40,056 nt of DNA from IMG/VR virus record IMGVR_UViG_3300044302_000554, positions 1 to 40,056 of that record; one strand, 5' to 3'. Below the pieces are notes generated by a model. It was not told the origin of the DNA, ran no database searches, and saw nothing but the letters and a program-made list of their open reading frames with translations. Shown here piece after piece: positions 1 through 40,056 of this stretch. Made by a program: the position numbers and the translations under genes. Source of the stretch: a virus. Numbering within the stretch: the first letter of the stretch is position 1; each line of letters starts with the position of its first letter.

Positions 1-180
1 AACTGGCCCAGCCATTACCGCATTTTCATCTGCACTTATAGTTACAGCAGAGTTAATTGTTGCAGGGTTTCTTAACAATCCTGATACAGTTGACGACACA
101 TGGCCTGTAACACCAGAATCATCATGATTAACTGTAGTAAAATCACCTTGAGCAATAGAACCAGTTCCTTGTCTTTTCAT
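1..180 (-). CDS. Small tail-associated protein, C-terminus cut by window edge
   Basis: This is the N-terminal 60 codons of a protein beginning MKRQGTGSIAQ, broken only by the window boundary. It is the near-identical partner of the complete 77-aa gene at 39393-39626. Its ATG overlaps the stop of the 116-aa gene in an ATGA junction, which indicates translational coupling. The Gly/Thr/Ser/Val-rich, beta-like sequence and its place just after the fibre gene suggest a tail or virion accessory protein. No family is recognised with certainty. Confidence 0.7.
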   Translation of the reverse strand, partial: MKRQGTGSIAQGDFTTVNHDDSGVTGHVSSTVSGLLRNPATINSAVTISADENAVMAGPV

Positions 181-527
181 GCGTTCTCCAATACTGAAAC
201 TATGACTTCTGCTTTGTTTGCTACAGAACAAGCACCATGTATTTCTGATGTATCTGTAATAACAATCTTTCCATCAACAAGATCGAGGTTACCTCCTACT
301 GGAATTGAAGTGCTTTTACAAATATGAATCTTGCTGTTATCTGATGCAACAATAGCAATATCGACTGTAACTGTAGCCGTATGCACGTTTGCTATATTTA
401 ATCCTATAACAACGTGGCCTTTGTCAGTTGTTACTGCACTAAGATCTGCACCAATTTGAGAAGATGTTCCATGATTCCCAATTGATGTTTGTCCGAGTGC
501 TGATTTTCTAGTTACAAATTTTGCCAT
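177..527 (-). CDS. 116-aa fibre-module protein (copy A)
   Basis: A 116-residue protein with no signal peptide or membrane segment, predicted to be mostly beta strand (alternating Val/Thr/Ile between residues 35 and 75). It begins MAKFVTRKSAL. It follows the tail fibre gene by three bases and overlaps the next gene by ATGA. A second copy at 39623-39973 differs at about a dozen residues, clustered at residues 12-13 and around 59-65 of the variable middle part, while the last third is almost unchanged. By position it is probably a virion protein attached to or assisting the fibre. No enzyme motif is seen, and function is inferred from context only. Confidence 0.75.
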   Translation of the reverse strand: MAKFVTRKSALGQTSIGNHGTSSQIGADLSAVTTDKGHVVIGLNIANVHTATVTVDIAIVASDNSKIHICKSTSIPVGGNLDLVDGKIVITDTSEIHGACSVANKAEVIVSVLENA

Positions 528-530
528 AGA

Positions 531-1592
531 CTACCCCAGAGCGATTGCGAAGACGATTGAGTTTGCTTGAGAAGCTGTTGCTGAATTAGCTGATTCTGTT
601 GCTGATGTACTAGCATCACTAGCATATTTTTTTGCAGAATGTTCTGAATTATCTACTGTTCCTGATGTATATGTTGCCCAATCTTTTGCAGAACCACCAT
701 TTGCTTGTCCTCTACGTTGTGTTCCTACTGCATATTCTTTTGCAGAGTATTCGCTTGTGTCAACAGAACTTGCAGTTTCAGTTGCCCATTCTTTAGATGC
801 ACCAGCACTTGATGTATCAGTAACTCCAGTTCCACCTATAGCCCAAGCTTTAGATGAATAATCAGATCCAGTTACAACACCATTTATTTTAACAGCATAG
901 TTGCCTGCTAATGTTGCCGAAGCTGATGCACTTGTTGCACTTGATTCTGCACTACTAGCAAATGTATCGGGGTCAAACGTAGATACACCAATATCTCCAT
1001 TGGTATCAAATTTTAATGCTTTAGAAATTCTATCAGCTTTTGCAACATTTAATGTACCTGCTGTTTCAGCATTACTGTTAAACCCTGTTGCACCTGTTAA
1101 TGTAGAAGCAAATTTAAATGAATAGTCTTTGCCATCATCAAGCTGTTGTGCAGTTTGAGTAAGTTTGTCAAAGCTTTGTTCAATTGTTTCAGCATCAATA
1201 GAAGCATTGTTCTGATAGTTTGTAATCTGTGTTAGCGGTACATTTCTAGTTATAACAATAGTGTCGTTAGAAGTAGGAAATATAACGGTACTACTAACTG
1301 TAAACCCTGATTCAACCCAAGTTATAGATGCATTTGATCCCGATCCTGCATTTTGAACAGTATAATGAACATCTTTTACAAGATAACCTGATGATCCAGA
1401 AGTAAAATCACCGCTAGATATGGGAGTTCCATTAGTGCTTGAACCTTTAGTCCAGTACACTTGTATGTGTGTAGCATCAATAATTACAAAATTGATAGAA
1501 AATGGACCTTGGCCTACAGGAGTACCACCAGAAGAATAAGATGATCCTGTTCCTGTAAAGCTATGTCGTGTTGTTGTAGATGTTACAGCCAT
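531..1592 (-). CDS. Tail fibre protein with T7 gp17-like N-terminus
   Basis: 353 residues. The first ~165 match the N-terminal tail-attachment domain of T7-type fibres: a Ser/Gly/Thr-rich start, the stretch IDATHIQVYW near residue 37, IVITRNVPLTQ near residue 110 and TIEQSFDKLTQTAQQLDD near residue 135. The rest (about 200-353) is Ala/Ser/Thr/Glu-rich with repeated SAKxWA / SAKEYA / SAKKYA motifs, the usual coiled collagen-like shaft of marine podovirus fibres. It ends in SANSATASQANSIVFAIALG. There is no recognisable receptor-binding head, which is probably carried by the separate downstream proteins (116 aa, 77 aa, 407 aa and so on). It is the last gene of the virion operon and starts one base after the 821-aa gene ends. 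Confidence 0.88.
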   Translation of the reverse strand: MAVTSTTTRHSFTGTGSSYSSGGTPVGQGPFSINFVIIDATHIQVYWTKGSSTNGTPISSGDFTSGSSGYLVKDVHYTVQNAGSGSNASITWVESGFTVSSTVIFPTSNDTIVITRNVPLTQITNYQNNASIDAETIEQSFDKLTQTAQQLDDGKDYSFKFASTLTGATGFNSNAETAGTLNVAKADRISKALKFDTNGDIGVSTFDPDTFASSAESSATSASASATLAGNYAVKINGVVTGSDYSSKAWAIGGTGVTDTSSAGASKEWATETASSVDTSEYSAKEYAVGTQRRGQANGGSAKDWATYTSGTVDNSEHSAKKYASDASTSATESANSATASQANSIVFAIALG

Positions 1593-1593
1593 A

Positions 1594-4059
1594 TTACTGA
1601 TACATGGTAGAAGGTCTGAATGTTTCTATATAATCTGTTTTTTGTAAATTTTCAACTGCTCTTTCCATTCTTTCAAGATAACCAGGATTTACTGCTTCTT
1701 GCATGTGGTATAAAAAACCATAATTTACAATAGGTTCCAAGTAAAAAAGATTAGCAAAAGGCAGGTTGTTTGATATTGCACCCCAAGCTTTAGATGCTTC
1801 ATTGTCACCTTGTATTAATCCTCTAAATACCTGTACTGCATCTTTCATCGTGCCACCAGTAGGACCAAATGCAAAGTCTATAATGTCAGAATTGTATTGT
1901 GTAAAGTTGCTGTAGATAAGATCACCAGCTAATCCAGGGATTCCTGATTGCATAAATGATTTAGCAACTACGCCAGCATCCATAGGATCAGGTGGTTCTT
2001 TACCTTGAGCTAAAGCTTTTGCTGATAATGAAGCGTAACCCAACACAATTGCAGGTGTCAAGTGCTGTAAAGTAGCACCAATACCCATTTGTTTCATTCT
2101 AGGATACATTTGTCTAGCTATTGCTACACCAAAACTTCTAAAAAGCCAAAACTGTTCTAGTAATGCAGATGGATATGATCCACGTTTAACTGTTCTCATC
2201 ATCCAAGCTTTATCGTCTGCACCTACTTGTGGAACACCTAACCTAGATTCTTGTACAAAATATATTTCTAGTTTTTTAGCAACTGCTTCTGCACGTTTAC
2301 TACGTGACGATCTTCTTATTTTGTCAGGAGTTACATACTGCATCCTATTGCTAATAGCGTTATCAAGTGGATCTACATGATCTATATCGTACACGCCATG
2401 TTTGCTTATAACTTCCCAATCTTTGCTGTCGATACCATACATTTTTAATGCACGTTTTAAATCAGCATTTAATCCTGACCATGAAGACGTTGCATTACGT
2501 GCCAACCAATTAGATATGTTACGTGCGTGTGCTTCACGACTAGCATTTGTCCACATATTTAAGCCATTCCAGAAAAACATAGAATCCGCTAACTTGGAAA
2601 ACTTACCTGGAAATGAGTCAACAGGAATGTACCTTGATACTGTAGATCCTATAATTCCTTCTATTCCAATGCCTAGCATTGCAAACATATCTCTTTCAGA
2701 TACAGGCATTGTGTCACGAACTACAGGAAACGTGCGTTTCATTTGCTTAAACACGTTGTAATAAGACTGCAAGAATCCTTGTCCTTGGTAGTTCAAGTTC
2801 ATTGCTTGTAATAATACATCACTAAAACTGGCAAGCATTGCTTTACCCATTTTAGTAATAATATGAAAGTTTGTAGCCATTGCTGAAAACTTGGCAATAG
2901 TAGGATTTCCAACAATATGTGCTTGTCCATTTATTTGATTAAATCTAGCAAGCAACGCATTTTCGTCATAGCCTTGTGTTACAAAGAAATCCAACGCTTC
3001 CATTTCACCAGGATCAAAAAACTTACCAGGTGTTTGTCTTTCTAAATAAGCTGTTCTTAAATCACCAACAATCTTTTTATAAACCATTTCTGGATCTGTA
3101 CCCATTCTTTGCATAAGTACAGTTCTATCACTCTGCATTTCTAATCCTTGCAGTATTGCTTGCATAGGATCTTCATGCCCAAACAACTTATTGTATTCCA
3201 ACCACTTATCTGCATTGCTAAAAACCAATGATCTTTGCTGTGACATGACTTCACTTAAACTAAAATTTTCACTCATGCCATCTGGATCAGTAGTTATATG
3301 ATCAAATATATCTCCTAATACATCTTCAGTATTTGCGTGAGGATTAATCATTTGTTCTTGATCAATCATTCTTGACACTACACGAACCCAATTTGCTTTA
3401 GCATCTTCAAACGTAGGACCGTATTGAAGCATCTTTGTTTTATCGTGATACTGCGTAGTAACATGCTTTTCGTTGTAAGCGATTGAAGCACCTGCAAGAT
3501 TGGCTTCTTTGACTACACGTTCTTTTTCTTTGGCAATATGCTTTGCTAGTTTGTGTGCATACGTGTTTCCAGTTTTTTGCTGTCCATTATATGGATACAA
3601 CTCACGTACAACCATTTTACCAAAGGATTCATCACGTAGTAATTTGTGTGCTTGTGTTCTTGTAAGTCCTGATTCACGCATCCAATTAACTTCAATCCTA
3701 CCCATAACACCTGCAATCCTAGACATTTGTGCAGATGCAACAGAGTTCAATGTTCTGCCTTCATGGGTAGATCCTGTCATATATGACATAAATCTTTTAA
3801 AAGCTGACATTGGTTCTGTAGTATCACCTTGGTCAAATATAAAATTACGAATGTTTTCGTAAGCAGACATGTTTAGTGCATCTGCGTTAGCTCTTTGCAT
3901 GGCAGTAAAGTCAGCCATTGCACGAACACGCATTGCACGATCCTGTATCCTTTCAGGACTTACACCACGCTTTAAATCAGTAAGAAGCTTTTGTGCATCT
4001 TTTTGTGACATTCCATGCCTTTGAACCAGCATGGATTCACATATATTAAACTCAGCCAT
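1594..4059 (-). CDS. Large ejection (internal virion) protein, C-terminal gp16-like part
   Basis: 821 residues, rich in Met, Gln and aromatic residues, with no catalytic motif identified. Features common to podovirus ejection proteins are visible: long amphipathic helices, a stretch around MGKAMLASFSDVLLQAMNLN (about residue 400), and WNGLNMWTNASREAHARNIS further on. It lies between the 456-aa ejection protein (8-base overlap, different frame) and the fibre. T7 gp16 is 1,318 residues, and the 456-aa and 821-aa proteins together give 1,277. The pair therefore probably does the job of one gp16-type protein, forming the conduit that threads DNA across the cell envelope. The gp16 assignment is inference from order, length and composition. 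Confidence 0.75.
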   Translation of the reverse strand: MAEFNICESMLVQRHGMSQKDAQKLLTDLKRGVSPERIQDRAMRVRAMADFTAMQRANADALNMSAYENIRNFIFDQGDTTEPMSAFKRFMSYMTGSTHEGRTLNSVASAQMSRIAGVMGRIEVNWMRESGLTRTQAHKLLRDESFGKMVVRELYPYNGQQKTGNTYAHKLAKHIAKEKERVVKEANLAGASIAYNEKHVTTQYHDKTKMLQYGPTFEDAKANWVRVVSRMIDQEQMINPHANTEDVLGDIFDHITTDPDGMSENFSLSEVMSQQRSLVFSNADKWLEYNKLFGHEDPMQAILQGLEMQSDRTVLMQRMGTDPEMVYKKIVGDLRTAYLERQTPGKFFDPGEMEALDFFVTQGYDENALLARFNQINGQAHIVGNPTIAKFSAMATNFHIITKMGKAMLASFSDVLLQAMNLNYQGQGFLQSYYNVFKQMKRTFPVVRDTMPVSERDMFAMLGIGIEGIIGSTVSRYIPVDSFPGKFSKLADSMFFWNGLNMWTNASREAHARNISNWLARNATSSWSGLNADLKRALKMYGIDSKDWEVISKHGVYDIDHVDPLDNAISNRMQYVTPDKIRRSSRSKRAEAVAKKLEIYFVQESRLGVPQVGADDKAWMMRTVKRGSYPSALLEQFWLFRSFGVAIARQMYPRMKQMGIGATLQHLTPAIVLGYASLSAKALAQGKEPPDPMDAGVVAKSFMQSGIPGLAGDLIYSNFTQYNSDIIDFAFGPTGGTMKDAVQVFRGLIQGDNEASKAWGAISNNLPFANLFYLEPIVNYGFLYHMQEAVNPGYLERMERAVENLQKTDYIETFRPSTMYQ

Positions 4060-5422
4060 TCTTAATTATACAGTTTGACGCATCTACAATACGTTGACCT
4101 ACTTTGTTCACGGTTTCTGTAATTGTCTTGCTGGCTTGACCAATTTCGTCAATCGATCTTTTAACCACACTAGAAACTTCAGCAAACTCTCCGATGCTTT
4201 CTCGTATTCTATCTTGAATGCTTTCTGCAACAACATTAGCTGATTCATTGTATGCCCATTGGTTATTGGTATCGACATATTCCCATGACACTCCATCTGC
4301 TTCAGTAAGAGTATCAGTAATTATTACACCACCAGATTCTTCAATACGTTCTATCTGTATCCTAGAATCTCCCATTTCTGACAGTATAACTTCGCCTCCA
4401 TCACTTGGTATTAGATCATTTACCATTGAATCTTTGATAAACAATCCTTTGTAACCCATAGCATTAGCAGTTTCTAATGACTCTGTAAGTATATTATCTG
4501 TATTGTCAGCAGAGTTGACTGTAAGGCTATCTACATTTAAGTAATTGTCGTCTAACACTCTTACAACAGCATTAGAATATACAGTACCATTAGGAGTATT
4601 CATTACTGTGTCAGGAGCGTTATTGTAATTTATGCCTTTCAATGGATGTGGTGCTAAATTTAATGACTCACCAGCTTCTAGCTGTTCCATTCCCATAGCT
4701 ATACGTTCTGCATGTCTTTCAGCGGAAACTTTAGCCAACTTAGCTTTAACAGTTTTAAATCCAGTTATTCCAAGACCAATGCCTGCACCTATAGCTAAAT
4801 CCATCATGACCATTTTAGCATCATGCTCTTCTTGGAATTTAGACCTTTTATCAGATATTGCAATGTTGGCAATACCTGCACCAATCATAGGATCTGCAAT
4901 GTCTGTCAATGTTCTGCTTAATGCAGATTGTGGTGTGCGAGTTCTTTTAAACGCTTGAGATGCTGTTTTAATGTTTTTTAACAAACCTGCACCTTTAACT
5001 AAACGCTGTGACACACCTAAAAATGGAATAAAATTTAAAGGATCAGGCAAAGCACCTACCAACATACCACCAAACATCGTTGCGCCTTTGCCAGAAAACA
5101 AACTCACATTCTGTGTTAACTGTGCATAATGCATATTACGATCATGGTTTTCTGCAAGCACTTCTAATTGACCTTCAGTCATGCCTTCAAAGTAATCAAT
5201 GCCTTGTCTGTAATTAGGATGCTCTTTAAAAGTTTCTTGTGCTATTACATTACCTTGTGATTCTGTATCAAACCTAACTTCATCTACTAATTCCTGCCAC
5301 CACATAGTTCTAAGTCCATACATCATAGACTCAGAAAACAACATACTATTGCTTGGAACGTAACTCTGTATTATAGAGTTTAAATGTTGCGAATCTTGTT
5401 TACCTAATGGACTTACAATCAT
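4052..5422 (-). CDS. Ejection protein, N-terminal gp16-like part
   Basis: 456 residues. Near residue 120 it carries GGMLVGALPDPLNFIPFLGV, a Gly/Ala/Pro-rich hydrophobic segment with the DPxNxIPF signature seen in podovirus gp16-type ejection proteins. A second Gly-rich hydrophobic stretch (MMDLAIGAGIGLGITGF, about 205-221) could insert into the host membrane. The C-terminal third is acidic and probably helical. No lysozyme or transglycosylase motif was recognised, unlike T7 gp16. Its ATG overlaps the stop of the 512-aa gene (TAATG), and its 3' end overlaps the 821-aa gene by 8 bases. A reading-frame fusion of the two is unlikely, because the downstream frame is closed by a stop a few codons before its ATG. 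Confidence 0.72.
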   Translation of the reverse strand: MIVSPLGKQDSQHLNSIIQSYVPSNSMLFSESMMYGLRTMWWQELVDEVRFDTESQGNVIAQETFKEHPNYRQGIDYFEGMTEGQLEVLAENHDRNMHYAQLTQNVSLFSGKGATMFGGMLVGALPDPLNFIPFLGVSQRLVKGAGLLKNIKTASQAFKRTRTPQSALSRTLTDIADPMIGAGIANIAISDKRSKFQEEHDAKMVMMDLAIGAGIGLGITGFKTVKAKLAKVSAERHAERIAMGMEQLEAGESLNLAPHPLKGINYNNAPDTVMNTPNGTVYSNAVVRVLDDNYLNVDSLTVNSADNTDNILTESLETANAMGYKGLFIKDSMVNDLIPSDGGEVILSEMGDSRIQIERIEESGGVIITDTLTEADGVSWEYVDTNNQWAYNESANVVAESIQDRIRESIGEFAEVSSVVKRSIDEIGQASKTITETVNKVGQRIVDASNCIIKNG

Positions 5423-6960
5423 TAATTAGGATCTTGTCTGTATTTTTTAGGCACTTTATTTTTGTCGCCACTTCTGTTCATAGCGTTGATAACGCTACTT
5501 GCATACTGACCAAACATTGCATTTTTGGATTTTAACGTATCCCACCAATCTTTTTCTTGTAAAAAGTATTTTTGCATTTCAGATTCAAGTATTGCATCAA
5601 ATTCTTTTGGCGGTGTTTTGGAAGACACTTTAGTTAGCAAATCTTTTAAGACTTCATATTCTATAGCACCTATTTCTGTTCTTTGATCTAGTGCAGATAG
5701 AAACCAATTCCATTCACCGCTAAAATCACCATATTGTCGCATGTCGCTTAAATTGACAGGACTTCTATTAAGGCTCATAAAACTATTAGCACTGTCATAA
5801 AACATATTATCAACCCACGATCTGTTCAAAACTACTTGATCAGGGTTGTTTTCAAGGGCATCTTCAAAATCTCTAATAATATCGACAAGTTTTTCATATC
5901 TGTTTTTGTTGTATATGCCCATGACTCGTCTAGGATCGCCTGGATCTTTTTTCCTAAACCAGTTTTCAACTTCACTCAACATGGCAAATTTGTATTTTCT
6001 TTCCATCCAATCGCCAAATTCTGTCCATGTAATAAGTGTGCTTGGATCTTCTTCTCCTACTAATGACCCATTCATAGCAAAAAAATACGACAAGCCAGCA
6101 CCAGTTTGTGAAACATCTACATATACATTTACATTTCCATCATCTTGTTTGATTTTGCTTTTAATATAATCTTTGTATTCAACTCCATGCTTGTGCCATG
6201 CATTTATAAAATACTCAATATCTGTACTTGTTAAATCTGATGCAAATTGAAAAGGAATGTTTTTAGGTATCATTCTTTTCAGACCTGGCATTCCAGGTAT
6301 ATTGACTATCCAATTTGTGCCTAAGTACAAATCATCAATTAGCTTTTGACTATCTGGTGTACCATTTAATGCTATTGCTTTTGATAAAGCATATTTAGAT
6401 AAAAATCTTTTATGAGATGCATTTATAGACTCACCTGAATCAATGGCTCCTTGCTCATAACCTTCTAGTAATTTAAATGTTGGTGCTACTAACGTCCATG
6501 CATCTTGACTAGCTTTTTGTATTTCACTCAAATCTAATCCTAAATCAGTAACTTCTTTTTCTAATGATGCTATGTTTTTAGCATAAGCACTTCGCATTGG
6601 TTTTACTGCGCTTTCACTTAAAGAAGGTACAGGCAAACCTACATTTATTTTTGTTGTATTGTTTGGGTCATATACTGGTATGCCATGTTTGTTGTTTCTA
6701 GTAACAGTTTCAAAAGGTATAAAACTTTTACCTCCTGGCAATGCTCTTTGTGCAAAAAAATCATCTTCATAAGTCAACAAACCAAGTTGCCTACCTACTC
6801 TAACTTGTTCAGAATACATAGCCCAACCTGATCCTGGCACTTCTTTATCTTCTAAATACATTTTAAAAAAATTTGCTTTTTCAAAAGGATCTAAGCCTTT
6901 TAAATATGCATGCAATTCAGGGTCATTTCCTATAAGATTTCGACCTTGTATTCTTTTCAT
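5422..6960 (-). CDS. Ejection/internal virion protein, unrecognised
   Basis: 512 residues with no signal peptide or membrane segment, rich in Asp, Lys and aromatic residues. It begins MKRIQGRNLIGNDPELHAYL, followed by FEKANFFKMYLEDKEVPGSG, and the C-terminus is basic (KNKVPKKYRQDPN). No domain is recognised. It sits between the 649-aa core protein and the 456-aa gp16-like protein, inside the ejection block. It overlaps the latter by TAATG and follows the former by two bases. It is probably an internal core or ejected protein that has no separate counterpart in T7. Function is inferred from position only. Confidence 0.65.
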   Translation of the reverse strand: MKRIQGRNLIGNDPELHAYLKGLDPFEKANFFKMYLEDKEVPGSGWAMYSEQVRVGRQLGLLTYEDDFFAQRALPGGKSFIPFETVTRNNKHGIPVYDPNNTTKINVGLPVPSLSESAVKPMRSAYAKNIASLEKEVTDLGLDLSEIQKASQDAWTLVAPTFKLLEGYEQGAIDSGESINASHKRFLSKYALSKAIALNGTPDSQKLIDDLYLGTNWIVNIPGMPGLKRMIPKNIPFQFASDLTSTDIEYFINAWHKHGVEYKDYIKSKIKQDDGNVNVYVDVSQTGAGLSYFFAMNGSLVGEEDPSTLITWTEFGDWMERKYKFAMLSEVENWFRKKDPGDPRRVMGIYNKNRYEKLVDIIRDFEDALENNPDQVVLNRSWVDNMFYDSANSFMSLNRSPVNLSDMRQYGDFSGEWNWFLSALDQRTEIGAIEYEVLKDLLTKVSSKTPPKEFDAILESEMQKYFLQEKDWWDTLKSKNAMFGQYASSVINAMNRSGDKNKVPKKYRQDPN

Positions 6961-6962
6961 AA

Positions 6963-8912
6963 TTAATCTTTTAAGGATTCTATAACTGATCTTTTATGAA
7001 TTTCTTCTACTGTACCACCACCTTTTTTTTGTTTTTCTCTTATTAAATCAAGAGTTGTTGGACCTGTATCTGATTGATTTAACAAAGCTTTATGTTTTTG
7101 ATTGTAAATTGTTTGTAAAAGTCTTTCGCTTAAATTATTTCCTATTGTTCTTAAACCTTGTTCGTCACCAGAATTTATTAGAGTAGGAATATCAACAACT
7201 CTTTGTTTTAAAGCTTCACGCCTTTTTCTTAATTCTGATGCTTGATCTCGTTTACTGTAGATTCCGTTTTTTAAATCTAAATAAAAAGTTTGTGCATCTT
7301 TTAAAATATTATGAACTATTTCTACTTGGTTTCTTAAATCAAGTACACGTTCATCGTTTATTTTCCAAACATCATAAGCTGTAGTTTCTTCGTCATTCCA
7401 TGGAAGTTCTGGATTATCAAATCTTGTTTCAATTGATAATGCAGACACACCATCATTATCACCAAGAACTAAACGCCAGCCTTCAACCATTTGCTGAATT
7501 GAGTTATACAAAGTTGATTTATTTTTTTCAAATGACCCTGCAACCCAATTTGATTTATCTTCTTTTAATCTAGAATCTCCATATTTTTTTATTTTTGTTA
7601 AAACGTCTTGTGGATCTAAAAACGTAAGTTGTAATTCGTTTAGTTTAGCTTCTATTTGACGTACATGATCTTCTTCTGTTAACGGAACACGTACACGTAT
7701 TCTTTTTTCAGCAGGCCATGTTGCTTCTTCTGCAAAATTTGCTTTAATTAAATCTCTATCTTCCTCTGTTTCTGCTGATGACATTAATTCATTCATATTG
7801 CCAAGCGTTCCTATTCCTTTGCCTTTTGGCACTGTTTTCATTTCGTATGAATGACCAGATGCAGGAACCATAGAAAAAGCATTAGGTTTTCCTTTATTAT
7901 TTCCTGCTTTTTCTCTTCTCCATTCAAAAGTAGTGTTAAAAAGTTTTGTAGTTTCTAGTGGATCTTCAGCAAACATTTGAAACAACGTAGCTTCCTGTAT
8001 GGCTTTTTCAGGAGAATATGCACCTGCTCCAACAGACTGATTAATATTTAGCAAATCAGTAATGCTAAAATGCTGAAAAAATTGTTTTGATGCAGGATCT
8101 TGATCTGATTTTTTGCCAGGAAGTTTAGATTTTAAAGCATTACCAAACATTTGCAGATATTTTGCTTTATCTTCGTTGGTGCTACCTGCTCTAGTTAAAT
8201 TTAAAGCAACCGCAGTCCAAGCTTCTTTTCTCCATTTGCGTTTAAATTCTAGTGCTTTCCCATAAGTAATAGATCCGTTGTTTTGTTTTGCATCTATTAA
8301 ATTGTCAACATTTTCTATTTGGCTAAAATCTCCATTCTTAATTAAAACGTCTAATGCTTGTTGACCATCCATCATCAAATTAGCCAACACTTCATCATTT
8401 ATATTTCTAACAATAGACTTTTCAGCATCGGCAAATGTCTGTGCTAGTGCGCTTTTAGTTTGTATTTCTATAAGATCAGTTAATCTTTTGTCGCCTTCAG
8501 GGTTGTACTTTTGCTTTAAGTTATGTACAATAGCAGACTCCATTGCAGTTTTATCATCTGCAAAACCTTCATAAGTGTGAAAACCTTTTTCACCTGGATC
8601 AACGCTATGACCTTGGACTTCAAATTGTTTATTCTGACCATAACCCTGAAGTATTGTATTAGCATCGCCAAGTATATCGTTAGATGCTTTTTTTAGAGCT
8701 ATGCTTCTTTCATCTTCTTTTATTTGAGCTTTAGCATTAACAAAACTTGCATACGCATCTACAGACAAATCTATAGCCTTCATTTGCTCGTCTATAATTG
8801 CGTTTTTTATTCTCATGTCATCACTAAAGTTATCAACTATAGGCTTTGGTGACGTAGATATGCCTCCAGGATTTTGCGTTTGCTGTCTAAAAAATGGATT
8901 AAGTACAGACAT
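6963..8912 (-). CDS. Internal virion core protein (gp15-like position)
   Basis: 649 residues, highly charged and largely helical, starting MSVLNPFFRQQTQNPGG. There is no membrane segment and no catalytic motif. Lysine-rich tracts near the end (REKQKKGGG) are encoded by a run of T on the plus strand near 7,020-7,040. Size and order (after a gp14-like protein and before gp16-like proteins) match T7 gp15, which stacks inside the capsid on the portal and is ejected ahead of the DNA. Its ATG overlaps by one base the stop of the next gene upstream in the transcript. The assignment rests on synteny and composition. Confidence 0.68.
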   Translation of the reverse strand: MSVLNPFFRQQTQNPGGISTSPKPIVDNFSDDMRIKNAIIDEQMKAIDLSVDAYASFVNAKAQIKEDERSIALKKASNDILGDANTILQGYGQNKQFEVQGHSVDPGEKGFHTYEGFADDKTAMESAIVHNLKQKYNPEGDKRLTDLIEIQTKSALAQTFADAEKSIVRNINDEVLANLMMDGQQALDVLIKNGDFSQIENVDNLIDAKQNNGSITYGKALEFKRKWRKEAWTAVALNLTRAGSTNEDKAKYLQMFGNALKSKLPGKKSDQDPASKQFFQHFSITDLLNINQSVGAGAYSPEKAIQEATLFQMFAEDPLETTKLFNTTFEWRREKAGNNKGKPNAFSMVPASGHSYEMKTVPKGKGIGTLGNMNELMSSAETEEDRDLIKANFAEEATWPAEKRIRVRVPLTEEDHVRQIEAKLNELQLTFLDPQDVLTKIKKYGDSRLKEDKSNWVAGSFEKNKSTLYNSIQQMVEGWRLVLGDNDGVSALSIETRFDNPELPWNDEETTAYDVWKINDERVLDLRNQVEIVHNILKDAQTFYLDLKNGIYSKRDQASELRKRREALKQRVVDIPTLINSGDEQGLRTIGNNLSERLLQTIYNQKHKALLNQSDTGPTTLDLIREKQKKGGGTVEEIHKRSVIESLKD

Positions 8913-9523
8913 TATCTTCCACTTTCTACGTAATCTTGACCTGATGAACTATATGGACTTGATGTGCCAGGATATGCTGTATTGTAAGAGTTAGCCATAT
9001 TCATGCCACTACCAAAACCTCCAACTCCACCTGTAAGAAATGATGTAAACATTCTTTCATTTCTTTGACTATGCGTTCTATGTATTTGATCTTGCAAACC
9101 TTCAGCTTGTGCGTGCAAGCCATCATATTGTCTTTGGCCTTCATCTCTTAAATTATTTGTCTGCGTAGTAACTTTATAAGAATGCATGTCTATATTGGCT
9201 TTGTTTTCTGCTTGCTGACTAAGTATTACATTGTAAGGCGTACCACTTCCTAAAGATGCACCACGACTTGCTGATACTGCTTTCTTTTGTGAAGTTTTAA
9301 ATTTTTGTATTCTGTCTATGCGTGTTTGTTCATAGTCACCAAACAATTGAGCTTGTATGGCTTTTCTATGAAACTGGCCTTTAATTTCTCTGCCTTGTTT
9401 GCGTAAAGCATCACGCTTACGCTCCATTGCATAAACTTCATTGTCAATTTGTCTGCTTGTACCAAAAGCACCAGCAAGACCTTTAATACCCCCAATTACT
9501 AATCCAACAGTTATAGGGTCCAT
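8912..9523 (-). CDS. Internal virion protein, gp14-like
   Basis: 203 residues. The N-terminus MDPITVGLVIGGIKGLAGAF is a Gly-rich hydrophobic helix, followed by a long Gln/Arg/Lys-rich helical region (about 25-155) and a Gly/Ser/Tyr-rich tail (FLTGGVGGFGSGMNMANSY). This layout is typical of the small podovirus ejection protein, which forms the outer-membrane part of the DNA conduit in T7 (gp14, 196 residues). The length is close to T7's. Its start overlaps the stop of the GNAT-like gene in a TAATG junction, and it opens the ejection protein block. Confidence 0.78.
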   Translation of the reverse strand: MDPITVGLVIGGIKGLAGAFGTSRQIDNEVYAMERKRDALRKQGREIKGQFHRKAIQAQLFGDYEQTRIDRIQKFKTSQKKAVSASRGASLGSGTPYNVILSQQAENKANIDMHSYKVTTQTNNLRDEGQRQYDGLHAQAEGLQDQIHRTHSQRNERMFTSFLTGGVGGFGSGMNMANSYNTAYPGTSSPYSSSGQDYVESGR

Positions 9524-9897
9524 TAATCTTTATTTATAAAAAGAGTCCAATCTCCACCATCAGAACCAGGATGGACATCACATCTATTCTGTAACAAAGA
9601 ATAAAATGATGATTCTGGTTCACATGGCATAATGTATTTAGGTGTACCTTGTTGCCTCATTAACGTATCCATTCCTTGAAATACAAGCTTAGAATCCCTA
9701 ACACGCATCTTTTGTGTATGCATCCACCAGTATGATGTTGGACTCCATGTAGAAAATGCTCCTACTATTTCGCCATTTCTCATAACAACATGAGTAGGCA
9801 AAAACGGATGTCTGTTACCATCATTATAAGCTTCTTGATACACTTGTGTTCTCATTTCTTCTGTATCAATTGGAAATATCTGTATATCAGTTATCAT
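9523..9897 (-). CDS. Small GNAT-like protein of the tail/ejection region
   Basis: 124 residues from the ATG chosen here (MITDIQIFPI). An upstream TTG three codons earlier is less likely. The pattern MRNGEIVGAFSTW, then FQGMDTLMRQQGTPKYIMPC and SSFYSLLQNR, fits a trimmed GNAT acetyltransferase fold of the kind often found between the tail nozzle and ejection genes of marine T7-like phages. The acetyl-CoA loop (R/QxxGxG/A) is not clearly present, so catalytic activity is doubtful and a structural role is possible. It overlaps the nozzle gene by 11 bases and the gp14-like gene by TAATG. Confidence 0.6.
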   Translation of the reverse strand: MITDIQIFPIDTEEMRTQVYQEAYNDGNRHPFLPTHVVMRNGEIVGAFSTWSPTSYWWMHTQKMRVRDSKLVFQGMDTLMRQQGTPKYIMPCEPESSFYSLLQNRCDVHPGSDGGDWTLFINKD

Positions 9898-12832
9898 TTG
9901 TTTCAAAGTCTACTTCATACGCAAGTAGATTCATAGGCATTGGATCTGCCTGCTGTATTATAAATTGACCATCTGTAAAACCTTGAGTTCTTGGTACAAG
10001 CTCTTTTGTTTCAGATGCTAAAAAAGGTGCTTCACCATATTCATTTGCAATAGTTCTAGTTACAAGTTCTGTTAATCTTGATTCATCAAAAATGTTGCTT
10101 TCATCTGTTGCAAATACAGCAAACTTAAAATTTGGTGTTTTGTGTATTTTTACAAATACTCTGTGTATTCGTTTTTTGTTACCTATACGTATTCTGCCAC
10201 CTGGACCTACTGATATAGGTAAAGTTATAAGTTTAGACGTAAATCTTTTACCTGCAATAATTGTAATGGCAGATGTAATGCTAGTTGTTAGTTGACCACT
10301 ATTGTTAACTACCTGATCATTTAAAACAGATCCATCAGACAATATTCCTACAGTCTCACCTTCTAGATGATCTAGTTCTCCAGAAGCAACATTAGTTCCT
10401 GTGTGTGTTACATGTCCATCAAGGTATTTAGAATCAGCAATAGTTTCTGTAGTCATCCAATCTTCCATGACTTCTACTGACTCTATAATTCTGTGAGAAT
10501 TACTACTGTCAGCAACAGGTATAGTTCTTCGTACTAGCATCCATAATTGATCACGTGTTGATGATGGTATAGTACACATATCTAAAACAACTGCATGACT
10601 TTTATCAGATGCCAAATTTCCAGTAGGATCACCCCCTCTCGTATTTGTATAACTGTAGTCACCACCAATCTTGTGCTGATGCCAAGCTATAGTTTCTTGT
10701 TGAGGTATGTAAGTAAGACCAACTAACGTGCCATCTTTAAGCCTAAACCAACTAAGAAAATTAGGAATGTCTGTTTCTACAACTTGAACTGCTTGATTCA
10801 GCAATATATCTGTAGCTCTAAACGTCATATCCGCAGAAGTTGCAGACGATGATATGTCTCCGTATGTAATCAAACGTATCTTTTTACCAGTACCCTGAAT
10901 AAACAGTATGTTGTTGTCGTATGGTATTGCGTTAGAGTTTGTTTGTGCAGGCTGTGTGCTTTCTCGTTTAATAGTAAAGTTAAACGGAGTAATCGTTAAA
11001 TCTTGTTCAGAACCATATACTGCATAAATACCACCAGTTGATCCTGCTACTAATTTTTGCTGTGCTATCAACCATTGGATTTCATCAATAGTTCCTGAAT
11101 CAAATGTAAATGTCATACCATTTGTAGCAAGAATTTGATCTCCAATAATAGATGCACCAGTTGCAGTTGATTGCCCTGTAGCAGATCCTAATTGTTCTGA
11201 TGGCGCAAAGTTTTCAAAATCACCAGTATTAGAAAACCATACAGTTTGTGGGCTACGTGTGTTTCTAGCAAATACCATACGCTGTTGGAATATAGCTACA
11301 TGGTGTGGATATTGATCTTCGTACCATTCACCAAATTTCCAGCTAGTTATACCATCTAAATCATCAACAACAGGACAATCTACTTTAAGGGTTAAGACTG
11401 CTGTGTTTTGACCTGTAGAGCTAGATATAGTTCCTAATGTACCCCAAACCCAAAATATTTGACCTTTCTTTAAAAGAGAAATCCTGAACTGCCTGCCTAC
11501 ATATGCTGATTTAAAAATATTGACAGCACCACCATCTTTATCTTTTGCAGTAAGAGTAAGAGTCGTATTTTTAGCAAAATATTGTGCAAATACTTTATGT
11601 TTTTCTGCACCTTCTGTTGTGATTTTTGCAGGACTTCCTGTTGTGCTAAATTCAGAAATATCTGCTGTTGCTGTAGTTGCTATTTGAAATGTATTTGCTG
11701 TTGGGTTTCTTACAATCCAATTCCCATCTCTTGGTACATGAGATGAAGCAGAACCGTTGCCTCCAGACAATGTTATTTTCATGCCTTCTTGCAAGCCATG
11801 ATTCTTTACTTGGAAAAATGACAAAGAAGCTATGTTTCCTTCATAGTCTACATAAGCACCATTTTTAGCAAATTGTTGTGTTGCTCCACCAAAATTTTCA
11901 TTAATAAATGCCTTACCAGTTGATGCTGTGTGCGTTGTAACTGCAGTTCCACCACTTATGGTTAATACAGTATCCGATGTTCCTGCTAAAGAATCTTCTT
12001 GCTGTCCTAAATATGGTCCATCTTTATAAGGGAAGTCGTCTAAAGTCCAAATGTATCCATCACTTGTTCTCCATGTTCCATCATCTGTACCAAATGACCT
12101 AGATAGTTTATATGGTGGAACTTTGGGACTTACCAAAAACAAAATGTCGGCAGATTGAACAAACTGTAAGTTATCTAACTTTTCATTTGAATTATAAGGA
12201 GTACCAGTAATTCTCAAATGATTTGTTTGTGTAATACCGCCATTTGTTTCTCCACCTAAAGTAGCACCAGATTTATAATATTTTATATATGCAACGTGAA
12301 ATTTTATATTTGATCCATTGCTACCAAAAGTTGTTGCAGTTCCAACTGTTTCCGTAGATATGCTTGTTGCAACTTTAAAAGTATTTGCTGTTTCATCTCT
12401 TACATAATAATCAGTATCAGCAGTTATACCATCTGTGCCTCCTGAATTGTCAGGCAATGATGTTGCTGTAAATCTTATTATATCTCCATTAGTTAAACCA
12501 TGACCTGTAGCCGTAAAAACATTGCTAGTATTATTTGCAGTAACAGATGTTTCACTATTACCAAATTCAAGGACATAGTTGTTTGCACTTTCATGTCCAA
12601 ACACAAATGGCACTAATCGAACAGTTTTGTTTTCGTTGCCTAACGAACTGTTTCCATCAGTACGTGATACGAATTTTGTTCCTGGTCTACGTGTAAGACT
12701 ACCTGTAGGTCGAACTACTAAGTTTTCAATAGTAGCTGAAGAGGATAGGTATAACTCGTCAGTTGCGTTGCCGTGACGTTGCTCTGCAATCTGACCACCA
12801 AACCAGTTGGTTTGAGTGAATGTTTCTCGCAT
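9887..12832 (-). CDS. Tail nozzle (tail tubular protein B, gp12-like)
   Basis: 981 residues, beta-rich. The N-terminus FTQTNWFGGQIAEQRHGNATDELYLSS is a poor match in detail, but the block IENLVVRPTGSLTRRPGTKF (about 36-55) is the hallmark of podovirus tail nozzle proteins. Other signs are the block HHVAIFQQRMVFARNTRSPQ and the segment QIFWVWGTL. Two extra modules carrying HGLxxG(D/M) followed by TANTFxxAT, at about residues 97-170 and 335-400, look like repeated insert domains on the nozzle surface. T7 gp12 is 794 residues, so the inserts explain the extra length. It forms the distal tube closed by gatekeeper and fibres. Its start overlaps the gatekeeper stop. Confidence 0.88.
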   Translation of the reverse strand: MRETFTQTNWFGGQIAEQRHGNATDELYLSSSATIENLVVRPTGSLTRRPGTKFVSRTDGNSSLGNENKTVRLVPFVFGHESANNYVLEFGNSETSVTANNTSNVFTATGHGLTNGDIIRFTATSLPDNSGGTDGITADTDYYVRDETANTFKVATSISTETVGTATTFGSNGSNIKFHVAYIKYYKSGATLGGETNGGITQTNHLRITGTPYNSNEKLDNLQFVQSADILFLVSPKVPPYKLSRSFGTDDGTWRTSDGYIWTLDDFPYKDGPYLGQQEDSLAGTSDTVLTISGGTAVTTHTASTGKAFINENFGGATQQFAKNGAYVDYEGNIASLSFFQVKNHGLQEGMKITLSGGNGSASSHVPRDGNWIVRNPTANTFQIATTATADISEFSTTGSPAKITTEGAEKHKVFAQYFAKNTTLTLTAKDKDGGAVNIFKSAYVGRQFRISLLKKGQIFWVWGTLGTISSSTGQNTAVLTLKVDCPVVDDLDGITSWKFGEWYEDQYPHHVAIFQQRMVFARNTRSPQTVWFSNTGDFENFAPSEQLGSATGQSTATGASIIGDQILATNGMTFTFDSGTIDEIQWLIAQQKLVAGSTGGIYAVYGSEQDLTITPFNFTIKRESTQPAQTNSNAIPYDNNILFIQGTGKKIRLITYGDISSSATSADMTFRATDILLNQAVQVVETDIPNFLSWFRLKDGTLVGLTYIPQQETIAWHQHKIGGDYSYTNTRGGDPTGNLASDKSHAVVLDMCTIPSSTRDQLWMLVRRTIPVADSSNSHRIIESVEVMEDWMTTETIADSKYLDGHVTHTGTNVASGELDHLEGETVGILSDGSVLNDQVVNNSGQLTTSITSAITIIAGKRFTSKLITLPISVGPGGRIRIGNKKRIHRVFVKIHKTPNFKFAVFATDESNIFDESRLTELVTRTIANEYGEAPFLASETKELVPRTQGFTDGQFIIQQADPMPMNLLAYEVDFETNDN

Positions 12833-13512
12833 TAAGAGACACCACTAGCCGTAGTAGAAGAAAAAGGCTTGAACCAACCAGATGAGTATCTAGTCCTAGA
12901 ATCAATCCATTCGTTAGACTCAATAACATCAGCAGTTCCTTCCTGTCCGTTTATGCTCCTAGCTTCTGATAGTAATGTTTGGTATTTACCTAACATTAAA
13001 TCTCTAAGCTGGGATTGACCAGTTAGATCCATAGCCACTTCACCTGCTAAAGCCATTCCACATGCATGTACTAAAAGCGGATCAAATAGCTCTAACGTGT
13101 TGGTATCATTGTCGTGACTTTGATTGCCTATGTATTTTTTAATGTAACGTATATTTGCTGTAGAAGAGTTGCTAATAAGTGCTTTTATGTCTTGTCCACT
13201 TGACGTAACAATTTCTATTTTCCACTTATAATCAAATTCTTCTTCTTCTTTTAAAGACAAAACACGCAAAGAATCTACAGGCAGACTGTAAGCATAGTCG
13301 TATGCAAATACAGGAGTTACAGCTAACCTTGGGCAATTGTATCTTTTTGTCATACAGTTCCAAGGATGCGCTCGTAATACAGAGTTTATAACATCTGTAA
13401 GCCTGTCTTTAACTGCAAATGCTTGTGCATTGTTGTCAGTAAATGCAGATATTGTCTTATCGCCTAAGTTGTTAAGTGCAATGTTAGCAATCTGTACAGC
13501 AGTATTAGACAT
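12832..13512 (-). CDS. Tail adaptor/gatekeeper (tail tubular protein A, gp11-like)
   Basis: 226 residues, close to T7 gp11 (196). Family signs: IANIALNNLGDKTISAFTDN at the start, RLTDVINSVLRAHPWNCMTKR (about 37-57), the YxLPxDxLRVL pattern (YSLPVDSLRVLSL), the IRYIKKYI stretch, and a helix with LVHACGMALAGEVAMDLTG. It joins the portal to the nozzle and bears the fibres. It starts two bases after the 107-aa gene ends and overlaps the nozzle gene by one base (TAATG). Family assignment is firm by motif and order. Confidence 0.9.
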   Translation of the reverse strand: MSNTAVQIANIALNNLGDKTISAFTDNNAQAFAVKDRLTDVINSVLRAHPWNCMTKRYNCPRLAVTPVFAYDYAYSLPVDSLRVLSLKEEEEFDYKWKIEIVTSSGQDIKALISNSSTANIRYIKKYIGNQSHDNDTNTLELFDPLLVHACGMALAGEVAMDLTGQSQLRDLMLGKYQTLLSEARSINGQEGTADVIESNEWIDSRTRYSSGWFKPFSSTTASGVS

Positions 13513-13514
13513 GT

Positions 13515-13838
13515 TTAAGCAGTTTTAGTAATTAAAGACTTTTTCTTTTTATTTTTATTACGTGCAGAAATGTTTTTACCTTTAGCTCTTGCATCAGCTT
13601 TAGAACTAGCACCCCAAGCACGTAAAGATAAAAGCAAACGTGTAGGCTTGCCATCTTTAAATTCTGGTCCAGCCATATTTCCCATCCTAGAAAGAAAACT
13701 AGCTCTGCGTGGATTGTCTCCACTTTTTACAGGTGCTTTAAGATCACTACCTGGATTTTCACGTTCATAAGATTTCCTGCCAGCTTCATTCAATCCACCT
13801 TTAGGATTCTTACCTGATTTATTTTGCCAATCACCCAT
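13515..13838 (-). CDS. Small basic DUF6321-like phage protein
   Basis: 107 residues, strongly basic, with the conserved run PKGGLNEAGRKSYERENPGS, then LKAPVKSGDNPRRASFLSRM, GNMAGPEFKDGKPTRL and LRAWGASSKADARAK. I recall this family as DUF6321, widespread in podoviruses and related phages with no assigned function; the name is from memory. The C-terminus is a run of Lys/Asn/Arg that could bind nucleic acid. It is the first gene after the stable hairpin that separates the capsid genes from the tail genes. Confidence 0.78.
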   Translation of the reverse strand: MGDWQNKSGKNPKGGLNEAGRKSYERENPGSDLKAPVKSGDNPRRASFLSRMGNMAGPEFKDGKPTRLLLSLRAWGASSKADARAKGKNISARNKNKKKKSLITKTA

Positions 13839-13856
13839 TTCTTATTTATGTGTGGT

Positions 13857-13872
13857 GGGGGCCGAAGCCCCC
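13857..13872 (-). terminator. UUCG-capped GC hairpin after the capsid genes
   Basis: Read on the minus strand the RNA is GGGGGC, UUCG, GCCCCC: six G/C pairs capped by the very stable C(UUCG)G tetraloop. It lies in the only gap of note (42 bases) within this part of the virion operon, after the 169-aa gene and before the tail genes. No U-run follows, so it is more likely a partial terminator or an mRNA-end protector than a full terminator. T7 also has a partial terminator (T-phi) just after its capsid gene. Confidence 0.7.
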
Positions 13873-13880
13873 GATGAGGA

Positions 13881-14390
13881 TCAATCTACAGTATAGAAAA
13901 TTGCAGTTTTAATTGTGCCAGTTGCATGTGCGCCATCAATATCAATGATAATGCTGGTTCCATTTTTATCAACACACTCAAATCCTGTGTTATCTATACT
14001 TTGTGCTGTGTGACTATCCCAAGCAGTATTAAATACTTTTTTAGCAGTATTCATTGCAGTTGCTCCAGAAAAAGCAACTAGATCTTGAGATACAGAAGCA
14101 TCTGTGTCGCTGTTTGTGTGAGCATCATACCCAGCACTTAAAGTAACACTACTACCTAAAGCATCTGCTTGAACCATAATATTCCAGATTCTTGCACCTT
14201 TAGGCAATGTACCAATAACAACAACAGTACCATTAGCACCTGTGTTATCAGTAGAAGTGTTACCATCTGCTTCGTATGTGTCATACATAACACGAAGTCG
14301 TCCACCTTGTTCCGCAACATTAGACATGATTCTCGGATTAGTGATGGATTCAACACTTTTTCGCTTATTAACAGCATAAGTTGTAGCCAT
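13881..14390 (-). CDS. Probable capsid decoration/head accessory protein
   Basis: 169 residues, rich in Thr, Ala, Asp and Val, predicted beta. The pattern IGTLPKGARIWNIMVQADAL followed by VTLSAGYDA resembles small beta-sandwich phage head proteins encoded next to the capsid gene. A good ribosome binding site (AAGGAG) lies about 8 bases before its ATG, consistent with high expression. It is flanked by the capsid gene 19 bases upstream and the UUCG hairpin downstream. A decoration or cement role is inferred from position and fold impression and not from a recognised family. Confidence 0.6.
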   Translation of the reverse strand: MATTYAVNKRKSVESITNPRIMSNVAEQGGRLRVMYDTYEADGNTSTDNTGANGTVVVIGTLPKGARIWNIMVQADALGSSVTLSAGYDAHTNSDTDASVSQDLVAFSGATAMNTAKKVFNTAWDSHTAQSIDNTGFECVDKNGTSIIIDIDGAHATGTIKTAIFYTVD

Positions 14391-14409
14391 ATTCGATCTC
14401 CTTTCTTAA

Positions 14410-15393
14410 TTATTGAAGGCAGGAAATCTGTACGACTCGCTTTTCTTCCAAGCGAGTTGCACCCAATGTCATCCTGTAATAGATGTATTGGCTGAAACGC
14501 TTGTCGGGTCGTTCAGAAATTCTAGCTACGATGTCTTCCCAAATGCAGAGGCCAATTCCTCGCCTGTGAAAAGCAACACAATGATCGGGATCACCACTAT
14601 TTTCCTGTGCAGTAGGATCATAGGTAAATGAACCAGATGTATGTGTTCCCCCTTTTCTGGGAATCAATTCAGTCCGGATGATGTTAAATCCCATGTATTG
14701 GGTTAAATCACCTGCAACCAATGCACGAACTTCATTGAAGTCAGCACTATTGACTTTGGTAGATTTCAGCAAATTACTTAACTGTGCAGAGTTGACAATT
14801 AAAAACAAGTTGCTGTTCCCATTTACATCGTAATCATCAGCATCATTTGCACCAAGGATTTTACGTGCATGTATTAATTTACCTACAGTTAATCCATAGT
14901 TACCTGCTGAGTTTCCGTCAACGTCAAAACTAATGTCGTTGATAGCAACTTTTTGACCAGCAGGTAGTGCAACAGCAGTATTTGCAGAAGAAGTGCCATC
15001 AGAAGCATCTCCGTATGCATTTCCTACTAATGCGCTGATAATAGTTTCATCCATTGCCCTACCTAATGCCATAGATGCGTTTGCACTATATGCAGATGCA
15101 GGGTCAATTAGCATCCTGAGTTTGTCAGGATTATCTATCATATCACCCCAATCAAAATCAGAAGGAGTTACTTTCCTTCGATCATGTGGTGTGTTTAACA
15201 ATGGTGAATCAGCATGACGAGATGTAACTCTCTGAGCCGCGACTGATTCAATACGATCCATGAAGACTTCTTCACCGACCTTGCCTGTTTCTAATGTGAC
15301 AGAATTCCGTAGCCTACTTCCCATCTGTTGGACGAGAAGTTGGACATTTGCGGAAAACTGCTTCACAAAAGAAGTAGTTACGTGTACTGACAT
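14410..15393 (-). CDS. Major capsid protein
   Basis: 327 residues. The motif KVGEEVFMDRIESVAAQRVT (about 38-57), RHADSPLLNTPHDRRKVTPS, the block DDPDKLRM-like DNPDKLRMLIDPASAY with the helix ALGRAMDETIISAL, and a C-terminal RISERPDKRFSQYIYYRMTL mark an HK97-fold podovirus capsid protein (the family I know as Phage_capsid_2). It lies between the scaffold and a likely decoration gene. A 55-base gap before it is long for this operon and may hold a promoter or processing site, though no convincing one was seen. The assignment is supported by order and by these motifs. Confidence 0.88.
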   Translation of the reverse strand: MSVHVTTSFVKQFSANVQLLVQQMGSRLRNSVTLETGKVGEEVFMDRIESVAAQRVTSRHADSPLLNTPHDRRKVTPSDFDWGDMIDNPDKLRMLIDPASAYSANASMALGRAMDETIISALVGNAYGDASDGTSSANTAVALPAGQKVAINDISFDVDGNSAGNYGLTVGKLIHARKILGANDADDYDVNGNSNLFLIVNSAQLSNLLKSTKVNSADFNEVRALVAGDLTQYMGFNIIRTELIPRKGGTHTSGSFTYDPTAQENSGDPDHCVAFHRRGIGLCIWEDIVARISERPDKRFSQYIYYRMTLGATRLEEKRVVQISCLQ

Positions 15394-15448
15394 AGTTCCG
15401 CTTTGATTATATGTTTAAGTTGCTACGGATTATCCTATTGGGTCCGAA

Positions 15449-16306
15449 TCACCCTATATATTCATGCAGTTTTGTCATTTCTCTAACCGCATCAGCATGA
15501 CCTGGATTATATTGGTCCAAATATGCGTTACGAAAGTTAGGATCTGACATTTTAGCATCAATACTTTGTTGGGCTTGTGCAGGGTTCATACCCCCAAGAA
15601 TAGGTGTGCTAGAACCTGGAAGAACTGAATCCTCTTGTAATAGTTCACCTACTCGACTGAACACTTTCAGGATTTCTGGGTGGTTGCCCAATCCTGTTTG
15701 TTCCATGATTTCTACTGCTTCAGGAGTAGCAAAATTCATGAACGCTCGTCTGGCTAATTCTACGTTTTTGTCAAAATCACCACCCCACTCTTTTTGCAGG
15801 GCTTGTGTGTTTTCAACTTCAAACTGATCAAATGCTTCTGACTCTGATTCTTCTTGTCCAGCAATAGAATCCATATAAGCATTAAACAAAGTATTAGCCT
15901 GATCATTGTTTAAACCAATTTCATGTGCTAGTTGCCTAAAGTTTTCCGTACTTTCAGGAGCATAATCACTCATATCATAATGCTCATGAGTTTCAGGTCT
16001 ACCTAAAGCATTGTAGACATCATCCATTGGTTCTCCTGCTCCTGGCAACCGAAGTAGCTGTTCAGCAGGAACACCCATCTTTTTTACAAGATGAGTATAC
16101 GATTTAGCCAACTTGTCTACAGAATCAAAGTTCTGTAGGGATGGTTCGTGCGCTAATCCGTCAGGTAAATTCTGCGGATCGAAATGTAAGTTTGGTGAAT
16201 TATAATCACCACCACTAATAATAGAAGACGGACTTGCGGGTTCTGATCCTGATTCGTAAGAACCAGCTTCAGAAGTTGTCGAAGTCGCTACTGCTTCCTC
16301 GCTCAT
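15449..16306 (-). CDS. Capsid scaffolding/assembly protein
   Basis: 285 residues, strongly acidic, low in Cys and aromatics. It has a disordered Ser/Glu N-terminus, a central motif LAKSYTHLVKKMGVPAEQLL (about 67-86), then PETHEHYDMSDYAP, and a helical C-terminus ending DPNFRNAYLDQYNPGHADAV. This profile is that of podovirus scaffold proteins placed between portal and capsid genes, which shape the procapsid and then leave it. The ATG has a ribosome binding site (AAGGA) and overlaps the preceding 90-aa gene by 38 bases. Confidence 0.85.
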   Translation of the reverse strand: MSEEAVATSTTSEAGSYESGSEPASPSSIISGGDYNSPNLHFDPQNLPDGLAHEPSLQNFDSVDKLAKSYTHLVKKMGVPAEQLLRLPGAGEPMDDVYNALGRPETHEHYDMSDYAPESTENFRQLAHEIGLNNDQANTLFNAYMDSIAGQEESESEAFDQFEVENTQALQKEWGGDFDKNVELARRAFMNFATPEAVEIMEQTGLGNHPEILKVFSRVGELLQEDSVLPGSSTPILGGMNPAQAQQSIDAKMSDPNFRNAYLDQYNPGHADAVREMTKLHEYIG

Positions 16307-16541
16307 AACTATCCTTCATACGTTGCTGTATCTTATTAACATCCAAAGATACATAGTTTAAAATTGCTAAAATAACAGACCTACGACCTTCATTAAAAGC
16401 ACTTTCATAAGGGTCGCTTGTCTGTGTGCTAGTAAAAAAATAATTTGACTTCATTAAATCGTCAAGAACTTCTTGTCCTGCATCAGTAGAAAAAATTTCT
16501 TTGTACGTAGCCCTTCTACGTTTTTCTTTATTATTAAGCAC
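16269..16541 (-). CDS. Small Bbp19-like head-region protein
   Basis: 90 residues from a GTG start that overlaps the portal stop by 8 bases; no suitable ATG exists upstream. It has the pattern FSTDAGQEVLDDLMKSNYF, then DPYESAFNEGRRSVILAILN, of the small family I know from Bordetella phage protein Bbp19, usually encoded next to the portal or capsid genes in podoviruses. Its function is not known to me. The C-terminus (SSSDFDNF) is read in the region that overlaps the scaffold start. Confidence 0.68.
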   Translation of the reverse strand: MLNNKEKRRRATYKEIFSTDAGQEVLDDLMKSNYFFTSTQTSDPYESAFNEGRRSVILAILNYVSLDVNKIQQRMKDSYERGSSSDFDNF

Positions 16542-18195
16542 CTGCTATTGTAGCTGATGCTTGCGCTCGTTTAGCTTCTGCGCTTGCTGATGTTTCATCA
16601 ATTCCTGCTACTATTTGCCCTTGTTGCAGTTGTGCCATCATCATTTGTTGTTGCTGTTCTGCTTCTTGTTCAGCATTAAATTGTGCTTCATCTTTTATGA
16701 CAGATGGTGGTGTTCTCAGGATTTCAGCCCCAAGTTCTGCAATTCTTGAAATATTAAGCCTGCGTAATACAGTTGGATCGATCTGCGCCATTGGTGCAAG
16801 AAACTGCACTAACTGCGATATGCTGTTTAACTCGTATCCACGCATTGCTATAGAAATAGGATTCCTGTATTCAATCTTAAATTCTTTTTGTTCTAACAAT
16901 ATGTCAGGTGGTTGTGGCAACATATTGTTTTGCATCATAATATTGACAGTTCTTTCTATCATTGGTCCTAACAACTCTATTTCTTGCCTAGATACCAAAG
17001 GACCAAGGATTTGCATCCTATCTCTTTGTCTAGCTTGTATTTCCGTTGCTGTAAACCTCAAAACATCGCCATCTTGTGCTGTAGGTCCAGGCAATTCCAT
17101 CATGTCTAAATAAAATGCTTTCTCTATAGATTGCCTTACCTGTCCCATTTTGTTTTCTGCATAATCCAATCTTTGCATTGCTGGCAAAGGAAATATGCGT
17201 TCGTCTTTACTTAAACCAGTTCTATAGTAGTTCAAGCCTCCTGGCGTTGTCCTTACAGGGTTTATAAAACCATCATCAGGAACCATCAATGGTGGATCTA
17301 CCATTTTCTGTAATGCTTTAAGATAGGTTTTTTCCATCTCATTAAGCATTTTAACATCAGCTAGAGCTTCGCCTCCTGGCCCTCTGCCGTATGTTTCTAG
17401 AGAGTTTCTTTCCCATCTACTGCATACAAATGGGAACTCATTAAAACCACCAATACTTAAAACTTCCTTTTCATCTGGCATAAAATACACGCTAGTAAAA
17501 GGGAACCTGTTTTGCGGTGGTTCTTTAAATGTGTGTGTAGGTTTGACTACATGACAACATGCAAACTTATCGTATATTGAGTTTTTCTCTTTAGCTTTTT
17601 GCACTTTTTCAGGAACTTGATCACCCCAAGTTTCTAAAAGTTCTTTTGCTGTGTGTTCATATACACGATAAATAGTGTCAACCCTCCCTAATTCATTTTT
17701 TGCTAAATAACAGTCATACAAAGGAAATGTCATAAAATGCGGTCCTTCTGCTGGAACGTCTTTTATGTACATAACACCTGTACCAAATGCACCAAGATCC
17801 AAAAGATACTCGTGCATACTTGGATGGAAATTATTGTGTGGCCTGTTAAATGCTTCAATTACATGTCGAGTACATTCTTCAAGCCACAATTTGACATCTT
17901 GATCTTGACTTAAAATCGAATCTTTTAGAGTTATTTCAAACCAATGCTGTGAAGAAGGTGTAAGCAAATTGTGCATTCCTGAACTAAATCTAGTTAATGC
18001 ACGCAATGGCGTAGAGTCAAATACTTTGTCTCGTCTTCTTTCACCAACAGTTCTTAGGCCAACAAAGTCTCCACGATTGGGCGACATCAAATCCCCAATG
18101 CTTTGCCATTGTTCTTCCCAATTTCTTCTGTTGTTTTTTACAGAAGCTAACTCTTTATTCAAAGATTCAAATAAAGATGTCTTTAAATTGTCCAT
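16534..18195 (-). CDS. Portal (head-to-tail connector) protein
   Basis: 553 residues, close to T7 gp8 (536). Family motifs are clear: NRRNWEEQWQSIGDLMSPNR near residue 21, KVFDSTPLRALTRFSSGMHN near 57 (typical DsTa...a..LasgM), LTPSSQHWFEI, and a Gln/Ala-rich C-terminus. It forms the dodecameric ring for packaging and tail attachment and is the anchor for the terminase. It overlaps the 171-aa gene stop by TAATG. Confidence 0.92.
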   Translation of the reverse strand: MDNLKTSLFESLNKELASVKNNRRNWEEQWQSIGDLMSPNRGDFVGLRTVGERRRDKVFDSTPLRALTRFSSGMHNLLTPSSQHWFEITLKDSILSQDQDVKLWLEECTRHVIEAFNRPHNNFHPSMHEYLLDLGAFGTGVMYIKDVPAEGPHFMTFPLYDCYLAKNELGRVDTIYRVYEHTAKELLETWGDQVPEKVQKAKEKNSIYDKFACCHVVKPTHTFKEPPQNRFPFTSVYFMPDEKEVLSIGGFNEFPFVCSRWERNSLETYGRGPGGEALADVKMLNEMEKTYLKALQKMVDPPLMVPDDGFINPVRTTPGGLNYYRTGLSKDERIFPLPAMQRLDYAENKMGQVRQSIEKAFYLDMMELPGPTAQDGDVLRFTATEIQARQRDRMQILGPLVSRQEIELLGPMIERTVNIMMQNNMLPQPPDILLEQKEFKIEYRNPISIAMRGYELNSISQLVQFLAPMAQIDPTVLRRLNISRIAELGAEILRTPPSVIKDEAQFNAEQEAEQQQQMMMAQLQQGQIVAGIDETSASAEAKRAQASATIAGA

Positions 18196-18710
18196 TAGCC
18201 TTTAGTCAAGTAGGTCTGTCTTCGTCCCATACCTGCTTTTTTCATTTGCAGTTTAGATGCACCTAATCTTGCTAAACCACCTGAAGCTGGACCCATAACA
18301 CCAGCACCAGCACTTGCACCACCACCACCACCTTTACCAATGTTACCAATATTTTGTAGTTGTTTTACATTATGCATAACAACATCACCAATAGCATTCA
18401 TTCCTTTGCCAAACTCGCCAATATTATGGCTTATTCCTTCATGTACAAAATCTAAGTTTGGAGTAGGAATATTAGGAGTTGGAAGTGTAGGAATATTAGG
18501 TGTCATTTCTGTAACTTTACCTAAAGCATCCATACCTTGAGTTAATCCACCTGTTACTTCTCCACCTACTTTGCTAACTCCTTTTGCTACTGGATCTAGC
18601 ACTTTTTGTATAGGATTACCGCCTCCACCACCAAAACAAATGTTTTTAGATTTAGGAAATTGTTCGCAATCCCAAGGTCTTAGGTCATTTAAAATATCAA
18701 TATGTTCCAT
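18195..18710 (-). CDS. Glycine-rich protein between terminase and portal
   Basis: 171 residues with runs of Gly (CFGGGGGNP at 26-34 and GKGGGGGASAGAG in the last third), Pro-Thr-Asn repeats (PNIPTLPTPNIPTPN) and a basic end (RRQTYLTKG). No domain was recognised. Small glycine-rich proteins with a similar CFGGGG start occur near portal or core genes of many podoviruses, so a minor head protein is plausible. It begins one base after the TerL stop and overlaps the portal start. Confidence 0.55.
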   Translation of the reverse strand: MEHIDILNDLRPWDCEQFPKSKNICFGGGGGNPIQKVLDPVAKGVSKVGGEVTGGLTQGMDALGKVTEMTPNIPTLPTPNIPTPNLDFVHEGISHNIGEFGKGMNAIGDVVMHNVKQLQNIGNIGKGGGGGASAGAGVMGPASGGLARLGASKLQMKKAGMGRRQTYLTKG

Positions 18711-18711
18711 G

Positions 18712-20178
18712 TTACCTTATTGCTGATATTGGTTTAAAAGGTTCACTTCTATTGTCTGCTACACCATAGAAATTGTATTCATGATCCAGAGATCCGTATG
18801 CATGGTCAACTCTTTTCTTATCTACACCAACTGAAGCATAACGTAAAGACATAACTGCATATCTAGTTGCAGACATAATATCATCACGTTCTTTTATGAT
18901 TTTTCCATCTTTACGATGGTACATTCTCATTTCCGCAAACCAATCCGATAAGTGGTCAAATACTTTAAGCCTGCCTGACTGCATTCTTTGAAGCATTTCC
19001 ATAATTCCAGGCTCCACGCTATTACCACCATCGGGATTAGAAAAATGACTGCCAAGCATATTAACGCCAAGTTTCCTGTATAGTTTAGAAAGCGGTTCCC
19101 CAGATCCTTTATCATGTTGCATCCCATCATGAGGCCAAACACAAGGTATCTTATCACCTCTTGTTTTGATTGCATGAGCGTGTGTAACAGGCGTTTCAGC
19201 ACGTACAGAATAGATGTCGTACACGTATGCAGTATCAGAGTCACGATCCCAAGCAACCCAAACACAAGCAAACGGATGATCCCAACCAAAGTCGATGGCA
19301 CATATTTTAGGCCAATACTTTGAAAGTGAAAATGCAGGAACTTTGATAGATTCTTCGTCAACAGGAAATACCAATCCTGAACCAAGTACAGGAATCCCCT
19401 TTGATCGCATTTGTCTTTCATGCGGAGGAAGTGCTGATAGTATTTCTTGCTTTGCTTCTTCATCAAGGTGTGGCGCATCATCCCAGCTTGCATGGTATAA
19501 CTGTTGTCCTGGCTTTAGATCATTCATAAATTGAGCAACTACGTTGGTCATGCCTTTTTCGGGCGTAAACGTCATAAATATAAGACCTCTGGTTTTTAAC
19601 GTAGCACGTAGTCCCTGTGAATAAATATCCTGTGGCGGTTCTTCGTCTAGCCATACTATATCTACGGCTTTACCCATCCATTGTTCTTTGCCTTGTTCAT
19701 AAGACTTAAACCAAAGCTTAGAATTACGACCAGACTTATGGCGTACTGTAATTGCGCTAATACCATTAGGAATACCAGGCATTCGATCTGTTTGCAGGAT
19801 TCTATCTTTAGGAATCATGCCTTTACCCCAATCTTCTGGATCTCCTGGTTCTCCTAATAGCTCTGCTTGTACAATATCTCTAGTATTGGCAGTTGTATTG
19901 CCAGCAACCCATGCTTTTATAGGTCTGTCAAAACGATGTCCTTGCCAATCGTCTGGATACTCGCCTAATAAGTGGATTGCTACTTCAGAAGCACCACAAT
20001 AGGTTTTGCCTACTTTGTTGGCCGCCATGAGAAGCCTTTGTCTAGCAAATTTGCCTGTCATGTCTTTGGCTTTGTGGAATTCCACCTGATAGCCGTAAGG
20101 CTCGTAAAAAAAGATCCTATTTGTAGATTTTTGTATATCGATCTTAGAAAGAATCTCTACAGTTTTTTCTAGGCTCAT
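18712..20178 (-). CDS. terL: Terminase large subunit (TerL)
   Basis: 488 residues. The ATPase domain shows a Walker A variant AANKVGKT (residues 52-59) and Walker B VDIVWLDEEPP (about 172-182), with a coupling motif at FMTFTPEKGM (201-210). The nuclease domain has its first acidic motif at ICAIDFGWDHP (292-302) and a late Asp pair in ERDDIMSATRYAV (430-442). It cuts concatemeric DNA and pumps it into the procapsid. A C-terminal peptide after residue 455 is divergent. TerS lies upstream, separated by the 299-aa gene, and their coding sequences overlap by a few bases. Confidence 0.94.
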   Translation of the reverse strand: MSLEKTVEILSKIDIQKSTNRIFFYEPYGYQVEFHKAKDMTGKFARQRLLMAANKVGKTYCGASEVAIHLLGEYPDDWQGHRFDRPIKAWVAGNTTANTRDIVQAELLGEPGDPEDWGKGMIPKDRILQTDRMPGIPNGISAITVRHKSGRNSKLWFKSYEQGKEQWMGKAVDIVWLDEEPPQDIYSQGLRATLKTRGLIFMTFTPEKGMTNVVAQFMNDLKPGQQLYHASWDDAPHLDEEAKQEILSALPPHERQMRSKGIPVLGSGLVFPVDEESIKVPAFSLSKYWPKICAIDFGWDHPFACVWVAWDRDSDTAYVYDIYSVRAETPVTHAHAIKTRGDKIPCVWPHDGMQHDKGSGEPLSKLYRKLGVNMLGSHFSNPDGGNSVEPGIMEMLQRMQSGRLKVFDHLSDWFAEMRMYHRKDGKIIKERDDIMSATRYAVMSLRYASVGVDKKRVDHAYGSLDHEYNFYGVADNRSEPFKPISAIR

Positions 20179-21074
20179 AAAAGTTTGATGTGGTCGTTGA
20201 TTCCTAGTTTGTTGCCTGTAAGATTCTTAGTTGGCTGTCCTCCACCTCTACTTGGCCCACCAATAGGAACCCCTGTGCCTTTTTTACCAAACTCTTCAAG
20301 AGCTTGACTAAACTTTTTCCAGATTGCACCTATAGATTTCTTAGAATGCTTAACACCTGTGTCTGCTTCTAGTTTTTTCTGTAGTCCTTTTTTACCTTCT
20401 TTCTTGGCAACATCCATTAACTCTTTTTCGTATTTTGTTTCGGCTACTCCAGCAGGATTAGTTAAGTCTGCCCTTTTTAGCATTTCACCTTGCTTAGAAG
20501 GTGCATTGGAAGGAGTTTGAGTTGTACTAGGATATTGCTGTTCTGGAGATTTTACTAAATTCTTGGGGGCTTGTTGGGGGCCTAAGCCTGCGGTTTTAGT
20601 TGTAGTTGCTTCCCTTTGAAACTGTTGCGCTCTCATGTCACGCTTCCGTTGCTCTGGAAGAGTATCTATGTTTTTAGCAGGTACAGTTCCTTTACCAAGG
20701 TTTACACGTTTTGCAGTTCCTTTAAATCCTGTATTCCTTTCTGCAATACCTTGCATACGTTTAATTTCAGGATCATTTTTAATGTTGTCAGGTTCATTTT
20801 TAAGTTCATCTAACCAGACACGGAATTGCTCGTTACCTCTAGCACGATTAACTTGGCCTGCTTTGGTACTGACAAAGTTATCAGAGGCTACGTTCCAGGC
20901 TTTTTTGTATTGTTGTAAACGACTGCCTTCTGTTTTGGTAAAAGCTTCTCTTAGTTCACCATATACAGATTTAGCAAAGGTAAAGGCTTCTGCGTAGGTA
21001 CGAAATAGACCTTGCTGGGATAAACGTACAGCAAGTTTTTGTGCTTTGATTTGTGAAGTTTTAATCGTAGCCAT
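20175..21074 (-). CDS. Basic, partly disordered protein between TerS and TerL
   Basis: 299 residues, Lys/Gln/Thr/Pro-rich. The N-terminal ~90 residues look helical (LAVRLSQQGLFRTYAEAFTF), the middle (110-215) is low complexity, and a Lys-rich segment at 215-265 ends before a Gly-rich tail. No family was recognised. It is translationally coupled to TerS (one shared base) and to TerL (4-base overlap). A packaging, DNA-binding or head-assembly role is possible from its charge and place. Confidence 0.6.
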   Translation of the reverse strand: MATIKTSQIKAQKLAVRLSQQGLFRTYAEAFTFAKSVYGELREAFTKTEGSRLQQYKKAWNVASDNFVSTKAGQVNRARGNEQFRVWLDELKNEPDNIKNDPEIKRMQGIAERNTGFKGTAKRVNLGKGTVPAKNIDTLPEQRKRDMRAQQFQREATTTKTAGLGPQQAPKNLVKSPEQQYPSTTQTPSNAPSKQGEMLKRADLTNPAGVAETKYEKELMDVAKKEGKKGLQKKLEADTGVKHSKKSIGAIWKKFSQALEEFGKKGTGVPIGGPSRGGGQPTKNLTGNKLGINDHIKLL

Positions 21075-21550
21075 TAGTTAATATGCTGGCTAGATTCTCC
21101 TTCTTGACTTGTAGCGAGTGCTATCTTGGTAAGTTCTTCTTTGCTTTTAACTTTGGCTTTGCCTAACAATAAATCTGCTTTGTCTTTGCCTACAAGCATT
21201 TGTAACTCTGCTTCTAGTTCAGGTATTGTTTTGGCATCTTCTTCTATAACCATCGTGTCTTTGGGTTTAAATCCACCACGATCCATTATATCTTTAGATG
21301 CCTGTAAACGAACAGTATCAGAATCACTACTATTCATAAGTTCTATTAAGGTTCCAAAAGCTACAGGTGCTTTATCTACAAACTTCTCTTGCATACGCTT
21401 AGAAATCTCTCTGGATAGTTCTCTTTTCAGCTTCCAGGCTTGATTTACTATAGTATGGGAGTTTTTGTAACCTGCATTAACAGCAGATTGTACTGCATCA
21501 CCAGATTCGCAGTAGAATTCTATAAATTTCTGCTGTTTGTCGGTAATCAT
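21074..21550 (-). CDS. terS: Terminase small subunit (TerS)
   Basis: 158 residues. The N-terminus KQQKFIEFYCESGDAVQSAV followed by NAGYKNSHTIVNQAWKLKRE is the HTH DNA-binding domain of small terminases (the family with KQ.kFv..Yl..gna..AA..AGY). A helical oligomerisation region and an acidic C-terminal part follow. It recognises phage DNA and passes it to TerL. Its start codon overlaps the stop of the 57-aa gene. Confidence 0.88.
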   Translation of the reverse strand: MITDKQQKFIEFYCESGDAVQSAVNAGYKNSHTIVNQAWKLKRELSREISKRMQEKFVDKAPVAFGTLIELMNSSDSDTVRLQASKDIMDRGGFKPKDTMVIEEDAKTIPELEAELQMLVGKDKADLLLGKAKVKSKEELTKIALATSQEGESSQHIN

Positions 21551-21723
21551 TAGGCTTTTCTCATCCTTTTTTTGATCATCTTGGTACGTTTTGCTGTTTT
21601 TTCAGACTTATCAAAGTCTTCTTTGCTAGGCGCACCTTCATCTCCTGCATCACGCATTTTTTCTCCAGAACCTTCTTTGATTCTTTTACGCTTTTTATGA
21701 ATATTCTCGTAAAGTCCAGCCAT
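21550..21723 (-). CDS. 57-aa conserved basic phage protein
   Basis: Start chosen at the ATG of MAGLYENIHKKRKRIKEGSG. A GTG 15 codons earlier would run into the end of the 136-aa gene. The motif GLYENIHKKRKRIKxGSGEK followed by GAPSKEDFDKSEKTAK is shared by very small proteins of many podo- and siphoviruses, generally near terminase genes, with no known function. The protein is highly basic (ends KMIKKRMRKA). It follows the 136-aa gene by one base and overlaps TerS. Confidence 0.7.
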   Translation of the reverse strand: MAGLYENIHKKRKRIKEGSGEKMRDAGDEGAPSKEDFDKSEKTAKRTKMIKKRMRKA

Positions 21724-21724
21724 A

Positions 21725-22135
21725 TCAGTATTTTTTGCTTGCTTTTCTAAGTCGTTTTTTAAACGCACTACTCTGTAAAAAGTTTACAGAAGGTGTACGC
21801 TTGTTTGCTTCGGATGGTGTACCCATGTGTATCCCTGCTTCCTTGGCATTGCTTGCTTCTCTGCCCACAAGTTTATTTAACTTATTCTTTTCTTCTGTAG
21901 AAAAAGTCTTTTTGTACTCTAATGCAGATGCTTGTAAGTCTTGGTTGTTTGTTTTACCTCTTGCTCTGTCTGATAAAAGCTCTACACCACCTTTCTGCAT
22001 AAAATCACGCATATCACTAGATATGTTGTCATCACCCATTACAGATTTAGTGCCGTACTTCTTTGACCTTTTTCCCAATCGATCCAATACAGAACTCTGT
22101 TCTGCTCTGGTTCGTCTGTCTACGAAAATATCCAT
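21725..22135 (-). CDS. 136-aa basic protein, unrecognised
   Basis: 136 residues starting MDIFVDRRTRAEQSS, rich in Lys, Ser and Asp, without membrane segments. A central motif SSDMRDFMQKGGVELLSDRA is followed by KLNKLVGREASNAKEAGIHM. No family assigned. It lies among the small basic genes that open the virion operon, two bases from its neighbour on each side, which supports a real gene. A DNA-binding or packaging accessory role is a guess from charge and place. Confidence 0.6.
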   Translation of the reverse strand: MDIFVDRRTRAEQSSVLDRLGKRSKKYGTKSVMGDDNISSDMRDFMQKGGVELLSDRARGKTNNQDLQASALEYKKTFSTEEKNKLNKLVGREASNAKEAGIHMGTPSEANKRTPSVNFLQSSAFKKRLRKASKKY

Positions 22136-22136
22136 G

Positions 22137-22331
22137 TTAATCCTTTTTGCTGTTAAGGTATTTCAAGAATCTCTTCTTGTAGTACGTAAACTTCTCAGCT
22201 ATCGGCATAAAACTCAACTGTGAAGATGTAGGACTCTCTTTGCGCTGTTTCATGCGCTTAGAGTGCATCTCATAGTCTTTTCTTGGATGTGACTTTACCT
22301 TGCCACTATCTCCGTAAGCTACTTTAGACAT
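22137..22331 (-). CDS. 64-aa basic protein, unrecognised
   Basis: 64 residues, strongly basic (many Lys, Arg, His), starting MSKVAYGDSGKVKSHPRKDY. No domain recognised. Its ATG overlaps by one base the stop of the 116-aa gene, and it ends two bases before the 136-aa gene, so it is placed as part of the tight leftward operon. Small size and lack of a family keep confidence moderate. Confidence 0.55.
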   Translation of the reverse strand: MSKVAYGDSGKVKSHPRKDYEMHSKRMKQRKESPTSSQLSFMPIAEKFTYYKKRFLKYLNSKKD

Positions 22332-22681
22332 CAGTAAGTTTTATTAGAAGTTCCAGGTGTTCCTTTCATGAGTCTACGCTTCATCTCTTTTAAAATATAG
22401 CTCATCCCACCTGCCTTGCCACCAGAAAGAAGTTTCTGCTTACCTTTAGTCCTAAACTCCATTTCTAAGTTGGTGTGTGGCATCGTCTCTTTTAAGAACT
22501 GCTTATACCTGTTTTGACGATTGATTGTGACTTTATCCTGAACTTTTGGTGCAACCTTCTTTGTGAGAAGAAGATTTGTCTTATAAGATTTCTTCGTGCT
22601 TTTAGATGCAGGTATAGGATTCGGGTAATTCCGTTTCTGACGAACATTGTGAAGTTTGACTTTATATTCTGGACTACTCAT
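22331..22681 (-). CDS. First gene of the leftward virion operon, basic 116-aa protein
   Basis: 116 residues, Lys/Arg/Asn/Pro-rich, no acidic clusters or membrane segment. The start MSSPEYKVKLHNVRQKRNYP is followed by a basic C-terminal half. The ATG is preceded by a good ribosome binding site (AGGAG) with a spacing of about 7 bases. It is the first gene after the divergent control region, so it and the following small basic genes are the first made from the late leftward promoter. No family recognised. Confidence 0.6.
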   Translation of the reverse strand: MSSPEYKVKLHNVRQKRNYPNPIPASKSTKKSYKTNLLLTKKVAPKVQDKVTINRQNRYKQFLKETMPHTNLEMEFRTKGKQKLLSGGKAGGMSYILKEMKRRLMKGTPGTSNKTY

Positions 22682-23067
22682 TGCTATCTCCTATTACTAC
22701 TTAATTACTCCCAAAATAGAGAGAAGGAAGGTCTACAGAGTAGACCAACGCTACTTTTGTACCCCCCTACCCCTTACGGAGATTTATATCAGTACAGGGT
22801 ACGGCTATCAATTTCATTGCAGACATATAGACATGCAGTCATGTGTTTAGATAGTGATAACGTACTTCCAGACAATTAACCATAACAGGTATGTTAACTC
22901 GTTCTTACCTATACTTACAGCACGTATGACTGGTGATGGAATCATTCAGTTCAAGAGTGCTTAGTAGTTATTATAGAGTAGTGGTTAAAGTCACAGTCAA
23001 GACAATAATGCATAGCATTGATATTGTTGCGTTTATCTCGGCTTACAACACTACATTTGTACTACTT

Positions 23068-23080
23068 TTGTACAGTACAA
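23068..23080. promoter_or_regulatory. 13-bp palindrome, possible operator
   Basis: TTGTACAGTACAA reads the same on both strands around a central A. It directly follows two end-to-end copies of CTAC(A/T)TTTGTAC, whose last TTGTAC forms the left half. A single short perfect palindrome within a divergent promoter region fits a repressor site. No protein can be assigned to it from the sequence. Confidence 0.4.
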
Positions 23081-23121
23081 GCGCAAGTTCTTGCCACCAC
23101 AAGATGTGTGCCATTCGTTCC

Positions 23122-23150
23122 TCATGTCACAATCTTTGTTGTCATGTCAC
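23122..23150. repeat. Direct repeat pair TCATGTCAC, about two helical turns apart
   Basis: TCATGTCAC occurs at 23122-23130 and again at 23142-23150, start to start 20 bp. Copies on the same face of the helix are typical of paired regulator sites upstream of a promoter. It is short enough that chance cannot be ruled out. Confidence 0.35.
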
Positions 23151-23346
23151 TTGCAAACTCCGTGTGTTTCTTAGTCGGCAAACTTCATTATCTCGTTCAA
23201 CAAGGTCCAAACCCTTCTTTCTTATGAAAGGGTTTGTCCTCTTGTCTATAAAAGGCAATGTCAAACTTGTGCTTCTTGTAGTTCATACAGGTGTATGTGC
23301 TATGTAGAGAAGTACGTAATGCTAATGCCTAACTAAAAGGAACGAT

Positions 23347-23955
23347 ATGGCGAAGCAAATCAACAAAATGTTAAAAGCAGAACTGGTCAACTATATCTCA
23401 GTCAATGGTGACATGGAAACTGATGGTCTTGGTGACATGTTAAAGAAGGACTTGGTAAAACTGGCTGAACAGATTTACGCACAGTCCTTACAGGAAGAGC
23501 CTGCGGATGTACCTGTAGAGAAATTAGATGCTGGTAATTCTAATTACTTTCACATGCACTTTCAGGCTGGCTTTCAGAAGAAGCTACAGGATGGCACAGA
23601 ACAACCACAGGATTGGGGTTGTGCAGTTACGTTTCGCAAACTTGACGATGGCAAATGGGTTTGTCACAAGTCCAGTACACGTAACTTAGCCTGGATGACT
23701 AAGCCGAAAGTTGTTTATGCAGGTCGTTATGAGCCTGGAGTAGAACGTGAGGTTATCTCGGTAACTGAACGTGACATCAAAATGTTGAAGTACTGGTTAA
23801 CGTCTGGTAGGTACGGCAAAACAGTATCTCAGTATTTTAGTAACAACGAGTTGCCAGAGTTTGACAAATGCGACATTGGTAAACCGATGTATACAGACGA
23901 GATGCAATCACGTGCGGTAGTTCAGGTGAAAGAAGGCGAAGCCATTCCATTCTGA
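23347..23955 (+). CDS. Early protein with HeH/SAP-like N-terminus and an IPF tip
   Basis: 202 residues. The first ~40 (LKAELVNYISVNGDMETDGL, then KKDLVKLAEQ) look like a short helix-extension-helix (SAP/HeH-like) DNA-binding motif, assigned by eye. A mixed alpha/beta middle is followed by a flexible tail ending GEAIPF. The last residues resemble the C-terminal tip of bacterial SSB. It is the first rightward gene, preceded by AAAGGAACGAT as ribosome binding site, and is followed at once by an intrinsic terminator, so it is probably made alone and early. Function unknown; a DNA-bound protein that recruits SSB partners is an inference. Confidence 0.7.
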   Translation: MAKQINKMLKAELVNYISVNGDMETDGLGDMLKKDLVKLAEQIYAQSLQEEPADVPVEKLDAGNSNYFHMHFQAGFQKKLQDGTEQPQDWGCAVTFRKLDDGKWVCHKSSTRNLAWMTKPKVVYAGRYEPGVEREVISVTERDIKMLKYWLTSGRYGKTVSQYFSNNELPEFDKCDIGKPMYTDEMQSRAVVQVKEGEAIPF

Positions 23956-23970
23956 ATACTACCACAAAGT

Positions 23971-24012
23971 AAAAACCCCCTGTTCGTTGTGTGGGGGTTT
24001 TTCCTTCTTTTT
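23971..24012 (+). terminator. Intrinsic terminator after the first early gene
   Basis: A perfect 10-bp stem, AAAAACCCCC with GGGGGTTTTT, encloses a 12-base loop and runs into a T-rich stretch (TTTTTCCTTCTTTTTC). The A-run on the 5' side makes it a possible bidirectional terminator. It lies 15 bases after the stop of the 202-aa gene. Confidence 0.9.
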
Positions 24013-24037
24013 CATAAAACATACATAGGAGTACGAT

Positions 24038-25138
24038 ATGCGTAGACTTGGACCAGATGGGCATGTGAACGTCATTCATGATGCTGAAGGTGTACTTATA
24101 CATCGAGAGCGTGTGATTGGCGACACAGATTGGCATGAATACGGCTGTAAAATGCTTGTGAAGTTTTACAACACAGTTCATCCAGACGAAAACATTGTCA
24201 TGCGTGACATTAAGCATTATGTAGACATTGATTTATTCAAGCGTATTACAGGTGCTAATGTTCATTACGTAATACAATACCTTACACATTACGAAGGTAA
24301 TGCAATCATGACTGAATATCGTGATTGGTTATTAGATATTGCAAATGCCAAGGCAGAACAAAGTCCTACAAGCCTTGGTAACGCTCCACAAGCTGTCGAA
24401 GCATGGCGCAAAAACAAACAAACCAACAAGTGGGAAATGTACATGAAACCTACTGTTTGGCGTAACTGCATGAACAGCATGAAAAGCAAAGGTATCAACC
24501 TAGAACGTGCGCCACGTACTGGTGAACCTGATGAGTGGTATACAGAGCATACAAGCCAAAGTCCCAAGACTGCTGGCGAGATGATCAAGCCAGATTGGAA
24601 CAAGTACAGGCTTATCAATCACTTTCATGCAGGTGACCTTACAAGTCATTGGGATGAAATCGACATTACTTTCAATGAGCATGGTGCTTCAGCCATGCCA
24701 GTAAAGTATTTGCGTACCGATTTAGATTATTGGGAACGTAGTGAGTCATTTGCAGAGCAGAATCTAAACCAACTGACCACAACACAAGAATGGAATGCTT
24801 GGATTGATGGTCGTGAGGTTGATCTCTTCCAGAAGGTGCAGGATGCAATCGCAGATGGCTTGCCTGTACATGAGGTTCTTACCGAGTATGAGCAATATTG
24901 CATCGAAGAAGAGATGTTCCAGCGTGAAGCACGTGTCGAAATAGCCGTACAGGACATTGATCGTCCGTACCAGCACGAAAACATATACAGTACCAACGTA
25001 AAGCCAGCCTTTAGGAAGTACACATCCAGAGAATTACAACGCATAGAAGAAGAACAGCTTCAGCGTGAACCCCTTGATTCGTATCCAGGTGGTTTGGTTC
25101 GTAATACTGGCTACGAAGTACAGCCTATGCCGTTCTAA
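24038..25138 (+). CDS. Early protein, unrecognised, ending in MPF
   Basis: 366 residues, no membrane segment, rich in Trp, Tyr, His, Glu. Starts MRRLGPDGHVNVIHDAEGVL behind the ribosome site TAGGAG. It has a helical first half, an acidic middle (EEEMFQREARVEIAVQDIDR) and a proline-rich end GYEVQPMPF. No catalytic motif or family was recognised. Terminators stand on both sides (after the 202-aa gene and after this gene), so it forms a one-gene unit. The Pro-Phe end is shared with three other early proteins. Base composition is richer in G+C than its neighbours. Confidence 0.72.
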   Translation: MRRLGPDGHVNVIHDAEGVLIHRERVIGDTDWHEYGCKMLVKFYNTVHPDENIVMRDIKHYVDIDLFKRITGANVHYVIQYLTHYEGNAIMTEYRDWLLDIANAKAEQSPTSLGNAPQAVEAWRKNKQTNKWEMYMKPTVWRNCMNSMKSKGINLERAPRTGEPDEWYTEHTSQSPKTAGEMIKPDWNKYRLINHFHAGDLTSHWDEIDITFNEHGASAMPVKYLRTDLDYWERSESFAEQNLNQLTTTQEWNAWIDGREVDLFQKVQDAIADGLPVHEVLTEYEQYCIEEEMFQREARVEIAVQDIDRPYQHENIYSTNVKPAFRKYTSRELQRIEEEQLQREPLDSYPGGLVRNTGYEVQPMPF

Positions 25139-25144
25139 GAGAAT

Positions 25145-25191
25145 GGGAATAACCCCCCTGCGTTCCTTGAGGGGGTTATATCCCTTGTTTT
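25145..25191 (+). terminator. Intrinsic terminator after the 366-aa gene
   Basis: Arms 25145-25157 and 25171-25184 form a 13-bp stem (GGGAATAACCCCC against GGGGGTTATATCCC) with one bulged T, a 13-base loop, and a TTGTTTT run directly after it. It is placed seven bases after the stop codon of the upstream gene. Confidence 0.85.
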
Positions 25192-25216
25192 AATGTTAAT
25201 TCTAATCTGAAAGGAA

Positions 25217-25507
25217 ATGATAAAACTATGCGAATTTGTTGTTCAGTTCTTTGATGAAAAAGGCTGGACCCCTAAAAGGCTAATGATCTGGTTGGCTGTT
25301 GGTTGGTTCTTCCAGATCGTAGCTGGTATCGGTTTAATCACATATTTAGTTTCACAAGCGTACTTAACGTACCAGAAAGGAAAAGATGGCGGTAATGAAA
25401 GATCAAGTCAACGAGATGCTCTCAGGGATTGGCCTGACAGTTCAGGAAATATCAGAGCAGGAGACAGTACAGAAGGTAAAACACGAAACAGAACGTGGGT
25501 TAATTAA
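25217..25507 (+). CDS. Small membrane protein, early
   Basis: 96 residues with one clear hydrophobic segment (about 22-50, WLAVGWFFQIVAGIGLITYL) after an acidic start and a charged disordered C-terminus. A ribosome-like AAGG lies only 2 bases before the ATG, which is closer than usual; no better in-frame start exists. Its last 122 bases overlap the next small membrane gene in a different frame, so its C-terminus may be partly a by-product of the overlap. Two adjacent overlapping one-TM proteins suggest an envelope-acting pair, for example in superinfection exclusion; this is an inference. Confidence 0.6.
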   Translation: MIKLCEFVVQFFDEKGWTPKRLMIWLAVGWFFQIVAGIGLITYLVSQAYLTYQKGKDGGNERSSQRDALRDWPDSSGNIRAGDSTEGKTRNRTWVN

Positions 25508-25655
25508 CGTGGCAAGTTTTGTTAAAGACACGTTTCTCGGTTTTGGCCTCGGCATTTTACTTACTGTATATATGACTTTGGCAGTACCTTCGTTGAATAT
25601 ATATCGATCCTATAAGGGTAATAAGGGTTTGGTAAAACATAAGATTAACCTTTGA
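25386..25655 (+). CDS. Small membrane protein overlapping the previous gene
   Basis: 89 residues. The N-terminal 45 are helical and charged (QVNEMLSGIGLTVQEISEQE), and a hydrophobic segment lies at about 48-68 (DTFLGFGLGILLTVYMTLAV), with a basic tail KGLVKHKINL-like at the end. A strong ribosome site (AAAGGAAAAG) precedes the ATG. It lies inside the 3' part of the 96-aa gene in another frame. The layout is not that of Rz/Rz1 spanins, because neither has a lipobox. Function unknown. Confidence 0.65.
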   Translation: MAVMKDQVNEMLSGIGLTVQEISEQETVQKVKHETERGLINVASFVKDTFLGFGLGILLTVYMTLAVPSLNIYRSYKGNKGLVKHKINL

Positions 25656-25660
25656 TCACT

Positions 25661-25701
25661 AGAGAGTGCTGGGCGAGTCCTGGCACTCTTTTATTTTTTT
25701 T
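25661..25701 (+). terminator. Intrinsic terminator before the main early operon
   Basis: AGAGTGC (25663-25669) pairs with GCACTCT (25683-25689), extendable by two pairs, over a 13-base loop. It is followed by TTTTATTTTTTTT, a strong U-tract. It is placed just downstream of the overlapping membrane pair and upstream of the long early operon. Confidence 0.9.
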
Positions 25702-25731
25702 GGTGGTCGAGCAAGGACCGTAAGGATTTTT

Positions 25732-25974
25732 ATGGCTAAGGAAATGAATGTTATTGGTTTAGACCCAGAAGCTTATACGCAGTCTTTACTTAACAAAATA
25801 GAGAAATTGGTAGGTTTAAAGGAGGCGTTGATTGAAATGTTTAATCACAACATTGATTGGCACGCACAAACTGTTTGCCAAGAAGAATGTCATAAAATTA
25901 AGCATGAAATTGAAGCAATGTTAGAAGAAATAAAAGAGAGGCTAAAAACCTTAAAGGAGTATCATCAATCATGA
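25732..25974 (+). CDS. Small coiled-coil protein
   Basis: 80 residues from the ATG of MAKEMNVIGLDPEAYTQSLL, chosen because AAGGA lies 5 bases before it; an upstream ATG falls in the terminator hairpin. Nearly all helix, with heptad-like Leu/Ile spacing and a lysine-glutamate-rich second half. His/Cys residues (HAQTVCQEECHKIKHE) could bind metal. No family recognised. It overlaps the next gene by ATGA, so it opens the coupled early operon. Confidence 0.6.
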   Translation: MAKEMNVIGLDPEAYTQSLLNKIEKLVGLKEALIEMFNHNIDWHAQTVCQEECHKIKHEIEAMLEEIKERLKTLKEYHQS

Positions 25975-26195
25975 AATGTAAAGTATGTGGTGAAGTTCCT
26001 TTTATACCTATGAATCCAGACTATTGCTCGCTTGCTTGCAAGGCAGAAGATGCAACTGCAAGCTATGAGGCGAGTGTACTAAACGCATGGAATATCGTAC
26101 ATGATCACATTCGAGCTTCAATGGATGGAATACAATCTCAAATTAGGAATGACATCGTTAGAGGAAATAAAGGTCCTAGAAGCGATCAGGACTAA
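25971..26195 (+). CDS. Small Zn-ribbon-like protein
   Basis: 74 residues beginning MKCKVCGEVPF, with CKVC near the start and CSLAC at residues 19-23: two Cys pairs spaced as in a minimal zinc ribbon. The rest is a helical region rich in Ala and Asp. AAAGGAG lies 11 bases before the ATG. It overlaps the stop of the coiled-coil gene by ATGA, and its own end is overlapped by the next gene. No partner is known. Confidence 0.55.
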   Translation: MKCKVCGEVPFIPMNPDYCSLACKAEDATASYEASVLNAWNIVHDHIRASMDGIQSQIRNDIVRGNKGPRSDQD

Positions 26196-26370
26196 TGGGA
26201 TTGAAATTAGTGAAATAGAATTTAATACAGTTAAAGATACTGTAGAAAGGACTTACAGACTATTTAAAGAAATTGTTGATTTATTTATATATGAATTGGA
26301 AAAACAACAGGGCAAAGACCCTAAACAATTATCATTTTTAAAGGATGACAATGGCAACATTGATTTGTAA
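26149..26370 (+). CDS. Small helical protein
   Basis: 73 residues from MTSLEEIKVLEAIRTNGIE, a start I prefer over an ATG 16 codons upstream that lies deep inside the previous gene and has no ribosome site. The preferred ATG also has only AGGA directly adjacent. Helical, Glu/Lys/Ile-rich, with an acidic end KDDNGNIDL. No family recognised. It overlaps both neighbours in the early operon. Confidence 0.45.
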   Translation: MTSLEEIKVLEAIRTNGIEISEIEFNTVKDTVERTYRLFKEIVDLFIYELEKQQGKDPKQLSFLKDDNGNIDL

Positions 26371-27193
26371 AGATAGAGTCACAATGAGTGACTTACAACA
26401 GATGAGTACACCTCCAGCAACGTCTACTCATTTTCCTATTCCTCATCACGAAGCACTAGGTGAAGTTATAGACCAAATGGGTTCTATGAACTTTGAAATG
26501 AAAGGCGAGCCACAAATTGGTATATCTCATGAGGGTAATCGTTGTTACTGGTTAATGGAAGTTGCTAATGACACATTGGCAAGAGATTGGTCAACCATTA
26601 TTGGTGGCAGAAACAGTCATGACAAGAGCTTTAGTTTTAGGCTTTTAGGTGGTTTTAACGTGTTTATTTGTGAGAACACACAGGCAACTGGTGAGGTTTC
26701 AGTTACTTTGAAACACACAAAGAACATTGTTGGCAATTTAAAGCCAAGAGTAACCAAAGCACTTAATGCAATAACGCACCAAAACTTAGTACAAACAGAA
26801 CGTATTGATGCTTATAAAAAGTATTTACTTCCTGATGAAGATTACGAAAATAAAGCGATCAGAGATGATCAGGGTGCTATTAAAGCCATTAAACGTAGTT
26901 ACGAAAGTTCACCTTATATACATGATTTTGTTATCAGGAGCATGTATCAAGGTGTTATATCGCCTAGTTCAGTCAAACTGGTACTTGATGAATGGCGACA
27001 GCCACGATACGAAGAGTTCTCAGCACGTAACGTGTGGTCGTTAAGTAATGCATATACAGAAGCATTCAAAAAGTACAGCAATCCAGAACAACTCTTTTCA
27101 AGAGGGATCAAACTAACAACTATGATGGATACATTAGCTGGTTACGAAGCACCTCCAATGCCTCAAACAGATGAAGAAATGGAGGTTGCATGA
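26351..27193 (+). CDS. DUF932-like phage/plasmid protein
   Basis: 280 residues from the ATG of MATLICKDRV, which has AAAGGA about 5 bases before it. Another ATG two codons upstream is also possible. The block GRNSHDKSFSFRLLGGFNVF, then ICENTQATGEV, and the C-terminal LYQGVISPSS-type region with FSARNVWSLSNAYTEAFK match the DUF932 family found in phages and plasmids, typically annotated only as phage/plasmid-like protein. Function is not established. It is followed by a 64-aa gene in an ATGA overlap with a GGAGG ribosome site. Confidence 0.72.
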   Translation: MATLICKDRVTMSDLQQMSTPPATSTHFPIPHHEALGEVIDQMGSMNFEMKGEPQIGISHEGNRCYWLMEVANDTLARDWSTIIGGRNSHDKSFSFRLLGGFNVFICENTQATGEVSVTLKHTKNIVGNLKPRVTKALNAITHQNLVQTERIDAYKKYLLPDEDYENKAIRDDQGAIKAIKRSYESSPYIHDFVIRSMYQGVISPSSVKLVLDEWRQPRYEEFSARNVWSLSNAYTEAFKKYSNPEQLFSRGIKLTTMMDTLAGYEAPPMPQTDEEMEVA

Positions 27194-27384
27194 GACAGGA
27201 ATTCGTTATTCTTGACTCTATGGAGCAAAGCATCATTTACAAGGCTTTAAAAGAGTCTAATTTGATGGAAAAGTTGGCTAATAAGGTTCTACACGGTACT
27301 TCAATACCCGAAGATCACGTTGTTGAGGTATTGCCCGAGCATAAGGGTCCAGAAGTCAATAAAACATCCGATAAACCATTTTAA
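27190..27384 (+). CDS. Small protein ending in KPF
   Basis: 64 residues starting MRQEFVILDSMEQSIIYKAL, helical first half and a disordered C-terminal half (VVEVLPEHKGPEVNKTSDKPF region), ending SDKPF. The ATG overlaps the upstream stop (ATGA), and GGAGG lies 5 bases before it. The last two residues, Pro-Phe after an Asp-containing flexible tail, match the pattern of SSB-type C-terminal tips. No family recognised. Confidence 0.6.
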   Translation: MRQEFVILDSMEQSIIYKALKESNLMEKLANKVLHGTSIPEDHVVEVLPEHKGPEVNKTSDKPF

Positions 27385-27405
27385 CATATAGTACTCCGTT
27401 GGGGT

Positions 27406-27456
27406 GGTTGACATTACTTGCTAGGTATTATAACATTACTTAGTAATTTGTCAACC
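27406..27456 (+). promoter_or_regulatory. Promoter with operator-like repeats before the HTH gene
   Basis: A perfect -35 TTGACA at 27408-27413 lies within GGTTGACA, which is repeated inverted as TGTCAACC at 27449-27456. A -10 candidate TATAAC (spacer 15) or TAACAT (spacer 17) falls between. ACATTACTT occurs twice in the same direction (27411 and 27434), and ATTACTTAGTAAT at 27435-27447 is a perfect palindrome. This arrangement suggests an autoregulated promoter covered by its repressor, most simply the small HTH protein encoded just downstream. Confidence 0.65.
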
Positions 27457-27472
27457 CCTTCAAAGGATTTTT

Positions 27473-27694
27473 ATGGAACGTCATTTCAAAACTCTACGTG
27501 AAGAATGCAAGTTCTTTGGTGTGCGTATGCAGACAATTAGCGACCAATTAAAAATGACACAGCCATATGTTTCCCAAGTTTTGGCAGGTAAACGCCAGAA
27601 CTCGGCAATCGTAGGGCTATGTATAGACCTATTGAAGCAACGCAAACACGAACTAAAAGAAAAACTATGCCATGACAACATTCGCACCACATGA
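27473..27694 (+). CDS. Small Cro/CI-type HTH repressor
   Basis: 73 residues. The HTH is visible as MQTISDQLKMTQPYVSQVLA followed by GKRQNSA, typical of the XRE/Cro family recognition helix; no dimerisation or cleavage domain follows. A ribosome site AAAGGA precedes the ATG. It stands directly behind a promoter with operator-like repeats and overlaps the nuclease gene by 23 bases. It probably controls the recombination/replication genes downstream and its own promoter. No integrase is seen in the window, so a lysogeny role is not supported. Confidence 0.8.
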   Translation: MERHFKTLREECKFFGVRMQTISDQLKMTQPYVSQVLAGKRQNSAIVGLCIDLLKQRKHELKEKLCHDNIRTT

Positions 27695-28640
27695 TACTGA
27701 ATCTAGATCAATAGGTATTGGTACGTCTGATGCTTCCTCTCTCATGGGTGAAGGTTATAAAACCAAGTTCCAATTGTGGGAAGAAAAAACTAATCAAGTA
27801 CAACAGTCAGATGATTTTATAGAAAGAGCATTTTGGGGTACAGAACTAGAAGAAACTATTCTACGCAACATCCCAAAATTGATGCAACAACGTGGTTTCC
27901 AGTTTGATGACCATAAAATAAGAAAAGATGGCAAAACATACTGGAACAAAGACTTACTTATTAATGACCAGCCATTTATATATGGTCATTTAGATGGCAG
28001 GATTGGGCTAGAAATAGCAGAAATTAAGTTTCAATCAGGCTTTTCTTACAAAGCTTGGGAAGAGTATTACGTTCCTAGATATTTCTACTGGCAAGGTATA
28101 TGTGCTTTGGCAGTAGTTCCTAACGCTCCATCATGGCGAATTTATTCGTTATGCAATGGCGAAGTCGTTTGGCGTACTTTGCATCGTGAAGAAGTCCAAG
28201 ACGACATTGATAAATTCTTGGCAAAAGCTGAAGAATTTTGGCGTAAAAACGTGCTTGAAAAAGTACAACCTGAACCTGAAAGTGAAGAGGATCTTATTCG
28301 TGCATACGATAAAGATAATCTCAAAACTGTTGTTGCAATGCCACATGTCATGGACAAGTTGAAGCAAGCAGAACAGCTTAAGAATCAGGCTGACTTAATC
28401 ATGTCACGTGCCAAGCGTTTGAAGTTTCAGGCAAAGCTTGCATTAGGCGAAGCTGATGAAGTTACAGATGCAGATGGCAATGTTTTGTATACCTATAGGT
28501 ATGTTAAACCCAAAGTGACTCTTGACTCAAAGCTAGTCAAAGAGTTGTATCCACAGGTTTATGAAGAATGTTCCAAAACAGGTGAACCATCTCGTAGATT
28601 TGTGAACAAACAAAAATCTGAACCAGAATTTGAATTATGA
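27672..28640 (+). CDS. YqaJ-type (lambda exonuclease-like) recombination nuclease
   Basis: 322 residues. The fold is marked by GIGTSDASSLMG (15-26), FWGTELEE (54-61), YGHLDGR with Asp108, AEIKFQ with Glu117 and Lys119, and YFYWQG with Gln141, i.e. the catalytic D...E-x-K core of the PD-(D/E)XK superfamily YqaJ/lambda-exonuclease class. The C-terminal part is helical and ends EPEFEL. It presumably resects DNA ends for the annealing step. The following 340-aa gene starts in an ATGA overlap, as is usual for nuclease/annealase pairs. Confidence 0.85.
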   Translation: MTTFAPHDTESRSIGIGTSDASSLMGEGYKTKFQLWEEKTNQVQQSDDFIERAFWGTELEETILRNIPKLMQQRGFQFDDHKIRKDGKTYWNKDLLINDQPFIYGHLDGRIGLEIAEIKFQSGFSYKAWEEYYVPRYFYWQGICALAVVPNAPSWRIYSLCNGEVVWRTLHREEVQDDIDKFLAKAEEFWRKNVLEKVQPEPESEEDLIRAYDKDNLKTVVAMPHVMDKLKQAEQLKNQADLIMSRAKRLKFQAKLALGEADEVTDADGNVLYTYRYVKPKVTLDSKLVKELYPQVYEECSKTGEPSRRFVNKQKSEPEFEL

Positions 28641-29659
28641 CAAAACAAGTAAGTGTTGCGGTACAACAACATGCAGGACAAATTGCTGATGTAATAAGCA
28701 TGAAAGCTACTGTTCAAGATGTGTTGAAATCACAGATGCAGGAAGACGTTCATTACGGCAAGATTCCTGGTACTGGTGACAAGCCTACGTTGCTTAAATC
28801 AGGTGCAGAAATGCTACGTATGGTCTTTAACATGAGTACCATTTGTGAAGCAACTGATGTTACTGTTGATACAGACGACAAAGGCCATAAAACCTACGAA
28901 ATCTGTATGCATATCCTGAATAAAGATGGAATCAAAGTAGCTACAGGTCTTGGCACTTGTTCAACACTAGAATCCAAATACAAGTATCGTAGTCAGCTTA
29001 CGGATCGCACAGTTCCAAGTGAATATTGGAATGAACGTGACAAAGCACTACTTGGTGGTCCACAATACAGTCCCAAAAAAGTCAAAGGTAAGTGGCTTAT
29101 TGCTGAACGTGTGGAACATGACAATCCTGCTGACTATTACAATACAGTCAAAAAGATGGCTAAGAAACGTGCAATGGCAGATGGCATCTTGACTGCAACT
29201 TGTTCATCTGACTTGTTTACACAGGATCTTGAGGATTTGAATGCCAACTTTCAACAGTACGATGGTGTTCAAACCGAAGAAAAAAAAAGTCCAAAAATCA
29301 TAGTGGACGAGGAACAGGACACGAACACCATTAATTCTGAAGCTGTTGCCAATGCTAGTCCTTCACAACAGGCCAAAGAATGGCAAAAACAAATAGATGA
29401 AGATTCATTTGGAGATGAAATCAACAAAGAAGTATTACCAATCCCTGTAAGTCTTCATAACGGCATGGCTAACAATGAAACTGTTCAAGCCATACTTGGA
29501 GATATGTATGAATACAGACTTGATTGGTCAGATTTTGTTAAAAACTGGCCTAAAATCTCATCAGCTATGATGCAACTCAAAGAAGATTATCAGGATCTCC
29601 TTATTGAGTACAAAGATGAGATTAAGGCTTATCACAAAAGGAACAAAGGCATGTTATGA
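28637..29659 (+). CDS. Conserved phage recombination-module protein, likely annealase partner
   Basis: 340 residues. The blocks YGKIPGTGDKPTLLKSGAEM (40-59), GTCSTLESKYKYR (106-118) and NTVKKMAKKRAMADGILTAT (169-188) followed by CSSDLFTQDLEDL are those of a conserved phage and mobile-element family found beside YqaJ or RecT-type genes. I know it only as hypothetical. By position after a nuclease it is the best candidate for the single-strand annealing protein (RecT/Erf/Rad52-like role). This is inference from context and not from a recognised fold. The C-terminal 100 residues are acidic and linker-like. Confidence 0.65.
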   Translation: MTKQVSVAVQQHAGQIADVISMKATVQDVLKSQMQEDVHYGKIPGTGDKPTLLKSGAEMLRMVFNMSTICEATDVTVDTDDKGHKTYEICMHILNKDGIKVATGLGTCSTLESKYKYRSQLTDRTVPSEYWNERDKALLGGPQYSPKKVKGKWLIAERVEHDNPADYYNTVKKMAKKRAMADGILTATCSSDLFTQDLEDLNANFQQYDGVQTEEKKSPKIIVDEEQDTNTINSEAVANASPSQQAKEWQKQIDEDSFGDEINKEVLPIPVSLHNGMANNETVQAILGDMYEYRLDWSDFVKNWPKISSAMMQLKEDYQDLLIEYKDEIKAYHKRNKGML

Positions 29660-29856
29660 GTAGTTACGACCCATTTGAAGTAGTACCTTCACAGCATCCA
29701 GACGATAAAGAGTTAGTTCAGCGGAAAGAAATTTTAGAAGCAATAGAAAAAGTCTCAAACTTTCTTGAAAAAGCTGATTACGTTAACTCTAAGTCGTTAG
29801 TTAATGCACTTGATGAAATATATCATTACGTACAGGAAGGAGATTATGGGTCGTGA
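29656..29856 (+). CDS. Small helical protein
   Basis: 66 residues, acidic, starting MSSYDPFEVVPSQHPDDKEL, helical, without recognised motifs. The ATG overlaps the stop of the 340-aa gene (ATGA), and its end overlaps the next gene by 11 bases. Part of the coupled early operon. Function unknown. Confidence 0.5.
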   Translation: MSSYDPFEVVPSQHPDDKELVQRKEILEAIEKVSNFLEKADYVNSKSLVNALDEIYHYVQEGDYGS

Positions 29857-30097
29857 CAACTTAAAATACAGGCAACGTCCTCTTACATATCACAGTATTG
29901 AGTTCAACAGGTATAAAGGCAAAGACGTAGGATTTAAACCATCACATGATGAAATAGACAAAGCTGTAGAAAGTTTTTTAGCTAAAGGTGGTTCTATTGA
30001 AAAATCAGAACTTGGTGCAAATCCTACACTTGATAACGATGAAAAACCTTTGTCCGAAGAAGAAATACAAAACATTTTAGAAGAATGGAAAATATGA
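29846..30097 (+). CDS. Small phage protein, unknown
   Basis: 83 residues from the ATG of MGRDNLKYRQRPLTYHS, preferred because GGAAGGAG precedes it. An upstream ATG within the previous gene has no ribosome site. The end (HDEIDKAVESFLAKGGSIEK) resembles a short segment found in other small phage proteins (FLxKGGxI), with no known role. A proline-poor acidic tail follows. It overlaps the next tiny gene by ATGA. Confidence 0.5.
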   Translation: MGRDNLKYRQRPLTYHSIEFNRYKGKDVGFKPSHDEIDKAVESFLAKGGSIEKSELGANPTLDNDEKPLSEEEIQNILEEWKI

Positions 30098-30210
30098 TTT
30101 ACGATTACGAATGTCCATCATGCGGTAGAGAAATCACAGAAAAAGAATCTTATGATCCTAATTTTTATTGTGAAGAATGCGAAATGTCATGCTTGGAGGA
30201 ATTATTATGA
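30094..30210 (+). CDS. 38-aa zinc-ribbon microprotein
   Basis: A 38-residue protein too short for most gene finders. It starts MIYDYECPSCGREITEKESY and continues to CEECEMSCLEELL. The two Cys pairs CPSC (residues 7-10) and CEEC (26-29), spaced by 15 residues, are those of a rubredoxin-knuckle zinc ribbon, and a fifth Cys lies at 33. Its ATG overlaps the preceding stop and its stop overlaps the following ATG, in ATGA junctions on both sides. GGAGG within its end serves the next gene. This frame support makes it a strong small gene. A regulatory or structural role is inferred. Confidence 0.7.
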   Translation: MIYDYECPSCGREITEKESYDPNFYCEECEMSCLEELL

Positions 30211-30368
30211 AAGAATATGTATCAGAAGAAGAATGGGATGCAGTTGACGATTTCTTTAGAGAACAATACAAGGAAAAACACCCAATACGTTATTGGATTG
30301 AAGAAATTAGGTTCAAATTAGACATGATTAAGCGCAAATTTACGAGGTCAGATGACATCCCCTTCTAA
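30207..30368 (+). CDS. 53-aa protein with an exact SSB-like DDIPF tip
   Basis: 53 residues from the ATG of MKEYVSEEEWDAVDDFFREQ, chosen for the GGAGG about 7 bases before it and the ATGA overlap with the zinc-ribbon gene. An upstream ATG would overlap that gene. It has an acidic helix, a basic linker (DMIKRKFTRS) and the ending SDDIPF. E. coli SSB ends DDDIPF, and this tip is the docking site for PriA, RecO, RecQ, ExoI and others. The protein has no OB fold, so it could act as a free copy of that tip, tying up or recruiting SSB partners. Its end also encodes the start of the next gene. Confidence 0.7.
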   Translation: MKEYVSEEEWDAVDDFFREQYKEKHPIRYWIEEIRFKLDMIKRKFTRSDDIPF

Positions 30369-30693
30369 TGGTCTTAAAGAAAAGCTAGATGTTATTGCTA
30401 ACGCATTGGAAAAGAAACTAAGCCCATACGCAAAAGGCAATCAATACAAACTGGCAAAGCTTTTGAATAGATATAGCATGGCAGACATTGTAGCTACTGC
30501 TAAATACGTTAATAATAAATTCAAAGGCAGTAATTATTACGAGTGGTCACGCAAACCTAACGTGTTTTTGCAAGACAGGTTTGACGAGTTCCATGAAGAA
30601 ATGTTACGTAGAACACCACAGTTCTTAAAAGAAATAACCAGAACATCAAACAAAGAACATGCCGAAGATAGGAACGAACAACAAAGACTCTGA
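30352..30693 (+). CDS. Probable replication accessory protein upstream of the DnaC-like loader
   Basis: 113 residues starting MTSPSNGLKEKLDVIANALE, mostly helical. It has a stretch AKLLNRYSMADIVATAKYVN and an aromatic patch (NYYEWSRKPNVFLQDRFDEF) but no recognised family. The ATG is read within the DDIPF codons of the previous gene, with GAGG 6 bases before it. It precedes a DnaC-type helicase loader by overlap, the place usually held by a replication initiator, so that role is considered, but its size is small for it. Confidence 0.5.
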   Translation: MTSPSNGLKEKLDVIANALEKKLSPYAKGNQYKLAKLLNRYSMADIVATAKYVNNKFKGSNYYEWSRKPNVFLQDRFDEFHEEMLRRTPQFLKEITRTSNKEHAEDRNEQQRL

Positions 30694-31474
30694 TCCAATG
30701 GTCGTATTAAGGAGGATAATTGAAAAAGTTAAAAAAACACCACGCCCAAGAAAAGTTGATAGCTGGAAAGCAGGAACAAAAGAAGAAACTACGGATCGCC
30801 CTTTTGAAGAATTTACTAGAAACGGACTTAGCTATGTCAGGTTCTTTGAATTGGAGCAAAGTGAACAAGAAAAGCTTGATAAGTATAGAACCTACCTTGA
30901 AGAAGCAGGACTCTTTTCTCACAAGGATATTACCTTGGATTCTATTGGTAATTATATATTTTTAGAACAACAGAAAGCAGATCCTTCAAGGCTTTACACT
31001 AAAATTAGACAAAGTAAATCATTGGTATTGTCTGGACCTCCAGGTACAGGTAAAACTACGTTAGCATGTGCTATAATGCGTAAATGCTATGACCAAAACA
31101 AAAGTATTGTTATCAAGCGTTGGTATCATTGGTTGGTAAAAATGCGGGGTGGAGCTTATCAAGACGATAAAATCCAAGACATGGAACAGTTTCTTCGCCC
31201 TGCTGTTAAGTGTGACTATTTGCTTATTGATGAGCTTGGTACAGATGCTAAACAATCAGCTACAGCGTTTGAGCAAGAACAGTTGATGTACATTATTTCG
31301 GAAAGACATGGTAACGGAAAACCTACAATCATCACTACCAACTTGACCAGAGAAGAAATCAATAATATATATAGTGAAGCTATATATCAAAGAATGGCAG
31401 ATCAGAAAACAGGTTATTGGTTTGAATTTGATAACGAACAGAATAGAAGGAAAGTTATTGATTTTCCTAGATAG
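30659..31474 (+). CDS. DnaC-like helicase loader (AAA+ ATPase)
   Basis: 271 residues. Walker A is GPPGTGKT at 126-133, Walker B LLIDELG at 188-194, sensor 1 TTN at 226-228, with an arginine-finger candidate at Arg245 in AIYQRMAD. This is the DnaC/IstB-type loader set, with an N-terminal partner-binding region before residue 110. It would load the host replicative helicase onto phage DNA. No phage helicase or polymerase is encoded in the window, so host machinery must follow. The first ATG overlaps the 113-aa gene; a second ATG 13 codons later is possible. Confidence 0.85.
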   Translation: MPKIGTNNKDSDPMVVLRRIIEKVKKTPRPRKVDSWKAGTKEETTDRPFEEFTRNGLSYVRFFELEQSEQEKLDKYRTYLEEAGLFSHKDITLDSIGNYIFLEQQKADPSRLYTKIRQSKSLVLSGPPGTGKTTLACAIMRKCYDQNKSIVIKRWYHWLVKMRGGAYQDDKIQDMEQFLRPAVKCDYLLIDELGTDAKQSATAFEQEQLMYIISERHGNGKPTIITTNLTREEINNIYSEAIYQRMADQKTGYWFEFDNEQNRRKVIDFPR

Positions 31475-31485
31475 GAGTCCTATCT
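31469..31485 (+). terminator. Perfect 8-bp inverted repeat over the DnaC-like stop
   Basis: AGATAGGA and TCCTATCT flank one G, forming a 7-bp stem with a 3-base loop in RNA. It spans the last codons and stop of the loader gene. No U-run follows, so it is not a classical terminator. It may protect or mark the 3' end of the upstream message, or be an entry boundary for the structured RNA that follows. Confidence 0.45.
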
Positions 31486-31514
31486 CATGCTCCAAGGAAT
31501 TGATTAGCTGTCCA

Positions 31515-31661
31515 TGAAGTCTTAGTGCAAAGGTGTCGCCTCTCTCTCCTTAGATAAAAGGATGCCTAACCGATAAGGCGTTGTAAAAGTTTTACGCTAA
31601 TCGCTTTTACGACCATAGTTAGTTCATCTATGCTCATAGCCGAAAGGTCGCTAAGACTTCA
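31515..31661 (+). ncRNA. Structured RNA candidate closed by an 11-bp stem
   Basis: TGAAGTCTTAG (31515-31525) pairs perfectly with CTAAGACTTCA (31651-31661) and encloses 125 bases with no convincing gene. Inside are local stems: TCCTT/AAGGA (31547, 31558); GCCT/AGGC with an 8-base loop (31564, 31576); a 10-bp stem with one G-U, GTTGTAAAAG/CTTTTACGAC (31580, 31604); CATAG/CTATG (31614, 31628); and a 3-bp stem capped by GAAA (31639-31648). This is a multi-branched fold and lies between the loader and the 99-aa gene, on the operon strand. It matches no riboswitch or ribozyme I could recognise by motif. It may be a cis-acting leader, a processed small RNA or a replication element. Confidence 0.65.
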
Positions 31662-31689
31662 CTTCTTGAATTACTTATTAGGATACTGT

Positions 31690-31989
31690 ATGGTAATAGA
31701 ACAAAGCAATACAAAATGGGAACCAGTAAATTCAGATGAAGCACAAAGAATGTACGTGCAAAGACTAAAAGTTGATACAGGATACATATACCATATACGA
31801 AGATTTACAATAGTTACTGATGTCGGTGGACATACTAGAGAATACGCAGAATATGAGCAGTTCATACATGGAAGCGCAGATCATACCATTGGGCAAACCG
31901 AGAATGACTCAACGAGATCGGTGGAAAAAGAGACCAGTGGTGACGAGGTATCACGAATACGCAGATCGGCTAAGAGAAAACGCCGATAA
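31690..31989 (+). CDS. 99-aa protein overlapping RusA
   Basis: 99 residues from the ATG of MVIEQSNTKWEPVNSDEAQR, chosen for AGGA about 6 bases before it; upstream starts lie in the structured RNA. Predicted beta strands (YIYHIRRFTIVTDV) are followed by an acidic then basic tail, much of which is encoded in the region overlapping the RusA frame by about 120 bases. No family recognised. The long overlap makes its C-terminus uncertain. Confidence 0.5.
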   Translation: MVIEQSNTKWEPVNSDEAQRMYVQRLKVDTGYIYHIRRFTIVTDVGGHTREYAEYEQFIHGSADHTIGQTENDSTRSVEKETSGDEVSRIRRSAKRKRR

Positions 31990-32230
31990 GCAGAACTTTT
32001 TGCTTGGACCAAAGCTTGAAATCCAATTCTGGATGCCAATGCCACAGTCATGGAGCAAAAAGAAGAGGTTAGAGCATTTACTCAAGCCTCATAAACAAAG
32101 GCCTGATTTAGATAATCTTATAAAAGCTGTTCAAGACATTCTACTGAAAGAAGATTCAGCAGTATGGTATGTCACAGCAACAAAAAGATGGTCTGAAGAA
32201 GGGAAATTAGTAATTTTTAATCTTAAGTAA
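31868..32230 (+). CDS. rusA: RusA-type Holliday junction resolvase
   Basis: 120 residues from the ATG of MEAQIIPLGKPRMTQRDRW, the usual start of the family; longer starts also exist upstream. KQRPDLDNLIKAVQDIL (77-93) holds the RusA acidic triad at Asp80, Asp82 and Asp90. The C-terminal half has the ATKRW strand. It would resolve recombination or replication intermediates before packaging, in line with the nuclease/annealase module. It overlaps the 99-aa gene and precedes SSB by nine bases. Confidence 0.85.
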   Translation: MEAQIIPLGKPRMTQRDRWKKRPVVTRYHEYADRLRENADKQNFLLGPKLEIQFWMPMPQSWSKKKRLEHLLKPHKQRPDLDNLIKAVQDILLKEDSAVWYVTATKRWSEEGKLVIFNLK

Positions 32231-32239
32231 AGGTAAAGT

Positions 32240-32620
32240 ATGTCAAGTATATACGTGGCAGTGGGTTATGTTGGTACTGATATAGAGTACGGACAAACAA
32301 ACAACGGCAATAGTTTTGCTAACTGGTCAATGGCTATACGATCTAATCCAAAGCAGGAAGAACCAGATTGGTTTGATTTTGTTGCGTACAAGTCACTTGC
32401 TGACATTGTTCACAAACACGTAAAGAAGGGCAACCTTCTTCATATAACTAGAGCTTACCCTAGAAATCGTAAGTGGACTGACAAAGAAGGCAATCCACGC
32501 AAATCCACAGAGTTTATTGTGAATGATGTTGAACTTATGCCAAACAAGAGGGCAGATAAGGACAACTCGTCACAAAAGACTGAGGATATTAAAGACGATA
32601 CTATGCCGTTTGAACTCTAG
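32240..32620 (+). CDS. ssb: Single-stranded DNA-binding protein (SSB) with PFEL end
   Basis: 126 residues. An OB fold is shown by VGYVGTDIEYGQTNNGNSFA, FANWSMAIRS, then WFDFVAYKSLADIVHKHVKK and GNLLHITRAY. A short acidic linker leads to DDTMPFEL. The tip has the MPF core of an SSB C-terminus but is capped by Glu-Leu. In E. coli SSB the free carboxylate of the last Phe is contacted by partners, so the cap could weaken or redirect binding to host proteins. A ribosome site AAAGGTAAAG precedes the ATG. Confidence 0.88.
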   Translation: MSSIYVAVGYVGTDIEYGQTNNGNSFANWSMAIRSNPKQEEPDWFDFVAYKSLADIVHKHVKKGNLLHITRAYPRNRKWTDKEGNPRKSTEFIVNDVELMPNKRADKDNSSQKTEDIKDDTMPFEL

Positions 32621-32627
32621 TTTTCCT

Positions 32628-32645
32628 GGGGGCAGAAATGCCCCT
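32628..32645 (+). other. GAAA-capped hairpin between SSB and the next gene
   Basis: GGGGCA and TGCCCC pair over a GAAA tetraloop, with one more G-U pair below. No U-tract follows, so it is probably an mRNA-processing or stability hairpin and not a terminator. TATAAT at 32660-32665 lies further downstream, but no -35 fits it. Confidence 0.5.
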
Positions 32646-32680
32646 GTATCAATCAACGCTATAATCCTGAAAGGACAACT

Positions 32681-33301
32681 ATGGCGAATCCCCCTATTGT
32701 TATAAATAAACCAAATATCGAAACTGTATCATTCGATGTCTTTGGTACACAACCCATGATACAGCACAAATGGTCTGAAAAAGCCAAGAAACAGATGCTT
32801 GATAAGCAGATGAAGAAAGCTACAAAAGGCCGTGAACCGAAAAATCCTGAACAAGATTTTTTTGATTCATTATATCTTTGTTCAGATGGCAAACATCCTA
32901 ATGGTCCATACGGCTTTCCTGCTGTTGGTTTTAAATCCTCTGCCGTTAGAGCGGCAAAGCAGGTCGAAGGCATGACAATGACTGATGCCAAAGCATGGTT
33001 TTATGTCATTCCAGATGATGGTGATCTTGTCCGTATTTATGGACCACCTCCTGTAATTCGTGAGGACATGGTTAAAATTCAGCAAACAACGGACATTAGA
33101 TTCCGTGGTCAGTTCAATGAATGGCGTGTAACGCTCAACGTAAGATATAACATGGATCAGATTTCCTCTGAACAGTTGTTGAATCTATTTGAACTTGCTG
33201 GGTTTTCATGTGGTGTTGGCGAATGGCGTATGGAACGTGGTGGCACGTTTGGTACATATACTCTTATTGATCCTGCGACTGCATTAAAGAAGGTCGCTTA
33301 A
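32681..33301 (+). CDS. Conserved phage protein with GEWR motif
   Basis: 206 residues. Family signs: MIQHKWSEKAKKQMLDKQMK, KGREPKNPEQDF, GFPAVGFKSSAVRAA (79-92), then WRVTLNVRYN and GVGEWRMERGGTFGTYTL (178-195). I recall this as a widespread uncharacterised phage protein near recombination genes. A ribosome site (AAAGGA) lies 7 bases before the ATG. The glycine-rich GEWR tail and duplicated strand pattern recall ferredoxin-like nucleic acid-binding folds, but this is a guess. It lies in the same operon as SSB and the nuclease module. Confidence 0.7.
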   Translation: MANPPIVINKPNIETVSFDVFGTQPMIQHKWSEKAKKQMLDKQMKKATKGREPKNPEQDFFDSLYLCSDGKHPNGPYGFPAVGFKSSAVRAAKQVEGMTMTDAKAWFYVIPDDGDLVRIYGPPPVIREDMVKIQQTTDIRFRGQFNEWRVTLNVRYNMDQISSEQLLNLFELAGFSCGVGEWRMERGGTFGTYTLIDPATALKKVA

Positions 33302-33309
33302 TAATAATC

Positions 33310-33350
33310 TGGGGCTAAAAGGCAAACTTTGGCCCCATTTCTTGCCTTTT
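33310..33350 (+). promoter_or_regulatory. Two mutually exclusive hairpins, switch-like leader
   Basis: Hairpin A: TGGGGCTAAA (33310-33319) with TTTGGCCCCA (33328-33337), 10 bp including one G-U. Hairpin B: AAAAGGCAA (33317-33325) with TTGCCTTTT (33342-33350), 9 perfect bp. They share three bases, and the B 5' arm lies in the A loop, so the RNA can form A or B fully, or a trimmed A plus B as an H-type pseudoknot. The downstream gene starts four bases after B without a ribosome binding site. The arrangement suggests a translational or transcriptional switch. Confidence 0.6.
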
Positions 33351-33354
33351 TAAT

Positions 33355-33846
33355 ATGGAATATGCTTGGAAAGAAGGTGTCAGATTTAAGTCTGATCCAA
33401 ATGTTACTGGTCAATTACTAGAAACCATTCGTGATAGATTTGGAGAAGTAACGCCAGAGTTAGTATTAAAGGAAGCACGACACAAAGATTCTGTTATCCA
33501 TAATGACTTCCAATGGGATGATGAAAAAGCAGCCACTCTATATAGATTAGATACTGCACGTAGAATCATCAGACATCTTCGTGTTGTTTCAGAAGGTGAA
33601 GTTACAGACGAACCTGTATTTGTACACGTTACTGTAGGTGATCGTAGGTATTATGAACGTACTGATCTTGCTGTAGATACTCCTGACATTTGGCAGAATG
33701 TTATGTCAGAAGAAAAAGCTAGATTACAAGCTTGTCAAAAGCGTATTAGATCCCTTAAAAACGTAGAAACTAATGGTAGTCGTATCGAGATTACTAATAA
33801 TGTTATTGCTGGTATTGACACCACTTTAGATCACATGAACGTCTAA
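33355..33846 (+). CDS. Conserved phage protein of unknown function
   Basis: 163 residues. MEYAWKEGVRFKSDPNVTGQ, then FQWDDEKAATLYRLDTARRI and IRHLRV (about 57-82), are conserved in a phage family I know only as hypothetical. The second half is charged and predicted helical with some beta. No ribosome binding site precedes the ATG; the start is preceded by a U-rich arm of a hairpin pair. It is the last gene of the rightward operon, and no intrinsic terminator follows it. Confidence 0.68.
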   Translation: MEYAWKEGVRFKSDPNVTGQLLETIRDRFGEVTPELVLKEARHKDSVIHNDFQWDDEKAATLYRLDTARRIIRHLRVVSEGEVTDEPVFVHVTVGDRRYYERTDLAVDTPDIWQNVMSEEKARLQACQKRIRSLKNVETNGSRIEITNNVIAGIDTTLDHMNV

Positions 33847-34684
33847 GGCTTGCTGGGTTTTATTGTGCTATGGAAAGGTGTTGTATGTTGAGTTGAGGCA
33901 GGTGTGGCATTATGGGGTCGGATGGGCTACGTCTAGGTCAGGTCAGGTCAATTCAGTTGAGTTTCGGCAGGTGTGTTGAGTCGAGTCATGTTGCGATAGA
34001 TTCAGGTATGATGCATTTCATTGCGGTATGTTCAGTCGAGTTAAGGCAGGTGGGTCGAGGTTAGGTGCTATTTGTAGTGGTCAGTTCAGTTATGGCAGGC
34101 TAGGCGAATTGGGTTGAGATGAGTCTTGATGAGTTGAGATTTTTTGCGGTCAGGCAGGCAAGGAGTGGATTATTTGTTGAGATGAGTTCTGTTACGGCAG
34201 GTGAGGCGAGAAAGGTTGGATGAAATATGATATGTTTTGGCAGGTAAGGTGGGCATGTTGCGGATAATGAGTTGAGTTTGGGCAGGCAAGGTGGATTATT
34301 TTGCGGATATTGAGGAGAGGTAAGTTGTGATGGGGCAGGCAAGGTATTGTCGGTTGTCGTATGGCGATTTGAGTTGGGTCGAGTTGGGCTATGATTCGGC
34401 AGGTATGCCAAGGTGAATTGTTGTATGTTGAGGATAACGAGTTGAGTTAAGGTGAGCTTTTGCAGGTACGGAATGCTTATGCTGTGTCGAGGATAGGCAA
34501 GTTACGTTTCAATAGGGCAGGCTAGGTCTGGCAGATAATACATGTTGAGGTATGGAGTGCAGGCTAGGTGCGGTGAGTAGAATATGGTGAGTTACGGAGT
34601 GCTGGTTGATACAACTAGGTTAAGTTCTGGTGGGACGAGGCAAATCAGGATGTGTTAAGGAAAGTTGCGGTCTGGTAAGTTTCT
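33847..34684. repeat. Non-coding G-rich degenerate repeat array, single orientation
   Basis: 838 bases without a credible gene. On the plus strand G far exceeds C (34081-34140: 21 G, 6 C), and short words recur: GGCAGG or TGCAGG at 33897, 33966, 34045, 34094, 34153, 34196, 34239, 34281, 34334, 34398, 34461, 34516 and 34558 (consensus GGCAGGYNAGGYG). They are interleaved with well over a dozen T(T/C)GAG words and several TTGCGG words. Copies are 42-79 bases apart and only in this orientation. Stops crowd all plus frames. The minus strand is correspondingly C-rich and G-poor. Confidence 0.9.
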
Positions 34685-34891
34685 ATGGATAAAAAATTAT
34701 GTTCTAAATGTTGGTCTGAAATTGATGATCTAGATGAAGAAGCTTCTTATCTTGGGATCACAAAAAAAACTCTTATTGCAATTCGTCAATACGAAGCAAA
34801 AAAGAAGAGAAAATACTATCGATTAAAACCCAAAATACGAGGAAACCGATTTGTTAAATTTTATGATTGGGATCGTCGTACCTCAAAGTAG
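34685..34891 (+). CDS. Small CxxC protein beyond the repeat array
   Basis: 68 residues starting MDKKLCSKCWSEIDDLDEEA, with one CSKC pair, an acidic middle and a basic tail (QYEAKKKRKYYRLKPKIRGN). One Cys pair could bind metal as a dimer, but this is unproven. TITKKTLIAI-like segment GITKKTLIAIRQY could be HTH. No ribosome site was seen before its ATG. It stands alone on the plus strand between the array and the convergent lysis genes, ending five bases before the endolysin stop. Its composition is AT-rich, unlike the array. Confidence 0.5.
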   Translation: MDKKLCSKCWSEIDDLDEEASYLGITKKTLIAIRQYEAKKKRKYYRLKPKIRGNRFVKFYDWDRRTSK

Positions 34892-34896
34892 GCCAA

Positions 34897-35412
34897 TTAC
34901 TCTGTAAGTCCTCTGAAGTATTTGGCTTTTCCGTTCTTTTTAACCATCCGTAAAACCTCTTTACGATTGTCTCCAACGGATGAATAAGACACATGAACCC
35001 AACCACTATTTGGTCCTTCAGGCTTACCAGTAATCTTTGAAACTCTATCAGGCGCATAGTTTTCAAGTATAAGCTGGTCAAAGTCTAGGTTATCTCTAAT
35101 CCATTCGGCTAGTTCTAGATTAGAAATCTCTTCACTTAAAATCTCTATATCGGCCGCACTTTTGGTCCCTTGACAACAATGGGCTGAATTGCTGGACCCA
35201 TTGACAAGATCATTCAAAGGTTTTGAACGGAAACAGCTATTCACCTTTGTAGGTCCAAACTTGTCACGAACAGGTTGTAGTATGGCTAATACAAGTGCCG
35301 TAATACGTGCTACTGCATTCGTGTCTAAATGTTCTTCTTGGTCTATTCCTGCGTGTAAAGCGGTAGGAGAATAAACCAGTTCTTGTAAGCTGAAATTCTG
35401 GCTTATTCTCAT
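34897..35412 (-). CDS. Peptidase M15-type endolysin
   Basis: 171 residues from the ATG of MRISQNFSLQELVYSPTALH, the usual start of the family. A longer TTG start would place a hydrophobic stretch encoded by overlap with the 87-aa gene and is less likely. Zn ligands: His78 in SAHCCQGTKSAADIEI, Asp88 in the same motif, and His140 in GWVHVSY; also NSCFRSKPLN. This is the D-Ala-D-Ala carboxypeptidase/endolysin class that cuts cell-wall peptide cross-links. It ends the leftward lysis genes; its gene tail is next to the convergent 68-aa gene. Confidence 0.85.
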   Translation of the reverse strand: MRISQNFSLQELVYSPTALHAGIDQEEHLDTNAVARITALVLAILQPVRDKFGPTKVNSCFRSKPLNDLVNGSSNSAHCCQGTKSAADIEILSEEISNLELAEWIRDNLDFDQLILENYAPDRVSKITGKPEGPNSGWVHVSYSSVGDNRKEVLRMVKKNGKAKYFRGLTE

Positions 35413-35422
35413 TGCTAACCAA

Positions 35423-35686
35423 TCATCCCTTGATAAGATCCATGACGGATTTGTGACCATGAGAATTGTCACCATCGACAGCACCATCAAGTGCTTCTCG
35501 TACTTCTTTAGGAAGTTTTTCAAGATGTGGTTCTAGATGTTCTACTGCTAAAGATTGAGCTTTGTCAGCTACAATGTCTTTAAGCATGTTAGCCACGAAT
35601 GGCAAGACAAGGTTGAGCATATCTTTCCTTTCAGAAATTTGAGGTTTAAAAAATTCATAAAGCCAATCAAGTAGTTTTGTCATCAT
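35423..35686 (-). CDS. Small lysis-cassette protein
   Basis: 87 residues, amphipathic helices, no clear membrane segment, acidic C-terminus (DGAVDGDNSHGHKSVM). Starts with two Met (MMTKLLDWLYEFFKPQ). It lies between the holin-like gene (20-base overlap) and endolysin (ten-base gap). No family recognised. A role in timing or endolysin access is inferred from place only. Confidence 0.6.
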   Translation of the reverse strand: MMTKLLDWLYEFFKPQISERKDMLNLVLPFVANMLKDIVADKAQSLAVEHLEPHLEKLPKEVREALDGAVDGDNSHGHKSVMDLIKG

Positions 35687-36014
35687 CGTCGCTATGTGGT
35701 GGGATTTCGTGTTTTTCAGGTTCTTGTGCTAAGTCACCACCACTTTCAAAATAAAACTTAGCTATCCCTGCAATAATCGGTATAAATGCACCGATAAGAA
35801 TATTAAGTAAATCTTTACTAGATGAAGGTAGTTCAGCAGATGCTCCTAACATTATATGGACTACGTAAGCAAATATGCCTAATGCTGATATGGCAATGGC
35901 AAACCTTGCTATAAACCTACTAACCTGAATCCTTTCATTTACTGTCATTGTAGGTTTGACAGGTTTAGGTGGATCAGGTTTAGTAACTGTTGTTACAGTT
36001 GTTTCTTTAGCCAT
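35667..36014 (-). CDS. Holin candidate with two membrane segments
   Basis: 115 residues. Hydrophobic segments at about 34-57 (IARFAIAISALGIFAYVVHI) and 69-89 (LLNILIGAFIPIIAGIAKFY), a Pro/Lys/Thr-rich N-terminus and a charged C-terminus ending HSDDDDKTT. Two-TM topology with a polar tail and a place just before the endolysin genes fit a phage holin, which opens the inner membrane. Its ATG overlaps the stop of the 19-aa peptide. Confidence 0.7.
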   Translation of the reverse strand: MAKETTVTTVTKPDPPKPVKPTMTVNERIQVSRFIARFAIAISALGIFAYVVHIMLGASAELPSSSKDLLNILIGAFIPIIAGIAKFYFESGGDLAQEPEKHEIPPHSDDDDKTT

Positions 36015-36073
36015 TAGTCAATTACGATATATGCCCAGATTAATGTTATTATTCCGACAATAATTAGTTCCAT
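36014..36073 (-). CDS. 19-aa membrane microprotein in the lysis cassette
   Basis: A 19-residue open frame, MELIIVGIITLIWAYIVID, almost all hydrophobic, one membrane helix. It is defined by two TAATG junctions: its ATG overlaps the stop of the 115-aa gene upstream, and its stop TAA overlaps the ATG of the holin-like gene. Coupling on both sides is otherwise the usual junction of this genome. A chance fit of both ends is unlikely. It may be a small holin, a holin regulator or a lysis peptide. Confidence 0.62.
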   Translation of the reverse strand: MELIIVGIITLIWAYIVID

Positions 36074-36420
36074 TATCGTTTATTTGCAATAAGAGCTTCA
36101 GCCATTCCTTTGATTTCCATGGAAAGACGTTCGTTCGTTTTAGCTACATCCTTGAATGCTACGCTCAATCCATTGACTGCATCCGATGTTATACTGTTCT
36201 GTTTGTTTTGCTCCTTTATTACATCGATTAATCTCTCGTCACCTCTAGTGTCTTTTTCTTCCCATCTGATTATTTCTTCTTTGTGACTTTGTTGGGTCTT
36301 AAAAATATACCAACACATAATCCCGATAATCACCGCAGGAAGTCCGATTCGTTCTACAAGCATTAAAACTGATTCTACTTCCATAATGCTTTGTGGTGCA
36401 GGAGGATGGTGTCCACTCAT
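36073..36420 (-). CDS. Single-pass membrane protein, BhlA/holin-like
   Basis: 115 residues. One hydrophobic segment at about 18-40 (VLMLVERIGLPAVIIGIMCW), then a KTQQSHKEEIIRWEEKDTRG linker and a long charged helix. This short N-terminal membrane anchor with a charged coiled C-terminus resembles BhlA/UviB-type holin-like proteins. It may be a second holin, antiholin or a virion-linked protein. It ends in a TAATG overlap with the 19-aa peptide. Confidence 0.62.
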   Translation of the reverse strand: MSGHHPPAPQSIMEVESVLMLVERIGLPAVIIGIMCWYIFKTQQSHKEEIIRWEEKDTRGDERLIDVIKEQNKQNSITSDAVNGLSVAFKDVAKTNERLSMEIKGMAEALIANKR

Positions 36421-36426
36421 TGCATA

Positions 36427-36984
36427 TTAATAATTACAAACCAGAAACCCTGAAAAATATGAGTTAGTATCATTTAAATCTCCTTGAGAAGATCCTGCTT
36501 GTTGATAAACTTGTATTTTAACGGTATCTCCAGATTCCATATCAGCCAAAGTAGAATTTCTAAAGGTAACTGTATAATTTGAAGAATGTTCTGCATTTAT
36601 ATATTTTGCGTAACGCTGTTCATACGATCTATTGCTAGTAACAATTTGAACTCTAAAATCTGTAACATTATTAGGGAATCCGCTGTAAGTAAGGGCAGTA
36701 GAAATATAATAAAGACCAGATACTGGTGCAGTGTATGTGTATGTTCCAGTGTTATAAGTTCCACCACCCTCATTTTTAATAACAGTAACAAATTGAACAT
36801 CTGTGGTAGTGTCGTTCGATAAATTAAGCATGGTCTGTGCTTGAACTAAAAAGGCAGGTCTTATTATTGATGAAGTTGCACTTAAAGATCCACTTAAGGA
36901 TACATTACCAGTAGAATCAGCAATGCTTATCCCTGCCGTTCCGTCTAATGCTTTTAAATTCGATACTTGTAAATCGCTAGGCAT
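36427..36984 (-). CDS. C1q-like tail receptor-binding protein
   Basis: 185 residues. The N-terminus MPSDLQVSNLKALDGTAGIS with ADSTGNVSLSGSLSA is a repeated tail-anchoring module. From about 40 a C1q/TNF-like jelly-roll follows: YTAPVSGLYYISTALTYS, SGDTVKIQVYQQAG and the end YFSGFLVCNY. Such domains trimerise and bind host surface sugars or protein. It is a free-standing receptor-binding candidate in the tail cluster, six bases from the BhlA-like gene. Confidence 0.78.
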   Translation of the reverse strand: MPSDLQVSNLKALDGTAGISIADSTGNVSLSGSLSATSSIIRPAFLVQAQTMLNLSNDTTTDVQFVTVIKNEGGGTYNTGTYTYTAPVSGLYYISTALTYSGFPNNVTDFRVQIVTSNRSYEQRYAKYINAEHSSNYTVTFRNSTLADMESGDTVKIQVYQQAGSSQGDLNDTNSYFSGFLVCNY

Positions 36985-36989
36985 GATTA

Positions 36990-37340
36990 TTATTCTGGTT
37001 TAGTGGGCCATTCAACCCCTTTTAAATTTCCTTTTTCATCTAAACTTGGTGATGCAGTAGAAGGTAAATCTCTTAAACTTTTTCTGTAATCAAGTTGTGC
37101 TTTTGTAGGTGTTTGATCTGATGCACACCACCAATCCGTTTCTGACAGTTTCCAGTTTCTTTGTTGCCGTAATAACCGCATTGGTTCTGCGTTTTTAAGT
37201 TCAGTAAGCTTTGCCTGAATTTCTTTTTCAGTTGGAGGTGTTTCTCCGTCATGAAAATTAATTTCAGAAATTGGTCCGTCTTCACAACCACTAATATTTC
37301 CACCAACTAATGCCGAAACTGCATCAAAATATTTGATCAT
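36990..37340 (-). CDS. Tail-fibre assembly (Phage_tail_APC-like) protein
   Basis: 116 residues. The C-terminal half, RNWKLSETDWWCASDQTPTK then AQLDYRKSLRDLPS, matches the phage tail assembly chaperone-like family (Phage_tail_APC), with its LxxTDW...YRQALRDL pattern. The N-terminal half (IKYFDAVSALVGGNISGCED) is of unknown role. It is likely needed to assemble the fibre or the adjacent receptor-binding proteins. ATGA overlap with the 219-aa gene upstream. Confidence 0.8.
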   Translation of the reverse strand: MIKYFDAVSALVGGNISGCEDGPISEINFHDGETPPTEKEIQAKLTELKNAEPMRLLRQQRNWKLSETDWWCASDQTPTKAQLDYRKSLRDLPSTASPSLDEKGNLKGVEWPTKPE

Positions 37341-37996
37341 GATGTCTTTGTTGTTAATACATTGCCGTAAACTTTTTCAATAGTCAGGTACATAGGCGTT
37401 TGACTAGCTTGATAAAGAATTGCTCTCTCGTTATTTGTATGATTATCTATTGTTAAATAAACGTATTTTGTGGCAGATGATGAATGATATACTGCACCAA
37501 CTACATTTAATACGTCAAAGTTAGCACCAGTACCTGTACTATCTGCAATTAACTGCCTACCTGCTATTACTCTGCCTAATTCTGTACCAAAAGACGTTCC
37601 TCCTTGTGATCTTTGTGTGCTATCTTCATATATCTTGATATAACCGTATCTAGCGTCATGAGTGCTGGCTTCGAGCTTAAATTGAATTGTACAATCAAAC
37701 CTATAAAAGTAGGTATATCCTGCTTCAACTGATACACTTTGCACATTTGCATCATCACCATTAATTCTAGTTGCTATTCTTTCAGTGGTCCCATCAAGTG
37801 CATAAGAATCATTAGTTGAAAACGCATATTTAATAATAGTTTTTTTTGATATTTCATTTGGGAAGGTTACACTCCCACCTAAAGTCCCTGCACTTAATGT
37901 ATTTGTAATCGATACATTCCCATCACTTGCCAGAACCAGATTATTACTGCCAGAACTAGAGTGCTTGATGTTGGTTACTTTTATTTCAGAACTCAT
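37337..37996 (-). CDS. Tail protein with repeated N-terminal anchor module
   Basis: 219 residues. The N-terminus MSSEIKVTNIKHSSSGSNNL followed by VLASDGNVSITNTLSAGTLG is the same kind of anchor as in the 185-aa gene: S-x-(L/I)-x-V-(S/T)-N-(L/I)-K, then GNVS(L/I). A beta-rich body follows, with VEAGYTYFYRFDCTIQFKLE and YLTIDNHTNNERAILYQASQ. The fold is unknown but it looks like a separate receptor-binding or spike protein. The anchor is presumably what docks it to the virion. Confidence 0.68.
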   Translation of the reverse strand: MSSEIKVTNIKHSSSGSNNLVLASDGNVSITNTLSAGTLGGSVTFPNEISKKTIIKYAFSTNDSYALDGTTERIATRINGDDANVQSVSVEAGYTYFYRFDCTIQFKLEASTHDARYGYIKIYEDSTQRSQGGTSFGTELGRVIAGRQLIADSTGTGANFDVLNVVGAVYHSSSATKYVYLTIDNHTNNERAILYQASQTPMYLTIEKVYGNVLTTKTS

Positions 37997-38002
37997 GATG
38001 CC

Positions 38003-38176
38003 TTATTCTGCTTCTTGTATTGTTAATTCCCCTGCTTCGACTTGTCGCATGATTTCTGCGTAGTGTGTATTTGCTGGGTCTAGTGGGACAAAAACTGGAA
38101 CATCATTAATTTTACAAGAAATTAACTTATTTCCATTTTTTAAAATGTCATAGTATTTAGCTTCAGTAATAATCAT
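38003..38176 (-). CDS. 57-aa tail-cluster protein
   Basis: 57 residues from the ATG of MIITEAKYYDILKNGNKLIS, chosen since it gives an ATGA overlap with the 407-aa gene; a longer TTG start is less likely. The last half, VFVPLDPANTHYAEIMRQVE then AGELTIQEAE, is a short conserved motif (VPxDPxNxxYxxI) found in small phage tail proteins or at the ends of larger ones. Role unknown; possibly tail assembly. Confidence 0.6.
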   Translation of the reverse strand: MIITEAKYYDILKNGNKLISCKINDVPVFVPLDPANTHYAEIMRQVEAGELTIQEAE

Positions 38177-39396
38177 AGCTCCGCATCTCGTAATAGATGA
38201 CAATAAAAAGAAGATGCTGAATCAGATGTGCCACTAGCACGAAAAATATTAATGGAATTAGTTGAAGCATCCCCTGTTCCAGCAGTTTTGTCGTGTGTTG
38301 TTGAAGTGCCAGGAACAGTAAGTGATAATTTACCTACATTCCCAGCAGTGTCATACATTGTTGTAGTTGGTGAAGCTCTTTTTTCAACTTGATCTCTAAA
38401 TTGTGCGTGTATCCAACCAGTAGTTTGTCCTCCCGTGCCGTTTAAACCAGCAAATAAAGACCCTGCGTAAGACGCACTTGAGCTACTACCTGAACCAGTA
38501 GCAGTACCATAGGGATAAGTTCTTTCGTAGTACCTTTGACACCTTCGTAACTCATCTGGGAAATTCCTATGCTCAAAAGGAGTTGCTAAATTGCCGATTT
38601 CAAACTGCACTCCAGTAAAATAAAGAATATTAGAAGTACTATCTAAAAAGTTTACTTGATCGTCATCATTAACATAAACTGTAGTCCCCCAACCTGAGTC
38701 TGTGCCACTTGTATAATCATTATCTGGAGTATTAATTAAATTTAACCTTATCTGTAAGCCTTCAGTATTTGCATCTGGTATTGCAACTGTGTCAGCAGAT
38801 ACTGGTATTGAATATCGGTTCCAATTTGTGTCTGAAACAGTAAAAGAAATCGTTCTATGTCTTGCAGTACCAGTTCCAGGGTGTTGAAAATACCAAGAGT
38901 AAACTCCAGTTTTATTAGTTTTAAGATAAAAACTTAATACTGCATTTTTCTTGTTTGTTTTACCCCAACCAAACCTTTGCATATCGTGGGCTTCAACTCT
39001 GTAGTCGATAGTGGCAAGCTTATTAGTCGTAGGACTACTATTTGCTGTAGATGTTTGAACTTTTAGTGAATAAACAAACATATCACCACCAGACAAATCT
39101 GGAACTTCAGTTGCTCTTGACCATTTAACTGCACCAGCACAAGAACTACCAAAATCCATTTTAAATCTATCTGCTGTCGTATAACCTTCATTTGAGCCAT
39201 TACTAATGGTCACTTCTGCTGTTCCACGTTGCCAAATTTGCATTGCTCCATTAATGACCACATTTCTATGACTTAACGGAGTTGCAGGAACGAAATCAGA
39301 ACTTAGTGTTACTGCACCAGAAGAACTAATTGTTATAGCATCAGTATCAGATGCAGATCCTATTGTTCCGTTATCGGGTACTACAATTCTTGTCAT
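38173..39396 (-). CDS. Tail receptor-binding/carbohydrate-binding protein
   Basis: 407 residues. The anchor region MTRIVVPDNGTIGSASDTDA, then ITISSSGAVTLSSD, is followed by SHRNVVINGAMQIWQRGTAE (about 42-61), the N-terminal signature of a large family of marine phage tail proteins. The body (about 60-290, including GVQFEIGNLATPFEHRNFPD) is a jelly-roll of the carbohydrate-binding type, followed by a Ser/Thr-rich end. It would bind the host surface. It overlaps the 77-aa and 57-aa genes by ATGA. Confidence 0.8.
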   Translation of the reverse strand: MTRIVVPDNGTIGSASDTDAITISSSGAVTLSSDFVPATPLSHRNVVINGAMQIWQRGTAEVTISNGSNEGYTTADRFKMDFGSSCAGAVKWSRATEVPDLSGGDMFVYSLKVQTSTANSSPTTNKLATIDYRVEAHDMQRFGWGKTNKKNAVLSFYLKTNKTGVYSWYFQHPGTGTARHRTISFTVSDTNWNRYSIPVSADTVAIPDANTEGLQIRLNLINTPDNDYTSGTDSGWGTTVYVNDDDQVNFLDSTSNILYFTGVQFEIGNLATPFEHRNFPDELRRCQRYYERTYPYGTATGSGSSSSASYAGSLFAGLNGTGGQTTGWIHAQFRDQVEKRASPTTTMYDTAGNVGKLSLTVPGTSTTHDKTAGTGDASTNSINIFRASGTSDSASSFYCHLLRDAEL

Positions 39397-39626
39397 ACGA
39401 TCACCAGAGTCCCATTTACAGTAAGAGTTCCAGTACTAGAAATTTGCACTGGCCCAGCCATTACCGCATTTTCATCTGCACTTATAGTTACAGCAGAGTT
39501 AATTGTTGCAGGGTTTCTTAACAATCCTGATACAGTTGACGACACATGGCCTGTAACACCAGAATCATCATGATTAACTGTAGTAAAATCACCTTGAGCA
39601 ATTGAACCAGTTCCTTGTCTTTTCAT
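39393..39626 (-). CDS. 77-aa tail-associated protein (complete copy)
   Basis: 77 residues from the ATG of MKRQGTGSIAQGDFTTVNHD, preferred over an upstream TTG because it makes an ATGA overlap with the 116-aa gene. Rich in Thr, Ser, Val and Gly; the end SSTGTLTVNGTLVIV is beta-like. A cut copy lies at the left edge of the window. Like the neighbours, probably a virion surface or tail protein; no family assigned. Confidence 0.7.
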   Translation of the reverse strand: MKRQGTGSIAQGDFTTVNHDDSGVTGHVSSTVSGLLRNPATINSAVTISADENAVMAGPVQISSTGTLTVNGTLVIV

Positions 39627-39973
39627 GCGTTCTCCAATACTGAAACTATGACTTCTGCTTTGTTCGATACAGAACAAGCACCATGTATTTCTGATGTATC
39701 TGTAATAACAATTTTTCCATCAACAAGATCCAGGTTGCCTCCTACTGGAATTGAAGTGCTTTTACAGATATGAATTTTGTTATTACTTGAATCAACCATT
39801 GCAATATCGACTGTTACTGTAGCCGTATGCACATTTGCTACATTTAATCCAATAACAACGTGGCCTTTGTCGGTTGTTACTGCACTAAGATCTGTACCAA
39901 TTTGAGAAGATGTTCCATGATTCCCAATTGATGTTTCTGATAATGCTGATTTTCTAGTTACAAATTTTGCCAT
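39623..39973 (-). CDS. 116-aa fibre-module protein (copy B)
   Basis: 116 residues, the variant of the gene at 177-527: same start MAKFVTRKSALxxTSIGNHG, with SE in place of GQ at 12-13 and MVDSSNNK in place of IVASDNSK at about 59-66. Most other differences are conservative, as expected of a functional protein. ATGA overlap with the 77-aa gene. Family unknown; probably a virion component. Confidence 0.75.
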   Translation of the reverse strand: MAKFVTRKSALSETSIGNHGTSSQIGTDLSAVTTDKGHVVIGLNVANVHTATVTVDIAMVDSSNNKIHICKSTSIPVGGNLDLVDGKIVITDTSEIHGACSVSNKAEVIVSVLENA

Positions 39974-39976
39974 AGA

Positions 39977-40056
39977 TCACCCCAGAGCGATTGCGAACAC
40001 GATTGAGTTTGCTTGTGAAGCTGTTGCTGAATTAGATGCTGATGTTGCTGATGCAG
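39977..40056 (-). CDS. Tail fibre C-terminus, cut by window edge (variant copy)
   Basis: The last 26 codons of a fibre gene homologous to that at 531-1592. The end TASQANSIVFAIALG is identical to the left copy's end, but the sequence just before it differs, and the stop is TGA. The gene would continue beyond the window. Its presence before the 116-aa gene at both ends fits either circular closure or a duplicated fibre module. Confidence 0.75.
   Translation of the reverse strand, partial: ASATSASNSATASQANSIVFAIALG

Follow-up and report, generated by a model that had tools for sequence, protein, structure and literature searches.

Pro-Phe C-termini on four early proteins of a phage: possible SSB-type docking tails

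Four early proteins of one phage end in Pro-Phe (PF), as bacterial single-stranded DNA-binding proteins (SSBs) do. Do these ends act as SSB-type interaction tips, or do the four proteins share them by chance? The bacterial SSB C-terminal tip (SSB-Ct) reads DFDDDIPF and comes with an interaction network. The window analyzed here is an entire IMG/VR virus record (IMGVR_UViG_3300044302_000554) of 40,056 bases with a G+C content of ~38%; its source is an uncultured, probably marine phage, and the encoded terminase shares 53% identity with its counterpart in Pelagibacter phage Baldr. Terminases 53–54% identical to that of the window are also encoded on L135 and L138, which are assigned to the MAG 'Verrucomicrobia bacterium TMED56' and are probably phage contigs that were binned wrongly. 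A direct repeat of 300 nt with 98% identity lies close to both window ends (2–301 and 39448–39747) and may represent terminal redundancy or circular closure; the ORFs at 177–527 and 39623–39973 have their C-terminal end in common, so the repeat may reach further.

The early region and its Pro-Phe ends

The early region lies on the plus strand, begins at 23347 and holds ~21 genes. Pfam and PHROG matches identified a RecE/YqaJ-like exonuclease (27672..28640), which ends SEPEFEL, and a DnaC-like helicase loader (30659..31474). The region also encodes a RusA-like Holliday junction resolvase (31820..32230), an SSB (32240..32620) and, adjoining the exonuclease, a PHROG 10048 protein (28637..29659) that, judging from its position, is a probable single-strand annealing partner.

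The first-pass annotation had read the C-termini GEAIPF, VQPMPF, SDKPF and SDDIPF on four plus-strand genes, DDTMPFEL on the SSB, and no PF end on any minus-strand virion protein; the translations confirmed all of these, and PF ends no minus-strand protein of the window. The first early gene (23347..23955) encodes a 202-aa protein of no family that ends KEGEAIPF (PF codons 23947–23952), and the gene at 24038..25138 a 366-aa protein, also of no family, that ends YEVQPMPF (PF codons 25130–25135). A 64-aa protein ending KTSDKPF (PF codons 27376–27381) is encoded at 27190..27384, where the 5' end of the gene overlaps the 3' end of a DUF932 gene. The fourth protein, of 53 aa, is encoded at 30207..30368 and ends TRSDDIPF (DDIPF codons 30351–30365); its start is an ATG preceded by GGAGG, and the ORF lister places the start at 30177. 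Ile-Pro-Phe is thus found in two of the four and the exact DDIPF in one. All four present a terminal Pro-Phe with a free carboxylate, which is absent in the SSB (PFEL).

That four such ends stand out, as had been claimed, was upheld, but the 0.2% by which chance had been gauged was not. PF ends 15 of the 2565 genes in the pooled comparison set (0.58%), a value above 0.2% because SSB-type proteins are part of that set; composition predicts 0.12%, and genes flanking viral loci reach 0.63–0.97%, all of these being approximate frequencies from gene sets made with a simple longest-ORF caller. Among the 1139 genes flanking 80 viral DDIPF loci, PF was the C-terminal dipeptide with the strongest over-representation (11 ends versus 1.4 expected by composition). 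Six other phage records yielded 3 PF ends in 303 genes, one each in Baldr, in Vibrio phage IME234 and in an antisense ORF, and terminase loci from GTDB genomes, with the window excluded, yielded 2 in ~535 genes. At the 15/2565 background, the probability of at least four PF ends among 21 genes is ~6e-6, a value uncorrected for the picking of the window out of a large scan, and that of any dipeptide occurring at least four times is 0.004 per window. The PF excess within the window is real, but the scan that led to the window is of unknown size.

Such an excess could still arise by coincidence combined with selection, that is, as four unrelated PF ends in a window singled out of a large scan for them. 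By chance, some dipeptide would occur at least four times per 21 genes in 0.4% of windows, so a scan of many windows meets such sets. Against this stand the low probability for PF itself and the conservation of one tip across three phages, described below. We consider coincidence a real possibility, and nearly as likely as the docking tails proposed below.

Conservation and charge of the tips

Conservation in homologues, on which the first-pass annotation had made its proposal depend, was mixed: all four tips are kept in the near-identical relative L002 and one in the diverged relative L010, in which another is absent. The comparison covers three relatives that reach any tip. Homologues of the 23347 protein in L002 and L003 (89% identity) both keep GEAIPF, in relatives too close at this gene to tell much; in L004 (66% identity), the contig ends ahead of the tip. 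The 24038 homologue of L002 is 98% identical and has an identical end, whereas that of L010 (24% identity overall; E 4e-8 for the matched segment) is without the tip-bearing C-terminal extension and ends LADAV. This tipless homologue favors coincidence, and the PF end of the 24038 protein may well be incidental. Evidence against coincidence comes from the 27190 protein, in which SDKPF is identical in the window, L002 and L010 with tip codons that differ by synonymous changes; L010 keeps TSDKPF, with three replacements among the seven residues upstream of SDKPF.

The 30207 homologue in L002, at 75% identity, ends NDDIPF. However, the gene that follows (30352..30693, plus strand) has its ATG inside the codons of this tip (GAT GAC ATC CCC TTC TAA, 30351–30368), and its first codons (MTSPSN) lie over those of DDIPF. 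The DDIPF codons are therefore constrained twice, and since the DNA across the overlap is identical in L002 and also provides the start of the second gene, the conservation of DDIPF tells little about the tip. The end of the 30207 protein is partly dictated by the gene overlap, which again favors coincidence.

One-sequence and alignment scans of viral contigs found no homologues beyond L002, L003, L004 and L006/L010. Zero homologues were found in a scan of GTDB genomes with the 23347 alignment, and tblastn against 50,697 phages gave no match for any of the four tipped proteins, nor for their homologue in L010. A protein that ends NPHDAH takes the place of the 23347 protein in L010 and was considered as a case of tip loss, but its match to the 23347 protein was weak (hhalign E 0.05) and it was not counted. 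Near the 27190 gene, a promoter-like TTGACA followed by TATAAC lies within an inverted repeat (TTGACATTACTTGCTAGGTATTATAACATTACTTAGTAATTTGTCA, 27405–27455), 5' of an HTH-like gene at 27473, and this repeat is mostly kept in L002 and L010. The DUF932 gene is intact in the window and broken into two frames (129 + 147 aa) in L002 (5277–6118).

Charge also favors coincidence. In the pockets that receive SSB-Ct, the Phe enters a hydrophobic hole, its carboxylate meets a basic lip, and the Asp side chains are received by a basic ridge (PMC10164576). Acidic residues within about the last eight positions are expected of an SSB-Ct tip, and the window tails are not acidic: the net charges of their last 12 residues are −1, 0, 0 and +2, compared with a mean of −3.2 (sd 1.3) for 80 DDIPF-tipped viral proteins among the matches listed. 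In the ten residues preceding the last five, the window tails have +1, 0, 0 and +3, the DDIPF-tipped viral proteins (n = 80, among the matches listed) −1.4, and other genes +0.1. Three of the four tips are without acidic residues suited to the basic ridge, and in the 30207 protein the acidic DDIPF directly follows the basic KRKFTRS. By charge, the window tails look like ordinary C-termini with a PF end.

SSB-type tips on phage proteins other than SSB

The notion that phage proteins other than SSBs can bear SSB-type tips was borne out, as primases, Sak4 and helicases were found carrying them. A scan of viral contigs for GATGAYATHCCNTTYTAA, the in-frame DDIPF followed by a stop, found at least 120 loci, of which 118 were tallied by PHROG and Pfam; nearly all of the matches listed terminate an open frame. 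The tallied carriers (118 of the matches listed) are mostly ssDNA-binding proteins, including SSB and several unrelated families, and the matches listed also include AEP primases, a Sak4-like annealing protein, a CobS-type AAA ATPase and the small family phrog_1811. Some loci have more than one tip. L047 encodes a canonical SSB with DDIPF plus a primase-helicase with TTDDCPF, and L052 a 204-aa DDIPF protein plus a DnaB-like helicase with EELPF. In L018, L028, L085 and L090, a 507-aa AEP-type (TOTE-type) primase with DDIPF lies beside a 264–265-aa protein with DDDIPF, which belongs to phrog_2402 in L018. These primase loci resemble the window in having several tips per early region, some of them on non-SSBs, but their carriers are recognized enzymes with acidic tails, unlike those of the window.

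Tips are gained or lost within single families. In named phages, homologues of these primases terminate in KGSPF, in SEF or in PPPFV, the last being a capped tip. The small marine phage family phrog_1811 (L158–L167) ends DDDIPF in pelagiphage HTVC033P and environmental contigs and AEPF in ACG-2014b, and the tip is missing in the other homologues sampled. With tips both present and absent inside one family, the transfer of tips from one phage protein to another becomes open to study, regardless of the window.

Known systems offer partial parallels. Like bacterial SSB-Ct, the window proteins have a free terminal Pro-Phe, but the carriers are not recognized SSBs, most of their tails are neutral or basic, and a disordered acidic linker is not apparent. 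T7 gp4 and gp2.5 have acidic tails that dock on T7 DNA polymerase; a terminal Phe is reported for gp2.5 and is shared by gp4. The tail of the gp4 helicase-primase docks to basic patches on the polymerase (PMC12593628). T7 resembles the window in that several of its early proteins end in an aromatic docking tail (putative in the window), and differs in that its tails are acidic and sit on replisome proteins, whereas the window carriers are without assigned function. In phage HK620, the SSB tail NDYPPF is required for stimulating Sak4 annealing (PMC5928155). Here a phage PF tip serves a phage, not a host, recombination protein, but it is on the SSB, in which the window has PF followed by EL.

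We tentatively favor the reading that some of the PF ends are SSB-Ct-type docking tails, the best candidates being the 23347 and 27190 proteins and possibly the 30207 protein; plausibly, phage replication or recombination is served by weak docking tails of SSB type on one to three of the four proteins. We infer binding, partner and function as follows. The terminal Phe and its carboxylate would enter the pocket of a host or phage protein that binds SSB tips, and docking would bring the small early proteins to the replication/recombination apparatus of the phage: the YqaJ exonuclease, the annealing-type partner, the DnaC-like loader, RusA and the SSB. The logic would be that of the shared tail of T7 gp4 and gp2.5 and of phages with tips on both an ssDNA-binding protein and a primase or helicase. 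This reading draws on the PF excess, the conservation in L002, the invariant SDKPF, the tipped non-SSB proteins, the multi-tip loci and the HK620 tail; it is weakened by the non-acidic tails, the tipless 24038 homologue of L010, the overlap at 30207 and the small number of relatives. If the tips work, the SSB-tip code would reach beyond SSBs to small early proteins of phages, which would thereby have a simple, testable route for docking on host enzymes of genome maintenance or for blocking them.

Alternatively, at least one of the tipped proteins could be an unrecognized ssDNA-binding protein with an ordinary tip, the 23347 protein being the foremost candidate. The prevalence of varied, unrelated ssDNA-binding families among the DDIPF-tipped viral proteins (matches listed) is consistent with this, as are the sole PF-ended proteins of Baldr and IME234, which belong to PHROG families (862 and 6599) that recur among tipped proteins. 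However, none of the four carriers has a Pfam or PHROG match, the 23347 profile is without similarity to the tipped DUF669-type and phrog_18154-type families, and the phage already encodes a canonical SSB. The AlphaFold model of the 23347 protein is poor (pLDDT 48) and has no significant fold match, a result that a novel fold could still accommodate. Altogether, an unrecognized ssDNA-binding protein seems unlikely. Foldseek matches to the 23347 model were weak and were set aside, and the model of the 24038 protein (pLDDT 31) was too poor for use.

The phage SSB and its Glu-Leu end

The SSB (32240..32620, plus strand; PHROG 44) matches PF00436 with 58 bits against a cut-off of 26 and is thus canonical. 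It ends DDTMPF-EL, the PF codons being followed by GAA CTC TAG (EL codons 32612–32617). Several SSB homologues align as far as residue 124, the F, and the best of these ends DDDIPF. A single T-to-G change, TAA to GAA, would add exactly Glu-Leu.

The first-pass annotation had proposed that abundant free tips occupy host PriA, RecO, RecQ and ExoI while Glu-Leu stops the SSB from recruiting them. The 53-aa protein with the exact DDIPF would suit such a scheme, and so would the two residues beyond the F up to which several homologues align; the alpha-carboxylate of a terminal Phe is itself bound in the pockets, so two further residues would be expected to lower the affinity. Flooding or sequestration of host repair proteins is nevertheless not supported, with three of the four tips non-acidic (tails neutral or basic), the DDIPF preceded by basic residues and overlapping the following start codon, and the diverged 24038 homologue lacking its tip. 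Deliberate capping fares no better: PFEL is known from one SSB sequence, as L002 stops short of the SSB gene, and one stop-loss mutation suffices to explain it. The literature covered by our searches contained no report of phage-made free SSB-tip decoys. We regard decoys combined with a cap as improbable, and it is more improbable still that the tip moved from a stop-loss-capped SSB to several small early proteins as soluble decoys or recruiters of host repair and restart enzymes that bind SSB tips.

Least probable of all is another role for the PF end, such as shielding the protein from tail-specific proteases of the host, exposing it to them, or binding a phage-specific partner unlike SSB pockets, which the neutral tails and the different common end of the exonuclease and SSB (EFEL/PFEL) would fit. 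The FEL that recurs in these two proteins is kept in the exonucleases of L002 and L010, both of which end SEPEFEL.

Follow-up and report, generated by a model that had tools for sequence, protein, structure and literature searches.

An intercistronic structured RNA domain with compensatory base changes in the replication operon of an uncultured marine phage

INTRODUCTION

Few structured RNAs are known from phage operons, and these come mostly from model phages. In T7-type phages, each RNase III processing site between cistrons is one long, irregular hairpin, and the put antiterminator RNAs of HK022-type phages consist of two simple stem-loops near a promoter. The gene 32 operators of T4 and RB69 have kept their structure while their sequence has diverged among related phages (PMC535899). 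In addition, comparative genomics has yielded candidate structured RNAs of phages, some of them marine, including the Rfam motifs c4 antisense RNA, manA, wcaG, and PhotoRC-II (PMC2864571).

The DNA analyzed here, referred to as the window, is a virus record of 40,056 bases whose structural genes are of podovirus type. The named phage with the closest terminase is Pelagibacter phage Baldr (53%), and much closer terminases (70 to 98%) are found on other IMG/VR contigs. At positions 31515 to 31661 (+ strand), a 147-nt structured RNA domain is folded between genes of the marine phage replication operon.

RESULTS

Location and predicted fold of the element

Two segments, TGAAGTCTTAG (31515 to 31525) and CTAAGACTTCA (31651 to 31661), are 100% complementary over 11 bp and stand 125 nt apart, exactly as a preliminary description of this DNA had reported for a perfect inverted repeat, and the resulting closing helix (P1) is even lengthened to 13 bp by U31526.G31650 and G31527-C31649. 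Folding of the window RNA predicted six hairpins inside P1. These include both features that had been picked out earlier among at least four local stems, a 10-bp arm (31580-31589/31604-31613) and a hairpin capped by GAAA. The predicted pairing probabilities of P1 and P5 in context were 1.0. The gap from the DnaC stop (31474) to the start of the following gene, p99 (31690), measures 215 nt and is the sole long gap of the operon, in agreement with the earlier estimate. The parts of the element are as follows.

31515-31661, + strand: structured RNA domain, window member (fold; homologs at L020:256-405 and L013:2037-2199)
31515-31527, + strand: P1 5' strand, pairs with 31649-31661 (13 pairs, paired in 3/3 sequences, two-sided change at 8/13)
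31531-31537, + strand: P2 5' strand AGGUGUC, pairs with GAUGCCU at 31561-31567 (paired in 3/3 sequences, two-sided change at 6/7)
31561-31567, + strand: P2 3' strand GAUGCCU, partner of 31531-31537
31568-31573, + strand: conserved AACCGA (AACCGA in L020, AACCAA in L013)
31580-31613, + strand: P5 hairpin, 10 to 11 bp, with UAAUCG (31598-31603) in the loop, common to the window and L020
31614-31632, + strand: P6 hairpin CAUAG/CUAUG (fold and comparison)
31639-31648, + strand: GCC-GAAA-GGU segment (GCC-GACAAA-GGU in L020, GGC-AAC-GGU in L013)
31649-31661, + strand: P1 3' strand, partner of 31515-31527

P2 is absent from the minimum-energy fold of the window RNA, lying about 3.4 kcal/mol above a string of small hairpins; it is present in the best fold of L013 and in a tied best fold of L020. 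The inner fold as drawn is probably inexact, with the sequence comparison favoring the 7-bp helix 31531-31537/31561-31567 over two small hairpins. In addition, ACC (31569 to 31571) could pair with GGU (31646 to 31648) adjoining P1; both triplets are invariant in all three sequences, and covariation therefore neither supports nor refutes this pairing. A candidate 7-bp pseudoknot between GATTAGC (31502 to 31508) and GCTAATC (31596 to 31602) was dropped; L020 has no matching 5' strand.

Structure judged from the window sequence

The 11-bp stem on its own proves nothing, because such repeats are expected by chance: the window holds 3 at such distances, versus 4.2 per shuffled window. The folding stability of the whole gap had a z score of -2.5, with 22 of 2,000 shuffles equally stable (p ~0.01), and that of the 147-nt element, a segment chosen by its stem, had a z score of -4.5, which none of 2,000 shuffles equaled. 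At least six hairpins under a stem of at least 9 bp arose in 5 of 2,000 shuffles of the gap. When the gap was compared with 279 natural viral gaps from phage contigs, its stability was ordinary (rank 82); a closing stem of ≥9 bp around ≥5 hairpins was rare there, with only 4 cases among the 279. From the window alone, folding makes a structured RNA plausible. It is by the evolutionary evidence, as read from covariation in homologs, that the structure exceeds chance.

Homologs in two other phages

Homologs were sought by an architecture scan of the 279 natural intergenic gaps of other phages, which returned as candidates the four gaps with this rare architecture. One of these, L020:253-424, lies upstream of RusA and SSB; the M15 peptidase encoded on its contig and that of the window share 80% identity. 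The RNA in it (L020:256-405) is 150 nt long, compared with 147 nt in the window, and shares CTCTCC, TAACCGA, TAATCG, and AGCCGA..AAAGG with the window RNA in the same order. Depending on the scoring, only 2 to 8 of 20,000 natural windows of matched GC content reached the raw similarity between the two, as did at most 1 of 1,000 shuffles in five of six scorings (52 in the sixth). R1, a model built from the window sequence only, missed L020 with default filters and placed it exactly with filters off (E = 0.0027 in 7.7 kb). A two-sequence model (window plus L020) then found L013:2037-2199 (E = 4e-12 in 386 kb), in a phage whose terminase is 68% identical to that of the window. L013 was not detected in the window-only model search and is linked to the family mostly via its sister L020. 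The family thus has three members, all from one group of phages, of which L020 and L013 are close sisters.

Both of these loci were brought in by a RusA scan, and scans with DnaC, SSB, RusA, and TerL gave few neighbors with this replication module. No match to the RNA was obtained by blastn against phages and plasmids or in a scan of 754 proteobacterial genomes, and a model search of the window showed that the RNA is single copy. The exact P1 pattern had one match in IMG/VR, within a terminase gene, which was rejected as chance. Loop-motif patterns had many matches in IMG/VR and GTDB genomes, none upheld by model or blast; the GTDB matches showed one fixed spacing repeatedly in Bacteroidota and are presumably ribosomal RNA. 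An architecture scan of gaps can therefore find such RNAs where sequence search fails.

None of the Rfam 15 models matched the window RNA at gathering threshold or at an E value of ≤10; L020 and L013 gave only chance-level matches far below gathering scores, and ARAGORN found nothing. The lack of any recognized signature, noted earlier from the sequence alone, extends to a covariance-model search in which none of the three members matched a known family. A decayed-gene origin was considered and rejected; six-frame translation revealed no relatives in the phage loci compared. We consider it very probable that the family formed by the three RNAs is real, and it is likely a new RNA family, previously unlisted; its general kind is that of a structured element in a phage operon.

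Covariation and strand

In a hand alignment of the three sequences, all 39 of 39 cells of P1 were paired; both sides had changed at 8 of its 13 positions, and no pair was broken. The corresponding alignment of P2 (AGGUGUC/GAUGCCU in the window, UGGACCC/GGGUCUA in L020, and UGAGUCU/AGGCUUA in L013) had 21 of 21 cells paired and two-sided changes at 6 of 7 positions. P2 was not part of the models; the support that it gives is somewhat weaker than this count, because P2 was chosen after the folds had been seen. In the model-fitted alignments, which are biased toward the structure, two-sided changes that were still paired occurred at 16 of 45 pairs with two sequences and at 23 of 45 with three, compared to 8 in shuffles. 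As a control, the 3' partners were slid, and the covariation signal collapsed. The covariation check of the closing stem suggested in the preliminary description thus turned up compensatory changes in both L020 and L013. Stems broken without compensation in homologous phages, which had been named there as the refuting case, are the opposite of what these two phages contain. The earlier interpretation as a discrete structured RNA is partly supported.

On the + strand, G.U pairs account for 10 of the 60 cells of P1 and P2; read on the other strand, these become A-C mismatches. Therefore, the pairing occurs in the sense strand, that is, in the message RNA.

Gene context

The rightward gene set begins with an HTH gene (27473) and includes a YqaJ-type nuclease, a 340-aa protein that we take, by position alone, to be a recombinase, the DnaC-like loader, the 99-aa protein, RusA, and SSB. 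The genes around the RNA are as follows.

30659-31474, + strand: DnaC-like AAA+ helicase loader, preceding the RNA (Pfam IstB_IS21; DnaC-like phage proteins)
31690-31989, + strand: p99, 99-aa protein, following the RNA (ORF with Shine-Dalgarno AGGA; weak homologs in L131 to L133)
31820-32230, + strand: RusA Holliday-junction resolvase (Pfam PF05866, E = 4.5e-15)
32240-32620, + strand: SSB single-strand binding protein (Pfam PF00436, E = 1.1e-15)

In all three phages, the RNA is intergenic and on the + strand, with RusA and SSB downstream. The distances from the preceding stop and to the following start are 40 and 28 nt in the window, 3 and 19 nt in L020, and 5 and 19 nt in L013. The gene before the RNA is DnaC in the window and encodes a 135-aa protein in L013 and L020, and the gene after it is p99 in the window and encodes a 250-aa protein with a ParB-like motif in L020 and L013. 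This 250-aa protein (L013:2219-2974 and L020:425-1177), directly downstream of the RNA, carries the motif DGHHRVQA; neither Pfam nor a tblastn search of 50,697 phage records gave a match. Three more distant relatives (L131, L132, and L133) have the order DnaC, p99-like protein, and RusA without the gap or the RNA; SSB was identified by sequence match in L131 and L133, whereas the corresponding position in L132 holds a 124-aa ORF that gave no match. Since the RNA is present in the window, L020, and L013 and missing in these relatives, it is a gained or lost module.

A scan of the gap for sites showed nothing promoter-like or terminator-like, and the nearest strong upstream promoter on the + strand is at 27408. 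Several other features of the window were observed. Facing promoters precede the HTH gene (27408 to 27454); the minus-strand promoter is a perfect TTGACA-16-TATAAT, and the plus-strand promoter reads TTGACA-17-TAACAT. A perfect inverted repeat of 8 bp around a 1-nt center, AGATAGGA/TCCTATCT, spans the DnaC stop codon (31469 to 31485) and is followed by a micro-ORF from ATG 31487 to TAG 31507 (MLQGID, 6 codons) with its own Shine-Dalgarno-like TAGGAG. A 97-aa protein (29804 to 30097) weakly resembles the SutA RNA-polymerase-binding domain (E = 3.5e-05, a match that does not reach the curated cutoff), and a 206-aa protein (32681 to 33301; phrog_4652) is about 40% identical to Gordonia phage proteins; the 163-aa gene after it (phrog_15946) is also conserved as its neighbor. 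Finally, about 830 nt without evident genes (33850 to 34680) are strongly G/T-rich on the + strand (305 G versus 85 C); GGCAGG occurs there 11 times on the + strand and never on the minus strand, in irregular repeats around GTTGAGTTGAGGCAGGTGWGG. This possible origin, packaging, or Chi-like array was not seen in L013, L020, L397, L398, or Baldr.

The next ribosome-binding site

The predicted accessibility of the Shine-Dalgarno sequence of the next gene was unchanged in silico with or without the domain in all three phages, which argues against a translational switch on that gene. It was likewise unchanged when ribosomes were modeled at the DnaC stop or on the micro-ORF. An anti-Shine-Dalgarno switch between UCCUA after the DnaC stop and UAGGA before p99 was rejected; blocked ribosome footprints had no effect. 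Together with the lack of a terminator in the gap, the independence of the Shine-Dalgarno sequence also argues against a classic riboswitch. Of the options that had been proposed earlier, control at the ribosome-binding site of the next gene is thus not predicted, while cis control of RusA and SSB and a processed RNA both stay candidates.

DISCUSSION

The fold, its homologs, its covariation, the pairing in the sense strand, and the position in the operon are established here. As for function, our preferred but tentative reading, to which we assign a probability of about 0.4, is that of an intercistronic RNA domain that may act in cis on the part of the message encoding RusA and SSB, through protein docking or processing. 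The domain would be transcribed within the long replication and recombination message, ahead of the genes leading to RusA and SSB. The 13-bp helix would close off a branched domain with variable inner helices, in which the putatively unpaired segments AACCGA, UAAUCG, and GCCGA..AAGGU are partly kept. A protein, either from the host (an RNase or an RNA-binding protein) or encoded by the phage itself (RusA or SSB, for instance), may dock on the domain and would then cut, stabilize, or repress the distal RusA-SSB message, presumably not through masking of the next ribosome-binding site. Points against this cis reading are the differing next gene, the unchanged Shine-Dalgarno accessibility, the relatives L131 to L133 that lack the domain, and a family of three members only.

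A trans-acting small RNA that would be excised at the P1 base from the operon transcript, and would inhibit a host factor or defense system or serve as a decoy for it, is rather unlikely. The domain is self-contained (pairing probability in context of 1.0 for both P1 and P5) and is unlinked to the ribosome-binding site, its neighbor genes vary, and its occurrence is patchy; however, it always lies within the same operon, where a start codon directly follows and RusA is downstream, and no promoter or terminator of its own was seen in the gap. We regard a ligand-sensing, riboswitch-like leader of the downstream genes as improbable, since neither a terminator nor a masked ribosome-binding site was found that could form an expression platform, the downstream genes are nonmetabolic, and Rfam gave no match, even though the internal loops, which lie ahead of a start codon, are partly conserved amid variable helices. 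It is very doubtful that the branched RNA junction is a mimic recognized by the phage RusA, whereby the resolvase would control its own message or be held until replication. RusA is a nuclease whose choice of four-way junctions depends on their shape, and to our knowledge, feedback through an RNA junction mimic is not known for any resolvase; if true, this would be a new feedback type for resolvases.

An element acting at the DNA level, whether a single-strand initiation site, an origin hairpin, or a mobile element with 11-bp terminal inverted repeats, has the same low probability as the riboswitch-like leader. It would fit the lineage-specific 215-nt insertion adjacent to DnaC relative to L131 to L133, the differing insertion context in L013 and L020, and the folding of minus-strand DNA (z = -2.1), whereas the G.U pairs fit the + strand only and the folding of + strand DNA does not surpass that of shuffles (z = -1.0). 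The strand-specific G.U pairs and the weak + strand DNA folding likewise disfavor the replication signal that had been offered as an option in the preliminary description. Moreover, for a mobile, MITE-like element, the flanks GCTGTCCA and CTTCTTGA differ and thus form no target-site duplication, the element is single copy in the window, and no transposase was recognized. Finally, a selectively trivial, if conserved, spacer or chance structure with a fortuitous link to L020 and L013 is extremely improbable. The P1 repeat alone is within chance, the stability of the gap is ordinary among phage gaps, and L020 was selected from 279 gaps by its structure, but L020 was one of only four structural candidates and then showed sequence similarity at the 1e-4 level. 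Indeed, compensatory changes in two separate helices largely refute this explanation.

Among known systems, the window RNA shares with retron noncoding RNA (a1/a2 inverted repeats) a long closing repeat around several stem-loops and a similar size; unlike a retron, the RNA has no Rfam msr match, and no RT-type Pfam or PHROG match was found among the scanned window proteins. It also differs from c4, manA, wcaG, and PhotoRC-II in that its three members match no Rfam 15 model. Like the T4/RB69 gene 32 translational operator, through which SSB exerts autogenous control, it is a folded segment within the mRNA of a phage replication operon to which SSB belongs. However, the gp32 operator sits at the start of gene 32 and blocks the translation start, whereas the window domain lies about 580 nt upstream of SSB, has p99 and RusA in between, and touches no ribosome-binding site. 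Indeed, a position test for an SSB operator failed (RNA end at 31661, SSB start at 32240), with no masking predicted at the next gene. As with the RNase III hairpins of T7-type phages, helical elements stand between genes of an early polycistronic message, but here they form a branched junction with conserved unpaired segments. As with the put RNAs of HK022-type phages, a phage-borne structured RNA is found inside an early operon, but as a closed multibranched domain in midoperon. Carried by a common group of uncultured marine podovirus-like phages, this RNA could be a new control point of phage recombination and replication or a phage RNA aimed at the host.
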